Assembly (NCBI RefSeq): GCF_000820045.1
Contig: NZ_CDBJ01000042.1
Location: forward strand, 1 to 64,000
Source of the DNA: Aeromonas rivuli
GTDB taxonomy: Bacteria > Pseudomonadota > Gammaproteobacteria > Enterobacterales > Aeromonadaceae
Length of the DNA stretch: 64,000 bases
Direction: 5' to 3'
Shown: piece by piece, positions 1-64,000 of the stretch
Layout: each line of letters opens with the position of its first letter
Numbering within the stretch: position 1 is the first letter of the stretch
Made by a program: the position numbers and the translations under genes
Notes under the pieces: model-generated
Told to the model about the DNA's origin: nothing
Database searches by the model: none
Seen by the model: the letters and a program-made list of their open reading frames with translations, nothing else

Positions 1-597
1 CGGTGGCGTGCAGCCACCGATAGCCACCTTGCCGCCGCAGGGGATAACACCGACCTTGCCCGGTGGCGTGCAGCCGCCGATAGCCACCTTGCCGCCACAG
101 GGAATAACGCCAACCCTGCCGGGAGGCGTGCAGCCGCCGGTGGGTACCTTGCCGCCGCAGGGAATAACGCCGACCTTGCCCGGTGGCGTGCAGCCACCGG
201 TTGGCGCCTTGCCGCCACAGGGAATAACGCCGACCTTGCCCGGTGGTGTTCAGCCGCCGGTAGGTACTCTGCCGCCGCAGGGAATAACGCCAACCCTGCC
301 CGGTGGTGTTCAGCCGCCGGTAGGTACTTTGCCGCCGCAGGGAATAACGCCAACCCTGCCCGGTGGCGTGCAGCCGCCAGTGGGTACTCTGCCGCCGCAA
401 GGGATAACACCGACCCTGCCGGGAGGCGTGCAGCCGCCGGTGGGCACTCTGCCGCCGCAGGGAATAACGCCAACTCTGCCCGGTGGCGTGCAGCCGCCAG
501 TGGGTACTCTGCCGCCGCAGGGAATAACGCCGACTCTGCCCGGTGGCGTGCAACCGCCAGTGGGCACTCTGCCGCCGCAGGGGTTGACCCCAGGTAT
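1..597 (+). repeat. In-frame 60-bp tandem repeat, block 1 (about 10 copies)
   Basis: Ten nearly exact 60-bp units run head to tail from the window edge, each encoding one 20-residue Pro/Gly-rich unit. Differences between units are mostly synonymous (ggtggcgtg versus ggaggcgtg or ggtggtgtt) or swap Val-Gly with Ile-Ala. Copies continue upstream of the window. Being in frame and highly similar, the block is likely to change copy number by recombination or slippage. Confidence 0.95.
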
Positions 598-2020
598 GCC
601 GACTACACCTCCTCAGGGATTGATGCCAAGCCGCCCCACTCTTGGAGACAGGCCCTTTATCATCCGCCCAGGTGCGATGCAGCCACCAATAGCCACCTTG
701 CCGCCGCAGGGGATAACACCAACTCTGCCCGGTGGTGTGCAGCCGCCAGTTGGCACCTTGCCGCCGCAGGGGATAACGCCAACCCTGCCGGGAGGCGTGC
801 AGCCGCCGGTAGCTACTCTGCCGCCGCAGGGAATAACGCCGACCCTGCCGGGAGGTGTGCAGCCACCGGTAGGAACCTTGCCGCCGCAGGGGGGGATGCC
901 CACTCGCCCTCCCTTGGGTGAACGGCCCTTTATCACTCTGCCGGGCGGCGTGCAGCCGCTGCCCGGCACCTTGATTCCCGAAGGGCGCTTACCGCCCCCG
1001 GCGATCCCGGCGCAGCCTGGTTATTTACCGGGTCAGCAGAGCGCGGGCCAACAGGCAAGCGAGCGAGCACTGAACGAGCGGACCCTGTGCGTGATGGCCG
1101 ATGAGCGGGCTAAATTGCCGCCCGAGCAACAGGCTCAATACCCGGATTGCCCCTTCACCCGTGCCGAGTTGGCCGCAGGTCAAGGGGGCCAGCCAGTGGC
1201 TCAGCCTGAATCTGTGGAACGACGTTGGAACCTGTGGGCGGATGAGGTCTATTACGACATCTCGGATCACCGCGAGGGATTGGATATGTCGGGCTCAACC
1301 AATGTGTTCAGCCTGGGAGCCGATACCCGGTTGGACAAGAACACCATCCTCGGCTTTAGCGTCTCCCGGGTCGACAGCAAGGTGGACTCCTTCAATGGCG
1401 GCATGCGCATGGCGGCCGGTGGCTTCAACATAGGCCCCTACCTGGCGTATCAGGTATCGGACAGCTGGATGCTGGATGGCACGCTGATCTATGGCTGGAT
1501 GGACAACAAGCAGGATCTGCTGTTCCTCTCCGGTGACTATGGCTCGACCTCGCTGAGCGGTAGTCTGGGGGCCACAGGTCAGTACTTCTGGTCCAATACC
1601 TCAATACGCCCGCGTCTGGCTATCAACTACAGCCACAACCGCAGCAAGGGTTACCGGATGAGCGGTGATTATCAGGGATTGGCGCTGCATCTTGATAATG
1701 AGAGTGGCAGCTACAACCAGGGCAACATGACGGGGACGGTTGAATTTAGCCGTGTCTATTACACCGACATAGGTCTGCCGCTGATGCCTTACGCCGAGCT
1801 GGGACTGGATTACGGCTTTGAGAGACCGAACGATGGCTATATCCTGACGGGAGATCTCAGTTCGGCTCGCACAGAACCGCTCAGCGGCACCATGCGATTG
1901 GGGCTGCGTACCCTGATTGGTGGCGAGGCCACCCTGACCACCAGTGCCGGTTACACCAGCATAGGGCAGGATGATCTCAATATCTGGGAGTGGCGCATCA
2001 ATCTCTCCAAGCCGTTCTGA
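2..2020 (+). CDS. Repeat-rich autotransporter beta-barrel protein (5' end outside window)
   Basis: The reading frame is already open at the left edge, so the true start lies upstream and about 672 codons are visible. Residues 1 to about 195 and about 223 to 300 are tandem 20-residue proline/glycine-rich units of the type [20 protein letters not shown], separated by a linker. A short region with a cysteine pair ([18 protein letters not shown]) follows. The last 270 or so residues have the alternating aromatic/polar pattern of an autotransporter translocator barrel and end in a terminal Phe (NLSKPF), the usual signal for outer-membrane insertion. By family, the barrel sits in the outer membrane and the repeat stalk would be exported to the surface. 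The specific role (adhesin or other) cannot be told. The next gene is ydjA, 56 bp downstream. Confidence 0.8.
668..895 (+). repeat. In-frame 60-bp tandem repeat, block 2 (about 4 copies)
   Basis: This is a second run of the same 20-residue unit. It is separated from block 1 by a variant segment containing [13 protein letters not shown] and followed by a related sequence, [13 protein letters not shown]. The similar boundary segments suggest a larger duplicated module of repeat block plus boundary. Confidence 0.9.
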
Positions 2021-2076
2021 TCCCCTATCGACACAGGGGCCTATGCTGGCCCCTCATGACTCAGAAGGAGCATCAC

Positions 2077-2625
2077 ATGGATGCACTTACCCTACTGCTT
2101 AACCGCCACTCCTGTGCCCGTCTGACGACGCCTGCCCCGAGTGGCGAAGCGCTCGACAACATCCTCAAGGCGGGGCTGCGCGCACCGGATCACGGCACCC
2201 TGACCCCTTGGCAGTTCATCCTGTTTGAGGGGGAGGGGCGTGAGCGACTCGGCACCCTGCTCGGCGACGCGGCCCGGCTGCGTGGTGACGACGATGACAG
2301 CATCAGCAAGAGTGAGCAGGCGCCCCTGCGTGCGCCGCTGGTGGTGGCCGTTGCGAGCCGTTTTCAGGATCACCCCAAGGTGCCGAAGCTGGAGCAGGAA
2401 CTCTCTGCCGGTTGTGCGCTGATGGCGATGCAGATGGCCGCCCAGGCGCAAGGGTTCAATGGTATCTGGCGCTCCGGCTGGTTTATCTTCGACGAGCACA
2501 TTCGTCAAGGGCTGGGGCTAGGGGAGCAGGATCAGCTGGTGGGTTTCCTCTACCTGGGTACCCCTCAACTGGAGGCTCGCAAGCTGCGTGAACTGCCCTT
2601 GGCCGATTTCGTCCGCCACTTCTGA
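2077..2625 (+). CDS. ydjA: YdjA-type NAD(P)H nitroreductase
   Basis: This 182-residue flavin-dependent reductase matches the usual length of the YdjA branch of the nitroreductase family. Family members bind FMN as homodimers and reduce nitro compounds or related substrates with NAD(P)H in the cytoplasm. Visible family features are the N-terminal [12 protein letters not shown] segment with Arg and Ser for FMN phosphate, the [13 protein letters not shown] motif, and the C-terminal GFLYLGTP. The frame is open further upstream, but the start at ATG 2077 is chosen because AAGGAG lies 6 bases before it and the family begins with MDAL-like residues. A hairpin terminator follows about 45 bases after the stop, so the gene appears monocistronic. 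Confidence 0.88.
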
Positions 2626-2670
2626 TGATGGCGAGCTGAGTGAATGGTGCATGCCATGAGACTTGAATGG

Positions 2671-2698
2671 AAAGCCCTGTTCTATCAGGGCTTTTTTT
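2671..2698 (+). terminator. Terminator of ydjA
   Basis: The stem AAGCCCTG/CAGGGCTT has a short loop and is followed by a run of seven T on the plus strand. Confidence 0.85.
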
Positions 2699-2784
2699 AT
2701 GGAGCCGGAAATAATAACCAGAGCGGGGAGGGGAAATAAAGGGGGCAAGCAAGGCATTTTCTGTGGCAGCAAACACTTTTTTTA

Positions 2785-2827
2785 ATAGTGAGAGGAAGTT
2801 CGCAAAATGAGTCGATCTCACTATGTA
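2785..2827 (+). promoter_or_regulatory. Candidate promoter inside a 9-bp inverted repeat
   Basis: ATAGTGAGA (2785-2793) and TCTCACTAT (2816-2824) form a perfect inverted repeat. Between and overlapping them lie a -35-like TTCGCA (2799-2804) and a -10-like TATGTA (2822-2827) with a 17-base spacer. This would start transcription near 2834, just before the structured segment described next. The match to the sigma-70 consensus is only moderate (4 of 6 in each box). Confidence 0.35.
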
Positions 2828-2833
2828 AAACGT

Positions 2834-2961
2834 TTGCGCCCCGTTATCATCCCTGTCGCCAGTTCAGAAGGCTCGCCTTCTGATTTTCTGCGATGAGAGT
2901 CGCAATTCCGTAGCACCTTTTATATAGCCCAACGTCTTCGTGACCTTGGGCTTCATTTTTT
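2834..2961 (+). ncRNA. Candidate small RNA with three hairpins and a terminator
   Basis: No open reading frame of note occupies this gap between ydjA and maa. The plus strand shows three hairpins in a row: TCAGAAGG-CTCG-CCTTCTGA (2864-2883, followed by TTTT), TGCGA-N6-TCGCA (2889-2904), and AGCCCAA...TTGGGCT (2926-2952) followed by TCATTTTTT. The last is a Rho-independent terminator that ydjA does not need, because ydjA has its own. Together with the promoter-like boxes upstream this suggests an independent transcript of about 125 nt. I do not recognise it as a known RNA family. Confidence 0.4.
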
Positions 2962-3033
2962 GGGTGCAACCTCATGGGCCCAGTGGGCGACATGAGGGCA
3001 AAAAAAGTGTGCGCTCCCCGGATTGGCCGCCCG

Positions 3034-3588
3034 TCAGTGGCTCTGCCTCGGGGGCAGTATGCGGGCAGGGTTGCCCACCACCCGCGCCCCGGCCGGTACA
3101 TCCCTGCTCACCACGGCGCCTGCGCCGACGATGGCCTCCCGGCCTATGGTGACCCCTGGCAGCAAGATGGCGCCGCCACCTATCCACACCCTGTCTGCTA
3201 TGGTGACCGGCAGTGCCGTCTCCACCCCGGCCAGGCGCTCATCGGCATTCAGGGCATGGGCGGCGGTATAGATCTGCACATTGGGGCCCATCATGACGCC
3301 GGCCCCGATGCGGATCGGGGCATTGTCCAGCAGGGTGGCCCCCATATTGATGAACGAGCCCACCCCCAGGCTGATATGGCGACCATAGCTGCACTGAAAG
3401 GGCGGGCAGATGAAGGCGCCTTCTGCCAGTTCACCCACCAGGGCTTTGAGCAGGATCTGCTGTGCATCCTCATCGTCCTCCCGATTGAAGCGGCGATAGA
3501 GGCTCATTGCCGTCTTGCGCAAGGCGGTGAGCTCGGGGGCCATGCAGTTGTAAGGCTGGCTGTCGATCATCAACTGGTAGTCGGTCAT
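3034..3588 (-). CDS. maa: Maltose O-acetyltransferase-type hexapeptide acetyltransferase
   Basis: This 184-residue cytoplasmic enzyme would transfer acetyl from acetyl-CoA to a hydroxyl of a sugar such as maltose or glucose; the physiological substrate is not deducible. The N-terminal segment YNCMAPELTALRKTAMSLYR is the mac domain typical of Maa/NodL/LacA proteins. Left-handed beta-helix hexapeptide repeats cover about residues 70-180. The catalytic His lies in YTAAHALNADER, and the acetyl-CoA-binding end is VVGNPARILPP. The length agrees with E. coli Maa (183 aa). The gene stands alone, convergent with ydjA and upstream of prmA on the same strand. Confidence 0.88.
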   Translation of the reverse strand: MTDYQLMIDSQPYNCMAPELTALRKTAMSLYRRFNREDDEDAQQILLKALVGELAEGAFICPPFQCSYGRHISLGVGSFINMGATLLDNAPIRIGAGVMMGPNVQIYTAAHALNADERLAGVETALPVTIADRVWIGGGAILLPGVTIGREAIVGAGAVVSRDVPAGARVVGNPARILPPRQSH

Positions 3589-3742
3589 GGAGGGCCTCGT
3601 CGGTTGGGTGGCATGCAGGTTCGGTGCGTGCAGATGTTACCCCTTTATGGCGAGGAGAAGGGTGAGCGGTGGCGCACTGCTGATCCAGAACCGTGAGCTA
3701 ACAATCGGGCCTGCTCTGGATCGGAGCAAAAGCCAGAAACAA

Positions 3743-3766
3743 CAAGGGCACTTGACGGTGCCCTTG
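3743..3766 (-). terminator. Hairpin terminator after prmA
   Basis: The 9-bp stem CAAGGGCAC/GTGCCCTTG is followed on the minus strand by a T-rich stretch (TTGTTGTTTC). It lies 50 bases past the prmA stop. Confidence 0.6.
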
Positions 3767-3816
3767 TGGGTTTACTCGCTGGCCATGGGCGGTGCTTGCG
3801 CACCGCCGCCGTTCAA

Positions 3817-4695
3817 TCAGCCGTGCTTGCGGCCCGAGAGGCGGCACCACTCCTCTTTCACTGCGGTCTGGTCCATGTCGAACCACTGGCCGTAGATGGT
3901 CTCCAGCTCCGGCGCCTGGCTCTCCAGCACGCCGGACAGTGCCATCAGGCTGCCGGGCTTGCCCAGACCCTTGATGAGCGGCGCCAGTTCGCGCAGCGGG
4001 CCAGCCAGGATATTGGCGACCACCACGTCGGCACTGATGCCGTCCGGCTGATCCGCAGGCAGGTAGAGCTCTATCTGACCCGCGACGCCATTACGTTCGG
4101 CGTTGTCATGGCTGGCCTGAATGGCCTGCGGGTCTATGTCGATGCCGATGACCCGGGCGGCGCCGAGCTTGAGGGCGGCGATGCCGAGGATGCCGGAGCC
4201 ACAACCGAAGTCGACCACGGTTTTACCAGTCAGATCCAGGCCATCGAGCCACTGCAGGCAGAGCGCCGTGGTGGGGTGGGTGCCGGTACCGAATGCCAGA
4301 CCGGGATCCAGCATGACGTTGACCGCATCGGGGTTGGGCACATCGCGCCAGCTCGGGCAGATCCAGAGCCGCTCGCCAAACTGCATGGGGTGGAAGTGAT
4401 CCATCCACTCGCGCACCCAGTCCTTGTCTTCCAGCTGCTCGACCTTGTAACCGACATCTTCCCCGAAGATCTGCTGGAAGAAGGCGATGGTGGGCGCCGG
4501 GTCGGTTTCGGCATCGAACAGCCCCATCACCTCGGTCTCGCCCCAGAGCGGCGTTTCACCAGGCAGCGGCTCGTAGACGGGCACATCCTGGGCATCCATA
4601 AAGGTCACCGCCTGGGCTCCACGCCCCAGCAGCATGTTGCTCACCTTGTCCGCGGTTTTAGCGGTGGCGTTGATTCGAATTTGTATCCAGGGCAT
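3817..4695 (-). CDS. prmA: Ribosomal protein L11 methyltransferase
   Basis: PrmA is a cytoplasmic SAM-dependent enzyme that trimethylates ribosomal protein L11. The protein is 292 residues, as expected. The N-terminal substrate-recognition domain ([19 protein letters not shown]) is followed by a class I methyltransferase fold with motif [21 protein letters not shown] and the [15 protein letters not shown] segment of motif IV. In E. coli prmA follows panF. Here it is separated from panF by an alcohol dehydrogenase, a LysR gene, a PTS gene and a 600-bp intergenic region, so the ancestral accBC-yhdT-panF-prmA cluster has been interrupted. Confidence 0.95.
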
Positions 4696-4833
4696 GGGGT
4701 CGACTCTTCATGAATGTGAAACCGCGGGATTCTACCATTCCGGGCCTGCGCTGTCGTGGTTTGCCCGCGGCCGAAAGGGGCCGACTCCGTCCGTCAGCCT
4801 CTCATGAGAGAAAAACAAGGACCATCAGCAAGG

Positions 4834-4850
4834 TTGGCACGGTTAATGTA
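4834..4850 (+). promoter_or_regulatory. Sigma-54-type promoter P1
   Basis: TTGGCACG is the -24 element and TG at 4847-4848 sits exactly 12 bases after GG, as in RpoN promoters, although the -12 dinucleotide reads GT rather than GC. It shares GTTGGCACGGT with promoter P2 downstream. A perfect palindrome, CTCTCATGAGAG (4799-4810), lies about 25 bases upstream and could bind an activator. Confidence 0.6.
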
Positions 4851-4859
4851 TTAATCCTT

Positions 4860-4921
4860 ACTGCTTTGCTCTAGGAAAGTTCCGTCATCTTTCACGCCAC
4901 CCTCGGGTGGCGATTTTTTTT
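4860..4921 (+). ncRNA. Candidate sigma-54-dependent small RNA 1 (about 60 nt)
   Basis: The transcript start is inferred from P1 and the end from the terminator CGCCACC-CTCG-GGTGGCG (4895-4912) followed by eight T. The terminator is nested in an outer CTTTCAC...GTGAAAG repeat. There is no plus-strand gene between prmA (minus strand) and this terminator. About 35 unstructured bases precede the terminator hairpin. No RNA family was recognised. Confidence 0.5.
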
Positions 4922-4973
4922 GGTGAAAGCCAGCCAGGAGAGAGGCTGCGAGGAGGGCACGGCCGCACTGGCC

Positions 4974-5006
4974 AATAAAAATGACCCAGAGCGGGTCATT
5001 TTTATT
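4974..5006. terminator. 14-bp perfect inverted repeat, bidirectional terminator-like
   Basis: AATAAAAATGACCC (4974-4987) and GGGTCATTTTTATT (4993-5006) pair perfectly around AGAGC, giving a T-rich 3' arm in both directions. It lies 3 bases before the -24 element of P2, so it could insulate the second unit from the first. Confidence 0.6.
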
Positions 5007-5009
5007 GAG

Positions 5010-5026
5010 TTGGCACGGTAGCTGCA
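5010..5026 (+). promoter_or_regulatory. Sigma-54-type promoter P2
   Basis: TTGGCACG-N5-TGCA has GG at 5012-5013 and GC at 5024-5025, with exact -24/-12 spacing. This is a near-consensus RpoN promoter. Confidence 0.75.
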
Positions 5027-5035
5027 ATCAATAAA

Positions 5036-5120
5036 TTATCCTGCAAAGGATGTGTGTGTGATTGTTACCCCCAACGTTCAGGTATTTAGGGTCATCCCGG
5101 TCGGGATGGCCCCTTTTTTT
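5036..5120 (+). ncRNA. Candidate sigma-54-dependent small RNA 2 (about 85 nt)
   Basis: Starting 11-12 bases after the -12 element, the transcript would begin with a small hairpin, ATCCT-GCAA-AGGAT (5038-5051, a GNRA tetraloop). It continues with an unstructured GT-rich and then C-rich linker that includes CCCCCAACGTTC. It ends in a strong terminator with stem 5089-5098/5103-5112 and seven T. The architecture resembles Hfq-dependent regulatory RNAs, but the conserved core of Vibrio Qrr RNAs is absent. No coding potential was noticed. Confidence 0.6.
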
Positions 5121-5295
5121 GTCCGCTATGGCGTATGTTGGCCCTTTGAGCCGCCAGGGGGGCTCGCCGAGGGTTCAGGGCGTCACGAAATAGCCGTGCT
5201 GGGGAGGTGGGGGGCGCTTCCCTGTACGCTTTTGGTGCCTATCCCTGGTGAAATCACCCCATGATGGTGCGATTTCTACCCACTTAGGGGAGGGG

Positions 5296-6309
5296 TTAAG
5301 CGAACTCGGCCATGTCGATCACCAGTTTGCCGATCATCCGTCCCGCTTCTACCTCTGCGTGTGCTTGCGCCAGGGTGGCTGGGGTCAATGCAGTCAGGGT
5401 CTGGCCCAGGGTGGTGCGCACTGTCCCCAGGTCGACCAGCTGGCTGACCTCGCTCAACAGCCTGTGCTGTTCAATCATGTCCGGGGTCTGGAACAGGGAG
5501 CGGGTGAACATGAACTCCTGGCTGAAGGTGACGCTCTTTGCCTTGAGCAGGCCGAGATCCCAGGGCTCATTGGATTCGGCAATGGTGCAGATATGGCCGA
5601 ATGGACGTATCAGGCTGGCCATGGCGCTCCAGTGCTGTTCGGTGGCATTGGTGCAGAAGATGGCATCGAGCTGGTTGATGCCAAGGGCCGCAAGATCTCC
5701 CTGCAGGTTGTGATGGCTCACTACCCGGTGAGCCCCCATTGCCAGGCACCAGTCGCGGGTTTCTGGCCGGGAGGCGGTGGCGATCACCTCCATCCCGGTG
5801 AGCTGGCGAGCGAGCTGGATGGCGATGGAACCCACGCCGCCCGCCCCGCCGATGATGAGCAAGTGCCCCTTGCTGTCCCGCTGGAGGCCGATGCGATCGA
5901 ACAGCGCCTCCCAGGCGGTGATGGCGGTAAGCGGCAGGGCGGCGGCTTCGACATCGGACAGGCTGGCGGGGGCCAGGGCGACGATCCGCTCATCGACCAG
6001 TTGCAGTTCGCTGTTGCTGCCGGGGCGACTGATATCCCCCGCGTACCAGACCCGGTCACCCGCCTTGAACAGGGTGACCTCGCTGCCGACAGCGACCACG
6101 TTACCCACCGCATCCCAACCCAGTACCCGTGGGCTGGCCTCCACTTTATCCTTGGGGGCGCGCACCTTGGTATCGACCGGGTTGATGGAGGTGGCGCCGA
6201 TTTTCACCAGCAGATCCCGCGGGCCGGGAGTGGGGGTGGGGAGGCTGGCCTCGATGAAGCAGTGGGGATGATCGCTTGGCAGATAATGGGTGAGGGCGAT
6301 GGCTTTCAT
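5296..6309 (-). CDS. Zinc-binding alcohol dehydrogenase family protein (MDR superfamily)
   Basis: This 337-residue medium-chain dehydrogenase/reductase has a GroES-like N-terminal domain (TSINPVDTKVRAP, VLGWDAVGNVVAVG, FKAGDRVWYAG) and a Rossmann domain with HLLIIGGAGGVGSIAIQLAR for NADPH. It resembles the quinone-oxidoreductase-like subgroup, which usually lacks the catalytic zinc Cys/His set, so the zinc in the family name may not apply. It probably reduces enals, quinones or similar electrophiles. It is divergent from the LysR gene at 6406, which is its likely regulator. It sits between prmA and panF, genes that are neighbours in E. coli. Confidence 0.85.
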   Translation of the reverse strand: MKAIALTHYLPSDHPHCFIEASLPTPTPGPRDLLVKIGATSINPVDTKVRAPKDKVEASPRVLGWDAVGNVVAVGSEVTLFKAGDRVWYAGDISRPGSNSELQLVDERIVALAPASLSDVEAAALPLTAITAWEALFDRIGLQRDSKGHLLIIGGAGGVGSIAIQLARQLTGMEVIATASRPETRDWCLAMGAHRVVSHHNLQGDLAALGINQLDAIFCTNATEQHWSAMASLIRPFGHICTIAESNEPWDLGLLKAKSVTFSQEFMFTRSLFQTPDMIEQHRLLSEVSQLVDLGTVRTTLGQTLTALTPATLAQAHAEVEAGRMIGKLVIDMAEFA

Positions 6310-6356
6310 GGCAATTCCTTGTCGGACAGATTGGGATTGCCTCGCAGTCTAGTCTG

Positions 6357-6386
6357 GTTAATTATTCCTATTAAGATGGGTAATTG
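6357..6386. promoter_or_regulatory. Possible LysR-type operator in the divergent intergenic region
   Basis: The 96-bp gap between the dehydrogenase and the LysR gene is AT-rich and holds an imperfect dyad, AATTATTCC...GGGTAATT, with T-N11-A character. The assignment is by position and symmetry only. Confidence 0.3.
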
Positions 6387-6405
6387 GTAAAGACTGTTTG
6401 AATAT

Positions 6406-7281
6406 ATGAACAATCCAGAACTAGAGCTGATGGGGATCTTCGCCACTGTGGTGGAGCAGGGCAGTTTCACCGCCGCCGCCGAGTTGCTCGGCATGCCAAA
6501 GTCTTCGGTGAGCCAGAAGATATCGCGGCTCGAATCCCTGCTCGGCATGCGGCTGCTGCAACGGACTACCCGTCGCCTCAGTCTGACTCCCCAGGGCGAG
6601 ATCTATGTGGAGCACTGCCAGGCGTTGCTCAATGTGGCGCGCGGGGCACACCTGGCGATGGCGCGGCTGCGTGAGGCGCCGGCAGGGAAGGTGAGGATCA
6701 CGGCGCCAGAGGCAACCGGCACCCTGCTGCTCGGCAAGATACTGGCCGAGTTTCGGCTCCTCTATCCCGAGGTGGTGATAGAGCTGACCCTGAGCGATGA
6801 ACAGCTGGATCTGGTGGCAAAGGGTTACGATCTGGCGCTGCGGGCGGCGCCGCTGAAAGATTCCAGCCTTATTTGCCGGCAGATTGGGCAGGTGGCGCGT
6901 CATCTGGTGGCGGCGCCTGGTTACCTCGCCCGGGCAGGGCGGCCGGATACCGTGGCCGATCTGAGCGGGCATGCCTGTCTGGTGCACAGTGCGCTGCCCC
7001 TGTGGCCATTGCAACCAGGGGGGGGGCGGCCAAAGGGAGTCTGTCTCTCCAATAGCCTGCTGGCCCTGCGAGAGCTGGCCATTCATGAAGGGGGAATCGC
7101 CCTGCTGCCTGCTCATGTCTGTCGGGATGAGTTGCTCAGCGACAAACTGGTCAGCCTGTTGCCAGCGCACCCCATACCCAGCAATCCCTTCTATCTCATC
7201 TACCCGAGCCGGGAGCATCTGGCGCCCGCCTTGCGATCCTTGATGGATTTTGTCGCCGAGCGACTGGCGTTCACCCCTTAG
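6406..7281 (+). CDS. LysR-family transcriptional regulator
   Basis: This 291-residue regulator has an N-terminal winged helix-turn-helix (about residues 5-62; FTAAAELLGMPKSSVSQKISRLE region, followed by RLLQRTTRRLSLTPQGE) and a C-terminal periplasmic-binding-protein-like effector domain beginning near GKVRITAPEA. It looks like the broad CrgA/AaeR-type subgroup whose members often control an adjacent divergent oxidoreductase. It is therefore inferred to regulate the dehydrogenase at 5296-6309 in response to a small aromatic or electrophilic ligand. The effector is unknown. Confidence 0.88.
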   Translation: MNNPELELMGIFATVVEQGSFTAAAELLGMPKSSVSQKISRLESLLGMRLLQRTTRRLSLTPQGEIYVEHCQALLNVARGAHLAMARLREAPAGKVRITAPEATGTLLLGKILAEFRLLYPEVVIELTLSDEQLDLVAKGYDLALRAAPLKDSSLICRQIGQVARHLVAAPGYLARAGRPDTVADLSGHACLVHSALPLWPLQPGGGRPKGVCLSNSLLALRELAIHEGGIALLPAHVCRDELLSDKLVSLLPAHPIPSNPFYLIYPSREHLAPALRSLMDFVAERLAFTP

Positions 7282-7319
7282 CAAGAGCCCTGCCGACCGG
7301 CAACGTTCAGGGACTGCGC

Positions 7320-8735
7320 CTACCAGCGGCTCTGGCTGCTCGACGCCTGATTGGGCTTGAGGCCAAGCGGCACAGACTGGCGCTCGGCCAGCATGCGGAT
7401 CTGCCCCTCGATGAGCCCTGCATTGGGGCCCAGCACCAATACCAGCTGATGCTCGTTGAGTGCTATCCAGGAGAGGCAACCCAGGTTGAGCAGCTGGGAT
7501 TGATCCACCAACTCCATGTTGCGTACCCGGATGCTGAGCCGGGTCAGGCAGACGCTGATGGCTTGCAGGTTGTCCATGCCGCCGAGCAGCTTGAGATAGC
7601 GGATGGCCAACATCTGGGGGTCGGCAGGGGGAACATTGGCCATCTCCTGGGGGACAAGGTGCTGGTTGGAGAGGCTGAGGGGGGAGCGCCCCAGCATCTG
7701 ATAGAACAGCAGGGCATAGGCCACGAAAAAGAGGATCCCCAGGGGAATGATCCAGAAGGCATGCACCCCGCTGCCATAGCTCAGACTGAGATCCAGCAAC
7801 CCGGCGGAGAAGTAACTGCCGAGCTGGATATCGAGGGCACTGCAGATGGCGAACGACAGGCCGGTGAGCAGGGCATGGGCCAGAAACAGCCAGGGCGCCG
7901 TGAAGGCAAACAGAAACTCGATGGGCTCGGTGATGCCGATGCAGGCGGACGTGAGGGCCAGGGTCAGCAGCAGGGCACCGTGGGGCAGTTGTCGGAGGCG
8001 ATGACGGTGCAACCAGATGGCGAAACAGGCACCGGGCAAGCCGAACATGATAATGGGATAGAGACCGGCGCCATAGCCTTGGTGCAGCGGCTGTGCCGCC
8101 GCCAGGGCCAGCTGATTGCTGGCACCCAGGGTCACCAGATTGCCCAACAGCTGGTGCAACCCGAGAGGGAGCAGCAGACGGTTGAGCACCCCGTAACTGA
8201 AGGCGCCAAGGGGCGTCCCCAGATCCGTGGTTATCTGGCTGATCCCCTGCTCCAGGGCCGGCCAGATCAGTGAGAGTGGCACGGCGATCAGCAGGCAGAT
8301 GAAGGCACTGAGCAGGGGGCCTTGCCAGGGACCGGGCAGATAGAGGCGTATCGGCTTGGGTAGTGCGGGCGACCAGGGTCCAAACAGGGCCGTCATGATG
8401 CCCGCCAGCATGCCACAGACAAGATCGGCATGCAGACCCGGGGCCAGCGCCGAGAGCGCGGAGCTCAGCAGCAGGAAGTTGACGGCCCCCGAGAGCGCCA
8501 ACCCCCCCCGCTCGGTGCGACCAATCCCGAAGGCAATGGCGACCGCATAGATGAGGGGCATCTGACCGAAGATGGCCTGTCCGCTCAGCACCAGCACGGG
8601 CAGATCGAGGGCATCCGGCTGGCCGAGTCGATGGAGCAGGGCGGCCAATGGCAGGATGGAGACGGGCAGCAGCAAGGCATAGCCCAGTCGCTGCATGGCC
8701 TGGATCAGCGTCTGTTGGCGAGAAGGTGGCGTCAT
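7320..8735 (-). CDS. Orphan PTS glucose-family EIIBC permease
   Basis: About 471 residues. The N-terminal EIIC membrane domain has many hydrophobic segments and the conserved GITEPIEFLFAF motif of the glucose/N-acetylglucosamine family. A C-terminal EIIB domain of about 75 residues (LLGGMDNLQAISVCLTRLSIRV) carries the phosphorylatable Cys in a CLTRL context. No EIIA partner or sugar-metabolism gene is nearby. Many positions are divergent (for example SVCLTRL where DACITRL is usual), so the substrate and even the transport activity are uncertain. The start at ATG 8735 fits the family N terminus; a GTG at 8765 lies inside an inverted repeat. The gene is 57-87 bases downstream of panF. Confidence 0.75.
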   Translation of the reverse strand: MTPPSRQQTLIQAMQRLGYALLLPVSILPLAALLHRLGQPDALDLPVLVLSGQAIFGQMPLIYAVAIAFGIGRTERGGLALSGAVNFLLLSSALSALAPGLHADLVCGMLAGIMTALFGPWSPALPKPIRLYLPGPWQGPLLSAFICLLIAVPLSLIWPALEQGISQITTDLGTPLGAFSYGVLNRLLLPLGLHQLLGNLVTLGASNQLALAAAQPLHQGYGAGLYPIIMFGLPGACFAIWLHRHRLRQLPHGALLLTLALTSACIGITEPIEFLFAFTAPWLFLAHALLTGLSFAICSALDIQLGSYFSAGLLDLSLSYGSGVHAFWIIPLGILFFVAYALLFYQMLGRSPLSLSNQHLVPQEMANVPPADPQMLAIRYLKLLGGMDNLQAISVCLTRLSIRVRNMELVDQSQLLNLGCLSWIALNEHQLVLVLGPNAGLIEGQIRMLAERQSVPLGLKPNQASSSQSRW

Positions 8736-8742
8736 TGAAGAG

Positions 8743-8774
8743 GGGTAAAGTGTGACATGGCGCACACTTTACCC
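8743..8774. promoter_or_regulatory. 12-bp perfect inverted repeat before the PTS gene
   Basis: GGGTAAAGTGTG (8743-8754) and CACACTTTACCC (8763-8774) are exact reverse complements with an 8-base centre. The dyad ends 8 bases before the ATG of the PTS gene and covers the alternative GTG. It could be an operator or an mRNA hairpin that controls translation initiation. There is no T-run, so it is not an ordinary terminator. Confidence 0.6.
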
Positions 8775-8821
8775 TTTACTCCCCTTAAGGGATAGTCTTC
8801 GAGGGATTAATCACCAATAAG

Positions 8822-10285
8822 TTAACCCCGATCAAACAGTTGGCGTACTACCACCCCTGGTGGTGGGGTCAGCAGGCTTACCAGTACGAAGACGAACAGA
8901 CCCAGCCCCAGGCTGGGCACTATGGCGTGCAGTCCCGCCAGCTTGATGCCCCAATGGCTCAATACGCCATAGCAGAGAATGCCACTGACCATGCAGGCCA
9001 GTGCCCCCTGGCCGTTGGCTCGGGGCCAATAGAGGCCGAGCACCAGGGGCCAAAGGAAGACGGCCTGCAGGCCGCCGAAGGCGAGCAGGTTGAGCCAGAT
9101 GATCATCTCGGGGGGCTGCAGCGCGGCCAGCAGCACCAGGGTGCCCAGGATCAGGGTGGTGATCAGCGACAGGCGGGGAATCCGCACCTCCAGCTTCTGT
9201 TGGGACTGTTTGGGGCTCAGATAGTTGAGCCAGAGATCCTTGACCAGGGTCGCCGAGGCCTGGATCAGCTGGGAGTCGATGGTCGACATGATGGCGGCCA
9301 TGGGGGCAGCCAGGAAGACCCCCGCCAGCCAGGGAGGCAGCACCTCCATCATCAGGGCTGGCATGATCTTGTCAGGACTGTCCATGGCGGGCAGCAGGGC
9401 ACGGCCCAGGGCGCCAGCCAAATGCATGCCGAACATCAGCAGGGCACTGACGATGGTGCCGATGAGGATGCCGCGATGGAGCGCCTTGCTGTCTTTGTAG
9501 CCGAAGCAGCGCAGCGCCGAATGGGGCAGGCCGATGACGCCGACGCAGACCAGGATCCAGAAGCTCAGCATGAAGGGCTGGGTCAGCATGTCCCCGGCCC
9601 CCTGGGGGCTGACCAGTTTGGGATCGATCACCTCGAGTTGATGGATGAGGTTGGGCAGACCGTCACCGGCTATCAACACCCCGGCCAGCAGGGCCCCGGT
9701 GCCTATCAGCATGATGATCCCCTGCAGGGCATCCGTCATCACCACGGCGCGAAAACCGCCGATCACCGTGTAGAGCAGCACGCAGCTGGCAAACAGGAAG
9801 AGCCCCTGCTGGTAGCTGAGACCGGTGGCGGTCTCCAGCAGACGAGCCCCGCCGATGAACTGCACCACCATGGTGGCGATGAAGGCGAGAATGATGGTCA
9901 CCGAACCCAGCACCACCACCGCCTTGCTCTGATAGCGGGCCCACAGCATGTCGTTGATGGTCACCGCATTGACCCGGCGGGCGATGATGGCGAACTTCTT
10001 GCCAAGCACCCCCAGGGTGAGCCAGACGGTGGGCAGCTGGATCATCGCCAGCAGCACCCATCCCAACCCAATCTTGTAAGCGGCGCCAGGGCCGCCGATG
10101 AAGGAGGAGGCCGAGGTGTAGGTCGCCACCAGGGTCATGGCCAGCACCAGGCCACCCATGCTGCGATTGCCGATGAAGTACTCCTGCATGAAGTCTCCAC
10201 CCTGGCGACGGCGGCTGGCCCAGTAGCCGATACCAAGCACCAGCAACAGATAGATGAGCAGCGGCAGCAACAGTTCAATGTTCAT
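8822..10285 (-). CDS. panF: Sodium/pantothenate symporter
   Basis: This 487-residue inner-membrane protein belongs to the sodium:solute symporter family, with about 13 hydrophobic segments. It imports pantothenate, the coenzyme A precursor, with sodium. Recognisable features are YWASRRRQGGDFMQEYFIGN after TM1 and GGFRAVVMTDALQGIIM, an SSF signature. The length matches E. coli PanF (483 aa). The position after yhdT, downstream of accBC, is the enterobacterial order. Its ATG overlaps the stop of a 45-codon mini-ORF (ATGAACATTGA), with AGGAG 7 bases upstream, which indicates translational coupling. Confidence 0.94.
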   Translation of the reverse strand: MNIELLLPLLIYLLLVLGIGYWASRRRQGGDFMQEYFIGNRSMGGLVLAMTLVATYTSASSFIGGPGAAYKIGLGWVLLAMIQLPTVWLTLGVLGKKFAIIARRVNAVTINDMLWARYQSKAVVVLGSVTIILAFIATMVVQFIGGARLLETATGLSYQQGLFLFASCVLLYTVIGGFRAVVMTDALQGIIMLIGTGALLAGVLIAGDGLPNLIHQLEVIDPKLVSPQGAGDMLTQPFMLSFWILVCVGVIGLPHSALRCFGYKDSKALHRGILIGTIVSALLMFGMHLAGALGRALLPAMDSPDKIMPALMMEVLPPWLAGVFLAAPMAAIMSTIDSQLIQASATLVKDLWLNYLSPKQSQQKLEVRIPRLSLITTLILGTLVLLAALQPPEMIIWLNLLAFGGLQAVFLWPLVLGLYWPRANGQGALACMVSGILCYGVLSHWGIKLAGLHAIVPSLGLGLFVFVLVSLLTPPPGVVVRQLFDRG

Positions 10286-10412
10286 GACGGGGCTCCTGCG
10301 GGCTTGGCGATGCTGAGTCGAGGGGGATCTCGATAAACGGCAGGTTCACCATGAAGGCCTCTATTCCCATCAACAGCTGCGGTGCAGGCATCGGTAGCTG
10401 ATCAAGCTTCAT
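10275..10412 (-). CDS. 45-codon mini-ORF A between yhdT and panF
   Basis: This intact small ORF begins MKLDQLPMPAP and ends PSPQEPRHEH. Its second half copies the C terminus of YhdT (FIEIPLD...PSPQEPRHE), and its first residues resemble the PanF start (MNIEL). It has AGGAG 7 bases before its ATG, and its stop overlaps the panF start by 11 bases. It therefore could be translated as a coupling peptide. It arose by tandem duplication of the junction and its function is unknown. Confidence 0.5.
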   Translation of the reverse strand: MKLDQLPMPAPQLLMGIEAFMVNLPFIEIPLDSASPSPQEPRHEH

Positions 10413-10539
10413 GACGGGGCTCCTGCTGGCTTGGCAATGCTGAGTCGAGGGGGATCTCGATAAACGGCAGGTTCACCATGAAGGCCTCTATTCCCATCAA
10501 CAGCTGCGGTGCTGGCATCGGTAGTTGATCAAGCTTCAT
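10286..10539 (-). repeat. Two tandem 127-bp copies of the yhdT/panF junction
   Basis: Starts at 10539, 10412 and 10285 are spaced exactly 127 bp apart, and the two 127-bp units are nearly identical (a few substitutions). The part encoding VN-PFIEIPLD...EPRHE also matches the 3' end of yhdT, so the array contains three versions of that segment. Confidence 0.9.
10402..10539 (-). CDS. 45-codon mini-ORF B between yhdT and panF
   Basis: This is the sister copy of mini-ORF A (MKLDQLPMPAP to PSQQEPRHEA). Its ATG overlaps the yhdT stop (ATGAAGCTTGA) and its own stop overlaps the ATG of mini-ORF A in the same way. AGGAG precedes the start by 7 bases. The chain of overlapping stops and starts would carry ribosomes from yhdT to panF. 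Confidence 0.5.
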   Translation of the reverse strand: MKLDQLPMPAPQLLMGIEAFMVNLPFIEIPLDSALPSQQEPRHEA

Positions 10540-10792
10540 GGCGGGGCTCCTGAGGGCTTGGCAACTCGGGATCGAGGGGGATCTCGATAAACAGCCAGTT
10601 CACCATGACAGCGCAGAGCACCATGAACAGCAGGGGCATCAGCATGCAACTGAGCAGGAACCAGAGGGGCATACCCCAATACTGAAGCGTCTCGGGAATG
10701 AAATAGGCACAGCCATACCAGGCGACGAAATAGAGCAGGGTCAGCAGCAGGCAGAGGGTGGCTTCCCGGCGGGCGAGGTTGAAACGAGACAT
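10529..10792 (-). CDS. yhdT: YhdT-family small inner-membrane protein
   Basis: 87 residues with two hydrophobic segments (about 13-35 and 45-72), matching the size and position of E. coli YhdT (80 aa) between accC and panF. The family has no established function; co-occurrence with panF suggests a membrane partner or an accessory role. The start at ATG 10792 is preferred over one 18 codons upstream because GGAGG lies 11 bases before it. The last 25 or so codons are duplicated twice downstream. Confidence 0.85.
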   Translation of the reverse strand: MSRFNLARREATLCLLLTLLYFVAWYGCAYFIPETLQYWGMPLWFLLSCMLMPLLFMVLCAVMVNWLFIEIPLDPELPSPQEPRHEA

Positions 10793-10833
10793 GTTGAATG
10801 CAGCCTCCAGAGAGTGAAGGGCGCAAGGATAAC

Positions 10834-10864
10834 AAAAAAGGGCCATGTCGCCATGGCCCTTTTA
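10834..10864 (-). terminator. Terminator between accC and yhdT
   Basis: GGGCCATG-N4-CATGGCCC has A/T tracts on both sides. On the minus strand it is followed by TTTTTTG. It would end or attenuate the aroQ-accBC transcript before yhdT-panF. Confidence 0.85.
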
Positions 10865-10874
10865 TTCGGGTCTC

Positions 10875-10910
10875 TTACAGACTCAACGTCTGGTGCAGAT
10901 GATGGTTGTT
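10875..10910 (-). repeat. Degenerate copy of the accC 3' end
   Basis: On the minus strand this segment reads NNHHLHQTLSL-stop, aligned to the real accC end [11 protein letters not shown]-stop located 79 bp upstream. About 33 of 42 bases agree, including the stop codon. Confidence 0.75.
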
Positions 10911-10953
10911 ACACGCCATCTTGCCCAGCGGCACTGTCTGCATTGAGCGGTCC

Positions 10954-12294
10954 TTACAGACCCAACTTCTTGTGCAGGTAGTGGATGTTGGTGCCACCGT
11001 GCTGGAAGTTTTCGTCCTTCATGATCTCTTTTTGCAGCGCCACGTTGGTCTTGATCCCTTCGACGACCAGTTCGTCCAGAGAGTGACGCATACGCGCGAT
11101 GGCGATGTCGCGGTTCTCACCGTAACAGATCAGCTTGCCAATCATGGAGTCGTAGTAAGGCGGCACCTTGTAGCCAGCGTAGATGTGGGAGTCCCAACGC
11201 ACGCCCATGCCACCCGGCGCGTGGAAGCGCTGGATGAGGCCAGGAGACGGCATGAAGGTGGCCGGATCTTCGGCATTGATCCGGCATTCGATGGCATGGC
11301 CACGGATGCGGATGTCCTGCTGGGTGATAGACAGGGGCTGGCCGGCGGCGATGCGCAGCTGCTCCTTGATCAGATCCACGCCGGTGACCATCTCGGTGAC
11401 CGGATGCTCAACCTGGATACGGGTGTTCATCTCGATGAAGTAGAACTCGCCGTTCTCGTACAGGAACTCGAAGGTACCGGCACCGCGGTAGCCGATTTCG
11501 AGGCAGGCGCGCACGCAGCGCTCACCGATGAACTTGCGCATCTCTTCGGTGATGCCAGGTGCCGGTGCCTCTTCGACCACTTTCTGGTGGCGACGCTGCA
11601 TGGAGCAGTCACGCTCGCCCAGATAGATGGCGCTGCCCTGACCGTCAGCCAATATCTGAATTTCGATATGGCGTGGGTTTTCCAGGTACTTCTCCATGTA
11701 GACCATGTCGTTCTTGAAGAACTGGCCTGCTTCGGATTTGGTCAGGGCGATGGCGGCAGCCAGCTCGGCTTCACTGCGCACCACGCGCATGCCGCGACCA
11801 CCACCGCCACCGGCGGCCTTGATGATCACCGGATAGCCGATGCGCTTGGCGACACTGGCGTTGTGCTTGGTATCGCTGTCGACCGGGCCGTCGGAGCCGG
11901 GGACGCAGGGCACACCGGCCTTCTTCATGGCTTCGATGGCGGAAACCTTGTCACCCATCAGGCGAATGGTTTCGGCGCGCGGGCCGATGAAGATGAAGCC
12001 GGACTGCTCGACCACTTCGGCGAAGTCGGCATTCTCGGAGAGGAAACCGTAGCCAGGGTGGATGGCGACGGCGCCCGTCACCTCGGCGGCGGCGATGATG
12101 GCCGGCACATTGAGGTAGGATTCCCCGCTGGCAGGCTTGCCGATGCAGATGGATTCGTCGGCCAGCAGCACATGTTTGAGCTCCCGATCGGCGGTGGAGT
12201 GAACGGCCACTGTCTTGATCCCGAGCTCTTTGCAGGCGCGCAGGATCCGCAGGGCAATTTCACCGCGGTTGGCGATGACTACTTTGTCCAACAT
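10954..12294 (-). CDS. accC: Acetyl-CoA carboxylase, biotin carboxylase subunit
   Basis: 446 residues, ATP-grasp enzyme. It carboxylates the biotin on AccB using ATP and bicarbonate, the first half-reaction of fatty-acid synthesis. Seen are the N-terminal [20 protein letters not shown], the glycine-rich ATP loop [14 protein letters not shown], the biotin-carboxylase signature [17 protein letters not shown] with its catalytic Glu and Arg, and ECRINAEDP. The length is close to E. coli AccC (449 aa). It follows accB by 14 bases, so the two are one operon, probably with aroQ. A terminator follows after the degenerate 3' copy. Confidence 0.97.
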
Positions 12295-12308
12295 GGGTGA
12301 ATATCCCC

Positions 12309-12761
12309 TTATTCGATGATGAACAGCGGCTCGTCGAATTCGACGGCCTGGCCATTCTCGACCAGAACGGCCTTGATCACGCCAGCCTTGTCAGATTCAA
12401 TCTGGTTCATCATTTTCATGGCTTCGACGATGCACAGGGTGTCACCGACATTGACTTGCTGACCGACTTCCACGAAGGGTTTGGCTTCCGGGCTGGAGGA
12501 GCGATAGAAGGAGCCAACCATGGGGGAGCGCATCAGGTGACCACTCGGGGCGGCAGCCTCGGCGGTGGCAGCAGCAGGGGCGGCGACTGCGGCAGCGGCA
12601 GGTGCCATGGCAGGCTGCATAATCATCTGTGGTGCGACGTTGACCTGGCCGGAGAAATTACGGCTGATGCGAACAGACTCTTCCCCTTCGGAGATTTCCA
12701 GCTCGGCGATGCCGGACTCTTCAACCAGTTCAATCAGCTTTTTGATTTTGCGGATATCCAT
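12309..12761 (-). CDS. accB: Acetyl-CoA carboxylase biotin carboxyl carrier protein
   Basis: 150 residues, with the N-terminal domain [17 protein letters not shown], an Ala/Pro/Met-rich flexible linker (about 45-75) and the C-terminal biotinyl domain. The biotinylated Lys is K116 in EAMKMMNQ. The protein carries carboxybiotin between AccC and the AccAD carboxyltransferase in the cytoplasm. The start at ATG 12761 matches the conserved MDIRK start of the family; an in-frame ATG two codons earlier is possible. It is 14 bases upstream of accC. Confidence 0.96.
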
Positions 12762-12787
12762 TAGCATTCTCTTTCTTCTTTGTCTGA

Positions 12788-13246
12788 TCAGTGATTATCA
12801 AGCCGTGCCAAGTGACGCACAGCCGCGGTTAAAGCAAAGGTATAACCATCCGGCCCGAGTCCACAGATGACCCCTTTCGCGACATCAGACAGATAAGAGT
12901 GATGGCGGAACGGCTCTCTGGCATGGACGTTGGAGAGGTGCACCTCGATAAAGGGGATAGCAACCCCCAGCAGGGCATCTCGCAGCGCGACACTGGTATG
13001 GGTGAAGGCGGCAGGATTGATGATGATAAAATCCACCTGGCCCATGGCCTGGTGGATGCGCTCCAGCAGCAGATGTTCGGCGTTGGATTGCAGGTGGTCC
13101 AGTGTGACACCGAGTTGGCTGGCCTGGCGCTGCAGATCGGCGACGATCTCGTCGAGGGTCTGGCTGCCGTAGATACCGGGTTCCCGTTTGCCCAGCAGGT
13201 TCAAGTTAGGACCGTTGAGCAGAAGAATGCGGTGATGTTGCGACAT
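12788..13246 (-). CDS. aroQ: Type II 3-dehydroquinate dehydratase
   Basis: 152 residues, the dodecameric type II enzyme that dehydrates 3-dehydroquinate to 3-dehydroshikimate in aromatic amino acid synthesis. Family motifs are [16 protein letters not shown] (with the catalytic Tyr), [16 protein letters not shown], and the His-containing [18 protein letters not shown]. It is 26 bases upstream of accB, an association conserved in Vibrio, Pseudomonas and Aeromonas. The operon promoter should lie in the 13250-13480 gap. Confidence 0.96.
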
Positions 13247-13485
13247 AATGAGTACATCCTCGATGATAATGCTGTTAACTATCAGCTATCTTGCGGATGA
13301 CCAGAAATCTAGCCATTTTTTGCGCAATTCGGTGTGCACTGACACACAGTTTTCGCAATTATATTGATTTCGTGAAAATTAGCAGCATTTTACTGGTCTA
13401 ATCTCTACATCTGGCTATTTATTGAGCATATTAATGCGCGGAGCCGCTCTGCCGCAGTGCCCGCCTCTTCAGGCTTTCCAGACAC

Positions 13486-13514
13486 GATAAAGCCGGCACA
13501 AGGCCGGCTTTATC
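13486..13514 (-). terminator. Terminator of acs
   Basis: The perfect 12-bp stem GATAAAGCCGGC/GCCGGCTTTATC around ACAAG lies 20 bases past the acs stop. The rest of the gap up to aroQ (13247-13485) is AT-rich and likely holds the aroQ-accBC promoter; no clear boxes were assigned. Confidence 0.75.
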
Positions 13515-13533
13515 GATCAGCAAGCGAAGGGGA

Positions 13534-15480
<1,947 letters not shown>

Positions 15481-15749
15481 TGTTCACTCCTTTGAATACA
15501 TCTTCTTAATGATTACATAACAACTTATACCTTTGCCGAGGGAGGGCAATTAGACTTTTGGATAGCCGTGCGCTAGCGCCCACTTAGTGTTTCAAACGGC
15601 GTATTTTGTCGGTTCAAGGTTTGGGTAAGGGCTGGCGGCGGGGCGTGTCGGTATGCTGGGGGGCTGGCGAAGAGAGTGCCAAAGAGAGTGCCGAAGTGGC
15701 CATTCTCAGGGGACCTTGGTTGGCGCGGGGCAAGGCAGGCCGGTGCGGG

Positions 15750-16118
15750 TTAGCCCTTCTGGCGGCCGAAGGCCTGAAGACCGCGCACCAGCACCAGCAA
15801 GCTGAGGATGTGGAAGGGCAGCGCCAGTGCCCACAGCTGCCACCAGTTGGGTTCCCCCGCATAGCAGTTGATAAAGGCCACCCAGGCGACCAGCAGGGTC
15901 AGCATGCCAGCGAGCTGAAAGCGGCGGCGCAGCACCACTTCTACCCCCAGATTGGCGAGATAGAGCGTCAGGAGCACACCGCCAAACCCGGTGAGCTGGG
16001 CGCTGCCATAGAGGTCACGGTTGCTGTCAAACAGCAACCTGATAAGGGGAGTCAGGCCCTGCTCGCTCGGGATCAGGGCGAGTAGCCAGCAGGTGATGAG
16101 CAACAGGGCCGTCTTCAT
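15750..16118 (-). CDS. Unknown small membrane protein downstream of torD
   Basis: 122 residues with about four hydrophobic segments (roughly 3-18, 38-58, 68-86 and 92-113). The N terminus may be the first membrane helix or a signal. I do not recognise the family. It begins 3 bases after the torD stop, so it is translationally linked to that chaperone and could be a membrane component associated with a molybdoenzyme pathway. That link is inference from position only. Confidence 0.65.
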   Translation of the reverse strand: MKTALLLITCWLLALIPSEQGLTPLIRLLFDSNRDLYGSAQLTGFGGVLLTLYLANLGVEVVLRRRFQLAGMLTLLVAWVAFINCYAGEPNWWQLWALALPFHILSLLVLVRGLQAFGRQKG

Positions 16119-16121
16119 GAC

Positions 16122-16784
16122 TCAGGACTCCTGGCCCTGAACCAGGCTGAGGTAATTGGCATCCATCACCAGGAAGACCCCGAGCAGGCGGGCGCAGGCG
16201 CCATAGAAGCCGAAGGCATCTTTGGCACGGCACCCCTGTTCGAAGCGTTCGAACCAGCCGAGCAGGTGGTCATGCAGCAGTGCAGCCTGTTCGGCGAGCC
16301 AGCGGCTGCGCTCGTCGGCGTTGGTGGCTTCGGCGGCGCGAATGATGAGGTTGCCCATCAGATCCAGTTCGATGGCCAGGTGATCTTCCGGCTCCTTGTA
16401 CTTGTCGCTGACGCTGATGCCAAGCCGGGTGAGGCGCGCCTGCATCAGGGTCATGGGCGCCTGCATCAACAAGCCCCCTTCGCCGCGATAGAGGGATTCA
16501 TAAGGCGGCACCCCTTGCTTGGGGTCACTGAGGAACAGACCGGCGAAATCGGCGGCCAGCTCCAGCTGGCGATCGGGGCGCACCAGCAGACGGGCGATGG
16601 CGTCGTTGAGCTCGGCCACGGCGTCACGCATGGGATCCAGGGTCGAGAGACTCTTCAAGAAGCTGCGCACGTCGTAGCTATCGTATTCGGCGATCTGCTC
16701 ATCAGACAGTTCGGCGGCAAACAGGGTGGCAAACCACCAGTAGAGTTCGGCCCTGCGTTCGCTTGTGGCCAGAAATTCCTGCAT
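16122..16784 (-). CDS. torD: TorD-family molybdoenzyme maturation chaperone
   Basis: 220-residue all-helical cytoplasmic chaperone of the TorD/DmsD/NarJ superfamily. These proteins bind the Tat signal and apo form of a molybdopterin oxidoreductase and assist cofactor insertion. Family landmarks are [21 protein letters not shown] and [14 protein letters not shown] (E-P-x-D-H). The start at ATG 16784 is chosen because GGAGG stands 6 bases before it; an upstream TTG-initiated extension has no such support. No torA or other reductase gene lies within the window, so its client is elsewhere. It forms a two-gene unit with the small membrane protein. Confidence 0.82.
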
Positions 16785-17199
16785 TTTTTCCTCCGTTGAT
16801 GACAATCGGGAGCCATGATGGCCCCCGATTCTAACGACTTTGATAATAAAGGAAACCGTGGTTTCCCTTTTGTCCGGGCTAGCCTCGCTGGCTCGCAGCC
16901 CGAGCCGGAAACATGGGGTCTATGCCCGCTGCTGCGTGAACATCCGCTCTCCTCCCTGACTCAGGCTTGCTGCAATAGCCTGGTCGATCCCGCCCACCGT
17001 TGACCCTCCTGGTGTCGCCCTGGCTGGTCGAGTCCTGATGATGCCGCCGCTGCCGAGGCCATGTTGCATCTGGCAGGGATAGGGCCTGGCACTCAGCCCG
17101 AACCCCCATTCGGGGAGTGGTGACACGCACTTATGGTTTTTTTACATATATTCAACATTTTTTTGGGTGGTCGGACTGTCCCTTTGATGTCGCTGCGGT
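16785..17199. other. Gene-poor 400-bp region between torD and glyA
   Basis: No convincing gene was found. It holds two hairpins near torD: ATCGGG...CCCGAT (16805-16829) and AAAGGAAAC-CGTG-GTTTCCCTTT (about 16849-16872, with a T-rich flank on each strand). Next comes a GC-rich stretch of unknown function (about 16880-17110), then an AT-rich stretch (17133-17165) probably belonging to the glyA promoter. A TACAAT at 17200-17205 is a possible glyA -10 box. Confidence 0.4.
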
Positions 17200-17227
17200 T
17201 ACAATGCGCGGGCCCCATATCGCCCAC

Positions 17228-17243
17228 GCGCAAACGATTTTCA
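17228..17243 (+). promoter_or_regulatory. Weak PurR-like box in the glyA leader
   Basis: GCGCAAACGATTTTCA agrees with about 10 of 16 positions of the PurR operator (ACGCAAACGTTTGCGT type). glyA is PurR-controlled in E. coli, which makes the match worth noting, but it overlaps the ribosome-binding region and may be fortuitous. Confidence 0.3.
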
Positions 17244-17255
17244 GGAGATAAACGG

Positions 17256-18509
17256 ATGTTGAAACGTGACATGACCATCGCAGGCTATGACCCTCAGCTG
17301 TGGCAGGCCATCACAGACGAAACCCGTCGTCAGGAAGAGCATATCGAACTGATCGCGTCTGAGAACTACACCAGCCCCCGCGTCATGGAAGCCCAGGGCT
17401 CCCAGTTGACCAACAAGTACGCCGAAGGCTATCCGGCCAAGCGCTACTACGGTGGTTGCGAGTACGTCGACGTGGTCGAAACCCTGGCCATCGAACGCGC
17501 CAAGGAGCTGTTTGGTGCCACTTACGCCAACGTGCAGCCGCACTCCGGCTCCCAGGCCAACAGCGCCGTCTATATGGCGCTGCTGCAGCCGGGCGATACC
17601 GTACTGGGCATGAACCTGGCCCACGGCGGTCACCTTACTCATGGCTCCCCGGTCAACTTCTCCGGCAAGCTGTACAACATCATCCCTTACGGCATCGATG
17701 AGTCCGGCAAGATTGACTATGACGAGATGGAGCGTCTGGCCGTTGAGCACAAGCCGAAGATGATGATCGGTGGCTTCTCCGCCTACTCCGGCGTGGTTGA
17801 CTGGGCGCGCATGCGCGAGATCGCCGACAAGATTGGTGCCTGGCTGTTCGTCGACATGGCCCACGTGGCGGGTCTGATCGCCGCTGGCGTCTACCCGAAC
17901 CCGGTGCCCCATGCTCACATCGTCACCTCCACCACCCACAAGACCCTGGCCGGTCCCCGTGGTGGTCTGATCCTCTCCGCCGCCGATGACGAAGATCTCT
18001 ACAAGAAGCTGAACTCCGCCGTCTTCCCTGGCGGCCAGGGCGGCCCGCTGATGCACGTCATCGCCGGTAAGGCCGTGGCCTTCAAGGAAGCGCTGGAGCC
18101 CGAGTTCAAGACCTACCAGGCTCAGGTTGTCAAGAACGCCAAAGCCATGGCGGCGACCTTCATCGAGCGCGGCTACAAGATCGTCTCCGGCGGTACCGAC
18201 AACCATCTGATGCTGGTGGACCTGATCGGCCGTGAGCTGACTGGCAAAGAGGCCGATGCGGCCCTTGGCAAAGCCAACATCACCGTCAACAAGAACTCGG
18301 TGCCCAATGATCCACGTTCCCCCTTCGTCACCTCGGGTGTGCGGATCGGTACCCCGGCCATTACCCGCCGTGGTTTCAAGGAAGCCGAGTCCATTGAGTT
18401 GACCCACTGGATCTGCGACGTGCTGGACAGCCACGACAACGACGAAGTGCTGGCGACAGTGCGCGAGAAAGTGCTGGCCATCTGCGCGCGTCTGCCGGTT
18501 TATGCCTGA
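17256..18509 (+). CDS. glyA: Serine hydroxymethyltransferase
   Basis: 417 residues, identical in length to E. coli GlyA. This PLP enzyme interconverts serine plus tetrahydrofolate with glycine plus 5,10-methylene-THF and is the main source of one-carbon units. Seen are [20 protein letters not shown], the PLP Lys K229 in [14 protein letters not shown], and the conserved [19 protein letters not shown]. The start at ATG 17256 has AGGAG 8 bases upstream; an upstream in-frame extension lacks support. A strong terminator follows the stop, and the gene is monocistronic. Confidence 0.98.
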
Positions 18510-18532
18510 TACGCCAGAGATCTTGGTTTGAT

Positions 18533-18565
18533 AACAATGCCACCCTCGGGTGGCATTGTTTTTTG
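18533..18565 (+). terminator. Terminator of glyA
   Basis: The 12-bp stem AACAATGCCACC/GGTGGCATTGTT is followed by T5. The core GCCACC...GGTGGC recurs in the terminators at 4895 and 19067. Confidence 0.93.
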
Positions 18566-18618
18566 CATTCCGGCCCCGCCATGGGCACCATGCTTGTGCA
18601 ACCAAGCGAGGAGGCTGC

Positions 18619-19047
18619 ATGCCCAAAGAGACCACCATCACCGACGAGGAAGCGATCCTGTCCATCCGCGCCCAGTACCACTTTCGCCCCGCGCCCGAGG
18701 GGCTGCTGGCCTGGGATGTGCGCAGGCTGGTGAGGCTCAGCCGTGCGCTGCCAGTGCGCGCGGTGCCGCTTGCGCAGATTGCCGAACTGGACAGCGTGCA
18801 CTGGTACGGGCATGGCAGCGTGCAGCCCACGGTGCGCAGCATCGTCGAGCACTGCCAATTGATGCTGGCCGCGGATCTTGCCTATCCCATCATTCTGGAT
18901 AGCGCGGGCCGGGTCATGGATGGCATGCACAGGGTGAGCAAGGCGCTGATGCAGGAGGCGACCCACATCGATGCGGTGCAGTTTGAACAAGATCCGGTGC
19001 CCGACTTTGTGGATTGCGATCCCGATACCTTGCCCTATGACGACTGA
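18619..19047 (+). CDS. ParB/sulfiredoxin-fold domain protein of unknown function
   Basis: 142 residues. The segment ILDSAGRVMDGMHRVSKAL matches the ParB/Srx catalytic-fold signature (glycine-rich turn, DGxHR). PVRAVPLAQIAELD and the HCQLM...PIIL pattern fit the N-terminal part of the same fold. There is no helix-turn-helix domain, so it is not a chromosome partition ParB; stand-alone members have been linked to nucleotide-binding or nuclease activity. The start at ATG 18619 is supported by GGAGG 7 bases upstream. It is flanked by its own terminator, as a single gene between glyA and nrdR. Confidence 0.7.
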   Translation: MPKETTITDEEAILSIRAQYHFRPAPEGLLAWDVRRLVRLSRALPVRAVPLAQIAELDSVHWYGHGSVQPTVRSIVEHCQLMLAADLAYPIILDSAGRVMDGMHRVSKALMQEATHIDAVQFEQDPVPDFVDCDPDTLPYDD

Positions 19048-19066
19048 ATTGGCGTCATTTAAGCCC

Positions 19067-19096
19067 CAATGCCACCTGCGGGTGGCATTGTTTTTT
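19067..19096 (+). terminator. Terminator of the ParB-like gene
   Basis: The 10-bp stem CAATGCCACC/GGTGGCATTG with a TGCG loop is followed by T6. Confidence 0.93.
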
Positions 19097-19193
19097 CTGG
19101 GCTTTTACCGGTTTTGGGTGGCCGTGTTACACTGGCTGGCCACGATCCTGACCCCGCGGGGCAGGTGCCTTTTCCGTTAACGCCGGAGGTCCG

Positions 19194-19643
19194 ATGCATT
19201 GCCCTTTCTGTAGTGCCGTTGATACCAAGGTGATCGATTCCCGATTGGTGGCAGAAGGCCATCAGGTGCGCCGCCGCCGTGAGTGTCTGCTCTGCCACGA
19301 GCGTTTCACCACCTTCGAGATGGCCGAGCTGGTGATGCCGCGGGTCATCAAGTCCAATGGCTCGCGCGAGCCCTTCAACGAGGACAAGCTGCGTGCCGGC
19401 ATACTGCGGGCGCTGGAGAAGCGACCGGTGAGCATGGAGGCCATCGAAAAAGGGGTCAACCACATCAAGTCGCGGCTGCGCGCCACCGGCGAGCGGGAAG
19501 TTCCCTCCAAGATGGTGGGCAACCTGGTGATGGACGAGCTCAAGAGCCTCGACAAGGTCGCCTATATCCGCTTTGCCTCCGTCTATCGCAGCTTCGAGGA
19601 CATCCGCGAATTTGGCGAAGAGATCGCCAAGCTGGAGAAGTAG
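19194..19643 (+). CDS. nrdR: Transcriptional repressor NrdR
   Basis: 149 residues. The N-terminal zinc ribbon has CPFC (Cys3, Cys6) and CLLC (Cys31, Cys34), followed by an ATP-cone domain ([24 protein letters not shown]). NrdR represses ribonucleotide reductase operons in response to bound ATP/dATP. The order nrdR-ribD is the classic gammaproteobacterial arrangement. The last 62 bases are duplicated about 104 bases downstream. Confidence 0.97.
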
Positions 19644-19663
19644 CCTGTAGCCAGGCTCGACAT

Positions 19664-19759
19664 GCGACAGACGAGATTTTTTTCGTCTGTCGCCGCTTTG
19701 AAGACATTCGTCTTTTTATGTAAATAATGCGGCGAAGAGATCGCCAAGCTGGAGAAGTA
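19664..19759 (+). repeat. Diverged copy of the nrdR 3' end and an 11-bp hairpin
   Basis: Bases 19685-19759 align to nrdR 19581-19642. The first part, encoding V-C-R-R-F-E-D-I-R, differs mostly at third codon positions. An insertion then brings in an ATG/TAA, and the final 29 bases (GGCGAAGAGATCGCC onward, to the stop) are identical. The copy's 5' end pairs with upstream sequence in a perfect stem, GCGACAGACGA/TCGTCTGTCGC (19664-19674/19683-19693). Confidence 0.85.
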
Positions 19760-19857
19760 AGTCTTTCTGCTAACCCATGTTGCCGCGTCCGATTACGCTG
19801 CGCTAATCGAACCTACGATACTGCGCAAAGCCGGGATGTTTTGTCAGAGGAGCCCAG

Positions 19858-20967
19858 ATGTTTAGTCAAGATGATTACCAATGGATGAGTCGGGCCCTCG
19901 AACTGGCTCGCCGTGGCCGCTATACCACGGCCCCCAACCCCTGCGTCGGCTGCGTGCTGGTCAAGGATGGCGTCGTGGTCGGCGAGGGCTGGCACCAGCG
20001 TGCCGGCCAGCCTCATGCCGAGGTCTATGCCCTTCATGGCGCAGGTGAAGTCGCCCGTGGCGCGACTGCCTACGTGACCCTGGAGCCCTGCTCCCATCAT
20101 GGCCGCACGCCGCCCTGCGCCGAGGCCTTGATTGAGGCGGGTGTGGCCCGGGTGGTGGCCGCCATGGTCGATCCCAACCCCCAGGTCGGCGGGCGTGGTC
20201 TGCGCATGCTCTCCGAGGCCGGCATCAAGACCGACTTCGGTCTGCTCAGCGCCGAGGCCGAAGCCCTCAACCCCGGTTTCTTCAAACGGATGCGCACCGG
20301 CTTCCCGCAGGTCACCGTCAAGCTCGGTGCCAGCCTGGATGGGCGCACCGCCATGAAGAGTGGCGAGAGCCAGTGGATCACCGGTCCCCTGGCCCGTGCC
20401 GACGTGCAGCGGCTGCGGGCGCGTCACGATGCCGTGCTCTCCAGTGCCGAGACGGTGCTGGCCGACGGCGCGTCCCTCAACGTGCGTTGGGACGAGTTGC
20501 CAGCCTCGGTCAAGCTCGCCTATCCCAAGGAGAGCCTGCGCCAGCCCTTGCGGGTGGTGATTGACTCCCAAAACCGCATCACGCCGGACTTGCCGCTCTT
20601 TGCAAGCCCGGGTCCCGTGCTGCTGGCGAGGCTGCAAAGTGAAGGGGAGTGGCCAGAGACGGTGCAGCAGCTCACCCTGCCCAAGCTGGATGGGCGGGTC
20701 GATCTGGTCAGTCTGTTCATGTTACTGGCCAAGCAGGGGATCAACTCTGTGCTGGTCGAGGCGGGGCCGCGCCTGTGTGGTGCCCTGCTTGAGAAGGGGC
20801 TGGTGGACGAGCTGGTGCTCTATCAGGCGCCTAAATTGCTGGGTGACGAGGGCAGAGGCATGTTCCAGTTGCCGGGCCTGGATCGTCTGTTCCAGGCACC
20901 CAAACTGACCCTGAAAGATGTGCGACTGGTCGGTCAGGACATCAGGATCACGGCCAAGCTAGCTTGA
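19858..20967 (+). CDS. ribD: Bifunctional riboflavin deaminase/reductase RibD
   Basis: 369 residues. The N-terminal cytidine-deaminase-like zinc domain (about 1-145) carries His53-Ala-Glu with Cys78 and Cys87 (PCSHHGRTPPC). The C-terminal reductase domain (about 150-369) has VTVKLGASLDGRTAMKSGESQWITG. It deaminates and then reduces the pyrimidine intermediate, steps 2 and 3 of riboflavin synthesis. It is 19 bases upstream of ribE, so the two are co-transcribed. Confidence 0.97.
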   Translation: MFSQDDYQWMSRALELARRGRYTTAPNPCVGCVLVKDGVVVGEGWHQRAGQPHAEVYALHGAGEVARGATAYVTLEPCSHHGRTPPCAEALIEAGVARVVAAMVDPNPQVGGRGLRMLSEAGIKTDFGLLSAEAEALNPGFFKRMRTGFPQVTVKLGASLDGRTAMKSGESQWITGPLARADVQRLRARHDAVLSSAETVLADGASLNVRWDELPASVKLAYPKESLRQPLRVVIDSQNRITPDLPLFASPGPVLLARLQSEGEWPETVQQLTLPKLDGRVDLVSLFMLLAKQGINSVLVEAGPRLCGALLEKGLVDELVLYQAPKLLGDEGRGMFQLPGLDRLFQAPKLTLKDVRLVGQDIRITAKLA

Positions 20968-20986
20968 GCCAGATGAGGTAGAAACC

Positions 20987-21649
20987 ATGTTTACCGGAAT
21001 TATCGAAACCATGGGCACCCTGGTCGAGCTGCGTCGCCAGGGGGAAGACGTGGTCTTGACGGTCGAGGCCCCCGGGCTCGATTTTAGCGACGTCAAGCTG
21101 GGCGACTCCATCGCCACCAATGGCGTCTGTCTCACCGTCGTCACCCTGGGCGACAAGCGCTACAGCGCGGATGTCTCGCTCGAAACCTTGTCGCGCAGCG
21201 GCTTTGCCCAGGCAAGAGTCGGGGACAGGGTCAATCTGGAGAAGGCACTGACCCCGAGTTCGCGGCTTGGCGGCCACCTGGTCTCCGGTCATGTGGATGG
21301 CGTGGGAGAGGTGAAGAGCAAGTCCAGCAGCGGTCGCGCCATCGAGTACTGGGTGAAGGCGCCCGCGGAACTCTCGCGCTACATCGCCGAGAAGGGATCC
21401 ATCGCGGTGGATGGCATCAGCCTGACGGTCAATGCCGTCAAGGGCGACGATTTTCGGCTCACCATAGTGCCTCACACCGCCCAGGAGACCACGATCGCGA
21501 ATTGGAAGCCGGGCCACAGGGTCAACCTGGAGGTGGATCAGATAGCCCGCTATCTCGAACGGCTGCTGCAAGGTGGCGCCCAAGGCAGACAAGGGGCACC
21601 GGCCTCCAACCTGACCCTGGAGAAGTTGGCCCAATCGGGTTTTTTGTGA
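20987..21649 (+). CDS. ribE: Riboflavin synthase alpha chain
   Basis: 220 residues, called ribC in E. coli nomenclature. It dismutates two 6,7-dimethyl-8-ribityllumazine molecules into riboflavin. Two homologous lumazine-binding barrels are visible: MFTGIIETMGTLVEL...SIATNGVCLTVV and HLVSGHVDGVGEV...SIAVDGISLTVN. A short C-terminal trimerisation helix follows. Its position between ribD and ribB is usual. Confidence 0.97.
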   Translation: MFTGIIETMGTLVELRRQGEDVVLTVEAPGLDFSDVKLGDSIATNGVCLTVVTLGDKRYSADVSLETLSRSGFAQARVGDRVNLEKALTPSSRLGGHLVSGHVDGVGEVKSKSSSGRAIEYWVKAPAELSRYIAEKGSIAVDGISLTVNAVKGDDFRLTIVPHTAQETTIANWKPGHRVNLEVDQIARYLERLLQGGAQGRQGAPASNLTLEKLAQSGFL

Positions 21650-21724
21650 ACCCGGTCTGATTGAAACGGGGCCAGCTGCCCCCATCTAGTCTTTATGCTT
21701 TTATCACCTTTGACGGAGTAGCCC

Positions 21725-22834
21725 ATGGCGCTGAGCACAACCCAGGAAATCATTGCCGATATCAAGGCTGGCAAGATGGTTATCCTGATGGATGACGAAG
21801 ACAGGGAGAATGAAGGGGACCTCATCATGGCGGCCTCCTGCGTGCGCCCCGAGGACATCAACTTCATGGCCCGCTACGGCCGTGGCCTCATCTGCCTGAC
21901 CCTGACCCGGGATCGCTGCAAACAGCTGGCGCTGCCGCTCATGGTAGACCGCAACAACGCCCAGTTCTCCACCGCGTTCACCGTGACCATAGAGGCGGCC
22001 GAAGGGGTGACGACCGGCATCTCCGCCGCCGATCGCGCCGTGACCGTGCTGGCCGCGGTGGCCCCCGATGCCAAGGCCGCCGATTTGGTGCAGCCCGGCC
22101 ACATCTTCCCGCTGATGGCGCAGGATGGCGGCGTGCTGACCCGTGCCGGTCACACCGAGGCAGGTTGCGATCTGGCTCGCCTTGCTGGCTTTGAGGCGGC
22201 CTCGGTCATCGTCGAGATCCTCAACGAAGATGGCAGCATGGCCCGTCGTCCTGACCTTGAAATCTTCGCCGAGCAGCATGGCATCAAGCTCGGCACCATC
22301 GCCGACCTCATCGAATACCGCAACCAGCACGAGACCACGGTGGAGAAGGTGGCCGAGTGCAAGCTGCCCACCGAGTTCGGCGAGTTCGACCTCATCACCT
22401 TCCGCGACACCATCGACAACCAGGTACACTTCGCCCTCAAGAAAGGGGAGGTCAAGGCTGACCAGCCCACTCTGGTGCGGGTGCATCTGCACGATGTGCT
22501 GAGCGATCTGCTGCTGACCGATCGTCACGCCGCCCGTAGCTGGCCTTTGCCCAAATCCATGGCCCGTATCGCGGCCGAGGGCGGTGTGCTGGTGATCCTG
22601 GGGGCGGAAGCCGATGGCAATGAGCTGCTGGCGCGGGTCAAGGGATTCGAGGCCACGGATAAAGGGCTGGCGCCGGAAGGGGCCAAGTGGCAGGGCACCT
22701 CGCGCCGGGTCGGCGTCGGTTCCCAGATCCTCAAGGCGCTCGGGGTCGGCAAGATGCGCCTGCTTAGCTCGCCGAAGAAATACCATGCCCTCGGCGGTTT
22801 CGGCCTGGAAGTGGTCGAATACGTCGGCGAGTAA
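21725..22834 (+). CDS. ribB: DHBP synthase RibB fused to a degenerate GTP cyclohydrolase II domain
   Basis: 369 residues. Residues 1-200 are 3,4-dihydroxy-2-butanone-4-phosphate synthase, which makes the four-carbon unit of riboflavin from ribulose 5-phosphate. Motifs are [15 protein letters not shown] (metal and substrate acids) and [16 protein letters not shown]. Residues 205-369 resemble RibA, but the zinc-binding Cys triad of GTP cyclohydrolase II (C-x10-C-x-C) is missing; the region reads [10 protein letters not shown]. This half should therefore be catalytically dead, as in the RibBX-type proteins of proteobacteria, and a separate ribA is expected elsewhere. No FMN riboswitch-like leader fits in the 75-bp upstream gap. 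Its last 60 bases are repeated just downstream. Confidence 0.93.
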
Positions 22835-22855
22835 ACGCCCTGGTACTCGCTTGAC

Positions 22856-22917
22856 GAAATACCATCCTCGTCAGCGGTTTCGGCCTGAAAGTGGTCGAAT
22901 ACGTCGGCGAGTAAACG
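22856..22917 (+). repeat. Copy of the ribB 3' end
   Basis: GAAATACCAT...GTCGGCGAGTAAACG repeats the last 58 bases of ribB plus 4 bases past the stop, 80 bp downstream. A small rearrangement after ACCAT shifts the frame; otherwise only a G-to-A change is seen. Confidence 0.9.
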
Positions 22918-23046
22918 AGACTCCGATTTTGAATATGTAAACTCATGCCCGCCATGCGGGCATGGTTTTTGTCGAGGGTCTGTTGTGCTAGACTGTGCGC
23001 ACTTTTGACCCCGGCCACATTTGACTGCACAGCTACAGGATTGCCA

Positions 23047-23511
23047 ATGAAGGTTATCGAAGGGAATATCGCCGCCCCCGAGGCGCGCGTTGCAATTGTC
23101 GTTGCCCGTTTCAACAGCTTCATCAACGAGAGCCTGATCGATGGCGCCGTTGACGTATTGAAGCGTCAAGGTCAGGTGCAAGACAGCAATCTCACCCTGG
23201 TGCGTGTGCCGGGTGCCGTCGAAATTCCGCTGGCTATCAAGAAGCTGGCCAAGAGTGGCAACTACGATGCCATCGTTGCCCTGGGCACCGTCATTCGCGG
23301 TGGCACTTACCACTTCGAACTGGTGGCCAGCGAGAGCAGCAAGGGCATGGCCCAGGTGATGATGGAGTATGAAATCCCCGTCGCCTTCGGCGTATTGACC
23401 ACTGAGAACATAGAACAAGCCATCGAGCGCGCCGGTACCAAGGCGGGTAACAAGGGTGCAGAGGCTGCATTGAGTGCGCTCGAAATGATCAACGTCCTGA
23501 AACAGCTTTAA
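23047..23511 (+). CDS. ribH: 6,7-dimethyl-8-ribityllumazine synthase
   Basis: 154 residues. It condenses the RibD product with the RibB product in the penultimate step of riboflavin synthesis, forming icosahedral 60-mers in many bacteria. Motifs are [38 protein letters not shown] and [19 protein letters not shown], with the proton-transfer His in the last. The start at ATG 23047 is taken because MKVIEG is the family start. It is followed after 11 bases by nusB. Confidence 0.97.
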
Positions 23512-23522
23512 GGAATAATACA

Positions 23523-23936
23523 TTGAAACCGTCCGAGCGCCGTAAGGCCCGCCATTGCGCCACTCAGGCCATCTACCAGTGGCAGATGACCAAGGCAAAC
23601 GTAGGTGACATCGAAGAGCAGTTCAAGATAGATCAGGACACCAAAGGGGTGGATCTGAGCTATTTCCGTGACTTGCTGTTCGGGGTTGCCCTGCATTGCA
23701 ACGAGCTGGACAAGGTGTTTGCACCTTTCCTCTCCCGTCCGCTGGAAGAAGTGGACATGGTGGACAAGGCAATCCTGCGCCTGGCGACCTATGAGCTGAC
23801 TCGTCGTGATGATGTGCCGCCACGGGTGGTGATCAACGAGGCGATCGAGCTGGCCAAGGCGTTTGCCGCCGATGACAGCCACAAGTTTGTCAACGGCGTC
23901 CTGGACAAGGTCATCAAGACGTTGAGCAAGCGTTAA
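23523..23936 (+). CDS. nusB: Transcription antitermination factor NusB
   Basis: 137 residues, all-helical, beginning [20 protein letters not shown]. NusB binds boxA RNA with S10 (NusE) to prevent premature termination in rRNA operons. The initiation codon is TTG at 23523, preceded by AAGGA, which would keep synthesis low. ribH-nusB coupling (11-base gap) is widespread. Confidence 0.96.
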
Positions 23937-23962
23937 TCCCTGTTCCACAGCATTAAGAGAGG

Positions 23963-23986
23963 AGCCAGCCTAACCGCTGGCTTTTT
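23963..23986 (+). terminator. Terminator hairpin overlapping the thiL ribosome-binding region
   Basis: The stem AGCCAGC/GCTGGCT is followed by T5, ending only 5-6 bases before the thiL ATG. It occupies the place where a Shine-Dalgarno sequence should be. Confidence 0.75.
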
Positions 23987-23991
23987 ACTGT

Positions 23992-24951
23992 ATGGGTGAA
24001 TTTGAGCTGATAGAGAAGTACTTCAAGGTCCCTCACGCCCGCAAGGATGTGGTGATGGGCCCCGGAGATGACTGTGCCCTGCTGACCCTGCCCGCCGATA
24101 CCCAACTGGCGGTGAGCACCGATACCCTGGTGAGTGGCGTGCACTTCTTTCCCGACATGGATCCGGTGGATCTCGGCTACAAGGCGTTGGCGGTCAATCT
24201 GTCCGATCTCGCCGCCATGGGCGCCGAGCCGCGCTGGGTCTCCCTGGCGCTGACCCTGCCGGCCATCAACGAGCAGTGGGTCGCGGGGTTTGCCGAGGGC
24301 TTCCTCGAACTCGCCGAATATTACAACGTGGCCCTGGTGGGGGGAGACATGACCCGCGGGCCGCTCTCCATCACCGTCTCGGTCAAAGGCTCTGTGCCGA
24401 CCGGCCGTGCCCTGCTGCGCAGTGGCGCCAAGGCGGGGGATGGCATCTATGTCACTGGCACCCTCGGGGATGCGGCCCTGGCGCTCTCTCATCTGCTCGG
24501 CAAACGGGTGCTCAACGAGAACCAGCTCGCCGCCGTCCTGCCGCGTCTCGATCACCCCCATCCACGCATTCTGGCAGGCCAGGCATTGCGGGGACTGGCG
24601 GGCAGTGCCCTGGATCTCTCCGATGGTCTGGCGTCGGATCTGGGCCACATCTTGAAAGCATCCGGGGTCAGGGCCCAGATTGACTTGGATCTGCTGCCGC
24701 TCTCGCCCGTCATGCAAGATGCCGTCTTCCCGGAAGATGCCTGGCAGTTGGTGCTGGCGGGGGGCGATGATTACGAGCTCTGCTTCACTGTGCCGGAAGA
24801 GCATCGAGGAGCCCTGGATACCGCCCTGGCTCACAGTGGGGTCAAGTTCAGCCGTATCGGCCGCATCCTGGCCGGTGAACCGGGCATCGATTATGTGCGC
24901 GCAGAGCAAGCGGTCGAACTAGATCTAAAAGGCTGGGATCACTTCGCGTGA
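23992..24951 (+). CDS. thiL: Thiamine-monophosphate kinase
   Basis: 319 residues, PurM-like fold. It phosphorylates thiamine monophosphate to the active coenzyme thiamine diphosphate. Motifs are GPGDDCALL near the N terminus, STDTLVSGVHF, ALAVNLSDLAAMGAEP, GGDMTRGPLSITV and ALDLSDGLASDLGH. The start MGEFELIEKYF agrees with the family. No Shine-Dalgarno is present, because a terminator hairpin with its T-run occupies that region. The stop TGA overlaps an ATG of a possible 25-codon ORF. pgpA follows. Confidence 0.96.
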   Translation: MGEFELIEKYFKVPHARKDVVMGPGDDCALLTLPADTQLAVSTDTLVSGVHFFPDMDPVDLGYKALAVNLSDLAAMGAEPRWVSLALTLPAINEQWVAGFAEGFLELAEYYNVALVGGDMTRGPLSITVSVKGSVPTGRALLRSGAKAGDGIYVTGTLGDAALALSHLLGKRVLNENQLAAVLPRLDHPHPRILAGQALRGLAGSALDLSDGLASDLGHILKASGVRAQIDLDLLPLSPVMQDAVFPEDAWQLVLAGGDDYELCFTVPEEHRGALDTALAHSGVKFSRIGRILAGEPGIDYVRAEQAVELDLKGWDHFA

Positions 24952-24992
24952 TGCCTTGGCAAGGCTGGGATTATCTGCATGATGCAATTGAA
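24929..24992 (+). repeat. Tandem 32-bp duplication at the thiL/pgpA junction
   Basis: AAGGCTGGGAT...TGATGC...TTG occurs at 24929 (the thiL end) and again at 24961, about 70% identical with a one-base gap. It is weaker than the other junction duplications in this window. Confidence 0.55.
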
Positions 24993-25028
24993 AGGAGGGA
25001 TTCCTCACATGATCAAACCCGAGCTTAA
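24951..25028 (+). CDS. Possible 25-codon mini-ORF linking thiL and pgpA
   Basis: The ATG overlaps the thiL stop (TGATG), and the stop lies 17 bases inside pgpA. It starts MPWQGWDYLHDAIERR, where QGWDYL echoes the ThiL end KGWDHF. There is no independent ribosome-binding site, so it could be translated only by coupling. It may be chance. Confidence 0.25.
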   Translation: MPWQGWDYLHDAIERRDSSHDQTRA

Positions 25029-25491
25029 GAGACTGAACCTGAGAAATCCGCTCCATCTGCTGGCGGTGGGGTTTGGCGCCGGTCTCTCTCCCAAGGCACC
25101 TGGCACCATGGGGACACTGGTCGCCATTCCACTCTATCTGCTGGTGAGTGGCCTCTCTACGCCCTGGTTTATCGCCCTGTTGGTGCTGGGCTTCGTGGCT
25201 GGCATCTCTATCTGCCAGAGCGCCACCGATGCCATCGGCATGGATGACCATGGCGGCATCGTCTGGGACGAGGTGATTGGCTTTGGCATCACCATGATAG
25301 CGGCGCCAGCGGGCTGGTGCTGGATCCTGGCGGGTTTCCTGCTGTTCCGGCTGTTTGATGTGCTCAAACCCTGGCCCATCAGCTGGTTCGATCGCCGCAT
25401 TCATGGGGGGATCGGCATCATGCTCGATGATGTCATCGCGGGCCTGTTTGCCCTGCTTTGTATGCAATTACTGGCCATCTGGCTGATTTGA
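25009..25491 (+). CDS. pgpA: Phosphatidylglycerophosphatase A
   Basis: 160 residues, an inner-membrane enzyme that dephosphorylates phosphatidylglycerol phosphate. Seen are NPLHLLAVGFGAGLSPKAPGTMG, GMDDHGGIVWDEVIGFGITM and FRLFDVLKPWPISWFDRRIHGG, all close to E. coli PgpA, with three to four hydrophobic segments. The start at ATG 25009 has a strong AAAGGAGGG 8-9 bases upstream; an in-frame ATG 10 codons earlier lies within the junction duplication. A strong terminator follows. Confidence 0.95.
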   Translation: MIKPELKRLNLRNPLHLLAVGFGAGLSPKAPGTMGTLVAIPLYLLVSGLSTPWFIALLVLGFVAGISICQSATDAIGMDDHGGIVWDEVIGFGITMIAAPAGWCWILAGFLLFRLFDVLKPWPISWFDRRIHGGIGIMLDDVIAGLFALLCMQLLAIWLI

Positions 25492-25500
25492 GCCGGATGA

Positions 25501-25527
25501 AGGAGGGCGCCCCTGAGGCGCCCTCCT
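25501..25527 (+). terminator. Terminator of pgpA
   Basis: The 11-bp stem AGGAGGGCGCC/GGCGCCCTCCT with a CCTGA loop lies immediately after pgpA and is followed by TATATATG. Confidence 0.8.
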
Positions 25528-25978
25528 TATATATGACTGTTTGGTTTTCATTCACTGGCAGATGCTGCCGTCAAAAAAACATTTCACATAAATATTCACT
25601 ACTCATTCGACACTTCCCACTATCACTTCGTTAGTCACTTATGCTGCTTGTTAATAGATTGTGTCATATCAACTTTGTTTATATAGGCAATAATTAGTTT
25701 AATAAGCTGCTTTTTGCGTAATAGATCACGATTTATGGCTGGTGATACACCATGACGCACCGCAAAGTATTGCGAAATTGTATATCCAGATCATTTACTC
25801 TTTCGGCCAAAGCGTCTAAGTTACTGGCGGGTTATTCCAAAAAAATGCAAAAAACCCGCCCGGATCGCTGGTTTCCCTGCCTCATGGATTGAGCACTCTT
25901 TGCCCAAGGTACAAACCGGCATCTGCGGCTGATTTACGGAAGAATTATTTGGGACGGATGTCCCCCGCAGAGGTAAAT
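25528..25978 (+). other. AT-rich regulatory region upstream of the peptide importer
   Basis: 450 bases without a gene. The first 250 are strongly AT-rich, with several -10-like hexamers (for example in TTTATATAGGCAATAATTAG). A long-range stem, GGCGGGTT (25826-25833) with AACCCGCC (25853-25860), encloses an A-rich loop and could act as an attenuator in the leader. No specific operator was recognised. Confidence 0.4.
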
Positions 25979-27700
25979 ATGTCCTTGCTAGAAGTTAAAA
26001 ACTTGCGGATTGAGTACCCCTCCCGCTACGGGGTACTGGCCGCGGTGAAGGATCTCTCTTTCTGTGTCGAGAAGGGTGAGGTCGTTGGCGTCGTGGGTGA
26101 GTCCGGCGCTGGCAAATCCACCATCGGCAATGCGGTGATCGATTTGCTGAGTCCACCGGGTCATATCGCCCGGGGGGATATCTATCTCAATGGCGAACTC
26201 ATCTCCGGCAAGAGTCAGAACGAGATGCGGGCCATTCGTGGCTCCCGCATCGGTTTCATCTTCCAGGATCCCATGACCTCGCTGAATCCGCTGTTTACCG
26301 TGGAGCATCAGCTGGTTGAGACCATACTCGCCAATACCGAGCTCAACCACAGTCAGGCGGTCGCCAAGGCCCTCGAGCTGATGACGGCGGTCGGGATCCC
26401 AAGCCCGGAGCTGCGCATCAAGCAGTATCCCCATCAGTTTTCCGGTGGCATGCGTCAGCGGGTGGTCATCGCCATCGCGCTCTCCTGCGATCCCGAGCTC
26501 ATCATCGCCGATGAGCCGACCACGGCGCTGGATGTCTCCATCCAGGATCAGATCCTGCAACTCATCCGTACCCTCTGCAAGGAGCGGGACGTGGGCTGCA
26601 TGCTGGTCACCCATGACATGGGCGTGGTCTCCAACGTCACCGACAAGGTGGCGGTCATGTATCGCGGTGACCTGGTGGAATTCGGCACTACCGAGCAGGT
26701 ACTGGGGGCCCCGAATCACCCCTATACCCGCAGCCTCATCTCGGCGGTGCCCCGCTCCGACGTGAAGCTGGTGCGCTTCCCGCTGGTCTCGTACATCGAA
26801 GATGCCAGTGCGCCCGATACCAGCATCGACCTCAAGACCCACTGGCTCGGCCAGAGTCAGGATCAGCGTGCCTATGAAGGCGCCCTGTTGCGGGTCGAGC
26901 AGGTGGATCTGAAGTTCGTCACCAAGGACTCCTTCTTCCCGAGCCGCCGTGAATACGTGCAGGCTTGCAACAATATCAACTTCGAGATCTTCGAAGGGGA
27001 GACCTTCGGTCTGGTGGGGGAGTCCGGCTCCGGCAAGTCCACCATAGCCCGTGCCATCACCGGTCTCTATCCGCCTGACAGCGGCAAGATAGTGTTCGAG
27101 GGGATAGATCTCACCGCCATCAAACACGAGAGCGAGCGTCGTCCGCTGCGCCGCCAGATGCAGATGGTGTTCCAGAACCCTTACTCCTCGATGAATCCGC
27201 GCATGAAGGTCCGTGACATCATCTCCGAGCCCATCCGTTTTCACCGGCTGGCCGAGGAGAATCAGATCGACGGCATCGTCAGCGATCTGCTCGATCATGT
27301 CGGCCTTGGTCGGGGCGCCGGGGTCAAGTACCCCCACGAGTTCTCCGGCGGCCAGCGCCAGCGCATCTCTATCGCTCGCGCCCTGGCGACCCGGCCCCGT
27401 TTCCTGATCTGCGACGAGCCTACCTCGGCGCTGGATGTCTCGGTTCAGGCGCAGATACTCAATTTGCTCAAGGATCTGCAAAAAGAGCTCGGCCTCACCA
27501 TGCTGTTTATCAGCCATGATCTGCCGGTTATCCGCCAGATGTGCGATCGCATCGGGGTGATGAAACATGGTCATCTGGTCGAGGTGGCCGAGACGGAAAA
27601 ACTCTTTACCAATGCCGAGCATGAGTACAGCCGCAAGCTGATCTCCCTCATGCCGGAATTTAAGGGAATGTCCCGCGAGGGGCTGGAAATCGCAAGCTAG
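25979..27700 (+). CDS. Peptide ABC importer, fused two-domain ATPase (GsiA/DppDF type)
   Basis: 573 residues with two complete ABC cassettes. The first has GESGAGKST, QFSGGMRQR and IADEPTTALD; the second has GESGSGKST, EFSGGQRQR and ICDEPTSALD. Each half matches one of the DppD/DppF or OppD/OppF pair. It powers uptake of peptides (possibly glutathione) through the two permeases downstream. The gene order ATPase, binding protein, permease, permease is that of gsiABCD. The start at ATG 25979 follows GAGG; an upstream in-frame extension is unsupported. Confidence 0.9.
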   Translation: MSLLEVKNLRIEYPSRYGVLAAVKDLSFCVEKGEVVGVVGESGAGKSTIGNAVIDLLSPPGHIARGDIYLNGELISGKSQNEMRAIRGSRIGFIFQDPMTSLNPLFTVEHQLVETILANTELNHSQAVAKALELMTAVGIPSPELRIKQYPHQFSGGMRQRVVIAIALSCDPELIIADEPTTALDVSIQDQILQLIRTLCKERDVGCMLVTHDMGVVSNVTDKVAVMYRGDLVEFGTTEQVLGAPNHPYTRSLISAVPRSDVKLVRFPLVSYIEDASAPDTSIDLKTHWLGQSQDQRAYEGALLRVEQVDLKFVTKDSFFPSRREYVQACNNINFEIFEGETFGLVGESGSGKSTIARAITGLYPPDSGKIVFEGIDLTAIKHESERRPLRRQMQMVFQNPYSSMNPRMKVRDIISEPIRFHRLAEENQIDGIVSDLLDHVGLGRGAGVKYPHEFSGGQRQRISIARALATRPRFLICDEPTSALDVSVQAQILNLLKDLQKELGLTMLFISHDLPVIRQMCDRIGVMKHGHLVEVAETEKLFTNAEHEYSRKLISLMPEFKGMSREGLEIAS

Positions 27701-27706
27701 GAAAGC

Positions 27707-27725
27707 ACCGGCCTGCCGGTTTTTT
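27707..27725 (+). terminator. Intra-operon terminator before the binding-protein gene
   Basis: ACCGGC/GCCGGT with T5 lies between the ATPase and binding-protein genes. It may reduce read-through, or separate the ATPase from a stronger internal promoter. Confidence 0.6.
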
Positions 27726-27769
27726 GTGAAAAAGAGTGTCAATAAAAAGCTAACAGCATGGAGAAAGAC

Positions 27770-29326
27770 ATGAAGAAAGGATTATCCAAGATTGCAATGG
27801 CATTGTTTGCGGCCGGTTTGGCCTTCAATGTCTCTGCCGCCGATATCAAGGTTGCCGTGGCCTCGGATCCGACCTCGCTGGATCCCCAGGAGCAGCTCTC
27901 CGGTCAGACCCTGGAGATGTCTCACCTGGTGTTCGATCCCTTGATGCGTTACACCCAGGATCTGCAGTTCGAGCCGCGTCTGGCCGAGAAATTTGAACGT
28001 ATCGATGACCAGACGGTCCGTTTCCACCTGCGCAAGGGCGTCAAGTTCCATTCCGGCAACGACTTCACCGCCGATGATGTGGTGTGGACCGTCAACCGTC
28101 TGAAAGCCTCTGTCGATTTCAAGGCCATCTTCGACCCTATCGCCGAAGTGAAGAAAGTGGATGACTACACCGTCGATCTGATCACGGCCAAGCCATTCCC
28201 CTTGGTACTGCAGACAGTGACCTACATCTTCCCGATGGACTCCAAGTTCTATACCGGCAAGGATGAGAACGGTAAAGACAAGGCCGAGATCGTCAAGAAT
28301 GGCAGCTCCTATGCTTCTACCCATGTTTCCGGTACTGGCCCGTTCAGCGTCAAGTTCCGCGAGCAGGGCGTCAAGCTGGAATACACCCGCAACGCCAACT
28401 ACTGGGACAAAGCCTCCAAGGGTAACGTTCAGAACCTGACCCTGGTACCGATCAAGGAAGATGCGACCCGTGTCGCTGCCCTGCTCGGCGGTGACGTTGA
28501 TGTCATCTACCCGGTCGCCCCGAACGATCTGGAACGCGTCCAGAAAGGCAAGGACACCCAGCTGGTGACCCTGTCCGGTACCCGCGCCATCATCATCGAG
28601 CTGAACCAGGCCACCAACCCGGCCCTGAAAGACAAGCGTGTGCGTCAGGCCATCAACTACGCCATCAACCAGGTGGGCATCGTCGAGAAGATCAACAAAG
28701 GCTTCGGTACTCCCGCTGGCCAGCTGAGCCCGAAAGGCTACGCCGGTCACAACGAAGCCCTGGTGCCTCAGTATGACTTGACCAAGGCCAAGGCGTTGAT
28801 GAAGGAAGCCGGTTACGAGCAGGGCTTCAAGATGAGCTTCATCTCCCCGGCCGCCCGTTATGTCAACGATGTCAAAATTGCCCAGGCCGTCTCCGCCATG
28901 CTCTCCAAGATCAACATCAAGGTTGACCTGAAGACCATGCCGGTGGCCCAGTACTGGCCAGAGTTTGACAAGTGTGCCGCTGACATGCAGCTGATCGGCT
29001 GGCACTCAGACACCGAAGATACCGCCAACTTCTTCGAGTTCCTGACCTTCACCAAGAGCGCCGAGACTGGCATGGGCCAGTACAACTGTGGTGGCTACGC
29101 CAACCCAGAAGCTGACAAGATGGTGATGGAAGCCAACACCGAAACTGACCCAGCCAAGCGCAGTGCCATGCTGCAGAAAGTCGAAGCCATGCTGATCGAC
29201 GATGCCGCCTATGTGCCCTTGCATTGGGAAAACCTGGCCTACGGTGCCAAGAAAAATGCCGACATCAAGCCCATCGTCAACGTGATGAACTTCCCGTACT
29301 TTGGCGACCTGGTCGTAGGCAAGTAA
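27770..29326 (+). CDS. Periplasmic peptide-binding protein (SBP family 5)
   Basis: 518 residues. The signal peptide MKKGLSKIAMALFAAGLAF ends near VSA-AD. The mature protein has the family-5 signature (ADDVVWTVNRLK region) and DPTSLDPQEQLSGQTLEMSH typical of DppA/OppA/GsiB proteins. It captures peptide in the periplasm and delivers it to the permeases encoded next. The start at 27770 is preferred because GGAG lies 6 bases before it; an ATG four codons earlier contains that GGAG. A stable hairpin after the stop may protect this part of the mRNA. Confidence 0.93.
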   Translation: MKKGLSKIAMALFAAGLAFNVSAADIKVAVASDPTSLDPQEQLSGQTLEMSHLVFDPLMRYTQDLQFEPRLAEKFERIDDQTVRFHLRKGVKFHSGNDFTADDVVWTVNRLKASVDFKAIFDPIAEVKKVDDYTVDLITAKPFPLVLQTVTYIFPMDSKFYTGKDENGKDKAEIVKNGSSYASTHVSGTGPFSVKFREQGVKLEYTRNANYWDKASKGNVQNLTLVPIKEDATRVAALLGGDVDVIYPVAPNDLERVQKGKDTQLVTLSGTRAIIIELNQATNPALKDKRVRQAINYAINQVGIVEKINKGFGTPAGQLSPKGYAGHNEALVPQYDLTKAKALMKEAGYEQGFKMSFISPAARYVNDVKIAQAVSAMLSKINIKVDLKTMPVAQYWPEFDKCAADMQLIGWHSDTEDTANFFEFLTFTKSAETGMGQYNCGGYANPEADKMVMEANTETDPAKRSAMLQKVEAMLIDDAAYVPLHWENLAYGAKKNADIKPIVNVMNFPYFGDLVVGK

Positions 29327-29345
29327 TAGCGTCATAAGAAGGACC

Positions 29346-29379
29346 GGCGGGGGCATCACTGGCAACAGTGGCCCCCGCC
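29346..29379 (+). other. Large intercistronic hairpin after the binding-protein gene
   Basis: GGCGGGGGC/GCCCCCGCC continues into CACTG/CAGTG capped by GCAA, 14 bp in all with one 2-base bulge and no T-run. Such hairpins commonly stabilise upstream mRNA in binding-protein operons. Confidence 0.7.
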
Positions 29380-29426
29380 ATTAACAGAAGCCGGTGCCAA
29401 GACATCGGCCAGAGTCAAGGACAAGC

Positions 29427-30401
29427 ATGTTTACATTCCTGCTGAAACGGTTCTATCAGGCCGTGATAGTGATGTTCGTCATCAGCCTGGTCGCCTTCTC
29501 CATCCAGGACAATCTGGGGGATCCCCTGCGTGAGTTGGTGGGACAATCAGTCTCCGAGGCTCAGCGTCAGGTGTTGCGCGATCAGATGGGGCTCAACGAT
29601 CCCTTCCTGGTGAAGTACAGTCGCTTCTTGAAAAATGCGCTGCAAGGAGATCTGGGCACGTCCTATTTCTTCAAACGTCCGGCCCTCGAAGTCATACTCG
29701 ACAAGCTGGTTGCGACACTCGAACTGGTGTTCGGGGCGGCCCTCATCATAGTCGTGGTCTCTATTCCGCTCGGCGTTTATTCCGCTATCCGCCCGCGCAG
29801 CATAATGACCAAAATCATCATGGCAGTGAGCAGCATAGGCATCTCAATTCCTGTGTTCTTGACCGCTATCATGCTGATGTACCTCTTCTCTATCCAACTT
29901 GGCTGGTTGCCCGCCTATGGCCGTGGCGAGACCTATAACCTGCTGGGTTGGGAATCCGGTTTCTTCACCTGGGACGGCATCTTGCACCTGATCCTGCCCG
30001 CGGTGTCGCTCTCTTCCATCATGCTGCCGCTGTTTATCCGGCTGGTGCGCTCCGAAATGCTGGAGCAGCTCTCTTCCGAGTACGTGAAGTTTGCCCGTGC
30101 CAAGGGGTTGGATAACAACAAGGTCTACTACCAGCATGCCCTGAAGAACACCATGCTGCCGGTGATCACCGTCGGCGGCGTGCAGATCGGTACCATGGTG
30201 GCCTACACCATCTTGACCGAGAGCGTGTTCCAGTGGCCGGGGACGGGTTTCCTGTTCCTGGAAGCCATCCACCGGGTCGATACCCCGCTGATCACTGCCT
30301 ACGTCATCTTTGTGGGTCTTATCTTCGTGGTGACCAATACCCTGGTCGACCTGCTCTACGGGTTCATCAACCCGACCGTTAACCTGACTGCCAAGGGGTA
30401 A
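29427..30401 (+). CDS. Peptide ABC importer permease 1 (DppB/GsiC type)
   Basis: 324 residues with six predicted membrane helices. The N-terminal FTFLLKRFYQAVIVMFVISLVAF and LGLNDP-like QMGLNDPFLVKY segments are typical of DppB/OppB. The inner-membrane EAA loop is near SEYVKFARAKGLDNNKVYYQHALKN. The start at ATG 29427 has AAGGA upstream. The last 16 codons are repeated 118 bp downstream. Confidence 0.93.
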   Translation: MFTFLLKRFYQAVIVMFVISLVAFSIQDNLGDPLRELVGQSVSEAQRQVLRDQMGLNDPFLVKYSRFLKNALQGDLGTSYFFKRPALEVILDKLVATLELVFGAALIIVVVSIPLGVYSAIRPRSIMTKIIMAVSSIGISIPVFLTAIMLMYLFSIQLGWLPAYGRGETYNLLGWESGFFTWDGILHLILPAVSLSSIMLPLFIRLVRSEMLEQLSSEYVKFARAKGLDNNKVYYQHALKNTMLPVITVGGVQIGTMVAYTILTESVFQWPGTGFLFLEAIHRVDTPLITAYVIFVGLIFVVTNTLVDLLYGFINPTVNLTAKG

Positions 30402-30405
30402 GCAC

Positions 30406-30519
30406 ATGACCAATGCCGTGACTGTGAGCCCAAGCTGCCGTTTGGTTCACTACAAAAACGTCGACATCATCTCTGACGGGTTGCTCAACCCGGCTCTTAA
30501 CCCAACGGCCAAGGGGTAA
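30406..30519 (+). CDS. 37-codon chimeric mini-ORF between the two permease genes
   Basis: It begins MTNAVTVSPSCR, like the downstream permease (MTNAVTASPSRW), and ends LLNPALNPTAKG, like the upstream permease (FINPTVNLTAKG). It was therefore created by a 118-bp tandem duplication of the junction and kept an open frame. AAGGGG precedes its ATG, and its stop is 2 bases before the next start, so translation through it would couple the two permeases. A function beyond spacing is unknown. Confidence 0.5.
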   Translation: MTNAVTVSPSCRLVHYKNVDIISDGLLNPALNPTAKG

Positions 30520-30521
30520 GC

Positions 30522-31463
30522 ATGACTAACGCTGTGACTGCAAGCCCAAGCCGCTGGGCGCGTTTTAAAAATTCCGACATCGTCTACTATTTCCTGCGCG
30601 ATAAAGTAGCCATGTTCAGTTTTGCCATCTTCGTGGCATTCGTGTTGGCCGCCTTGCTGGCACCCTGGCTGGCGCCGCACAATGTCTACGATCTGACCAG
30701 CTTTGACCTGATGGATGCCGAGCTGCCGCCCTCCTGGCTGGAAGGGGGAGACATACGTTTTTGGCTGGGCACCGATAACCAGGGACGGGATATCTGGAGC
30801 ACCATTTTGTATGGCGCCCGTATCTCGCTGACCATAGGTCTGTTCGCGGTGGGTCTGCAACTGGTGCTGGGCATCGTCATCGGCCTCATCGCCGGCTATT
30901 ACGGTGGCCGCATCGACAGCCTGCTGATGCGCTTTGCCGATGTGCAGTTGTCATTCTCCACCATGATGGTGGCCATCATCATCTCTGCCATCTTCCAGGC
31001 AAGTTTTGGCTCCGAACTCTATGCCGAGTTCGCCATCATCATGTTGGTGGTGATCATCGGCATCGCCGAGTGGCCGCAATATGCCCGGACGGTACGCGCC
31101 TCCGTGCTGGCGGAGAAGAAGAAAGAGTATGTGGAATCTGCGCAGGTGATGGGATTCCGTGCCCCGCGCATCATGTTCCGTCACATACTGCCAAACTGCC
31201 TGTCGCCCATCCTGGTCATCTCTACCGTACAGGTTGCGAATGCCATCATGAGTGAGGCTGCGCTCTCCTTCCTGGGGCTCGGCATGCCGGTGGATCAGCC
31301 CTCGCTGGGGTCGCTCATCAGTGTCGGTTTCAACTACATCTTCTCCGGCTCCTGGTGGATCACCGCCTTCCCAGGCATCTGCCTGGTGGTACTGGTGCTG
31401 GTCATCAACCTGCTGGGTGACTGGCTGCGGGATGTGTTTAACCCGAAAATCTACAAGGGTTAA
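30522..31463 (+). CDS. Peptide ABC importer permease 2 (DppC/GsiD type)
   Basis: 313 residues, six membrane helices. The long N-terminal cytoplasmic segment and periplasmic loop contain GTDNQGRDIWSTILYGARISL, the hallmark of DppC/OppC. The EAA loop is near YVESAQVMGFRAPRIMFRHILPN. It forms the channel with permease 1. The ATG follows the duplicated AAGGGGTAAGC by zero bases. It is the last gene of the operon, with a terminator shared in opposite orientation with dxs. Confidence 0.93.
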   Translation: MTNAVTASPSRWARFKNSDIVYYFLRDKVAMFSFAIFVAFVLAALLAPWLAPHNVYDLTSFDLMDAELPPSWLEGGDIRFWLGTDNQGRDIWSTILYGARISLTIGLFAVGLQLVLGIVIGLIAGYYGGRIDSLLMRFADVQLSFSTMMVAIIISAIFQASFGSELYAEFAIIMLVVIIGIAEWPQYARTVRASVLAEKKKEYVESAQVMGFRAPRIMFRHILPNCLSPILVISTVQVANAIMSEAALSFLGLGMPVDQPSLGSLISVGFNYIFSGSWWITAFPGICLVVLVLVINLLGDWLRDVFNPKIYKG

Positions 31464-31483
31464 CTCGGGTTAGCGGTAAAACA

Positions 31484-31509
31484 AGAAGGGCGCCATCAGG
31501 CGCCCTTCT
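31484..31509. terminator. Bidirectional terminator between the importer operon and dxs
   Basis: The 11-bp stem AGAAGGGCGCC/GGCGCCCTTCT with an ATCA loop lies between convergent genes. Confidence 0.8.
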
Positions 31510-31531
31510 CTATTGCTCGCAGGTCATCTCA

Positions 31532-33397
31532 TCAGGCCTGCTGCCAGGCCTGGATGCTGGCCAGGATGCCTGCACTGTCGAGACCCAGCATGGCGTAGAT
31601 CTCCTCCTGGGTGCCCTGTTCGATAAAGCGATCGGGCAGGCCAAGATTGAGTACCGGTTTGCACTGCCTGGTCCGCATCAGCAGCTCGTTCACCGCAGAG
31701 CCGGCACCGCCCATGATGGCGTTGTCCTCTATGGTGACGAACTCATGGTGGCTGGCAGCCAGGGAGAGCACCAGGGCCTCATCCATGGGTTTGACGAAGC
31801 GCATGTCCACCAAGGTGGCGTCCAGCGCCTCGGCGGCGGCCTTGGCCTGATGGAGCAGGGTGCCAAACGCCAAGATGGCGAGCCCTTTGCCGTCGCGAAG
31901 GATGCGACCTTTGCCCAGTGTCAATGCCTGCATCTCGGTCTGAACCTCGATACCACAGCCACTGCCGCGCGGGTAACGCACCGCCGCAGGCTGGTTGCAT
32001 TGATAGCCGGTGTAGAGCATCTGGCGGCACTCGTTCTCATCGGACGGGGTCATGACGACCATGTTCGGCACGGTGCGCAGGAAGCTGATGTCAAACGCGC
32101 CCTGATGAGTGGGGCCGTCGGCACCGACCAGACCGGCGCGGTCGATGGCGAACAGCACCGGCAGCTCTTGCAGGGCCACGTCGTGGATCAGTTGGTCATA
32201 GGCCCGTTGCAGGAAGCTGGAGTAGATGGCGACCACGGGTTTCTGGCCCGAGATGGCGAGCCCGGCGGCGAAGGTCACTGCATGCTGTTCGGCGATGGCC
32301 ACATCGAAGTAGCGGTTGGGGTACTGCTGGCTGAATTTGACCAGCCCTGAACCTTCGCGCATGGCGGGGGTAATGCCGACCAGACGTTCATCTGCGGCGG
32401 CCATGTCGCACAGCCACTGGCCGAAGATGGCCGAGAAGCTCGGTTTACCCGGGGTCGACTTGGGCAGTGCCCATTCGTCCGGGTTGAACTTGGGCACGGC
32501 GTGATAACCGATAGGATCCTTCTCGGCAGGCTCGTAGCCCTTGCCCTTCTTGGTTTTGATGTGCAGCAGCTGGGGACCCTTGAGGTTGCGCATGTTGCGC
32601 AGGGTCTCGACCAGGGCATCGATATCGTGGCCGTCGATGGGACCTATATAATTGAAACCGAACTCTTCAAACAGGGTGCCTGGCACCACCATGCCCTTGA
32701 GGTGCTCCTCTGCGCGCCTGGCCAGTTCTTTGACGGGAGGCAGGCCGGACAACACCTTCTTGCCCCCTTCGCGAATGGTGGTATAGAGCTTGCCTGACAT
32801 GATGCGGGCGAGGTGATTATTCAGCGCGCCGACGTTTTCCGAGATAGACATCTCGTTGTCATTGAGCACCACCAACATGTCCTTGTGGACGTCTCCTGCA
32901 TGATTGAGTGCCTCGAAGGCCATGCCGGCAGTGATGGCGCCATCGCCGATCACCGCCACTACCTTGCGGCCCAATCCTTCGCTTTCGGCGGCGACGGCCA
33001 TGCCGAGCGCAGCGCCGATGGAGGTGCTGGAGTGGCCGACCGAGAGCACGTCATATTCGCTCTCGCCGCGCCAGGGGAAGGGGTGCAGACCATCCTTCTT
33101 GCGAATGCTATGAATGCGTTCGCGCCGCCCGGTCAAAATCTTGTGGGGATAGGCTTGATGGCCCACGTCCCACACCAGCCGATCGAAGGGGGTGTTGTAG
33201 ACGTAATGCAGGGCGACCGTCAGCTCGACCGTGCCAAGACCAGAGGCGAAGTGCCCGCTGGAACGGCTCACCGAGCGCAGCAAGTACTCACGTAACTCGT
33301 TGCACAGGACGGGCAGGCGCTCCTTGGGCAGGGATCTTAACTCAACCGGGGTGTCAGCGAGGGCCAGGTTGGGGAACTTGCTTATATCAACGCTCAT
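31532..33397 (-). CDS. dxs: 1-deoxy-D-xylulose-5-phosphate synthase
   Basis: 621 residues, a thiamine-diphosphate enzyme that condenses pyruvate and glyceraldehyde 3-phosphate, the first and often limiting step of the MEP isoprenoid pathway. Seen are [18 protein letters not shown], the ThDP motif [19 protein letters not shown]...NDNEMSIS, and the pyrimidine-domain Glu in [17 protein letters not shown]. It follows ispA by 21 bases in the unit xseB-ispA-dxs. Confidence 0.97.
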
Positions 33398-33418
33398 ATT
33401 GTTACTGTTATCCAGCGT

Positions 33419-34309
33419 TCAGTGGGTTCGCTCGATGATGTAATCGGCAAACGCTTCCAGAATATCGGTATTGTAGGGCAAAGGGCGCAGGGCTGTTAAG
33501 GCTTTGCCGTGCAGTTCGCGAGCCAGCTCACGGGCCTGCTCCAGGCCGAGCAGCGCCGGGTAGGTGCTCTTGGCCAGTGCCAGATCCGAACCCTGAGGCT
33601 TGCCCAGGGTGGCGGTATCCCCGGTGATGTCCAGTATGTCGTCTTGCACCTGGAAGGCGAGACCGATGGCGGCGGCGTACGCTTGCAGCGCACTCAGGGT
33701 CTGTGCATCGATATCAGCCTTGCACAGGGCTCCCAGGGTGACGGCGCATTCGATGAGCGCCCCGGTCTTGTGGCGATGTACCTGCTCGAGTTCGGTCAGG
33801 CTTATCTGCCGACCTTCGGCTTGCAGGTCGAGTGCCTGGCCACCGCACATCCCCAGATAGCCTGAGGCGCGGGCCAGGGTACTGAGCATTTGGACCCGGT
33901 TTGCCATCAATGCGCCAGGCATGGGGTGGTCTGCCAGGATAGAGAATGCCAGGGTTTGCAGGGCGTCTCCCGCCAGGATGGCGGTACCTTCGTCGAACGC
34001 CTTGTGCACAGTAGGTTGACCACGACGCAGATCGTCGTCATCCATGGCGGGCAGATCGTCGTGCAGCAGGGAATAGGCGTGAATGCACTCTACCGCCGCC
34101 GCCGGACCATCGAGCAGATCAGTCTCAACGGCCAACATCTCGCCGACGGCATAGACCAGGAAGGGGCGCACCCGTTTCCCACCCAATAGCAGACCGTATT
34201 TCATGGCGTCGCGCAGACGCGGCGCCATGGGGGGCAGGGCATCGAGCTGTTGTGACAGCCGATCATCGATACGCTGGCGATGGAGGCGAGAGAAACTATC
34301 CAGCGACAC
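33419..34309 (-). CDS. ispA: Farnesyl diphosphate synthase
   Basis: 296 residues, trans-prenyltransferase making geranyl and farnesyl diphosphate from IPP and DMAPP. The two aspartate-rich motifs are DDLPAMDDDDLRRG (first) and DDILDITGD (second). The substrate-binding GGKRVRPFL and the KTGALIECAV segment are also present. The start codon is GTG at 34309, only 3 bases after the xseB stop, which suggests coupling. Confidence 0.96.
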   Translation of the reverse strand: MSLDSFSRLHRQRIDDRLSQQLDALPPMAPRLRDAMKYGLLLGGKRVRPFLVYAVGEMLAVETDLLDGPAAAVECIHAYSLLHDDLPAMDDDDLRRGQPTVHKAFDEGTAILAGDALQTLAFSILADHPMPGALMANRVQMLSTLARASGYLGMCGGQALDLQAEGRQISLTELEQVHRHKTGALIECAVTLGALCKADIDAQTLSALQAYAAAIGLAFQVQDDILDITGDTATLGKPQGSDLALAKSTYPALLGLEQARELARELHGKALTALRPLPYNTDILEAFADYIIERTH

Positions 34310-34312
34310 GGT

Positions 34313-34567
34313 TCAGGCTCCTTGTTCGGGTTGGAAGGGAACAGCCTGCTCGCTGCCATCGGCCTGGCTCAGCAGGATGTGGATTTTCTGCTCGGCCTGC
34401 TCCAGCTTCTGCTGACCGGCTCGCACCAGATGGATACCCTGCTCGAACTGTTTGAGTGCCTCTTCAAGGGGGAGCGCGCCCTGCTCGAGTTGATGAACAA
34501 TGGTTTCCAGCTCTTCCAAGGTGGCATCAAAACTCAGTCGGTCGATTTTCTTAACGGCCATGTTCAT
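34313..34567 (-). CDS. xseB: Exodeoxyribonuclease VII small subunit
   Basis: 84 residues, helical, with the family segment [32 protein letters not shown]. It associates with XseA to form exonuclease VII, which degrades single-stranded DNA. It heads the xseB-ispA-dxs operon and is divergent from pomA. The 210-bp gap up to pomA must hold both promoters. Confidence 0.95.
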
Positions 34568-34777
34568 CCTCGAGGATTGAAAAAACGGCTCATCTTAACA
34601 TCCTCGACCCCTGGGGGGGAGGGTGAAAGCGTCATTGCCTCAAACTCTGGCCACCGCTGCCGATATATAAGGCGACTGGGGTCAAGTGCGCACTTTCGAG
34701 CTTGCTGCTCGGGATGCAATAGCAGAAAATTCAATGAAATATAGTGAATTCAAGAATCGGCTGACAGGAGTTGCGGC

Positions 34778-35536
34778 GTGGATCTAGGTAGTCTTATCGG
34801 CATAGTGCTCGGTTTCTCGGTGGTGATCTACGGCATGGTGCTGGGGGGATCCCTCAGCATGTTCGTTGATGTGCCTTCTGTCTGTATCACAGTGCTGGGC
34901 TCCATCTTCATTGCCATGATGAAGTTCAACGTTGGCCAGTTCTTCGGTGCCTTCAAGATTGCGGGCAAGGCGTTCATTCACAAAAGCGAGAAGATCGACG
35001 ATCTGATCCAGAAGGCGGTCGAACTGGCAGATGCGGCGCGCAAGGGGGGCTTCCTGGCATTGGAGGCGGCGGAAATCCCCAATAGCTTCATGAAGAAGGG
35101 CATCGACATGCTGGTCGACGGTCATGATGCTGAGGTGGTGCGTGCCGTGATGGAGAAAGACATGGAGCTCACCTCGGACAGGCACGTCATCGCCATCAAG
35201 GTGTTTCGGGCCCTGGGCGATCTCGGACCCGCCATGGGGATGATAGGCACGCTGGTGGGGCTGGTTGCCATGTTGTCGAACATGAGCGATCCCAAATCCA
35301 TCGGCCCCGCCATGGCCGTTGCCTTACTGACCACCCTCTATGGCGCCATCCAGGCCAACATGTTTGCCATTCCCATTGCCGACAAGCTGGAGCTGCGCAG
35401 CGGTGAGGAGCGCCTCTCACGGGCGTTGATCCTGGACGCCATCATGGGGATCCAGGATGGCCAGAACCCCAGGGTGATCCAGTCCATGCTGCAAAACTAC
35501 CTGCATCAGTCCAAACGCAACGCAGGCACCGAGTAG
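34778..35536 (+). CDS. pomA: Sodium-driven flagellar stator protein PomA
   Basis: 252 residues with four membrane helices (about 4-22, 30-48, 150-170, 182-200) and a large cytoplasmic loop between TM2 and TM3, as in MotA/PomA. The start MDLGSLIGIVLGFSVVIYGMVLGG and DLGPAMGMIGTLVGLVAML are PomA-like. With PomB it forms the Na+-conducting stator that turns the polar flagellum. The start codon is GTG, with AGGAG 7 bases upstream. The location beside xseB-ispA-dxs is the Vibrio/Aeromonas arrangement. Confidence 0.93.
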   Translation: MDLGSLIGIVLGFSVVIYGMVLGGSLSMFVDVPSVCITVLGSIFIAMMKFNVGQFFGAFKIAGKAFIHKSEKIDDLIQKAVELADAARKGGFLALEAAEIPNSFMKKGIDMLVDGHDAEVVRAVMEKDMELTSDRHVIAIKVFRALGDLGPAMGMIGTLVGLVAMLSNMSDPKSIGPAMAVALLTTLYGAIQANMFAIPIADKLELRSGEERLSRALILDAIMGIQDGQNPRVIQSMLQNYLHQSKRNAGTE

Positions 35537-35544
35537 GAGTCGCC

Positions 35545-36444
35545 ATGTCTAAATGCAACTGTCCTCCTCCCGGCCTGCCAGCCTATATGGGTACCTTCGC
35601 CGACTTGATGTCGCTGCTGATGTGCTTTTTCGTGCTGCTGCTCTCTTTTGCCGAGATGGATGTGCTCAAGTTCAAGCAGATCGCGGGCTCCATGAAGTAT
35701 GCCTTCGGGGTACAGAATTTATTGGAGGTCAAGGATATCCCCAAGGGAACCTCTGTGATCGCCCAGGAGTTCAGGCCGGGACGACCCGAGCCGACCCCGA
35801 TAGACACCATCATGCAGCAGACCATCGACATGACCCAGACCGAGCTGGAGTTCCAGCCGGGGGAGTCCGATCAGTCCGGTGGCCAGCAGAAGGATGCGGG
35901 TAACCTGACCGGAGGCAAGACCAGCGAGCAGGCGCAAGAGCAGCAACAGGCCCAATCCAATGAGCTGGCCAAGAAGCTGGCGGAGCAGCTTCAGGATCAG
36001 ATCCAGGATGGCGCCATCGAAATAGAGTCCCTCGGCCAGCAGATCATCATTCGCATCCGTGAGAAGGCCTCCTTCCCGGCGGGCTCTGCCTTCCTGCAGC
36101 CCCAGTTCTGGCCGGTGATCCGCAGGGTCGCCAGTCTGCTCAAGGATGTGCCGGGGGAGATTACCGTCTCCGGTCATACCGATGACGTCGCGACCGAGAA
36201 TGAGCTATTTAACTCCAACTGGGAGCTCTCTTCCCAGCGGGCGGTGGCGGTTGCGCATCAGATGATCAAGGTGCCAGGTTTCGATCAAAGCCGACTCGTG
36301 GTGCAAGGCATGGCTGACTCTCAGCCGCTGGTACCGAATAACTCGACCGAGAACCGCAGTACCAATCGCCGGGTCGAGATTGCCATCATGCAAGGCAAGC
36401 CGAGCACTTCAACGCCGATTGCACTGCCAAACGAGGTTAAATAA
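35545..36444 (+). CDS. pomB: Sodium-driven flagellar stator protein PomB
   Basis: 299 residues. A single N-terminal membrane helix (about 16-36) holds the ion-binding Asp (D20 in YMGTFADLMSLLM). A plug and a Gln-rich linker (about 90-160) follow, then an OmpA-like peptidoglycan-binding domain (VSGHTDDVATENELFNSNWEL, NRRVEIAIM). It anchors the stator and conducts Na+ with PomA. It starts 8 bases after pomA. Confidence 0.94.
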   Translation: MSKCNCPPPGLPAYMGTFADLMSLLMCFFVLLLSFAEMDVLKFKQIAGSMKYAFGVQNLLEVKDIPKGTSVIAQEFRPGRPEPTPIDTIMQQTIDMTQTELEFQPGESDQSGGQQKDAGNLTGGKTSEQAQEQQQAQSNELAKKLAEQLQDQIQDGAIEIESLGQQIIIRIREKASFPAGSAFLQPQFWPVIRRVASLLKDVPGEITVSGHTDDVATENELFNSNWELSSQRAVAVAHQMIKVPGFDQSRLVVQGMADSQPLVPNNSTENRSTNRRVEIAIMQGKPSTSTPIALPNEVK

Positions 36445-36585
36445 GCCGGAGAGAGGATAAAGGTGGGGCTGGGGGGGACCATGGATTTTCCCCTGACTTC
36501 ATATTAAGATGCCTCATCCAAACCGATGGCAGCGGCTCTCCCTTGATAGCCGCTGTCTCATTTTCAAGCAACTCAGGTTTTGACT

Positions 36586-37062
36586 ATGAATCCTACTCCG
36601 ATGACTGTGCGCGGCGCCGAGCAGCTGCGCAAAGAGCTCGATTATCTTAAGACCGAGCTGCGTCCGCAGATTATCGAAGCGATTGCTGATGCCCGTGAGC
36701 ATGGTGATTTGAAAGAGAACGCCGAATACCATGCCGCCCGTGAGCAGCAAGGCTTCTGTGAAGGCCGCATTCAGGAAATTGAAGCCAAACTTTCCAATGT
36801 CCAGATCATCGATGTCACCAAGATCGCCAACAATGGTCGCGTCATCTTCGGTGCCACCGTCAATCTGCTCAAGTCGGAGACAGAAGAAGAGGTGACCTAT
36901 CGCATCGTCGGTGACGATGAGGCTGATATTAAAAAGAACCTCATCTCGGTGAACTCCCCCATAGCCCGTGCCCTGATCGGCAAGGAAGTGGATGATGTCG
37001 CCATCGTCAAAACCCCGGCGGGCGATGTGGAATATGAAGTATTGAGCGTCGACTACCTGTAA
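36586..37062 (+). CDS. greA: Transcript cleavage factor GreA
   Basis: 158 residues, the usual size. The N-terminal coiled coil (to about 75) contains the acidic tip in [20 protein letters not shown], which stimulates RNA cleavage by backtracked RNA polymerase. The C-terminal globular domain ends in [26 protein letters not shown]. The start [15 protein letters not shown] at 36586 fits the family. It is monocistronic with a terminator. Confidence 0.97.
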
Positions 37063-37080
37063 CAGGCAGCGTGACAGCGA

Positions 37081-37103
37081 AGAGGGGAGCCTGGCTCCCC
37101 TCT
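37081..37103. terminator. Terminator of greA, convergent with the next gene
   Basis: The 9-bp stem AGAGGGGAG/CTCCCCTCT with a CCTGG loop lies between two convergent genes. Confidence 0.8.
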
Positions 37104-37122
37104 TGTCATTTGTGCGTCTGCC

Positions 37123-37722
37123 TCACTCCGCGGGCGGCGCATAAGCCTGGGTGAAGGTGCTCTGGTGGTGCTGGAACATCCAGCCACGCAGCAGCTCCTG
37201 ATCCGTCTCGTTCATCTGGAAGTTGATGGCCCAGCCTATGCTGGTTTGCTGTTCGCGCACCTCCCGGATCAGGACGCCACTGAGCATCAGAGGTGCCAAC
37301 TCATCCAGCCTCAGGATGGCACCGATGGCATCTCCTCGCTTTAGATGACTGGGCAGCCGCTGGACGATGAGACCATTGAGGGAGAGGCTGGTGATCCGAT
37401 AATCCTCCCCGTTGTGCTGCAGCCAGCCTTCCGTATCCAGGCGCCAGGCGCGGGGATGCTCGTGGCTGAGTTCCTGAATGACGGGGGCCGCGATGCGTGG
37501 CTCGAGAAAGCCGTCATCGCCTTGGGTGAAATAGAGAGGGAAATGGAGCTGATGACCGGCGAAGCGGGCCTCCAGGGCCAGCATGTCGGCTCGTTGCAGC
37601 AGGCCAAGCAGCGGGGTATCCAGATAGCCGCTCAGGGATTGCCCGGCGGCTGACTCCTGGTCTTTCCCCAGCTCCCGCAACATGGTCAGTTCTTCGTCAG
37701 TGAGTATCTGCTGGTGATCCAT
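37123..37722 (-). CDS. Hypothetical protein, possibly a divergent PilZ-type domain
   Basis: 199 residues, no signal peptide or membrane segment. After a helical N-terminal third (MDHQQILTDEELTMLREL), a beta-rich region includes RAWRLDTEGWLQHNGEDYRI and TSLSLNGLIVQRLPSHLKRGD. This recalls the R...(D/N)xSxxG layout of c-di-GMP-binding PilZ domains, but the Asp is replaced and the basic motif is unclear. Binding of the second messenger is therefore doubtful. It is a single gene between greA and yhbY. Confidence 0.6.
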   Translation of the reverse strand: MDHQQILTDEELTMLRELGKDQESAAGQSLSGYLDTPLLGLLQRADMLALEARFAGHQLHFPLYFTQGDDGFLEPRIAAPVIQELSHEHPRAWRLDTEGWLQHNGEDYRITSLSLNGLIVQRLPSHLKRGDAIGAILRLDELAPLMLSGVLIREVREQQTSIGWAINFQMNETDQELLRGWMFQHHQSTFTQAYAPPAE

Positions 37723-37822
37723 GGCGTCGTTTCCAAGTATTCATCGCAGGTTAAGGCCCCGGCGACTACTTTGGCAAGCGACTTAGGAAGAGGGGGAATG
37801 AGGGAGAGAGCAGTGCTCTCTC

Positions 37823-38119
37823 TTACTTGCGGGGCAGTTGGATTTTGGGTTCGTTGGCCTTGCGATAGATGGTCAGCACATGACCCATGCTCTGCACCTT
37901 GATGGCGCCAGTTTCGCGAACGATGGCTTCCATCACCAGCGCCTTCATCTCACGATCTTCGGCGGCAACTTTCACCTTGATCAGCTCGTGATGGGCCAGT
38001 GCGAGATCGATCTCGGCGAGAACGCCTTCGGTCAGGCCGTGCTGGCCAAGCAGTACGACGGGTTTCAGGCTGTGGGCCAAGCCCTTGAGGTACTGTTTCT
38101 GTTTATTGTTGAGCATCAT
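37823..38119 (-). CDS. yhbY: CRM-domain RNA-binding protein YhbY
   Basis: 98 residues, with LNNKQKQYLKGLAHSLKPVVLLGQHGLTEGV and GHVLTIYR of the CRM (YhbY) domain, which associates with pre-50S ribosomal subunits. E. coli YhbY is 97 aa and starts similarly, so ATG 38119 or 38116 is preferred; an in-frame ATG at 38134 is also possible. It is divergent from rlmE, as in E. coli. Confidence 0.93.
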   Translation of the reverse strand: MMLNNKQKQYLKGLAHSLKPVVLLGQHGLTEGVLAEIDLALAHHELIKVKVAAEDREMKALVMEAIVRETGAIKVQSMGHVLTIYRKANEPKIQLPRK

Positions 38120-38217
38120 GGCAAAATTCTTCATAAGTCAGGGTTGAAAGGGGCGTATTCTACCCCCACTTAGCCCTTAATACTAATAACCCTTGTGGTT
38201 TTTTAAAGCCGATCACC

Positions 38218-38847
38218 ATGACCCAGAAAAAACGTTCCCCCAGTTCAACGCGCTGGTTGAAAGAGCATTTCGACGACCAATACGTCAAAAAAGCCCAGAA
38301 ACTTGGGTTGAGATCTCGTGCCGTGTTCAAGATTGACGAGATCCAGGACAAGGACAAGTTGCTCAAGCCTGGCATGACGGTGGTGGATCTTGGCGCCGCT
38401 CCCGGTGGCTGGTCCCAGTTTGCCATCGATCAGGTGGGTGACAATGGACGTGTCATCGCATGTGACATTTTGCCGATGGATTCCATCGCCGGTGTCGATT
38501 TCCTGCAAGGGGACTTTCGGGAGGAAACTGTCCTGGCTGCGCTGCTGGCGCGGGTGGGGCCGGACAAGGTGGACGTGGTCATGTCTGACATGGCACCCAA
38601 CATGAGCGGCACTCAGCAGGTGGATCAGGCGCGAGCCATGTATCTGGTCGAGCTGGCGCTGGACATGTGCAACCAGGTGCTGCGCGCGAATGGCAGTTTC
38701 GTGGCCAAGGTGTTCCAGGGAGAGGGATTCGATATCTATCTCAATGAAATACGACAACTTTTTACAGCAGTCAAGATACGCAAGCCGGACTCATCAAGAG
38801 CCCGCTCGCGCGAAGTGTACATTGTGGCTACCGGTTTTAAACTGTAG
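38218..38847 (+). CDS. rlmE: 23S rRNA 2'-O-ribose U2552 methyltransferase
   Basis: 209 residues. RlmE (FtsJ/RrmJ) methylates U2552 in the A loop of 23S rRNA at a late step of 50S assembly. The SAM site [14 protein letters not shown] and the catalytic-tetrad region ([32 protein letters not shown]) are visible. ftsH follows after 45 bases, the conserved heat-shock-linked pair. Confidence 0.96.
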
Positions 38848-38892
38848 TACCCTACCTTTTAGCGTTAACTGTCAGTCTGCGAGGTTACTGAT

Positions 38893-40845
38893 TTGAGTGA
38901 CATGGCGAAAAACTTAATCCTGTGGCTGGTCATCGCCGTCGTGCTGATGTCGGTATTCAACAGCTTCAGCCCCAGTGATACCACCAGTCGCCAGCTGGAC
39001 TATTCCAGCTTTGTAAAAGAAGTGGCCCAAGAGCAGATCCGTGAAGTGCGGATGGACGGTAAGGTCATCAATGGCGTCAAGCGCACCGGTGAACGTTTCC
39101 AGACGATCATTCCGGCGCCGGATCCCCAGTTGCTCAACGACATGCTCAATCACAACGTGAAGGTCATGGGTGAGAAGCCGGAAGAGCCGTCGTTGCTGAC
39201 GTCCATCTTCATCTCCTGGTTCCCGATGCTGTTGCTGATCGGTGTCTGGGTCTTCTTCATGCGTCAGATGCAAGGCGGCGGTGGCAAGGGTGCCATGTCG
39301 TTTGGCAAGAGCAAGGCTCGCCTGATGAGTGAAGAGCAGATCAAGACCACCTTCGGTGACGTCGCAGGCTGTGACGAAGCGAAGGAAGAGGTGAAGGAGC
39401 TGGTTGACTATCTGCGCGATCCTTCCAAGTTCCAGAAGCTGGGTGGCAAGATCCCGACGGGTGTGTTGCTGGTCGGCCCGCCCGGTACCGGTAAGACCCT
39501 GCTGGCCAAGGCCATTGCGGGGGAGGCCAAGGTGCCTTTCTTCACCATTTCGGGTTCCGACTTCGTGGAGATGTTCGTTGGTGTGGGTGCCTCCCGGGTA
39601 CGTGACATGTTCGAGCAAGCCAAGAAGTCATCGCCCTGCATCATCTTCATCGATGAAATTGATGCGGTCGGTCGTCAGCGTGGCGCCGGTCTGGGTGGTG
39701 GTCACGACGAGCGTGAGCAGACCCTGAACCAGATGCTGGTTGAGATGGATGGTTTCGAGGGCAATGAAGGCATCATCGTCATCGCCGCCACCAACCGTCC
39801 TGACGTGCTGGATCCTGCCTTGCTGCGCCCGGGCCGTTTCGACCGCCAGGTCGTGGTTGGTCTGCCGGATGTGCGTGGCCGTGAACAGATCCTGAAAGTG
39901 CACATGCGTAAAGTGCCGTTGGCCGATGACGTCAATGCGGCCGTCATTGCACGGGGCACCCCGGGTTTCTCCGGTGCCGACTTGGCCAACCTGGTCAACG
40001 AAGCCGCCCTGTTCTCGGCGCGTGAGAGCCGCCGTGTGGTCTCCATGTCCGAGTTCGAACGGGCCAAGGACAAGATCATGATGGGCGCCGAACGCCGCTC
40101 CATGGTGATGCAGGAGTCCGAGAAGGAGATGACGGCCTATCATGAGGCTGGTCATGCCATCATCGGTCGCATGGTGCCGGATCATGACCCTGTCTATAAG
40201 GTCTCGATCATCCCCCGTGGCCGTGCCCTGGGTGTGACCATGTACTTGCCGGAGCAAGATCGCTGGAGCCACTCCAAGCAGCATCTGGAGTCCATGATCT
40301 CCAGCCTGTACGGCGGTCGTTTGGCGGAAGAGCTGATCTACGGTGCCGAGAAGGTATCGACCGGTGCGTCCAACGACATCGAGCGCGCCACCGACATCGC
40401 ACGCAAGATGGTGACCCAGTGGGGCATGTCCGAGCGTCTCGGTCCCATGCTCTATGCAGAAGAAGACGGCGAGGTATTCCTCGGTCGTAGCATGGCCAAG
40501 GCCAAGCATATGTCCGATGATACTGCCCGGGTCATTGATGCCGAGATCAAACTGGTCATCGATCGCAACTATGATCGTGCCAAGCAGATCCTGATGGACA
40601 ACATGGATGTATTGCACACCATGAAGGATGCGCTGATGAAGTACGAAACCATCGACGCCAAACAGATCGACGATCTGATGGCCCGTCGCGAGGTGCGTGC
40701 CCCCAGCAACTGGCATGACGATCACAGTGGCGACACACCAAACGGTGGCAGTGCGACCAAGGCCGAGCCTGAAGAGGTGAAAGCCGAAGAGCCGAAAGAG
40801 GCGAATGTCGATATCGACAAAGCCAACGACGTTCCGGCCAAATAA
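38893..40845 (+). CDS. ftsH: ATP-dependent membrane zinc metalloprotease FtsH
   Basis: 650 residues. Two membrane helices (about 8-25 and 104-125) flank a periplasmic domain. The AAA+ module has Walker A GPPGTGKT at 195-202, and the zinc protease motif HEAGH is at 417-421. FtsH degrades membrane proteins and regulators such as LpxC and RpoH. The start TTG at 38893 has GAGG 8 bases before it; ATG 38902 (MAKNLILWL) is the alternative. The acidic tail after residue 600 is variable among species. Confidence 0.97.
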
Positions 40846-40860
40846 GATTTATCTCTCTCA

Positions 40861-40887
40861 AACCCCGGGCTCGCCCGGGGTTTTTTC
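40861..40887 (+). terminator. Terminator between ftsH and folP
   Basis: The stem AACCCCGGGC/GCCCGGGGTT is followed by T4-6. Confidence 0.93.
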
Positions 40888-40909
40888 ATTGATGAAAATG
40901 GACTCGATC

Positions 40910-41755
40910 ATGCAGTTATCCAGCAAGGGGATCAGCCTCTCCCTCGACCGTCCCCATGTCATGGGGATCCTCAACGTGACTCCGGACTCTTTCTCCGATG
41001 GTGGCCGCTTCAATCAGATAGAGCAGGCGCTGGCTCACGCCCGTCAGATGGTGAGCGATGGCGCTACCCTGATCGACATAGGGGGAGAGTCGACTCGCCC
41101 CGGTGCTCCCGATGTGAGCGAGCAAGAAGAGCTGGATCGGGTGGTGCCTGTGGTAGAGCGGATCGCCAGCGAGCTGGAGGTGATGATCTCCCTCGATACC
41201 TCCAAGGCCATAGTGATGGGCGAGGGGTGCGCCGCTGGCGGTCACCTCATCAATGATGTGCGTGCCCTGCTGGAGCCCGGAGCCCTGGCCGCTGCGGCGC
41301 AGGCTGACGTGCCCGTTTGCCTGATGCATATGCAGGGACAGCCAAGAACCATGCAGGCCGAGCCTCATTACGATGATCTGCTGGGGGAGGTGAGGGCTTT
41401 CTTCGATGAGCGTATTGCCGCCTGTCTCGCCGCTGGCATCCCCCGCGAGCAGTTGTTGCTCGACCCCGGCTACGGCTTTGGCAAGACTCTCGCGCACAAT
41501 TACCAACTGCTCGCCAGGCAAGCTGACTTGCTCGATTATGGGCTGCCGCTCTTGGTGGGGATGTCGCGAAAGTCTATGATAGGGAGCTTGCTGGGTCGCC
41601 ATGTCGACGAGCGCCTCGCCGGCAGTCTGGCTTGCGCCCTGATAGGGATGCAACAGGGGGCTCGCATCATACGGGTGCACGACGTGCGCGCTACCATGGA
41701 TGCGCTACGCATCGGCTGGTTGGCAATGACGGGAAATGATTTTATCTCCAAATAA
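40910..41755 (+). CDS. folP: Dihydropteroate synthase
   Basis: 281 residues, TIM-barrel enzyme joining p-aminobenzoate to the pterin pyrophosphate in folate synthesis, the target of sulfonamides. Motifs are HVMGILNVTPDSFSDGG (pterin loop), IDIGGESTRPGAPD and LLLDPGYGFGKTLAHN. The family start MQLSSKGISLSL at 40910 is chosen; ATG 40892 is in frame but within 5 bases of the ftsH terminator. glmM follows after 17 bases. Confidence 0.96.
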   Translation: MQLSSKGISLSLDRPHVMGILNVTPDSFSDGGRFNQIEQALAHARQMVSDGATLIDIGGESTRPGAPDVSEQEELDRVVPVVERIASELEVMISLDTSKAIVMGEGCAAGGHLINDVRALLEPGALAAAAQADVPVCLMHMQGQPRTMQAEPHYDDLLGEVRAFFDERIAACLAAGIPREQLLLDPGYGFGKTLAHNYQLLARQADLLDYGLPLLVGMSRKSMIGSLLGRHVDERLAGSLACALIGMQQGARIIRVHDVRATMDALRIGWLAMTGNDFISK

Positions 41756-41772
41756 AATAACGAGAACAAACC

Positions 41773-43107
41773 ATGGCTAGAAAATACTTTGGCACCGATG
41801 GGGTGCGCGGCAAGGTGGGTGAATACCCTATCACTCCGGACTTCGTGATGAAGCTGGGTTGGGCCGCCGGTAAGGTGCTCTCCAAGAAGGGCACCAAGAA
41901 GGTGCTGATCGGCAAGGATACCCGTATCTCTGGTTACATGCTGGAGTCGGCCCTGGAAGCTGGCCTCTCGGCCGCTGGCCTCAAAGCGATATTGATGGGC
42001 CCCATGCCCACACCGGCGGTGGCTTATCTGACCCGCACATTCCGCGCCGAAGCAGGTATCGTCATCAGTGCATCCCACAACCCCTTCTACGATAACGGCA
42101 TCAAGTTCTTCTCCGCCGACGGTACCAAGTTGCCAGATGAGGTCGAATTGGCCATCGAGGCCGAACTCGACAACGAGCTCAAGTGCGTCGAGTCGGCAGA
42201 GCTTGGCAAGGCGGTGCGTATCGAGGATGCCGCCGGTCGCTACATCGAGTTTTGCAAGAGTACCTTCCCCTCCCATCTCAGCCTGGAAGGGCTCAAGATG
42301 GTGGTAGATTGTGGTCATGGTGCCACTTATCACATAGCGCCTTCCGTATTTCGCGAACTGGGTGCCGAGGTCATTGCCATCGGTTGCAGCCCGGATGGCC
42401 TCAACATCAATGAAGGGGTTGGCTCCACCGCGCCCGAGGCCCTGGTCGCCAAGGTGCTGGAAACCAAGGCTGATCTGGGTATCGCCTTTGATGGTGATGG
42501 TGACCGTCTGGTCATGGTCGATCATGCGGGTTACATCATAGATGGGGATGAGATCCTCTATATCATTGCGCGCGACGCCCTGCGTAACGGCCGCCTCAAG
42601 GGCGGTGTGGTCGGTACTCTGATGGCCAATATGGGCCTGGAGCTGGCGCTGCAGACCCTGGGGATCCCGTTTGCCCGTGCCAAGGTGGGTGATCGCTATG
42701 TACTGGAGATGCTCAACGAGAAAGGTTGGCGCATCGGCGGCGAGAACTCGGGCCACATCATCTGCCTGGATCAAACCACCACAGGAGATGGCATCGTTGC
42801 CGCCCTGCAGGTGCTCACCGCCATGTGTACCGCCGAGATGCCCCTTGCCAAACTGCGTTCTGGCATGAGCAAGTTCCCCCAGATACTGGTCAACGTGCGC
42901 TTTGCCGAAGGGCAGGATCCCCTGACTTCGTCCGCCGTGCTCGACGAGGTGAAGCGGGTGGAGCAAGAGCTGGCTGGTCGTGGGCGGGTATTGCTGCGCA
43001 AGTCAGGTACAGAGCCTTTGATCCGTGTCATGGTGGAAGGTGAGCAAGAAGAGCAGGTCCGTGAGATGGCCGAACGCATTGCCCAACAGGTCAAATCGGC
43101 GTTTTAA
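41773..43107 (+). CDS. glmM: Phosphoglucosamine mutase
   Basis: 444 residues. It converts glucosamine 6-phosphate to glucosamine 1-phosphate on the path to UDP-GlcNAc for peptidoglycan and LPS. The active-site Ser is in [19 protein letters not shown], the metal site in [13 protein letters not shown], and the phosphate-binding loop in [14 protein letters not shown]. folP-glmM is the conserved order. Confidence 0.97.
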
Positions 43108-43116
43108 TGAGCGATA

Positions 43117-43138
43117 AGGGCGGTTTTTACACCGCCCT
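43117..43138 (+). terminator. Weak terminator hairpin after glmM
   Basis: AGGGCGGT/ACCGCCCT around TTTTAC, followed by a T-poor GGTTGTATC. Confidence 0.55.
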
Positions 43139-43239
43139 GGTTGTATCTTGTTCAAACGATTTGAAAAATCATAAATAGCGCTTGTCAGTTCAATGTCCTC
43201 TGGATATTATCTGCCTCGCTTTCGCAAGGGAGTTTGCCG

Positions 43240-44004
43240 ATGGGAAATCGGAAGCCGTTTGTAGCAGCCAACTGGAAGTTACACGGTAGCAGGTCGCAGT
43301 TAGAAAGATTCACCGCCGCTTGCCTCAAGGGGTTGAGTGATGACGTTGAAACTGTGTTGTGTCCATCCCATGTGCATCTTGACTTCACGTCGAATCTGCT
43401 CGCAGAGCAGCATTTGATGAAGTTGGGGGCTCAGAGTGTGAGTCAGCACAAATCAGGCGCTTATACGGGGGAAGTCTCGTGTGAGATGTTGATTGAGGCA
43501 GGGTGTCGATACGTTGTTGTAGGGCACTCCGAGCGTAGGCGTCTCTTTGGAGAAACCAGTTTCATTGTCGCGGAGAAGTTCGCGGCCGTCAGAGCGGCAG
43601 GCTTGATCCCCATCCTTTGTTTGGGTGAGTCAGGGGCGGCAAGGCAGGCGAGGCGTACCTTCGAGGTGATAGTCGAGGAGCTGGACATAGTCCTAGAGAA
43701 GAATGGCGCGATGGCTTTCGATAATGCTATCATCGCCTACGAGCCGATTTGGGCTGTAGGCACAGGTAAATGCGCCACACCCGAGCAGGCACAAGAGGTT
43801 CATTCCTTCATTCGTGGTCGCTTGGCGGAGGATACTCCGGTAATAGGTGATAAAGTTAGAATCATCTATGGTGGGAGCCTGACACCGGCCAATGCGAGAG
43901 ATTTGTTTGCCCAGCCCGACGTTGACGGCGGTCTGATTGGTGGAGCAAGCCTCGATGACCAGGCGTTCTTAGGAATTGTTGAAGCGGCAAAGGGTGCAAG
44001 TTAA
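43240..44004 (+). CDS. tpiA: Triose-phosphate isomerase
   Basis: 254 residues. It interconverts dihydroxyacetone phosphate and glyceraldehyde 3-phosphate in glycolysis. The active-site residues are Lys13 (ANWKLHGS), the His in VVGHSERR and the Glu in AYEPIWAVGTG; the phosphate loop is YGGSLTPAN. The start at ATG 43240 has GGGAG 7 bases upstream. The gene lies directly before secG, as in Pseudomonas rather than E. coli. Codon use looks different from its neighbours (more TTG, GTT and GTA; GC nearer 53%), which may reflect a separate origin. Confidence 0.94.
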   Translation: MGNRKPFVAANWKLHGSRSQLERFTAACLKGLSDDVETVLCPSHVHLDFTSNLLAEQHLMKLGAQSVSQHKSGAYTGEVSCEMLIEAGCRYVVVGHSERRRLFGETSFIVAEKFAAVRAAGLIPILCLGESGAARQARRTFEVIVEELDIVLEKNGAMAFDNAIIAYEPIWAVGTGKCATPEQAQEVHSFIRGRLAEDTPVIGDKVRIIYGGSLTPANARDLFAQPDVDGGLIGGASLDDQAFLGIVEAAKGAS

Positions 44005-44331
44005 ATGTACGAAATTCTTTTAGTCGTTTATCTGCTGGTATCACTGACTCTGATTGGTCTGGTGATGATACAGCAAGGTAAAGGGGCTGACATGGGCGCC
44101 TCCTTCGGCGCAGGGGCATCGAATACCGTATTCGGCTCCAGCGGCTCAGGTAATTTCCTGACCCGTACAACAGCAATTTTGGCAACTCTGTTTTTTGTTA
44201 TCAGCTTGGTGCTTGGATCTATGTCCGGTCATAAAGCGAAACAGGGTAGCGAGTGGGAAAATCTGCAACAAACCCAACAGGTTGAGCAGACTGAAACGCC
44301 GGTTAAGAAAGATTCCGACGTTCCCAACTGA
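44005..44331 (+). CDS. secG: Protein translocase subunit SecG
   Basis: 108 residues with two membrane helices (about 2-22 and 52-72). The conserved VMIQQGKGADMGASFGAGASNTVFGSSG lies between them. SecG stimulates SecA-driven translocation as part of SecYEG. It starts at the base after the tpiA stop, so the two are coupled. The tRNALeu gene begins 9 bases after its stop. Confidence 0.95.
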   Translation: MYEILLVVYLLVSLTLIGLVMIQQGKGADMGASFGAGASNTVFGSSGSGNFLTRTTAILATLFFVISLVLGSMSGHKAKQGSEWENLQQTQQVEQTETPVKKDSDVPN

Positions 44332-44340
44332 GTGAGTTTT

Positions 44341-44425
44341 GCCGTGGTGGTGGAATTGGTAGACACGCTATCTTGAGGGGGTAGTGCTCTAGGGTGTGCG
44401 GGTTCGAGTCCCGCCCACGGCACCA
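44341..44425 (+). tRNA. leuU: tRNA-Leu (GAG)
   Basis: 85-nt class II tRNA with acceptor stem GCCGTGG/CCACGGC, long variable arm, anticodon GAG in CTTGAGG, T loop GGTTCGAGTCC and an encoded CCA. It sits after secG as in E. coli. Confidence 0.95.
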
Positions 44426-44472
44426 ATTTAGTAGTGAGCTTGGGTAACCAAGTATATTATGGCCCTTCTTTC

Positions 44473-44501
44473 TTGTACGAAAAGATTGATAAGGCTATAA
44501 T
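44473..44501 (+). promoter_or_regulatory. Sigma-70 promoter of the fMet tRNA-rimP-nusA-infB operon
   Basis: TTGTAC (44473-44478), a 17-base spacer and a consensus TATAAT (44496-44501), followed by a GC-containing discriminator (CTCGCACG) typical of stable RNA promoters under stringent control. Confidence 0.8.
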
Positions 44502-44517
44502 CTCGCACGATTTCGGA

Positions 44518-44594
<77 letters not shown>

Positions 44595-44659
44595 AATTTC
44601 ACGCATTCCTTCGCTCAGGAAAGCGGTCGCTGCGAGGCGACAATCAGGGTACAGCGCCA

Positions 44660-44688
44660 AGCCCCGATTTGACATCGGGGCTTTTTGT
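44660..44688 (+). terminator. Partial terminator between tRNA-fMet and rimP
   Basis: The 9-bp stem AGCCCCGAT/ATCGGGGCT is followed by T4G. It likely sets the ratio of tRNA to operon mRNA. Confidence 0.8.
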
Positions 44689-44762
44689 TATGTGCAATTT
44701 ACTCTGACTTTGTACTTCATCTGGGCTATATGCCCTTTTTTTGTTTTTTTCGGAGGGTAACT

Positions 44763-45221
44763 TTGGCTACGTTGGAACAGCGTTTGACCGATCTGCTCGA
44801 GGCGCCTATCAAAGCCTTGGGTTTTGAACTTTGGGGTGTGGAGTTTATCCGTGCGGGTAAACACTCAACCCTGCGTGTCTATATCGATAGCGAGCAGGGT
44901 GTGACCGTTGAAAACTGCGCCGAGGTGAGCCGTCAGACCGGTGCCATCATGGACGTTGAAGATCCCATCACTGAGGAGTACTACCTGGAAGTCTCCTCTC
45001 CCGGTCTGGATCGCCCGCTGTTCAAGGTTGCCCAGTTCGAAAAATACGTTGGCCAGGAGGCGGCGGTGCAGCTTCGAATGGCAACAAATAACCGCCGCAA
45101 GTTCAAAGGCGTAATCAAAGCCGTGCAGGGGGATACCATCACCCTGACGGTGGATGGTAAGGACGAGCTGTTCGCTTTCACCAATATCCAAAAAGCGAAC
45201 ATAGTGCCGAACTTTGGTTAA
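44763..45221 (+). CDS. rimP: Ribosome maturation factor RimP
   Basis: 152 residues, needed for late 30S subunit assembly. The family segments are [32 protein letters not shown] and [18 protein letters not shown]. The start is TTG at 44763 with GGAGG upstream, as in E. coli rimP. nusA follows after 14 bases. Confidence 0.96.
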
Positions 45222-45235
45222 CGAGGCTATCGGAT

Positions 45236-46738
45236 ATGAATAAAGAAATTTTGCTGGTCGTTGACGCCGTGTCACACGAGAAAGCCGTGCCCCGCGAGAA
45301 GATCTTCGAGGCGCTGGAAACTGCGCTGGCGACGGCGACCAAGAAGAAATATGAAGGCGAGATCGAAGTTCGCGTCGAGATCGACCGCAAGACCGGTGAC
45401 TATGATACCTATCGTCGCTGGATTGTGGTCGCCGATCAGGCTTCCATGGAGAACGCCTACGGCGAGATCACCCTGGAAGCGGCTCAGATCGATGACCCCG
45501 AGATCCAGATCGGTGACTATGTTGAAGACCAGATTGACTCTGTCACCTTCGACCGTATCACCACCCAGACCGCCAAGCAGGTTATCGTGCAGAAAGTGCG
45601 CGAAGCCGAGCGTTCCCAGGTCGTGGATCAGTTCAAGGACAAAGAAGGCACCATCATCAGTGGTGTGGTCAAGAAGAGCAACCGTGACAACGTGATCCTG
45701 GATCTGGGCAGCAATGCCGAGGCCGTGATCTTCCGTGACGACATGCTGCCGCGCGAGACCTTCCGTCCCGGCGACCGTATTCGTGGTCTGCTCTATGCGG
45801 TACGTCCTGAGGCGCGTGGCTCCCAGCTGTTCGTCAGCCGTTCCAGCCCCGAGTTCATCAAAGAGTTGTTCCGCATCGAAGTACCGGAAATCGGTGAAGA
45901 GATGATCGAAATCATGGGCGCCGCCCGTGACCCGGGTTCCCGCGCCAAGATCGCGGTCAAGACCAACGATCGTCGTATCGATCCTATCGGTGCCTGTATC
46001 GGCATGCGTGGCGCTCGTGTGCAGGCGGTTTCCGCCGAGCTGAGCGGCGAGCGCGCTGACATCGTCTTGTACGATGACAACCCGGCTCAATACGTGATCA
46101 ATGCCATGGCACCGGCGGATGTGGCCTCCATCATCGTTGATGAAGACAACCACACCATGGATATCGCCGTGGAAGCTGCCAACCTGGCCCAGGCCATCGG
46201 CCGTAACGGTCAGAACGTGCGTCTGGCGTCCCAGCTGACCGGTTGGGAGCTGAACGTCATGACCGTCGAGGACATGCGTGCCAAGCACCAGGCCGAGAAC
46301 GACCGCATCCTGACCCTGTTCACCAGCACCCTGGACATCGACGATGATTTCGCCGGTCTGCTGATGGAAGAGGGCTTCTCGACGCTGGAAGAGATTGCCT
46401 TCGTACCGGTCAACGAGTTGCTGGCTATCGACGGTCTGGATGAAGACATGGTCGAAGAGCTGCGTACCCGTGCCAAGGATGCTCTGACCACTCAGGCCCT
46501 GGCCAAAGAAGAATCGTTCGAAGGTGTTGAGCCTTCCGAAGAACTGCTCGGTCTCAAAGGCCTTGACCGCGAAATGGCTTATGCATTGGCCGCCCGTGGT
46601 ATTGGCAATCTGGAAGATCTGGCAGAGCAAGGCATCGATGACCTTGCTGATATTGAAGAACTGACCGCGGAGAAGGCGGGGGAGCTGATTATGGCTGCTC
46701 GCAACATCTGCTGGTTCGGAGAAGAGCAGTCTAGTTAA
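45236..46738 (+). CDS. nusA: Transcription termination/antitermination factor NusA
   Basis: 500 residues. The RNA-polymerase-binding N-terminal domain (1-130) is followed by an S1 domain (about 135-200), two KH domains (about 200-340; [23 protein letters not shown]) and two C-terminal acidic repeats. NusA controls pausing and termination and joins the rRNA antitermination complex. infB follows after 20 bases. Confidence 0.97.
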
Positions 46739-46758
46739 GATCAAACGGAGGATAATGA

Positions 46759-49455
46759 ATGGCAGAAGTATCAGTCAAACAACTTGCCACTGACATCGAC
46801 ACACCGGTTGATCGTCTTCTCCAGCAGTTTGTCGACGCCGGTATCAGCAAGAGCAAGGCCGACGATCTGGTCAGCGAGTCTGAGAAGCAGACTCTGTTGG
46901 CCCATCTGAAGAAACAGCATGGCGGTGATGAGACGCTCGCACCTGCCCGCATGACCTTGCAGCGCAAGACCAAGAGCACCCTGAATGTTCAAGGTACTGG
47001 CGGCAAGAATAAAGAAGTGCAGGTAGAAGTGCGTAAGTCTCGCACCTATGTAAGACGTTCGGCGCTCGAAGATGAGCAGCGCCAGACGGAAGCCGAGGAA
47101 ACAGCGCGTTTGGAAGCAGAAGAAAAAGTCCGTCACGAAGCCGAAGAAAAGGCTCGCCGTGAGGCTGAAGAGAAGGCTCGCCTGGCGGCTGAGCAAACTC
47201 GTCGTGAAGCTGAGGAAAAGGCGCGCACCGAGGCACAATCAAAGGCCAAGCAGGCTCAACAGCCCGCTAAAGCAGCCGGTAGCACAGCTCAGCAAGAGGC
47301 AGAAAAGATGGCCAAGCGCGAAGCAGAAGAACTGAAGCGCCAACAGGAACAAGCAGCCTTGACCAAGGCTGAAGAACTCGCCGCGAAGAAAGCCGAAGAG
47401 GCTCGCATCATGGCGGAACAGAACGGCCCCCGCTGGGCCGAGGAAGAAGCCGCTCGCGCCAAAGAGAGCAGCGACTACCACCTGACCACCAACAAGCATG
47501 CGCAAGCAGCCGAAGACGAACTGGATCGCAAAGAAGAGACCAGCCGTCGTACCGCCGCCGCAGCCAAGAGTGCGCCCAAGAAACCGGGTCGCCGCGAAGA
47601 TGATCGCAACTCCCGTGACCCGCGTGCTCGCAAGGGCAAGCGCGGCAAGATGGCCATGCCCAACGCCATGAAGCACGGCTTCAACAAGCCGGCTGCCGTG
47701 GTCAACCGTGACGTCGTCATCGGCGAGACCATCACAGTGGCCGAGCTGGCCAACAAGATGGCCGTCAAGGGTGTCGAAGTCATCAAGGCAATGATGAAGA
47801 TGGGCGCCATGGCCACCATCAACCAGGTCATCGACCAGGAAACCGCTCAGCTGGTTGCCGAGGAGATGGGCCACAAGGTTGTGCTGCGCCGTGAGAACGA
47901 ACTGGAAGAGGCGGTACTGTCCGATCGTGACGAGACCTCCGAAGCCAAGCCGCGCGCTCCCGTGGTCACCATCATGGGTCACGTTGACCATGGCAAGACC
48001 TCGTTGCTGGATTACATCCGTAAAGCCAAGGTTGCCGCAGGGGAAGCCGGTGGCATTACCCAGCACATCGGTGCCTACCACGTCGAAACCGACAGTGGCA
48101 TGATCACCTTCCTGGATACCCCGGGTCACGCGGCCTTTACCTCCATGCGTGCTCGTGGTGCTCAGGCGACCGATATCGTTGTCCTGGTCGTGGCGGCCGA
48201 TGACGGCGTCATGCCGCAGACCATCGAAGCCATCCAGCACGCCAAGGCGGCCGGTGTCCCCATCGTGGTTGCGGTCAACAAGATCGACAAACCAGAAGCG
48301 GATCCGGATCGCGTCAAGACCGAGCTGTCCCGCTACAACGTCATGTCCGAAGATTGGGGTGGTGACAGCCAGTTCGTGCACGTCTCCGCCAAGTCTGGCG
48401 AAGGCATCGACGATCTGCTGGAAGCCATCCTGGTTCAGTCCGAAGTACTGGAGCTGAAAGCGGTGGTCGATGGCATGGCCAACGGCGTCGTGATCGAGTC
48501 CTTCCTGGACAAGGGTCGCGGTCCTGTTGCGACCGTACTGGTACAAGAAGGTACTCTGCGCCAGGGCGATATCGTGCTCTGTGGTCTGGAATACGGCCGT
48601 GTTCGTGCCATGCGTGACGAACTGGGTCGTGAGATCAAGGAAGCGGGTCCTTCCCTGCCAGTCGAAATCCTGGGTCTGTCCGGGGTCCCCTCTGCCGGTG
48701 ACGAAGCCACCGTTGTACGTGACGAGAAGAAAGCCCGTGAAGTGGCGCTCTATCGTCAGGGCAAGTTCCGCGAAGTCAAGCTGGCTCGCCAGCAGAAGGC
48801 CAAGCTGGAGAATATGTTCGCCAACATGACCGAGGGCGAAGTGTCCGAAGTGAACGTGGTGATCAAGGCCGACGTACAGGGTTCAGTGCAAGCCATCTGT
48901 GATGCGCTGGTCAAACTGTCCACCGAAGAGGTCAAGGTCAAGATTGTTGGCTCCGGCGTCGGTGGCATCACCGAGACCGATGCCACCCTGGCTGCCGCTT
49001 CCAGCGGTATCCTGGTCGGCTTCAACGTCCGTGCCGACGCTTCCGCTCGCAAGGTTATCGAAGCCGAGAACCTGGATCTGCGTTACTACTCCGTCATCTA
49101 TGACCTGATCGACGAAGTGAAGCAGGCCATGAGCGGCATGCTGGCTCCTGAATATCGTCAGGAGATCATCGGTCTGGCTCAGGTGCGTAGCGTCTTCAAG
49201 TCACCGAAGTTCGGCGCCGTTGCCGGCTGTATGGTCACCGAAGGTGTGGTCAAGCGCTCCAACCGTATCCGTGTACTGCGTGAGAACGTGGTCATCTATG
49301 AAGGCGAGCTGGAATCCCTGCGCCGCTTCAAGGATGACGTCAACGAAGTCCGCAACGGTTACGAGTGTGGTATCGCGGTCAAGAACTACAATGACGTACG
49401 CGAAGGCGACCAGATCGAAGTTTACGAGACTGTTGAAATTCAACGGACTCTGTAA
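46759..49455 (+). CDS. infB: Translation initiation factor IF-2
   Basis: 898 residues. The N-terminal IF2 domain (1-60) is followed by a long charged Ala/Glu/Arg-rich coiled region (about 95-260) and a second IF2_N motif (about 315-365). The GTPase has G1 GHVDHGKT at 407-414, with LDTPGHAAF and [10 protein letters not shown] further on, and the C-terminal domains bind fMet-tRNA. The start has GGAGG at the expected distance. The highly repetitive charged region is normal for the family. Confidence 0.98.
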
Positions 49456-49475
49456 GCCGAGAGCACGACAAAATA

Positions 49476-49498
49476 GGGGGCTGCGGCCCCCTTTTATC
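49476..49498 (+). terminator. Terminator-like hairpin between infB and rbfA
   Basis: GGGGGC-TGCG-GCCCCC followed by TTTTATC, with rbfA starting 14 bases later. It probably acts as a partial terminator. Confidence 0.75.
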
Positions 49499-49511
49499 GC
49501 AGGATAGAAAT

Positions 49512-49946
49512 ATGGGCAGAGAATTCAGCCGGACCAACAGGGTCGGCCAGCAGATCCAGCGCGAAATCGCGCTCATTCTGCAGCGTGAGGTGAAAGACCC
49601 ACGTATCGGCATGGTAACCGTCTCGGACGTGGAAGTGTCCAAGGACCTTAACTACGCCAAGGTGTATGTCACCTTCTTGCAGCTGGAGAATGACGGCGAG
49701 CGTATCAAGGAAGGGCTCAAGGGCCTGACCGAGGCGGCCGGTTACATCCGCAGCCTGCTCGGCAGTGCCATGCGTCTGCGCGTGGTACCCGAGCTGCGTT
49801 TCTACTACGACCAGACTCTGGTCGAAGGGATGCGCATCTCCAACCTGGTGTCCAATACCGTGCGTGACGACAAGCGTCGCATGGCCGAAGCCGGCCGTGA
49901 AGACGAAACGCCCGCCGCCGATGACAGCACAGAGGATAAAGCCTGA
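49512..49946 (+). CDS. rbfA: 30S ribosome-binding factor RbfA
   Basis: 144 residues with a KH-like fold. The start [22 protein letters not shown] is family-typical, as is [20 protein letters not shown]. It is needed for 16S rRNA 5' processing and cold adaptation. The C-terminal 20 or so residues are acidic and disordered. truB starts 1 base after its stop. Confidence 0.96.
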
Positions 49947-49947
49947 G

Positions 49948-50898
49948 ATGTCTCGTAAACGTCGTTTCAAGGGCCGTGACGTACACGGCATCCTGCTGCT
50001 GGACAAGCCGACCGGGCTGACGTCCAACGATGTGTTGCAGAAGGTCAAGCGCATCTACAACGCCGCCAAGGCTGGCCATACCGGTGCCCTGGATCCCCTG
50101 GCGACTGGCATGTTGCCGATTTGCCTCGGCGAGGCCACCAAGTTCTCCCAGTATCTGCTGGAAGCGGACAAGCGTTATGAAGTGACCGCCAAGCTTGGCG
50201 AGCGCACCAATACCAGCGACTCCGACGGCGAAGTGGTCACCACCCGTGCCGTGAACGTGGCCATGGGAACCCTGATAGAGTCGCTGGATCAATTCCGCGG
50301 CCCCATCATGCAGGTGCCATCCATGTTCTCGGCCCTCAAGCACAATGGCCGCCCGCTCTATGAATATGCCCGTGAAGGCATCGTCATCGAGCGGGAAGCG
50401 CGCCCCATCACCATCTTCGAACTCAAGCTGCTCAGCTTTGAGGGCGATGAAGTGAAGCTTGAGGTGCATTGCAGCAAGGGCACCTACATTCGTACCCTGG
50501 TCGATGATCTGGGTGAGGTGCTGGGCTGTGGCGCGCACGTCACCGCGTTGCGTCGCACGCAAGTGGCGCAGTATCCCTATGATCGGATGCTGACCCTGGA
50601 GCAGCTCGAGTGCATCTTCGAGCAGACCAAGGCCGAGAGCGTGCCACCCCGCGAGCAGCTCGATCCCTTGCTGCTGCCGATGGATACCGCGGTCGCAGCC
50701 CTGCCCGAGGTGAACATGCTGACGACCGTCGCCGCCTACGTGAACCAGGGTCAGGCGGTGCAGGTGGCGGGTAGCCCGCAAAGTGGTCAGGTCCGCATGA
50801 CGGTCGGCCCGGAGCGCGAGTTTATCGGGGTAGGCGAGATCGACGACGAAGGGCGAGTCGCTCCCAAGCGTCTGGTGCGCTATCACGACGAAGATTAA
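49948..50898 (+). CDS. truB: tRNA pseudouridine-55 synthase
   Basis: 316 residues. It isomerises U55 in the T loop of tRNAs. The catalytic Asp49 is in [21 protein letters not shown], and the family segment [16 protein letters not shown] precedes it. A PUA-like C-terminal domain starts near residue 250. The start at ATG 49948 (MSRKRRFKG) agrees with the family; the longer open frame upstream overlaps rbfA. Confidence 0.96.
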
Positions 50899-50928
50899 TG
50901 GCGGATAAGGTGGGGGCCGAGTTAACCA

Positions 50929-50957
50929 TTGCGTTAGCCGGTCGCTGCGATTATGAT
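50929..50957 (+). promoter_or_regulatory. Sigma-70 promoter of rpsO
   Basis: TTGCGT, a 17-base spacer and TATGAT, 70 bases before the rpsO ATG. Confidence 0.7.
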
Positions 50958-51026
50958 ACCGCCCTCATTTCACGGCTGAATTAGAGATTGGCTGTGATTC
51001 TTTAAACACTCTATCGGAGTAACATT

Positions 51027-51296
51027 ATGTCTCTAAATGCTGAGATCAAAGCTTCCATCGTTGCTGACAACGCTCGTTGCGCCAACGACACTGGCTCTCC
51101 TGAAGTTCAGGTTGCCCTGCTGACTGCCCAGATCAACCATCTGCAAGGTCACTTCAAACAGCACTCCAAAGACCACCACGGTCGTCGCGGTCTGCTGCGC
51201 ATGGTTTCCCAGCGTCGTAAGCTGCTGGACTACCTGAAGCGTAAGGACGTTCAGCGTTATGCTGCTCTGATCGCCAAGCTGGGTCTGCGTCGTTAA
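51027..51296 (+). CDS. rpsO: 30S ribosomal protein S15
   Basis: 89 residues, the standard length. It binds the central domain of 16S rRNA early in assembly. Motifs are [23 protein letters not shown] and [23 protein letters not shown]. Codon use is that of a highly expressed gene. In E. coli S15 represses its own translation through a pseudoknot at the start; the same is plausible but was not modelled. Confidence 0.98.
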
Positions 51297-51315
51297 TCGA
51301 CAATCAGATTTTGCG

Positions 51316-51346
51316 AAAAAGGGGAACCGCGAGGTTCCCCTTTTTT
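51316..51346 (+). terminator. Terminator of rpsO
   Basis: AAAGGGGAACC-GCGA-GGTTCCCCTTTTTT is a strong Rho-independent terminator. Confidence 0.93.
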
Positions 51347-51381
51347 ATTGCTTCGCAAGCTGTTGTCTTATCACTCAATTC

Positions 51382-51419
51382 AGGTAAGCGCTTACCTTTT
51401 GGTTAGGATCAAGTATACT
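51382..51419 (+). promoter_or_regulatory. pnp promoter overlapped by a 16-bp perfect palindrome
   Basis: AGGTAAGCGCTTACCT (51382-51397) is a perfect palindrome. A -10-like TATACT (51414-51419) lies 16 bases after a weak -35 TTACCT, which is the right half of the palindrome. A dimeric regulator binding here would block the promoter. Confidence 0.55.
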
Positions 51420-51462
51420 TGCACGCGAATTTAAAGAGCCAAATTGTCAAAAGGAAATTCAC

Positions 51463-53610
51463 GTGAATCCTATTGTAAAGTCATTCCAGTACGGTCAACA
51501 CACCGTCACACTGGAAACCGGTGTGATGGCCCGTCAAGCCACTGCGGCCGTTATGGTCAGCATGGACGATACCTGCGTATTTGTGACCGTTGTTGGTAAG
51601 AAAGAGGCCGACCACGGTCGCGATTTCTTCCCGCTGACCGTCAACTATCAGGAGCGTACCTATGCTGCTGGTCGTATCCCGGGTGGTTTCTTCCGTCGTG
51701 AAGGCCGTCCCAGCGAAGGTGAGACCCTGATCTCCCGCCTGATCGACCGCCCTATCCGCCCGCTGTTCCCGGAAGGCTTCCTCAATGAGGTTCAGGTGGT
51801 TGCCACCGTCATGTCCGTGAACCCGGCCGTGTCCCCTGATATCGTTGCCCTGATCGGTGCCTCCGCCGCCCTGGCCACCTCCGGCATCCCGTTCGGCGGC
51901 CCTATCGGTGCTGCTCGCGTCGGTTACATGAACGGCCAGTATGTGCTGAACCCGACCACCACCGAACTGCCCCTGAGCGATCTGGATCTGGTGGTTGCCG
52001 GTACCGCCAACGCGGTGCTGATGGTGGAATCCGAAGCGGCCATCCTCTCTGAAGAAGTGATGCTGGGCGCGGTCGTTTATGGCCACGAGCAGATGCAAGT
52101 TGCGATCAATGCCATCAACGAATTCGCCGCCGACGTGGCTACCCAGCCATGGGATTGGACCCCGCCTGCCGTCAACGAGCCGCTGAAGGCCAAGATTGCC
52201 GAGCTGGCAACCGCTGAACTGGGTGAAGCCTACCGCATCACCGAGAAGGCCGTGCGCTACGCCGCCATCGGTGCCATCAAGCAGCGTGTGGTCGAGCAGG
52301 TTATCGCCTCCGGCGTGGAAGCCGATGCCAAGAAGATTGGTGAAGCCTTCCACAATCTGGAAAGCCGCATCGTCCGTGGTCGTGTGGTTCGTGGTGAGCC
52401 GCGTATCGATGGTCGCGATCCAGAGATGATCCGTGCCCTGCACGTTGGCACCGGCGTACTGCCGCGCGCTCACGGCTCCGCCCTGTTCACCCGTGGTGAG
52501 ACTCAGGCCATGGTCGTTGCGACCCTGGGTACCGAGCGTGATGCCCAGAACATCGACGAGCTGACCGGCCACCGTGCCGACCGCTTCATGCTGCACTACA
52601 ACTTCCCGCCGTACTGCGTCGGTGAGACCGGCATGATGGGGAGCCCGAAGCGTCGTGAAATCGGTCACGGTCGTCTGGCCAAGCGCGGCGTTGCTGCCGT
52701 GATGCCGAGCGCCGCCGAGTTCCCGTATGTGGTGCGTGTGGTCTCTGAGATCACCGAATCCAACGGTTCCTCCTCCATGGCCTCCGTCTGTGGCTCCTCC
52801 CTGGCGCTGATGGATGCGGGTGTGCCGATCAAGGCCTCCGTTGCCGGTATCGCCATGGGTCTGGTGAAGGAAGAAGAAGGTTTCGTGGTGCTGTCCGACA
52901 TCCTGGGTGACGAAGATCACCTGGGTGACATGGACTTCAAGGTGGCCGGTACCACCCAGGGCATCACTGCGCTGCAGATGGACATCAAGATTGAAGGCAT
53001 CACCAAAGAGATCATGGAGATTGCCCTCAAGCAAGCTCGTGGCGCTCGCCTGCACATCCTGAAGGTCATGGACGAAGCCATCCAGGCTCCGCGCAGCGAG
53101 ATCTCCGATTTCGCACCGCGTATCCACACCATCAAGATCAATCCTGAGAAGATCAAGGATGTGATCGGCAAGGGTGGCTCCGTGATCCGTGCCCTGACCG
53201 AAGAGACCGGCACCAACATCGAGCTGGATGATGACGGTACTGTCCGCATCTCCGCCGTTGCCAACGAAGCCGCCATGGAAGCCATCCGTCGCATCGAGGC
53301 GATCACCGCCGAGATCGAAGTGAACCGCATCTATGAAGGCAAGGTTGTGCGTCTGGCCGATTTCGGTGCCTTCGTCAACATTCTGCCGGGTAAAGACGGT
53401 CTGGTGCATATCTCCCAGATCACCGATGCCCGTGTACAGAACGTGGCCGACCACCTGACCATAGGTGACGTGGTCAAGGTCAAGGTACTGGAAGTGGATC
53501 GTCAAGGCCGCGTGCGTCTCTCCATCAAGGAAGCGAATGCACCGACCGAGGCTGCCGCTCCGGCCGCCGATGTGGCCGTTGCCGCCACCGAAGAGCCAGC
53601 TGCCGAGTAA
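51463..53610 (+). CDS. pnp: Polynucleotide phosphorylase
   Basis: 715 residues. It is the 3'-to-5' phosphorolytic exoribonuclease of the RNA degradosome. Two RNase PH domains (about 10-145 and 310-545), a linking helical domain, then a KH domain ([22 protein letters not shown]) and an S1 domain ([21 protein letters not shown]) are seen. The catalytic segment is [18 protein letters not shown]. The initiation codon is GTG at 51463, with AAGGAA upstream. Confidence 0.98.
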
Positions 53611-53625
53611 GGCATCTGTGCTGTG

Positions 53626-53654
53626 AAAAAGCCGACCTCAGGGTCGGCTTTTTT
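53626..53654 (+). terminator. Terminator of pnp
   Basis: AAAAGCCGACC/GGTCGGCTTTTTT is a strong stem with T6. Confidence 0.93.
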
Positions 53655-53750
53655 GTGTCTGGATGTTATCTGTGCCAATTTCATTGTTTCTTTTGAAGCC
53701 CATTGTTATAACGGACGACCCGCTCTCAAGCTGTCATAAGGAGTTGCAGT

Positions 53751-54971
53751 ATGTCGTGGGCCTATCTCAGGCAATTTCCCCCGCTGGTCTGGATCGTGAT
53801 CCTGGGCACCTTCATGGTGCGAACCAGCTTCTTCATGGTCTGGCCCTTCCTCTCCATCCTGCTCTATCGCGATTATGCGCTCTCGGCGACCCTGATCGGC
53901 CTCATCCTGGGGGCCACGGCGGCCCTCTCGACCCTGGTGAGCTTCTATGGTGGCTGGCTGTCGGACAAGTGGGGGCGGCGCAACATACTGCTGTTCGGCT
54001 GCCTGGTCTCTGCGCTCAGCTTCGGCCTGCTTGGCCTCTCCCACCAAGTCGCCTGGCTGGCACTCGGGGTGATTGGCAGCGGCCTCTCCTACGGACTCAT
54101 CGACTCACCGGGCAAGGCGCTGATGGCCGACAGCCTGGCCGAACCCAAGGCCCGCGAACTGGCGCTGCACCTGCGCTATTTTCTGCTCAATCTGGGGGCG
54201 GCCATTGGTCCCCTGATTGGGGTCACCTATGGCCTGAGTGCGCGCCAGGAGACCTTCCTGCTGCTTGGCATCAGCTATCTGCTGCTCGGCGTCACCTTCT
54301 TCATCGGTTTTAGGTTGGCCCGTTGCCGGGCTGGCAGCACGGCCGGTCCCGGCATGCGCGCCGTGCTGAGGGTGCTGGCCCGGGATCGTGGCTTCTTGCT
54401 GCTGACCCTGGCCAACGTGTTGCTGATGCTGGTCTACGCCCAGTTCGAGTCGCCGCTTATCCAATATTTGACCCGGGCGGGTACACCGGAGGTGGAGCGG
54501 CTCATCGGCCTGCTGGTGACCGCCAATGCGCTGACCATAGTGATACTGCAGTTCCCGCTGCTGCACCTGACCGCAAGTTGGCGGATCAAGCACAGGTTGC
54601 AGCTCGGGGTCGCCCTCTTTCTCGGTGCCCAGCTGCTGTTTGCCTTGGGCGATACCGCCATCTGGTGGCACTGGTTGGTGGCTGTGGTGCTGCTGAGCGT
54701 GGGGGAGTGCATCCTGTTCCCGCTGCTCAATGTCTTGATCGATCAGATGGCACCGGCACACCTCAAAGGCAGTTACTTCGGCGCGGCCTCCATGTCTGGC
54801 ATGGGGGTCGCCATTGGTGCCCTGCTCGGGGGCTGGATGATCGCAAACTGGGGCGGTGGCTGGCTCTACGGGCTGATGGCCCTGCTCTGCCTCGCTATCC
54901 TGGCGCTCTATGAGTGGGGCACTCGCATGCCGCGCCCGACCGAGCTGCAGTCGGTGCCCGCCCGCGAATAG
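53751..54971 (+). CDS. Major facilitator superfamily transporter
   Basis: 406 residues with about twelve membrane helices. The loop between helices 2 and 3 carries the MFS motif-A-like GGWLSDKWGRRNILLFG, and GVIGSGLSYGLIDSPGKALMAD resembles multidrug efflux members of the MdtH/DHA1 group. A drug or metabolite exporter is likely, but the substrate is unknown. It is monocistronic, flanked by the pnp terminator and a shared terminator downstream. Confidence 0.85.
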   Translation: MSWAYLRQFPPLVWIVILGTFMVRTSFFMVWPFLSILLYRDYALSATLIGLILGATAALSTLVSFYGGWLSDKWGRRNILLFGCLVSALSFGLLGLSHQVAWLALGVIGSGLSYGLIDSPGKALMADSLAEPKARELALHLRYFLLNLGAAIGPLIGVTYGLSARQETFLLLGISYLLLGVTFFIGFRLARCRAGSTAGPGMRAVLRVLARDRGFLLLTLANVLLMLVYAQFESPLIQYLTRAGTPEVERLIGLLVTANALTIVILQFPLLHLTASWRIKHRLQLGVALFLGAQLLFALGDTAIWWHWLVAVVLLSVGECILFPLLNVLIDQMAPAHLKGSYFGAASMSGMGVAIGALLGGWMIANWGGGWLYGLMALLCLAILALYEWGTRMPRPTELQSVPARE

Positions 54972-54996
54972 CTGAGGCCCCATCAGACCGCATGAA

Positions 54997-55025
54997 AAAG
55001 GCCGGGATCCCAGATCCCGGCCTTT
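54997..55025. terminator. Bidirectional terminator between the MFS and chemoreceptor genes
   Basis: The 13-bp perfect stem AAAGGCCGGGATC/GATCCCGGCCTTT lies between convergent genes. Confidence 0.88.
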
Positions 55026-55040
55026 ACTCATCTGGATGCT

Positions 55041-56687
55041 TTACAGGGTGAAGCGGAGGGTGAGCTGCTGCAGGTGGCTGGTCAGCTGACTCAGCTCGGT
55101 GCAGGCCTGAGCGGTGTGTTGTGCCCCCTTGGCATTCTCATCCGAGACATTGTGAATGTTCACTATGTTGTGGTTGAGCTCGGCGGTGACCGAATTCTGT
55201 TGCTCGGTAGCGCTGGCAATCTGAGTGTTCATGTCGGTGATCCGGGTGACCGCTTCATGGATCCTGGCAATGCTCTGGCCCGCATCCTGCGCCAGTTCGA
55301 CGCTGGTCTGCATCTGGGCATGGCTGCTGTGCATGGCCTGGCCCGCCAGCGCTGCACGGCTCTGCAGGCTCTCTATCATCTTATGGATCTCGGCGGTGGA
55401 GTCCTGGGTGCGTCTGGCCAGGGTACGAACCTCATCGGCGACCACGGCAAAGCCTCGGCCCTGTTCGCCGGCACGGGCGGCTTCAATGGCGGCATTGAGT
55501 GCCAGCAGGTTGGTCTGATCGGCGATGCTGCGGATCACATCCAGTACCAGGCCGATATTGGCGCTCTCCTGCTCGAGTTGTTGCACTACCTGACCTGCCT
55601 CACCCATCTTGCCCGCGACCTGCTCGATACTGCCGATGGCGCTCTGTACCACCGCCTGGCCTGCCATGGAAGCCTGGGAGGCATGCTGGGCGGCGTTGGC
55701 GGCATCAGTGGTGTTGCGGGACACCTCGAACACAGTGCTCTGCATCTCGTTCATGGCAGTTGCCACCTGGGTTATCTCGCCTTGTTGCTGGCGTATCCCC
55801 AGGGCGGACTGTTCGGAGATGGCGCTTACTTCGCCTACCGAGGTGCTGAGCTGGCTGACCGAGGTGGCGATCTCGTTGACCAGATCGCTGAGCCCCTCCT
55901 TCATCTGGCGCACCGACAGGGCCAGCTCGCCGATTTCATCCCGATTGAGCTTGCCTGCATCGATGTAATCGCACAGCTCGCCTCGGCCCAGATAACCGCC
56001 GGCAACCAGTTTGGCCTGCTTGGCCAACAGCACGATGGGATCGCGGATCTGGCGGGTCAGCAGGGTGGCGAAGACGATGACCAGTAGGATGGCGAGGAGC
56101 AGGGTGAGGAGGAGGACGGTGCGGGCACTCTCGTAGGTGCTCTGGGACTCATCACGGCCGAGCTTGGCATAGTAGCGGTTCTGGGCAATCAACCCTTCGA
56201 CCGCATCATGGAGTGCGACATAGGTCGGGGCGCCTGCCAGGAACTGCTCCGTACCCGCGGCATGTTCCCCCCGGGCCAGTTGTGCCATGACGGCATCGTG
56301 CAATGCCAGATAGCGCTGCCAGTTGGCGCTGACTGCCTGATAGCGGCGTGTCTCTTCGGCATCGAACAGCGTCTTGCCATACTGGTCAAGCAGTCCCGTG
56401 ATCTTGCTTATTTCGCTGCGCATCTGGTTGCCGTACTCCGCCTGACGGGCTGGGTTCTCATCGACCAGCAGGTAGCTCAGTTCGAAGCGCCGCAAGTTGG
56501 CGACCGTCTGCCCCATGTCATTGACGCGATTGATGCTGGGAATGATGGCATCGGTCAGCTCGAGTGAGCGACTGTTGATGCGGTCAAATTGCAACAGAGA
56601 GAAGCCGCCGATGGCGACCATCATCAGGCCGAAGGTCGCGAAGGCGACGCTCAGCTTCTTACCAATATTCATGTTCATCAATGACAT
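55041..56687 (-). CDS. Methyl-accepting chemotaxis protein
   Basis: 548 residues. TM1 is about 11-30. A periplasmic four-helix-bundle sensor domain (about 31-190) follows, then TM2 at about 191-213, HAMP (to about 268) and the cytoplasmic signalling domain. The signalling tip reads [32 protein letters not shown], diagnostic of MCPs. The ligand cannot be predicted. No C-terminal CheR-binding pentapeptide is present (it ends LTLRFTL). The 385-bp upstream region must contain its promoter; a GTTCCGGAAC palindrome lies just upstream of its start. Confidence 0.93.
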
Positions 56688-57073
56688 CGCTGTTCCGGAA
56701 CGGTAGGCAGAAAGACTCGACCCAGGGTCGAGGGAGTAAGGTTTCGCTTATTCATCCCGAAATAGCCAAACGGCCGCCTGAGGCGACCGGTTCATTTTTA
56801 TTGTCAGTGCAGGGCCAGGCTTGTGTAACGGATGCCATTGGCCAAAAAAATCGTCCTGTTGGGCAGGGGAACAGGGGGTTCCATAGGCCTCAAAGGGCTG
56901 CAAAGGCTGGGCACTTTATGTACGGGAAGGGGGGAAGTCAAGGCTTGTTGCGCATGAAACCACACAGCGAAATGATTATTGATTAGTCACTATTGGCTTG
57001 TTTTTTGACCACGAAGCATCAAGGGGTCAAGGCAGGCTAGCTCAGGGGTAAGTGATGACTCACCCCTGGCAAT
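56688..57073. other. Intergenic region between the MCP and DsrE-like genes
   Basis: No gene recognised. It contains small hairpins, CTCGACC-CAG-GGTCGAG (about 56717-56733) and CCGCC-TGA-GGCG with a following TTCATTTTTATT (about 56770-56800). Near the end, CAGGGGT...ACCCCTG (about 57042-57067) sits just after the DsrE-like gene on the minus strand and may terminate it. Confidence 0.4.
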
Positions 57074-57424
57074 CTAGAAGGTCAGTACCTTGTCGGCGGC
57101 CACTGTCCATTGGGCCAGGGTCGGCAGGCGGTCGATGCGGATCCCTTCGATAAGCGGCAGGGTGCCAATGCCGCGGGCATCACAACAGCTCTGGCACAAT
57201 CGCACTTCGGCCCCTTGCACCAGCAAGATGTCCAGCATCTGACGCAGGTGATAGCCCTCGGCCGGGGCCTGACTGGCGATGGCGGCCCCCACCGCATCCG
57301 ACAAGAGAAACAGCCTGAGGCTGGCCCCCTCTTCCTGCAGTGCCAAGCCGAGGCGCAGGGCGTTGAACAGGGACTCGCTGCCATAGGGGGCACCGCTGGC
57401 GATGATCAGTATCTGTTGGCTCAT
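57074..57424 (-). CDS. DsrE/F-like small sulfur-relay-type protein
   Basis: 116 residues, beginning MSQQILIIASGAPYGSESLFNALRLGLAL, the fold typical of DsrE/F/TusD/YchN proteins. A Cys-rich motif, RLCQSCCDARGI, occupies the position of the catalytic Cys in sulfur-transfer members. The partners TusB and TusC are absent here, so a stand-alone YchN-like role is more likely. The start at ATG 57424 has AGGAG upstream; an in-frame extension of 27 codons lacks support. Confidence 0.78.
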   Translation of the reverse strand: MSQQILIIASGAPYGSESLFNALRLGLALQEEGASLRLFLLSDAVGAAIASQAPAEGYHLRQMLDILLVQGAEVRLCQSCCDARGIGTLPLIEGIRIDRLPTLAQWTVAADKVLTF

Positions 57425-57537
57425 GGAAGCTCCTGATGACAAAGCCCCATTGTATATCGCCCTGATGATCCCCATCATGATGTTGCGCAAACCGTGTCGC
57501 ACCACTTTCGTGCAGTCTTGACCTGCGAGGTGCCCTT

Positions 57538-57630
57538 GAGGTCAGATGAGCATCATTTAAAAGGTGGTGAATGAGCAGTGTGCTTGAAGTTGGATGAGCA
57601 TCATTCACGGAACGACGGTGAACGAGAGGT
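57538..57630 (+). repeat. Tandem 48-bp direct repeat before the DUF1090 gene
   Basis: TTGA-GT--GATGAGCATCATT...GGTGAA-GAG occurs twice with a 48-bp offset (the GATGAGCATCATT cores start at 57545 and 57593). The second copy lies directly before the ribosome-binding site of the DUF1090 gene, and each copy carries an AAGGTGG- or AGAGGTGG-type sequence. Confidence 0.7.
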
Positions 57631-57635
57631 GGAAA

Positions 57636-58043
57636 ATGAACAAGAGGATAGCCGTGCTGGCATTGGGGTTCTGGCTGGCGGGACCTGTGGTGGCGGCCTC
57701 TGCGGTGGGGTGTGCTGCCAAGCGTGATGCCCTGGTCTCGGCTCTGAGCGAGGCTCGCGCCCATGACAACGATCGCCAGGTCGCTGGCTTGCAGGAGGCG
57801 CTCAATAATGTCGAGGCTTATTGTGACGATGGCGCTTTGCTCAAAGAGAGTGACAGCAAGCTGGCCGAGTTGAAAACCAAGGTCGACGAACGGCTCAGTG
57901 AGTTGCAGAGTGCCCGGGTGGAGGGCAAGCCGGACAAGATCGCCAAGAAGCAGACCAAGCTCGATGAGGCTCAGGCCAAATATCAGCAGGAGCAGATCCA
58001 CAATGGAGCCTTGCGTGCCCTGGTCGATAGCAAGGGTAAGTGA
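57636..58043 (+). CDS. Periplasmic DUF1090 (YqjC-like) protein
   Basis: 135 residues. An N-terminal signal peptide, MNKRIAVLALGFWLAGPVVA, is followed by a mature helical domain with two Cys (GCAAKRD, AYCDDG) and a charged coiled C terminus rich in Lys/Glu/Gln, the DUF1090 pattern of E. coli YqjC. The function is not established. The start at ATG 57636 has GAGGTGG upstream. Confidence 0.8.
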   Translation: MNKRIAVLALGFWLAGPVVAASAVGCAAKRDALVSALSEARAHDNDRQVAGLQEALNNVEAYCDDGALLKESDSKLAELKTKVDERLSELQSARVEGKPDKIAKKQTKLDEAQAKYQQEQIHNGALRALVDSKGK

Positions 58044-58183
58044 ACACTGACTGCCTCCGGGCTCCGCTGACCCCTTGCTCAGAGTAGGGGCCTCCTATGT
58101 GTATGTGGATGGCTCTATTCGGTGCGATGACAGCGTCGTGGCTGGGATGGCCGCGAGGCGGGCCAGCCATGATGGTGGCGGAT

Positions 58184-58218
58184 AACAGTGAGGCCGGGCA
58201 TTGCCCGGCCTCACTGTT
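58184..58218. terminator. 16-bp perfect bidirectional terminator
   Basis: AACAGTGAGGCCGGGC/GCCCGGCCTCACTGTT with a 3-base loop lies between the convergent DUF1090 and yfhL genes. Confidence 0.85.
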
Positions 58219-58235
58219 TGCCCATCTCTGGCCAG

Positions 58236-58484
58236 TCAGCTGCGATGGAGTTTCACAAACTTCTCCATCAACTGCGCTTCGCTCTCCACCCGCTGGGGAT
58301 CCCAGATGATGCAGTCGATGGGGCAGACGCTGATGCAGGTGGGCTTCTCATAGTGGCCGACGCATTCGGTGCACAAGTCTGGATTGATCTCGTAGATGGC
58401 CTCCCCCAGGCTGATGGCCTGGTTCGGACACTCGGGATCGCACATGTCACAGTTGATGCACTTGTCGGTGATGAGCAGCGCCAT
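58236..58484 (-). CDS. yfhL: YfhL-family 4Fe-4S dicluster ferredoxin
   Basis: 82 residues, close in size to E. coli YfhL (86 aa). Two cluster motifs are seen: CINCDMCDPECPN (CxxCxxCxxxC) and CTECVGHY...CISVCPIDCI, the second with the insertion typical of the Alvin-type ferredoxins. The start at ATG 58484 lies 1 base after the trhP stop, so the two genes are translationally coupled. The ferredoxin probably supplies electrons to TrhP (inference). Confidence 0.93.
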   Translation of the reverse strand: MALLITDKCINCDMCDPECPNQAISLGEAIYEINPDLCTECVGHYEKPTCISVCPIDCIIWDPQRVESEAQLMEKFVKLHRS

Positions 58485-58485
58485 C

Positions 58486-59847
58486 TCAGGCTGCCGTATG
58501 GGGGTTGCGGCTGTCCTGACGATCGCCCAGGTTGCGCAGCAGTATCCCGTGGCTGATGTCGATCTCCTGGGGAACCGGCACATAGACGATGTGGCCGTTG
58601 CCCGGTGCGGTGTCGACCAGCTCGCCTTTGCGGTTTTGCATCTGCTCCAGATTGAAGCTGAGGTTGCCCTGGGGGGTCATCAACTCCAGGCTGTTGCCGA
58701 CCAGGAACTTGTTCTTCACGTCCACTTCCACCATGTCGCCATTGCGACCGGTGATCTCGCCGACGAACTGCTGGGTGTCGGAGATGGAGTAACCATAGTC
58801 ATAGTTCTGGTACTCGCTGTGGTTGTGGCGGCGCAGGAAGCCCTCGGTATAGCCACGGTGGGCCAGGTTCTCCAGGGTGCCCATCAGGGTCGGATCGAAC
58901 GGACGACCGGCGACGGCATCGTCGATGGCCTTGCGATAGACCTGAGCGGTACGGGCGCAGTAGTAGAAGGACTTGGTGCGGCCTTCGATCTTCAGGGAGT
59001 GCACACCCATCCTGGTCAGGCGCTCGACGTGCTCGACGGCGCGCAAGTCCTTGGAGTTCATGATGTAGGTGCCGTGCTCGTCCTCGAACGCCGTCATGTA
59101 CTCGCCGGGGCGGTTGGCCTCTTCCAGCAGTACCAGCGCATCGCTCGGCTTGCCGAGCCCCAGGGTGTTGTCCGGACGCACCGCAATGGGCTCCTGGCGA
59201 TGCACTATCTGGCCCACCTCATTCTCCTTGCCTTCGTGAACCTTGTAGTCCCAGCGGCAGGAGTTGGTGCAGGTACCCTGGTTGGGGTCGCGTTTGTTGA
59301 TGTAGCCAGAGAGCAGGCAGCGGCCGGAGTAGGCCATGCACAGGGCGCCGTGCACGAAGACTTCCAGCTCCATCTCCGGCACCTGCATGCGGATCTCTTC
59401 GATCTCGTCCAGGGAGAGTTCGCGGGAGAGGATGACGCGAGTCAGGCCCATTTGATGCCAGAACTTTACCGTGGCCCAGTTGACCGCATTGGCCTGCACC
59501 GACAGGTGAATGGGCATGTGGGGGAAGGCTTCGCGCATCATCATGATGAGGCCGGGGTCTGACATAATGATGGCGTCCGGTCCCATCTCGATCACCGGGC
59601 GCATGTCGCGCACGAAGGTCTTGAGCTTGGAGTTGTGGGGCTGGATGTTGGCCACCACATAGAACTGCTTGCCGAGGGCGTGGGCTTCGTTGATGCCCAG
59701 GCACAAGTTGTCGTGGTCGAACTCGTTGTTACGCACCCGCAGGCTGTAGCGCGGCTGGCCGGCATAGACGGCATCGGCGCCATAGGCGAAGGCGTAACGC
59801 ATATTCTTGAGGGTCCCGGCGGGGGAGAGCAATTCTGGTCTGAACAT
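58486..59847 (-). CDS. trhP: tRNA 5-hydroxyuridine modification protein TrhP (U32 peptidase family)
   Basis: 453 residues, the same length as E. coli YegQ. The U32 signature EVFVHGALCMAYSGRCLLSGY is present with its conserved cysteines, plus CRWDYKVHE. The N terminus FRPELLSPAGTLKNMRYAFAYGADAVYAG is family-typical. TrhP is required, with prephenate, for ho5U34 formation in tRNAs read at the wobble position. The start at ATG 59847 is chosen by family; upstream residues are unsupported. The leader contains a GCCAC-TCG-GTGGC hairpin (about 59878-59899). Confidence 0.95.
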   Translation of the reverse strand: MFRPELLSPAGTLKNMRYAFAYGADAVYAGQPRYSLRVRNNEFDHDNLCLGINEAHALGKQFYVVANIQPHNSKLKTFVRDMRPVIEMGPDAIIMSDPGLIMMMREAFPHMPIHLSVQANAVNWATVKFWHQMGLTRVILSRELSLDEIEEIRMQVPEMELEVFVHGALCMAYSGRCLLSGYINKRDPNQGTCTNSCRWDYKVHEGKENEVGQIVHRQEPIAVRPDNTLGLGKPSDALVLLEEANRPGEYMTAFEDEHGTYIMNSKDLRAVEHVERLTRMGVHSLKIEGRTKSFYYCARTAQVYRKAIDDAVAGRPFDPTLMGTLENLAHRGYTEGFLRRHNHSEYQNYDYGYSISDTQQFVGEITGRNGDMVEVDVKNKFLVGNSLELMTPQGNLSFNLEQMQNRKGELVDTAPGNGHIVYVPVPQEIDISHGILLRNLGDRQDSRNPHTAA

Positions 59848-60055
59848 GATTATCTCGCTGGTCTGATTGCAAATCAGGGCGACGCCACCGAGTGGCATCG
59901 CAATAAGGATGACGGCACAGCGCTGCACCCTCTGGAGGGTTAAGGCCATGACATCCCAATAAGGGTGCGAGATTGTACTCTTGCCGCTCCCCGGGCGCAA
60001 TTAACCCGGGTAGGAGAAGGAGAGAGGATTGTCTTGTCGGTGTCAGTGAGCCTCG

Positions 60056-60331
60056 TTACTGCGGGGGGCTGACCAACAGAGTGGTGGGGCGCATGGACGG
60101 GGCTTGAGGGTGCAGGGCCAGGCTCAACCAGTGCCAATCAAGGGGAGGGCTGTCCTGTTTGAAGCGCTGCAACGGCTGGCCATCACGCACGGTCAGAAAC
60201 AGGGTGCTCGACAGACCGATGCGGTTGCGATAACGCACCATGAGTTCGCCGCTGTAGCGACTGATATGGATCTGCAACTGCTCCAGGCTCAGGCCTGAGT
60301 GATAACCCTGTTCATCCCACACTTCCAGCAT
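60056..60331 (-). CDS. Hypothetical 91-residue protein between trhP and the tRNATyr genes
   Basis: MLEVWDEQGYHSGLSLEQLQIHISRYSG followed by a beta-rich middle and a Pro-rich end. No signal, membrane segment or known motif was recognised. GGAAG lies about 8 bases before the start, and the coding frame is free of stops over most of the gap. No homologue comes to mind, so it may be genus-specific. Confidence 0.5.
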   Translation of the reverse strand: MLEVWDEQGYHSGLSLEQLQIHISRYSGELMVRYRNRIGLSSTLFLTVRDGQPLQRFKQDSPPLDWHWLSLALHPQAPSMRPTTLLVSPPQ

Positions 60332-60418
60332 GATGCGCCTTCCTTGCGAATATCAGGGCTTACTATCCGGGCAGTTTACATAACGGGCAATTGTCAGATC
60401 TGACAGGGACAGAAAGCG

Positions 60419-60443
60419 AAAACCCGGCGCTGGGCCGGGTTTT
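60419..60443 (-). terminator. Terminator of the tRNATyr cluster
   Basis: AAAACCCGGC/GCCGGGTTTT with a 5-base loop is followed by pyrimidine-rich sequence on the minus strand, 10 bases after the last tRNATyr. Confidence 0.88.
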
Positions 60444-60452
60444 CTTGAATGA

Positions 60453-60537
60453 TGGTGGAGGGAGAAGGATTCGAACCTTCGAAGGCAGAGCCGTCAGATT
60501 TACAGTCTGATCCCTTTGGCCACTCGGGAACCCCTCC
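60453..60537 (-). tRNA. tyrT: tRNA-Tyr (GUA), copy 3
   Basis: 85 nt, class II, acceptor GGAGGGG/CCCTCC, anticodon GTA in GACTGTAAATC, encoded CCA. It is identical to the two neighbouring copies. Confidence 0.96.
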
Positions 60538-60571
60538 ACAGGGGTATTAAAAGCCACTTATTTCAGGAAGA

Positions 60572-60656
60572 TGGTGGAGGGAGAAGGATTCGAACCTTCG
60601 AAGGCAGAGCCGTCAGATTTACAGTCTGATCCCTTTGGCCACTCGGGAACCCCTCC
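60572..60656 (-). tRNA. tyrT: tRNA-Tyr (GUA), copy 2
   Basis: Identical 85-nt tRNATyr. The spacer to copy 3 is 34 bases. Confidence 0.96.
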
Positions 60657-60697
60657 ACGGGGTATTTTCCTGATTGTACTATCTCATCACACTTGAA

Positions 60698-60782
60698 TGG
60701 TGGAGGGAGAAGGATTCGAACCTTCGAAGGCAGAGCCGTCAGATTTACAGTCTGATCCCTTTGGCCACTCGGGAACCCCTCC
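60698..60782 (-). tRNA. tyrT: tRNA-Tyr (GUA), copy 1
   Basis: Identical 85-nt tRNATyr, first in the transcript. The spacer to copy 2 is 41 bases. Confidence 0.96.
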
Positions 60783-60797
60783 TCAAGTGCGAGGCGC

Positions 60798-60825
60798 ATA
60801 CTAACAGATCCCACAGCTTTGTGAA
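60798..60825 (-). promoter_or_regulatory. Promoter of the tRNATyr cluster
   Basis: On the minus strand: TTCACA, a 16-base spacer, TAGTAT, then a GC-rich discriminator GCGCCTCGC typical of stringently controlled stable-RNA promoters. The rest of the gap to the next gene (60826-61119) is AT-rich and shows no other clear feature. Confidence 0.65.
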
Positions 60826-61119
60826 CCCCAAATTTGCAATCAATGTAGAAAAATATGCGAGTCGCTCATTTTTTGATATTGGCCGTTCAAAATTCAATCT
60901 TTTCATAGGCTTCAGAACAAAAATAACACAGCTAACCGGGCAGGAAGTCGAGGCTGTCGCCCTGTCATCTCGGCTGACGAGTCATTGTTGGTAGTGTTTT
61001 ATGCTGGTTTACTCTCTTTGTTCTGTGAATGTGATGGCGGATGGGTTTGGGTGTGGACTTTGCTGCTACCTGATCTTAATCTCGCCATGTTATCTAACTG
61101 TTACATGGAACGTGATCCT

Positions 61120-62358
61120 ATGCAGCCTCTCGATGTCGCCGTCCTGCGCGGCCAGTTTCCTGCCCTCAACCAGTTGATCGATGGCAAATCCCCACTCTTC
61201 TTCGACGGCCCTGGGGGGGCCCAGGTTCCCCATCGTGTCTTGGGGGCCATGACCGACTATCTGGGGCGCTTCAACGCCAATCTGGGGGGGACCTTCTTCT
61301 CGGGCCGGGAGACGGAGCAACAGGCGTTGCGTGCCCGCAAGGCCGCGGCGACCCTGCTCGGTGCCGACAGCTGGCAGGAGATAGTGTTTGGCGCCAACTT
61401 CACCAGCCTCACCTTCGCCTTCAGCCGTGCCCTGGCCCGTGAGTGGCAGGCGGGGGATGAGATAGTCGTCAGCGCCCTGGATCACTACTCCAATGTCTCC
61501 AGCTGGCAGCAGGCGGCCGAGGATCGCGGCGCCATCGTCCATCAGGTGCGGGTGGATACCGCCAGCGGCGGCCTCGACATGGATCATCTGCTGAGCCTGC
61601 TTGGCCCGCGTACCCGGCTGGTGGCCGTGACCGCCGCTTCCAATACCACGGGCACTCTGGTGGACATTCCCGCCATCGCCGATGCGGTACACCAGGCTGG
61701 TGCCCTGCTCTATGTGGATGCGGTGCACTTTGCGCCCCATGAGCGCATCGATGTGCAAGCCTGGGATTGCGACTTCCTCGGCTGCTCGGCCTACAAGTTC
61801 TTCGGTCCGCACTTGGGGATCCTCTATGGCAAGCATCGCCATCTGGAGCGGTTGACCCCCTACAAGGTGGAACCGGCCAAGAACGTCTCGCCCTACAAGT
61901 GGGAGACGGGCACCCAGAGCTGGGAGGCCTTGGCCGGGCTGGAGGCGACCATTGACTACCTGGCCTCCCTCTCTGGTCTGGAGGCGGAGGAGGCTTCCCT
62001 GGAAGAGCGGCTCGATCTCGCCTTTGCCAGCAGCCAGGGGCATGAACAGCAGCTCAGCGAGCAGGTATTGGCCAAGCTGGCGGAGCGTCCCTGGTTGAGC
62101 CTGCATGGTATCCATGGCGCGCAGGGGCGAACGCCCACCTTCGCCCTCACCTCGAGTCGCCACACGCCGGCCGAGATGGCGGTCTATCTGGGGGATCATC
62201 AGGTATGCAGCTGGGCGGGGCACTTCTATGCCCTGGGATTGATCGCGGCCCTGGGGGTCGGTGAGGGAGGGGTACTGCGCATCGGCTGCATGCACTACAA
62301 CACTCATGCCGAAATAGACAGGCTGTTCAGTCTGCTCGATGCCATGCCGGCGGCGTAA
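61120..62358 (+). CDS. Cysteine desulfurase-like PLP enzyme (class V aminotransferase)
   Basis: 412 residues. The PLP Lys is K226 in SAYKFFGPHLGILYG, and the His stacked on PLP is in ALDHYSNVSSW. The Asp of the DAVHFAPHE segment binds the pyridine nitrogen. The sequence resembles the SufS/CsdA group, but no sulfur acceptor (SufE/CsdE) gene is adjacent. The product may thus be a desulfurase or a selenocysteine lyase-like enzyme. The start at ATG 61120 (MQPLDVAVLRGQFPA) is favoured by family length; upstream in-frame starts have no ribosome-binding site. Confidence 0.83.
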   Translation: MQPLDVAVLRGQFPALNQLIDGKSPLFFDGPGGAQVPHRVLGAMTDYLGRFNANLGGTFFSGRETEQQALRARKAAATLLGADSWQEIVFGANFTSLTFAFSRALAREWQAGDEIVVSALDHYSNVSSWQQAAEDRGAIVHQVRVDTASGGLDMDHLLSLLGPRTRLVAVTAASNTTGTLVDIPAIADAVHQAGALLYVDAVHFAPHERIDVQAWDCDFLGCSAYKFFGPHLGILYGKHRHLERLTPYKVEPAKNVSPYKWETGTQSWEALAGLEATIDYLASLSGLEAEEASLEERLDLAFASSQGHEQQLSEQVLAKLAERPWLSLHGIHGAQGRTPTFALTSSRHTPAEMAVYLGDHQVCSWAGHFYALGLIAALGVGEGGVLRIGCMHYNTHAEIDRLFSLLDAMPAA

Positions 62359-62386
62359 CGCGGCAGTCAGCGATGTCACGCCATCA

Positions 62387-62417
62387 GACCCCGCTGCCGG
62401 TTCGCCACAGCGGGGTC
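62387..62417. terminator. Terminator between the desulfurase-like gene and cheB
   Basis: The 10-bp stem GACCCCGCTG/CAGCGGGGTC lies between convergent genes. Confidence 0.75.
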
Positions 62418-62419
62418 TC

Positions 62420-63472
62420 TCATTTGGCAATAATCTGGTGGATCTGATCGAGAGGGACGATATGGCGGGCTGCGCCGAGCTTGATCGCCTCCTTGGGCAT
62501 GCCGAATACCACGCAGGAGGCCTCATCCTGGGCATAGGTGATGGCCCCCGCCTCCTGCATCTCCTTGAGGCCGCGGGCACCATCATCTCCCATGCCGGTC
62601 ATGATGATGCCGGTGGCATTCTTGCCAGCGTATTTGGCCACTGAGCGAAACAGCACATCGACCGAGGGGCGATGGCGATTGATCAGAGGGCCATCCATGA
62701 CGTCCACATGGTAGTAGGCGCCGCTGCGCTTGAGCAGCATGTGTTTGCCACCCGGCGCGATCAGGGCCAGCCCCGGGATCACCCTGTCATTGTGTCTGGC
62801 TTCACGCACTTCTATCTGGCACAGGCCATTGAGCCGTTCGGCGAAGGAAGCGGTGAACTTCTCCGGCATGTGCTGCACGATGACGATGCCGGGGCTGACC
62901 CTGGGCAAGGCGGTGAGTACCAGCTCCAGGGCCTGGGTGCCGCCGGTGGAGGTGCCCATGGCGACGATGCGCTCCGTGGTTTGTGCCAGGGCCTGGCCGC
63001 CCGCCGGTAGCCAGGCATCAACGCTGATCTTGGCGGGCACGGCCAGTGGTGCCTTGCGCAACTGTTTGACATTGGCCATGGCCGCGGCCCGTACCGCCAT
63101 GGCGAGATCCTGGGCGGACTCTTGCAGAAAGTCTTTGAGGCCTATGGTCGGCTTGGTGATGATATCCACCGCACCGGCCGCCATGGCCTGCAAGGTGGTC
63201 TCGGCGCCGCGCGCGGTGAGGGAGGAGCAGATAACGACCGGGGTCGGTCGCTCGGTCATTATCTTCTGCAGGAAGGTGATGCCATCCATGCGCGGCATCT
63301 CCACGTCGAGCACTATCACGTCCGGCCAGGCCCGCTTGAGTTTTTCCAGGGCAAAGAGGGGATCCGAGGCGGTGGCGATGACACTGATATCCGGCTCACG
63401 CTCCAGCACGCTCTGCAATACCTGCCTGACCACGGCGGAGTCATCGACCAGCATGACGGTGATCTGTTTCAT
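62420..63472 (-). CDS. cheB: Chemotaxis response regulator/methylesterase CheB
   Basis: 350 residues. The N-terminal receiver (1-125) has the phosphorylated Asp56 ([14 protein letters not shown]) and the DD pair at 10-11. The C-terminal methylesterase has its Ser in [12 protein letters not shown], His in [10 protein letters not shown] and Asp in [14 protein letters not shown]. It demethylates and deamidates MCP glutamates for adaptation. It lies downstream of cheD on the same strand, the typical cheR-cheD-cheB order. Confidence 0.96.
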
Positions 63473-63527
63473 CTCTCTCTCCTCATTCGAATGAAGGGGC
63501 GGTCAGGGGCCGGATCCCGCGGTGGCC

Positions 63528-64000
63528 TCATTGACCGGTGCGGCGACGCTCATCGACCCGCTCCGGATCCCGTATCAACGGACTGTGCCTGACCCAGACA
63601 TGGCCGGTATTGAGCTCGAAGACAAGCGCCCTGTGGCCTGTGCCGCCCAGATCGTGGGCGCTGACATCGAGGCCCTGAGCGCGGACCAGCGCCCAGGCGG
63701 CCGCCACATTCTGGCTGGCGATATCCGGGGCATGACGTCCCCCCAACTGGGGGAACATGTTGCCGCCGCCAAACAGCTTGACCACATATTCCCCGGGGGC
63801 TGAGCCCGCTTTGGCAACCCCTTGCAGCAAGATGGCCAGCGCCTCATCCGCATACTTGCCATTGAGCGAGTCAGGCCTCTGCCGTGCCATCTGCCTCTGG
63901 CTCAGCGGTCGATCGCGATGGCGCCGACTCGGCAGCATGAAGTGGCACATGCCGCCCCAGTGGTGGCGTGGGTGCCAGAGTGTCAGGCTGACACAGGAGC
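63528..64000 (-). CDS. cheD: Chemoreceptor glutamine deamidase CheD (5' end outside window)
   Basis: The frame is open to the right edge, so the start lies beyond the window; 157 codons are visible. The first visible residues, SCVSLTLWHPRHHWGGMCHFMLP, contain the catalytic Cys and His of CheD. KLFGGGNMFPQ and GGTGHRALVFELNTGHVWV are also typical. CheD deamidates MCP glutamines. It is 55 bases upstream of cheB, in the same operon. Confidence 0.92.
   Translation of the reverse strand, partial: SCVSLTLWHPRHHWGGMCHFMLPSRRHRDRPLSQRQMARQRPDSLNGKYADEALAILLQGVAKAGSAPGEYVVKLFGGGNMFPQLGGRHAPDIASQNVAAAWALVRAQGLDVSAHDLGGTGHRALVFELNTGHVWVRHSPLIRDPERVDERRRTGQ

Follow-up and report, generated by a model that had tools for sequence, protein, structure and literature searches.

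In Aeromonas rivuli two short units lie in tandem between prmA and adh, which codes for a zinc-type alcohol dehydrogenase, each unit opening with an element of the sigma-54 type and closing with a terminator. To our knowledge, few small RNAs driven by RpoN are known, and each of those known is central to a regulon. In the window, by which we mean the whole analysed stretch of 64,000 nucleotides, a sequence-only reading had seen an unnamed RpoN-dependent pair of small RNAs (sRNAs); judged by the comparison of genomes, in which promoter patterns and RNA bodies are conserved at 35 loci, this proposal is well supported. We hold it highly probable that the locus contains two separate sRNA genes in tandem, unrelated in sequence and each served by a sigma-54 promoter and a terminator that it does not share, whose products would act by base pairing with mRNAs. 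The features of the region are the following:

3817–4695, minus strand: prmA, the divergent neighbour (TIGR00406, 331 bits, cut-off 183)
4834–4849, plus strand: P1, sigma-54-type −24/−12 promoter of RNA1, TTGGCACG-N5-TGT, with a non-consensus GT at −12
4861–4921, plus strand: RNA1, predicted transcript of ~60 nt, short form, its putative start placed 12 nt after the −12 base
4863–4871, plus strand: box A of RNA1, GCTTTGCTC, its nine bases identical throughout 28 loci
4880–4888, plus strand: box B of RNA1, TTCCGTCAT, candidate pairing region, TTCCGTCA invariant in 28 loci
4895–4921, plus strand: Rho-independent terminator of RNA1, 7-bp stem (4895–4912) and T-run
4973–5007, no strand: inverted repeat with 15-nt arms, outside the conserved core
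5010–5026, plus strand: P2, sigma-54-type −24/−12 promoter of RNA2, TTGGCAC-N6-TGCA
5037–5120, plus strand: RNA2, predicted transcript of ~83 nt (covariance model R2, E ≤ 0.001 in 35/35 loci)
5037–5052, plus strand: 5' hairpin of RNA2 (UCCUG...AGGA), from fold prediction
5052–5067, plus strand: GU-rich stretch of RNA2, GTGTGTGTGATTGTTA, candidate pairing region, TGTGTGTGATTGTTA invariant in 28 loci
5089–5120, plus strand: Rho-independent terminator of RNA2, 10-bp stem (5089–5112) and T-run
5296–6309, minus strand: adh, the convergent neighbour (TIGR02817, 408 bits, cut-off 284)

Conservation of the Pair in Aeromonas

Compared as DNA, the region finds matches in 32 of 37 Aeromonas genomes, most of which consist of two blocks (RNA1, and P2 together with RNA2) with unmatched DNA between them. 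Covariance models were built for each RNA, as the earlier reading had advised, and they showed the pair to be conserved across the genus: it stands in tandem in 35 of the 37 genomes, beside prmA in 32 and beside gluQRS in three. Model R1 reaches E ≤ 0.001 at 34 of the 35 loci, the remaining one, L132, giving E 0.0016. Thirty loci were read by script, and the pair was extracted from 28 of them using patterns taken from the same alignment; L013 and L016 are left out of this 28-locus set because the search word missed their RNA2, which model R2 finds in both.

When the models were run with strict filters over 75 Aeromonadaceae genomes, R2 was found in 33 and R1 in 34, all of them Aeromonas, and neither was found in the 38 genomes from the four other genera of the family (0/38). 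Free scans of the stretches upstream of prmA, available for 10 of these 38 genomes, gave no convincing pair, the best match being one of R1 in L122 (16.6 bits). A match of R1 in L133 (genome G008) is without box B. An exact 19-base word of RNA2 occurs in 22 stretches of an 84,980-species collection, all from Aeromonas, with A. veronii, A. caviae, A. salmonicida and A. dhakensis among the species. The pattern TCCTGN{0,8}AGGAYRTGTGTGT was found in 21 of 394 genomes taken from the whole order, namely the 21 Aeromonas among them, and in none of the 113 other genera of this sampled order, diverged copies being missed by such a pattern.

In three genomes (G009, G027 and G029) the tandem pair has been relocated, with both promoters, to a place beside gluQRS, RNA1 of G029 scoring only 19.3 bits (E 0.0016). 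There dksA adjoins prmA, as tested with a model in the G009 stretch and seen by eye in the other two. The arrangement of L130, L131 and L132, if compared to that of L116, L118 and L119, looks as if a segment had been inverted, one end of it lying between prmA and the pair and the other between dksA and gluQRS.

The pair is absent from two of the 37 genomes and is, therefore, dispensable. G022 (locus L117, at ~100–250) lacks a segment that begins shortly upstream of P1 and reaches into adh, and a further jump follows, so that either the RNA pair was lost naturally or the assembly is at fault; in G006 another gene lies beside prmA, and no pair was found. Through genome rearrangement the pair has been kept in nearly every Aeromonas species sampled, in a genus that includes pathogens of fish and humans.

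The Two Promoters

Two −24/−12 elements had been claimed, the first with GT at −12, and both are present: TTGGCACGGTTAATGTATT at 4834–4852 and TTGGCACGGTAGCTGCA at 5010–5026, with a distance of 12 from GG to G(C/T) and, as also claimed, with GTTGGCACGGT in common. The pattern TTGGCAYN6TGYA has two matches in the 64 kb, both at this locus; the mean in shuffled sequences was 0.20, and two matches were reached in 3 of 100 shuffles. A looser scan of the window allowing one mismatch, to whose consensus P2 has zero mismatches, stayed at chance level (17 matches found vs 12.9 expected), so that it is conservation, and not the motif alone, that carries the case for sigma-54.

The elements proved to be conserved in the related genomes, the P1 and P2 patterns being found at 35/35 loci and nowhere else in them. 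In free scans, (T/G)TGGCA(C/T)G-N5-TG(T/C/A) lies 5' of RNA1 in all 35 loci and TTGGCAY-N6-TGCA no more than 30 nt before RNA2 in 33, while P2 of L013 and L016 reads CTGGCAC, with C replacing the first T; elsewhere in the same loci, on both strands, neither pattern occurs in 172,712 positions. This conservation extends to the three genomes with the pair at another place. With the beginning of the RNA2 model, in which no promoter is included, taken as the anchor, the two G bases of P2 are retained in 33 and 35 of the 35 loci and TGCA in 33/35, most bases farther upstream being kept in 11 to 26 of 35, and low conservation flanks the boxes on both sides. GG at −24 and GC at −12 with 10 nt between, the arrangement by which a sigma-54 box is recognised, are found in P2 at 35/35 loci.

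An alignment of 31 loci had been anchored on the box letters, hence its box conservation of 96–100% is partly built in, and its box figures are superseded by the scans run freely or anchored on the RNA. The stretch from the −12 box to the start is 58% conserved for P2 (31 loci) and 76% for P1, the latter not clearly lower than the boxes. Conservation resumes about 12 bases past the −12 base of P2, which matches the expected start of a sigma-54 transcript, and less clearly for P1; the predicted starts are ~4861 for RNA1 and ~5037 for RNA2. In P1 the spacing and the GG are kept in 35/35 loci, and at −12 there is GT or GA, not GC, in 31 loci, the third base of the box being T in 29/31, A in 2/31 and never C. 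We regard P1 as a natural non-consensus −12 element kept across the genus beside a consensus one.

It might be argued from this GT or GA of P1, and from two sigma-70-like matches (9 of 12) that overlap P2, that another sigma factor reads the units and that the −24/−12 likeness is incidental. However, the second hexamers of those matches fall mostly within the 58%-conserved stretch, whereas the boxes of P2 are kept in 33 to 35 of 35, and we consider this reading very improbable. If the units are instead sigma-54-dependent sRNA genes, the RpoN-RNA polymerase would wait at P1 and P2, and an enhancer-binding activator would switch both promoters on.

Neighbouring Genes and Repeats

Four proteins were sought at the borders of the pair. 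The left neighbour is divergent in 35/35 loci (prmA in 32, gluQRS in three) and the right neighbour convergent in 35/35 (adh in 33, pts in two). The position "upstream of prmA" given by the earlier reading holds in so far as the pair adjoins this gene, but it is incidental, as the units run away from prmA and gluQRS stands at the left in 3/35.

The fact that adh faces the pair in 33/35 loci would suit cis-antisense RNAs that pair with the 3' end of the adh mRNA, which runs towards them. In the window, however, RNA2 ends ~175 nt before the stop codon of adh, the pair is kept in two genomes whose nearest convergent gene found is pts, and past the terminator of RNA2 the aligned stretch shows no conservation, all of which makes a cis-antisense role very improbable. 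Leaders or attenuators of a downstream gene, with the hairpins as conditional terminators, would likewise show a promoter followed by a terminator within 60–85 nt; but the nearest right-hand protein of the four sought is convergent in every locus, so that no known gene is led, which argues that the units are not leaders and leaves this reading hardly credible.

Two repeats had also been described. The palindrome upstream of the first unit is CTCTCATGAGAG, at 4799–4810; the perfect inverted repeat between the units, claimed as one of 14 bp, is present, but its arms measure 15 nt (4973–4987 and 4993–5007). A role for either is unsupported, neither being conserved across the 35 loci: the palindrome is confined to the locus of the window (1/35), and four of the 35 (L001, L002, L003 and L132) carry an inverted repeat of 10 bp or more immediately upstream of RNA2. 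In L002 and L003, which are close relatives, the arms of the repeat show matching changes on both sides. The repeat at 4973–5007 probably serves the adh side as a terminator working in both directions.

At the other end of the left-hand flank, positions 1–2020 of the window hold a repeat-rich autotransporter in a frame beginning near the window edge, with tandem units of 60 and 180 bases over 1–891 and an autotransporter beta-domain at its C-end.

The RNA Units

The Rho-independent terminators claimed on the plus strand for each unit were both recovered, at the stems listed above and each with its T-run; a terminator scan gave three sites in the stretch vs a mean of 1.2 in shuffles. RNA1 and RNA2 are unrelated in sequence and both have U-rich 3' ends. 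Their folds have z-scores of −2.61 (RNA1) and −3.00 (RNA2), and 2 and 1 of 200 shuffles, for the two RNAs, folded as well.

With alignments fitted to models that were built from the same sequences, the covariation score was above 500/500 shuffles and above all slid versions for both RNAs. The further pair types did not stand out (150 and 302 of 500 shuffles), nor did the pairs of RNA1 changed on both sides (96 of 500), and the RNA2 structure slid by −1 gave six pairs changed on both sides vs five in place. In the terminator of RNA1 99.5% of cells are paired, with change on both sides in 2/7 pairs; in that of RNA2 86.6% are paired, with change on both sides in 4/10 pairs, and a one-base shift in one clade leaves several pairs unpaired in 8–10 of the 32 rows. 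The 5' hairpin of RNA2 has 97.9% of cells paired, yet 4/6 of its pairs never vary.

The three relocated copies have an altered box A, keep CCGTCAT of box B and retain only GTGTGTGT of the GU-rich stretch of RNA2. The short RNA1, starting right at the conserved core, is found in the window, L002 and L003, and elsewhere RNA1 is ~28 nt longer at the 5' end (long form). The 5' start of the long form, GGUGACGG, is exactly complementary to CCGUCAUC of box B, with which it is predicted to pair in L007; a rival 5' hairpin in the long-form RNA1 shows compensatory changes, and we infer that the hairpin and the pairing of the 5' part with box B are alternatives.

No convincing ORF had been seen in either unit, and indeed no reading frame is common to the 28 loci; indels of 1, 2, 4 or 5 bases occur within the RNA bodies. 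Each unit has its own terminator and no protein product, as sigma-54 sRNA genes do. It is extremely improbable that a short peptide is encoded by either RNA or by both: a 13-codon frame from GTG in 7/28 RNA1 copies, and AGGA preceding ATG or GTG in RNA2, would speak for it, but the frame is missing from the other 21 RNA1 copies (28 loci, the relocated three left out) and in RNA2 the C-run differs in length between copies (4 to 6), which shifts the frame.

Candidate Targets

As regulatory RNAs, RNA1 and RNA2, whose U-runs resemble those of Hfq-bound RNAs, would base-pair with mRNAs elsewhere, if Hfq binding is assumed. The GU-rich stretch of RNA2 would be its likely pairing region, with mRNAs for uptake and envelope functions blocked at their translation starts in the style of GcvB, and box B would be the candidate pairing region of RNA1.

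In the window's genome AACAATCACACA, a 12-mer complementary to the core of RNA2, does not recur. In the 37 genomes we found 15 sites outside the pair, distributed in 12 genomes, which is only twice the number of the reversed control (7). All 15 were read: ten are placed at a plausible start codon, no more than 45 bases ahead of it or 10 past it, and five elsewhere; those at starts belong to the DsdX D-serine transporter in four genomes (L190, L201, L241 and L247), to LivG in two (L214 and L246), to an outer-membrane beta-barrel protein in two, and to a CD0519/CD1768-type membrane protein and a LamB-type porin in one each. Counted as distinct sites, 5/10 are at starts vs 5/74 control CA-rich 12-mers (Fisher p 0.0016), a comparison devised after the sites had been seen, with a control drawn from 102 kb of the window's genome and crude gene calls. 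Leaving out G009 and G029, whose RNA2 is without the full core, 4/8 distinct sites are at starts (p 0.004), G029 having a AACAATCACACA site though its RNA2 lacks the full core. Duplex energies of RNA2, from −26 to −32.5 kcal/mol, are control-free and were not used as evidence. We treat the possible pairing of RNA2 with the starts of genes for uptake and the envelope as a lead, not a result, and the AACAATCACACA sites could belong to GcvB instead.

For RNA1, ATGACGGAA, the complement of box B, has 26 genome sites, one of which is RNA1 itself, and its reversed control 15. Some of these sites resemble gene starts, which we take to be menB- and recX-like.

Comparison with Known Regulatory RNAs

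The Qrr RNAs of Vibrio are short, sigma-54-driven, present in several copies per genome and copies of one another. The pair is like Qrr (RF00378) in that its RNAs are short, with sigma-54-type promoters, and its genome encodes a LuxO-nearest protein, and unlike Qrr in that RNA1 and RNA2 are not copies of each other and no LuxO site lies within one mismatch in 31 loci. That Qrr is absent, as the sequence-only reading had it, was borne out by the Qrr model, for which none of the 37 Aeromonas genomes exceeded the cut-off (controls without Vibrio), the best match, 26.9 bits vs 50, not being at the pair locus; nor was Qrr listed for the window stretch (E ≤ 5) or for five relatives' loci (E ≤ 1).

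GcvB uses a GU-rich stretch to pair with CA-rich starts of amino-acid and other transport genes. RNA2 is similar in its GU-rich stretch with a complement at transport-gene starts, but the pair has sigma-54-type promoters, and in the fold predicted for RNA2 a part of the GU stretch is paired; no GcvB covariance-model match was listed at the pair locus or at five relatives' loci. CrcZ and CrcY of Pseudomonas are sigma-54-dependent regulatory RNAs with an AAnAAnAA motif, unlike the Aeromonas loci, in only 4/35 of which the motif occurs at least once in the stretch tested.

GlmY/GlmZ, presumably families RF00128 and RF00083, are also a pair of sRNAs, and a GlrR-nearest protein is encoded in the window's genome; by contrast with them, the pair has no GlrR site within one mismatch in 31 loci and no listed match to their models (E ≤ 5 for the window stretch, E ≤ 1 for five relatives' loci). 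In enterobacteria, glmY has been described as sigma-54 dependent (PMC3162934).

Within the same genus, the AvrA sRNA of A. veronii differs from RNA1 and RNA2 in its reported length of 253 nt (PMC6517841), and none of ten published AvrA primer cores was found within 3 mismatches in the window and five Aeromonas loci, including L037 of A. veronii. The same source reports 466 noncoding transcripts in A. veronii (PMC6517841), among which RNA1 and RNA2 may figure. Among the open-licence literature matches listed, no title or opening lines of an abstract describe the pair.

A search of Rfam at the locus and at five relatives' loci gave no family reaching threshold, including ncS54 (RF02871; 21.8 bits, E 0.11, gathering score 43) and Hrs13 (RF02631; 27.1 bits, in L131 only, gathering score 52). 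The pair matches no catalogued RNA family, sigma-54-driven sRNAs being already known as a kind.

A bolder picture, which we put forward only as a rather unlikely one when taken as a whole, is that of a genus-specific, sigma-54-fired module of two RNAs that shuts down nutrient uptake. RNA2 would act like GcvB on CA-rich transporter and porin starts (dsdX, livG and a LamB-like porin) but be wired to RpoN; RNA1, fired beside it from a promoter with a fixed non-consensus −12, would use box B to address mRNAs of a second set; GGUGACGG of the long form would hide CCGUCAUC until opened, the window's clade being without that part; and the activator could be the LuxO-like protein, in a genus where no Qrr was found. 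The pair itself is a small and convenient starting point for mapping a sigma-54 circuit, for whose targets there are first candidates.

Candidate Activators

Of 18 rows for sigma-54 activator domains in the window's genome, 15 score well. The protein nearest LuxO scores 659 bits, below the cut-off of 800, and that nearest GlrR 511 bits, below 763; around these LuxO-like and GlrR-like genes neither Qrr nor GlmY was listed at E ≤ 0.5. Both proteins are kept in G006, which is without the pair (LuxO-like, 85% identity; GlrR-like, 84%), and this is mild evidence against each of them as the activator. Another activator, which we take to be VpsR-like, is absent from G006, but it was rejected as it has no match (E ≤ 1e-70) in 20/35 pair-bearing genomes either.

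The activator-site patterns scanned were those of LuxO, GlrR, TyrR, NorR and NtrC and a CbrB-like one, the LuxO site being TTGCA-N3-TGCAA and the GlrR site TGTC-N10-GACA. In the 31 loci there was no exact canonical site; the LuxO, GlrR, TyrR and CbrB-like patterns had no match within one mismatch, and NorR had five and NtrC 30 matches, none exact. In four of six examples of NtrC matches, one match is, or overlaps, the P2 box.

Upstream of P1, GGTTTGCC (at most one mismatch) is found at 41–44 nt in 23/28 loci and at 53–87 nt in the other five, with one mismatch in two of the 28. Among the relocated copies it is absent from L130 and L131 and present in one of three, L132, at 43 nt. The window's genome also encodes two activators very similar to each other, G000:C42:126947 and G000:C3:29823, which are presumably NorR-like.
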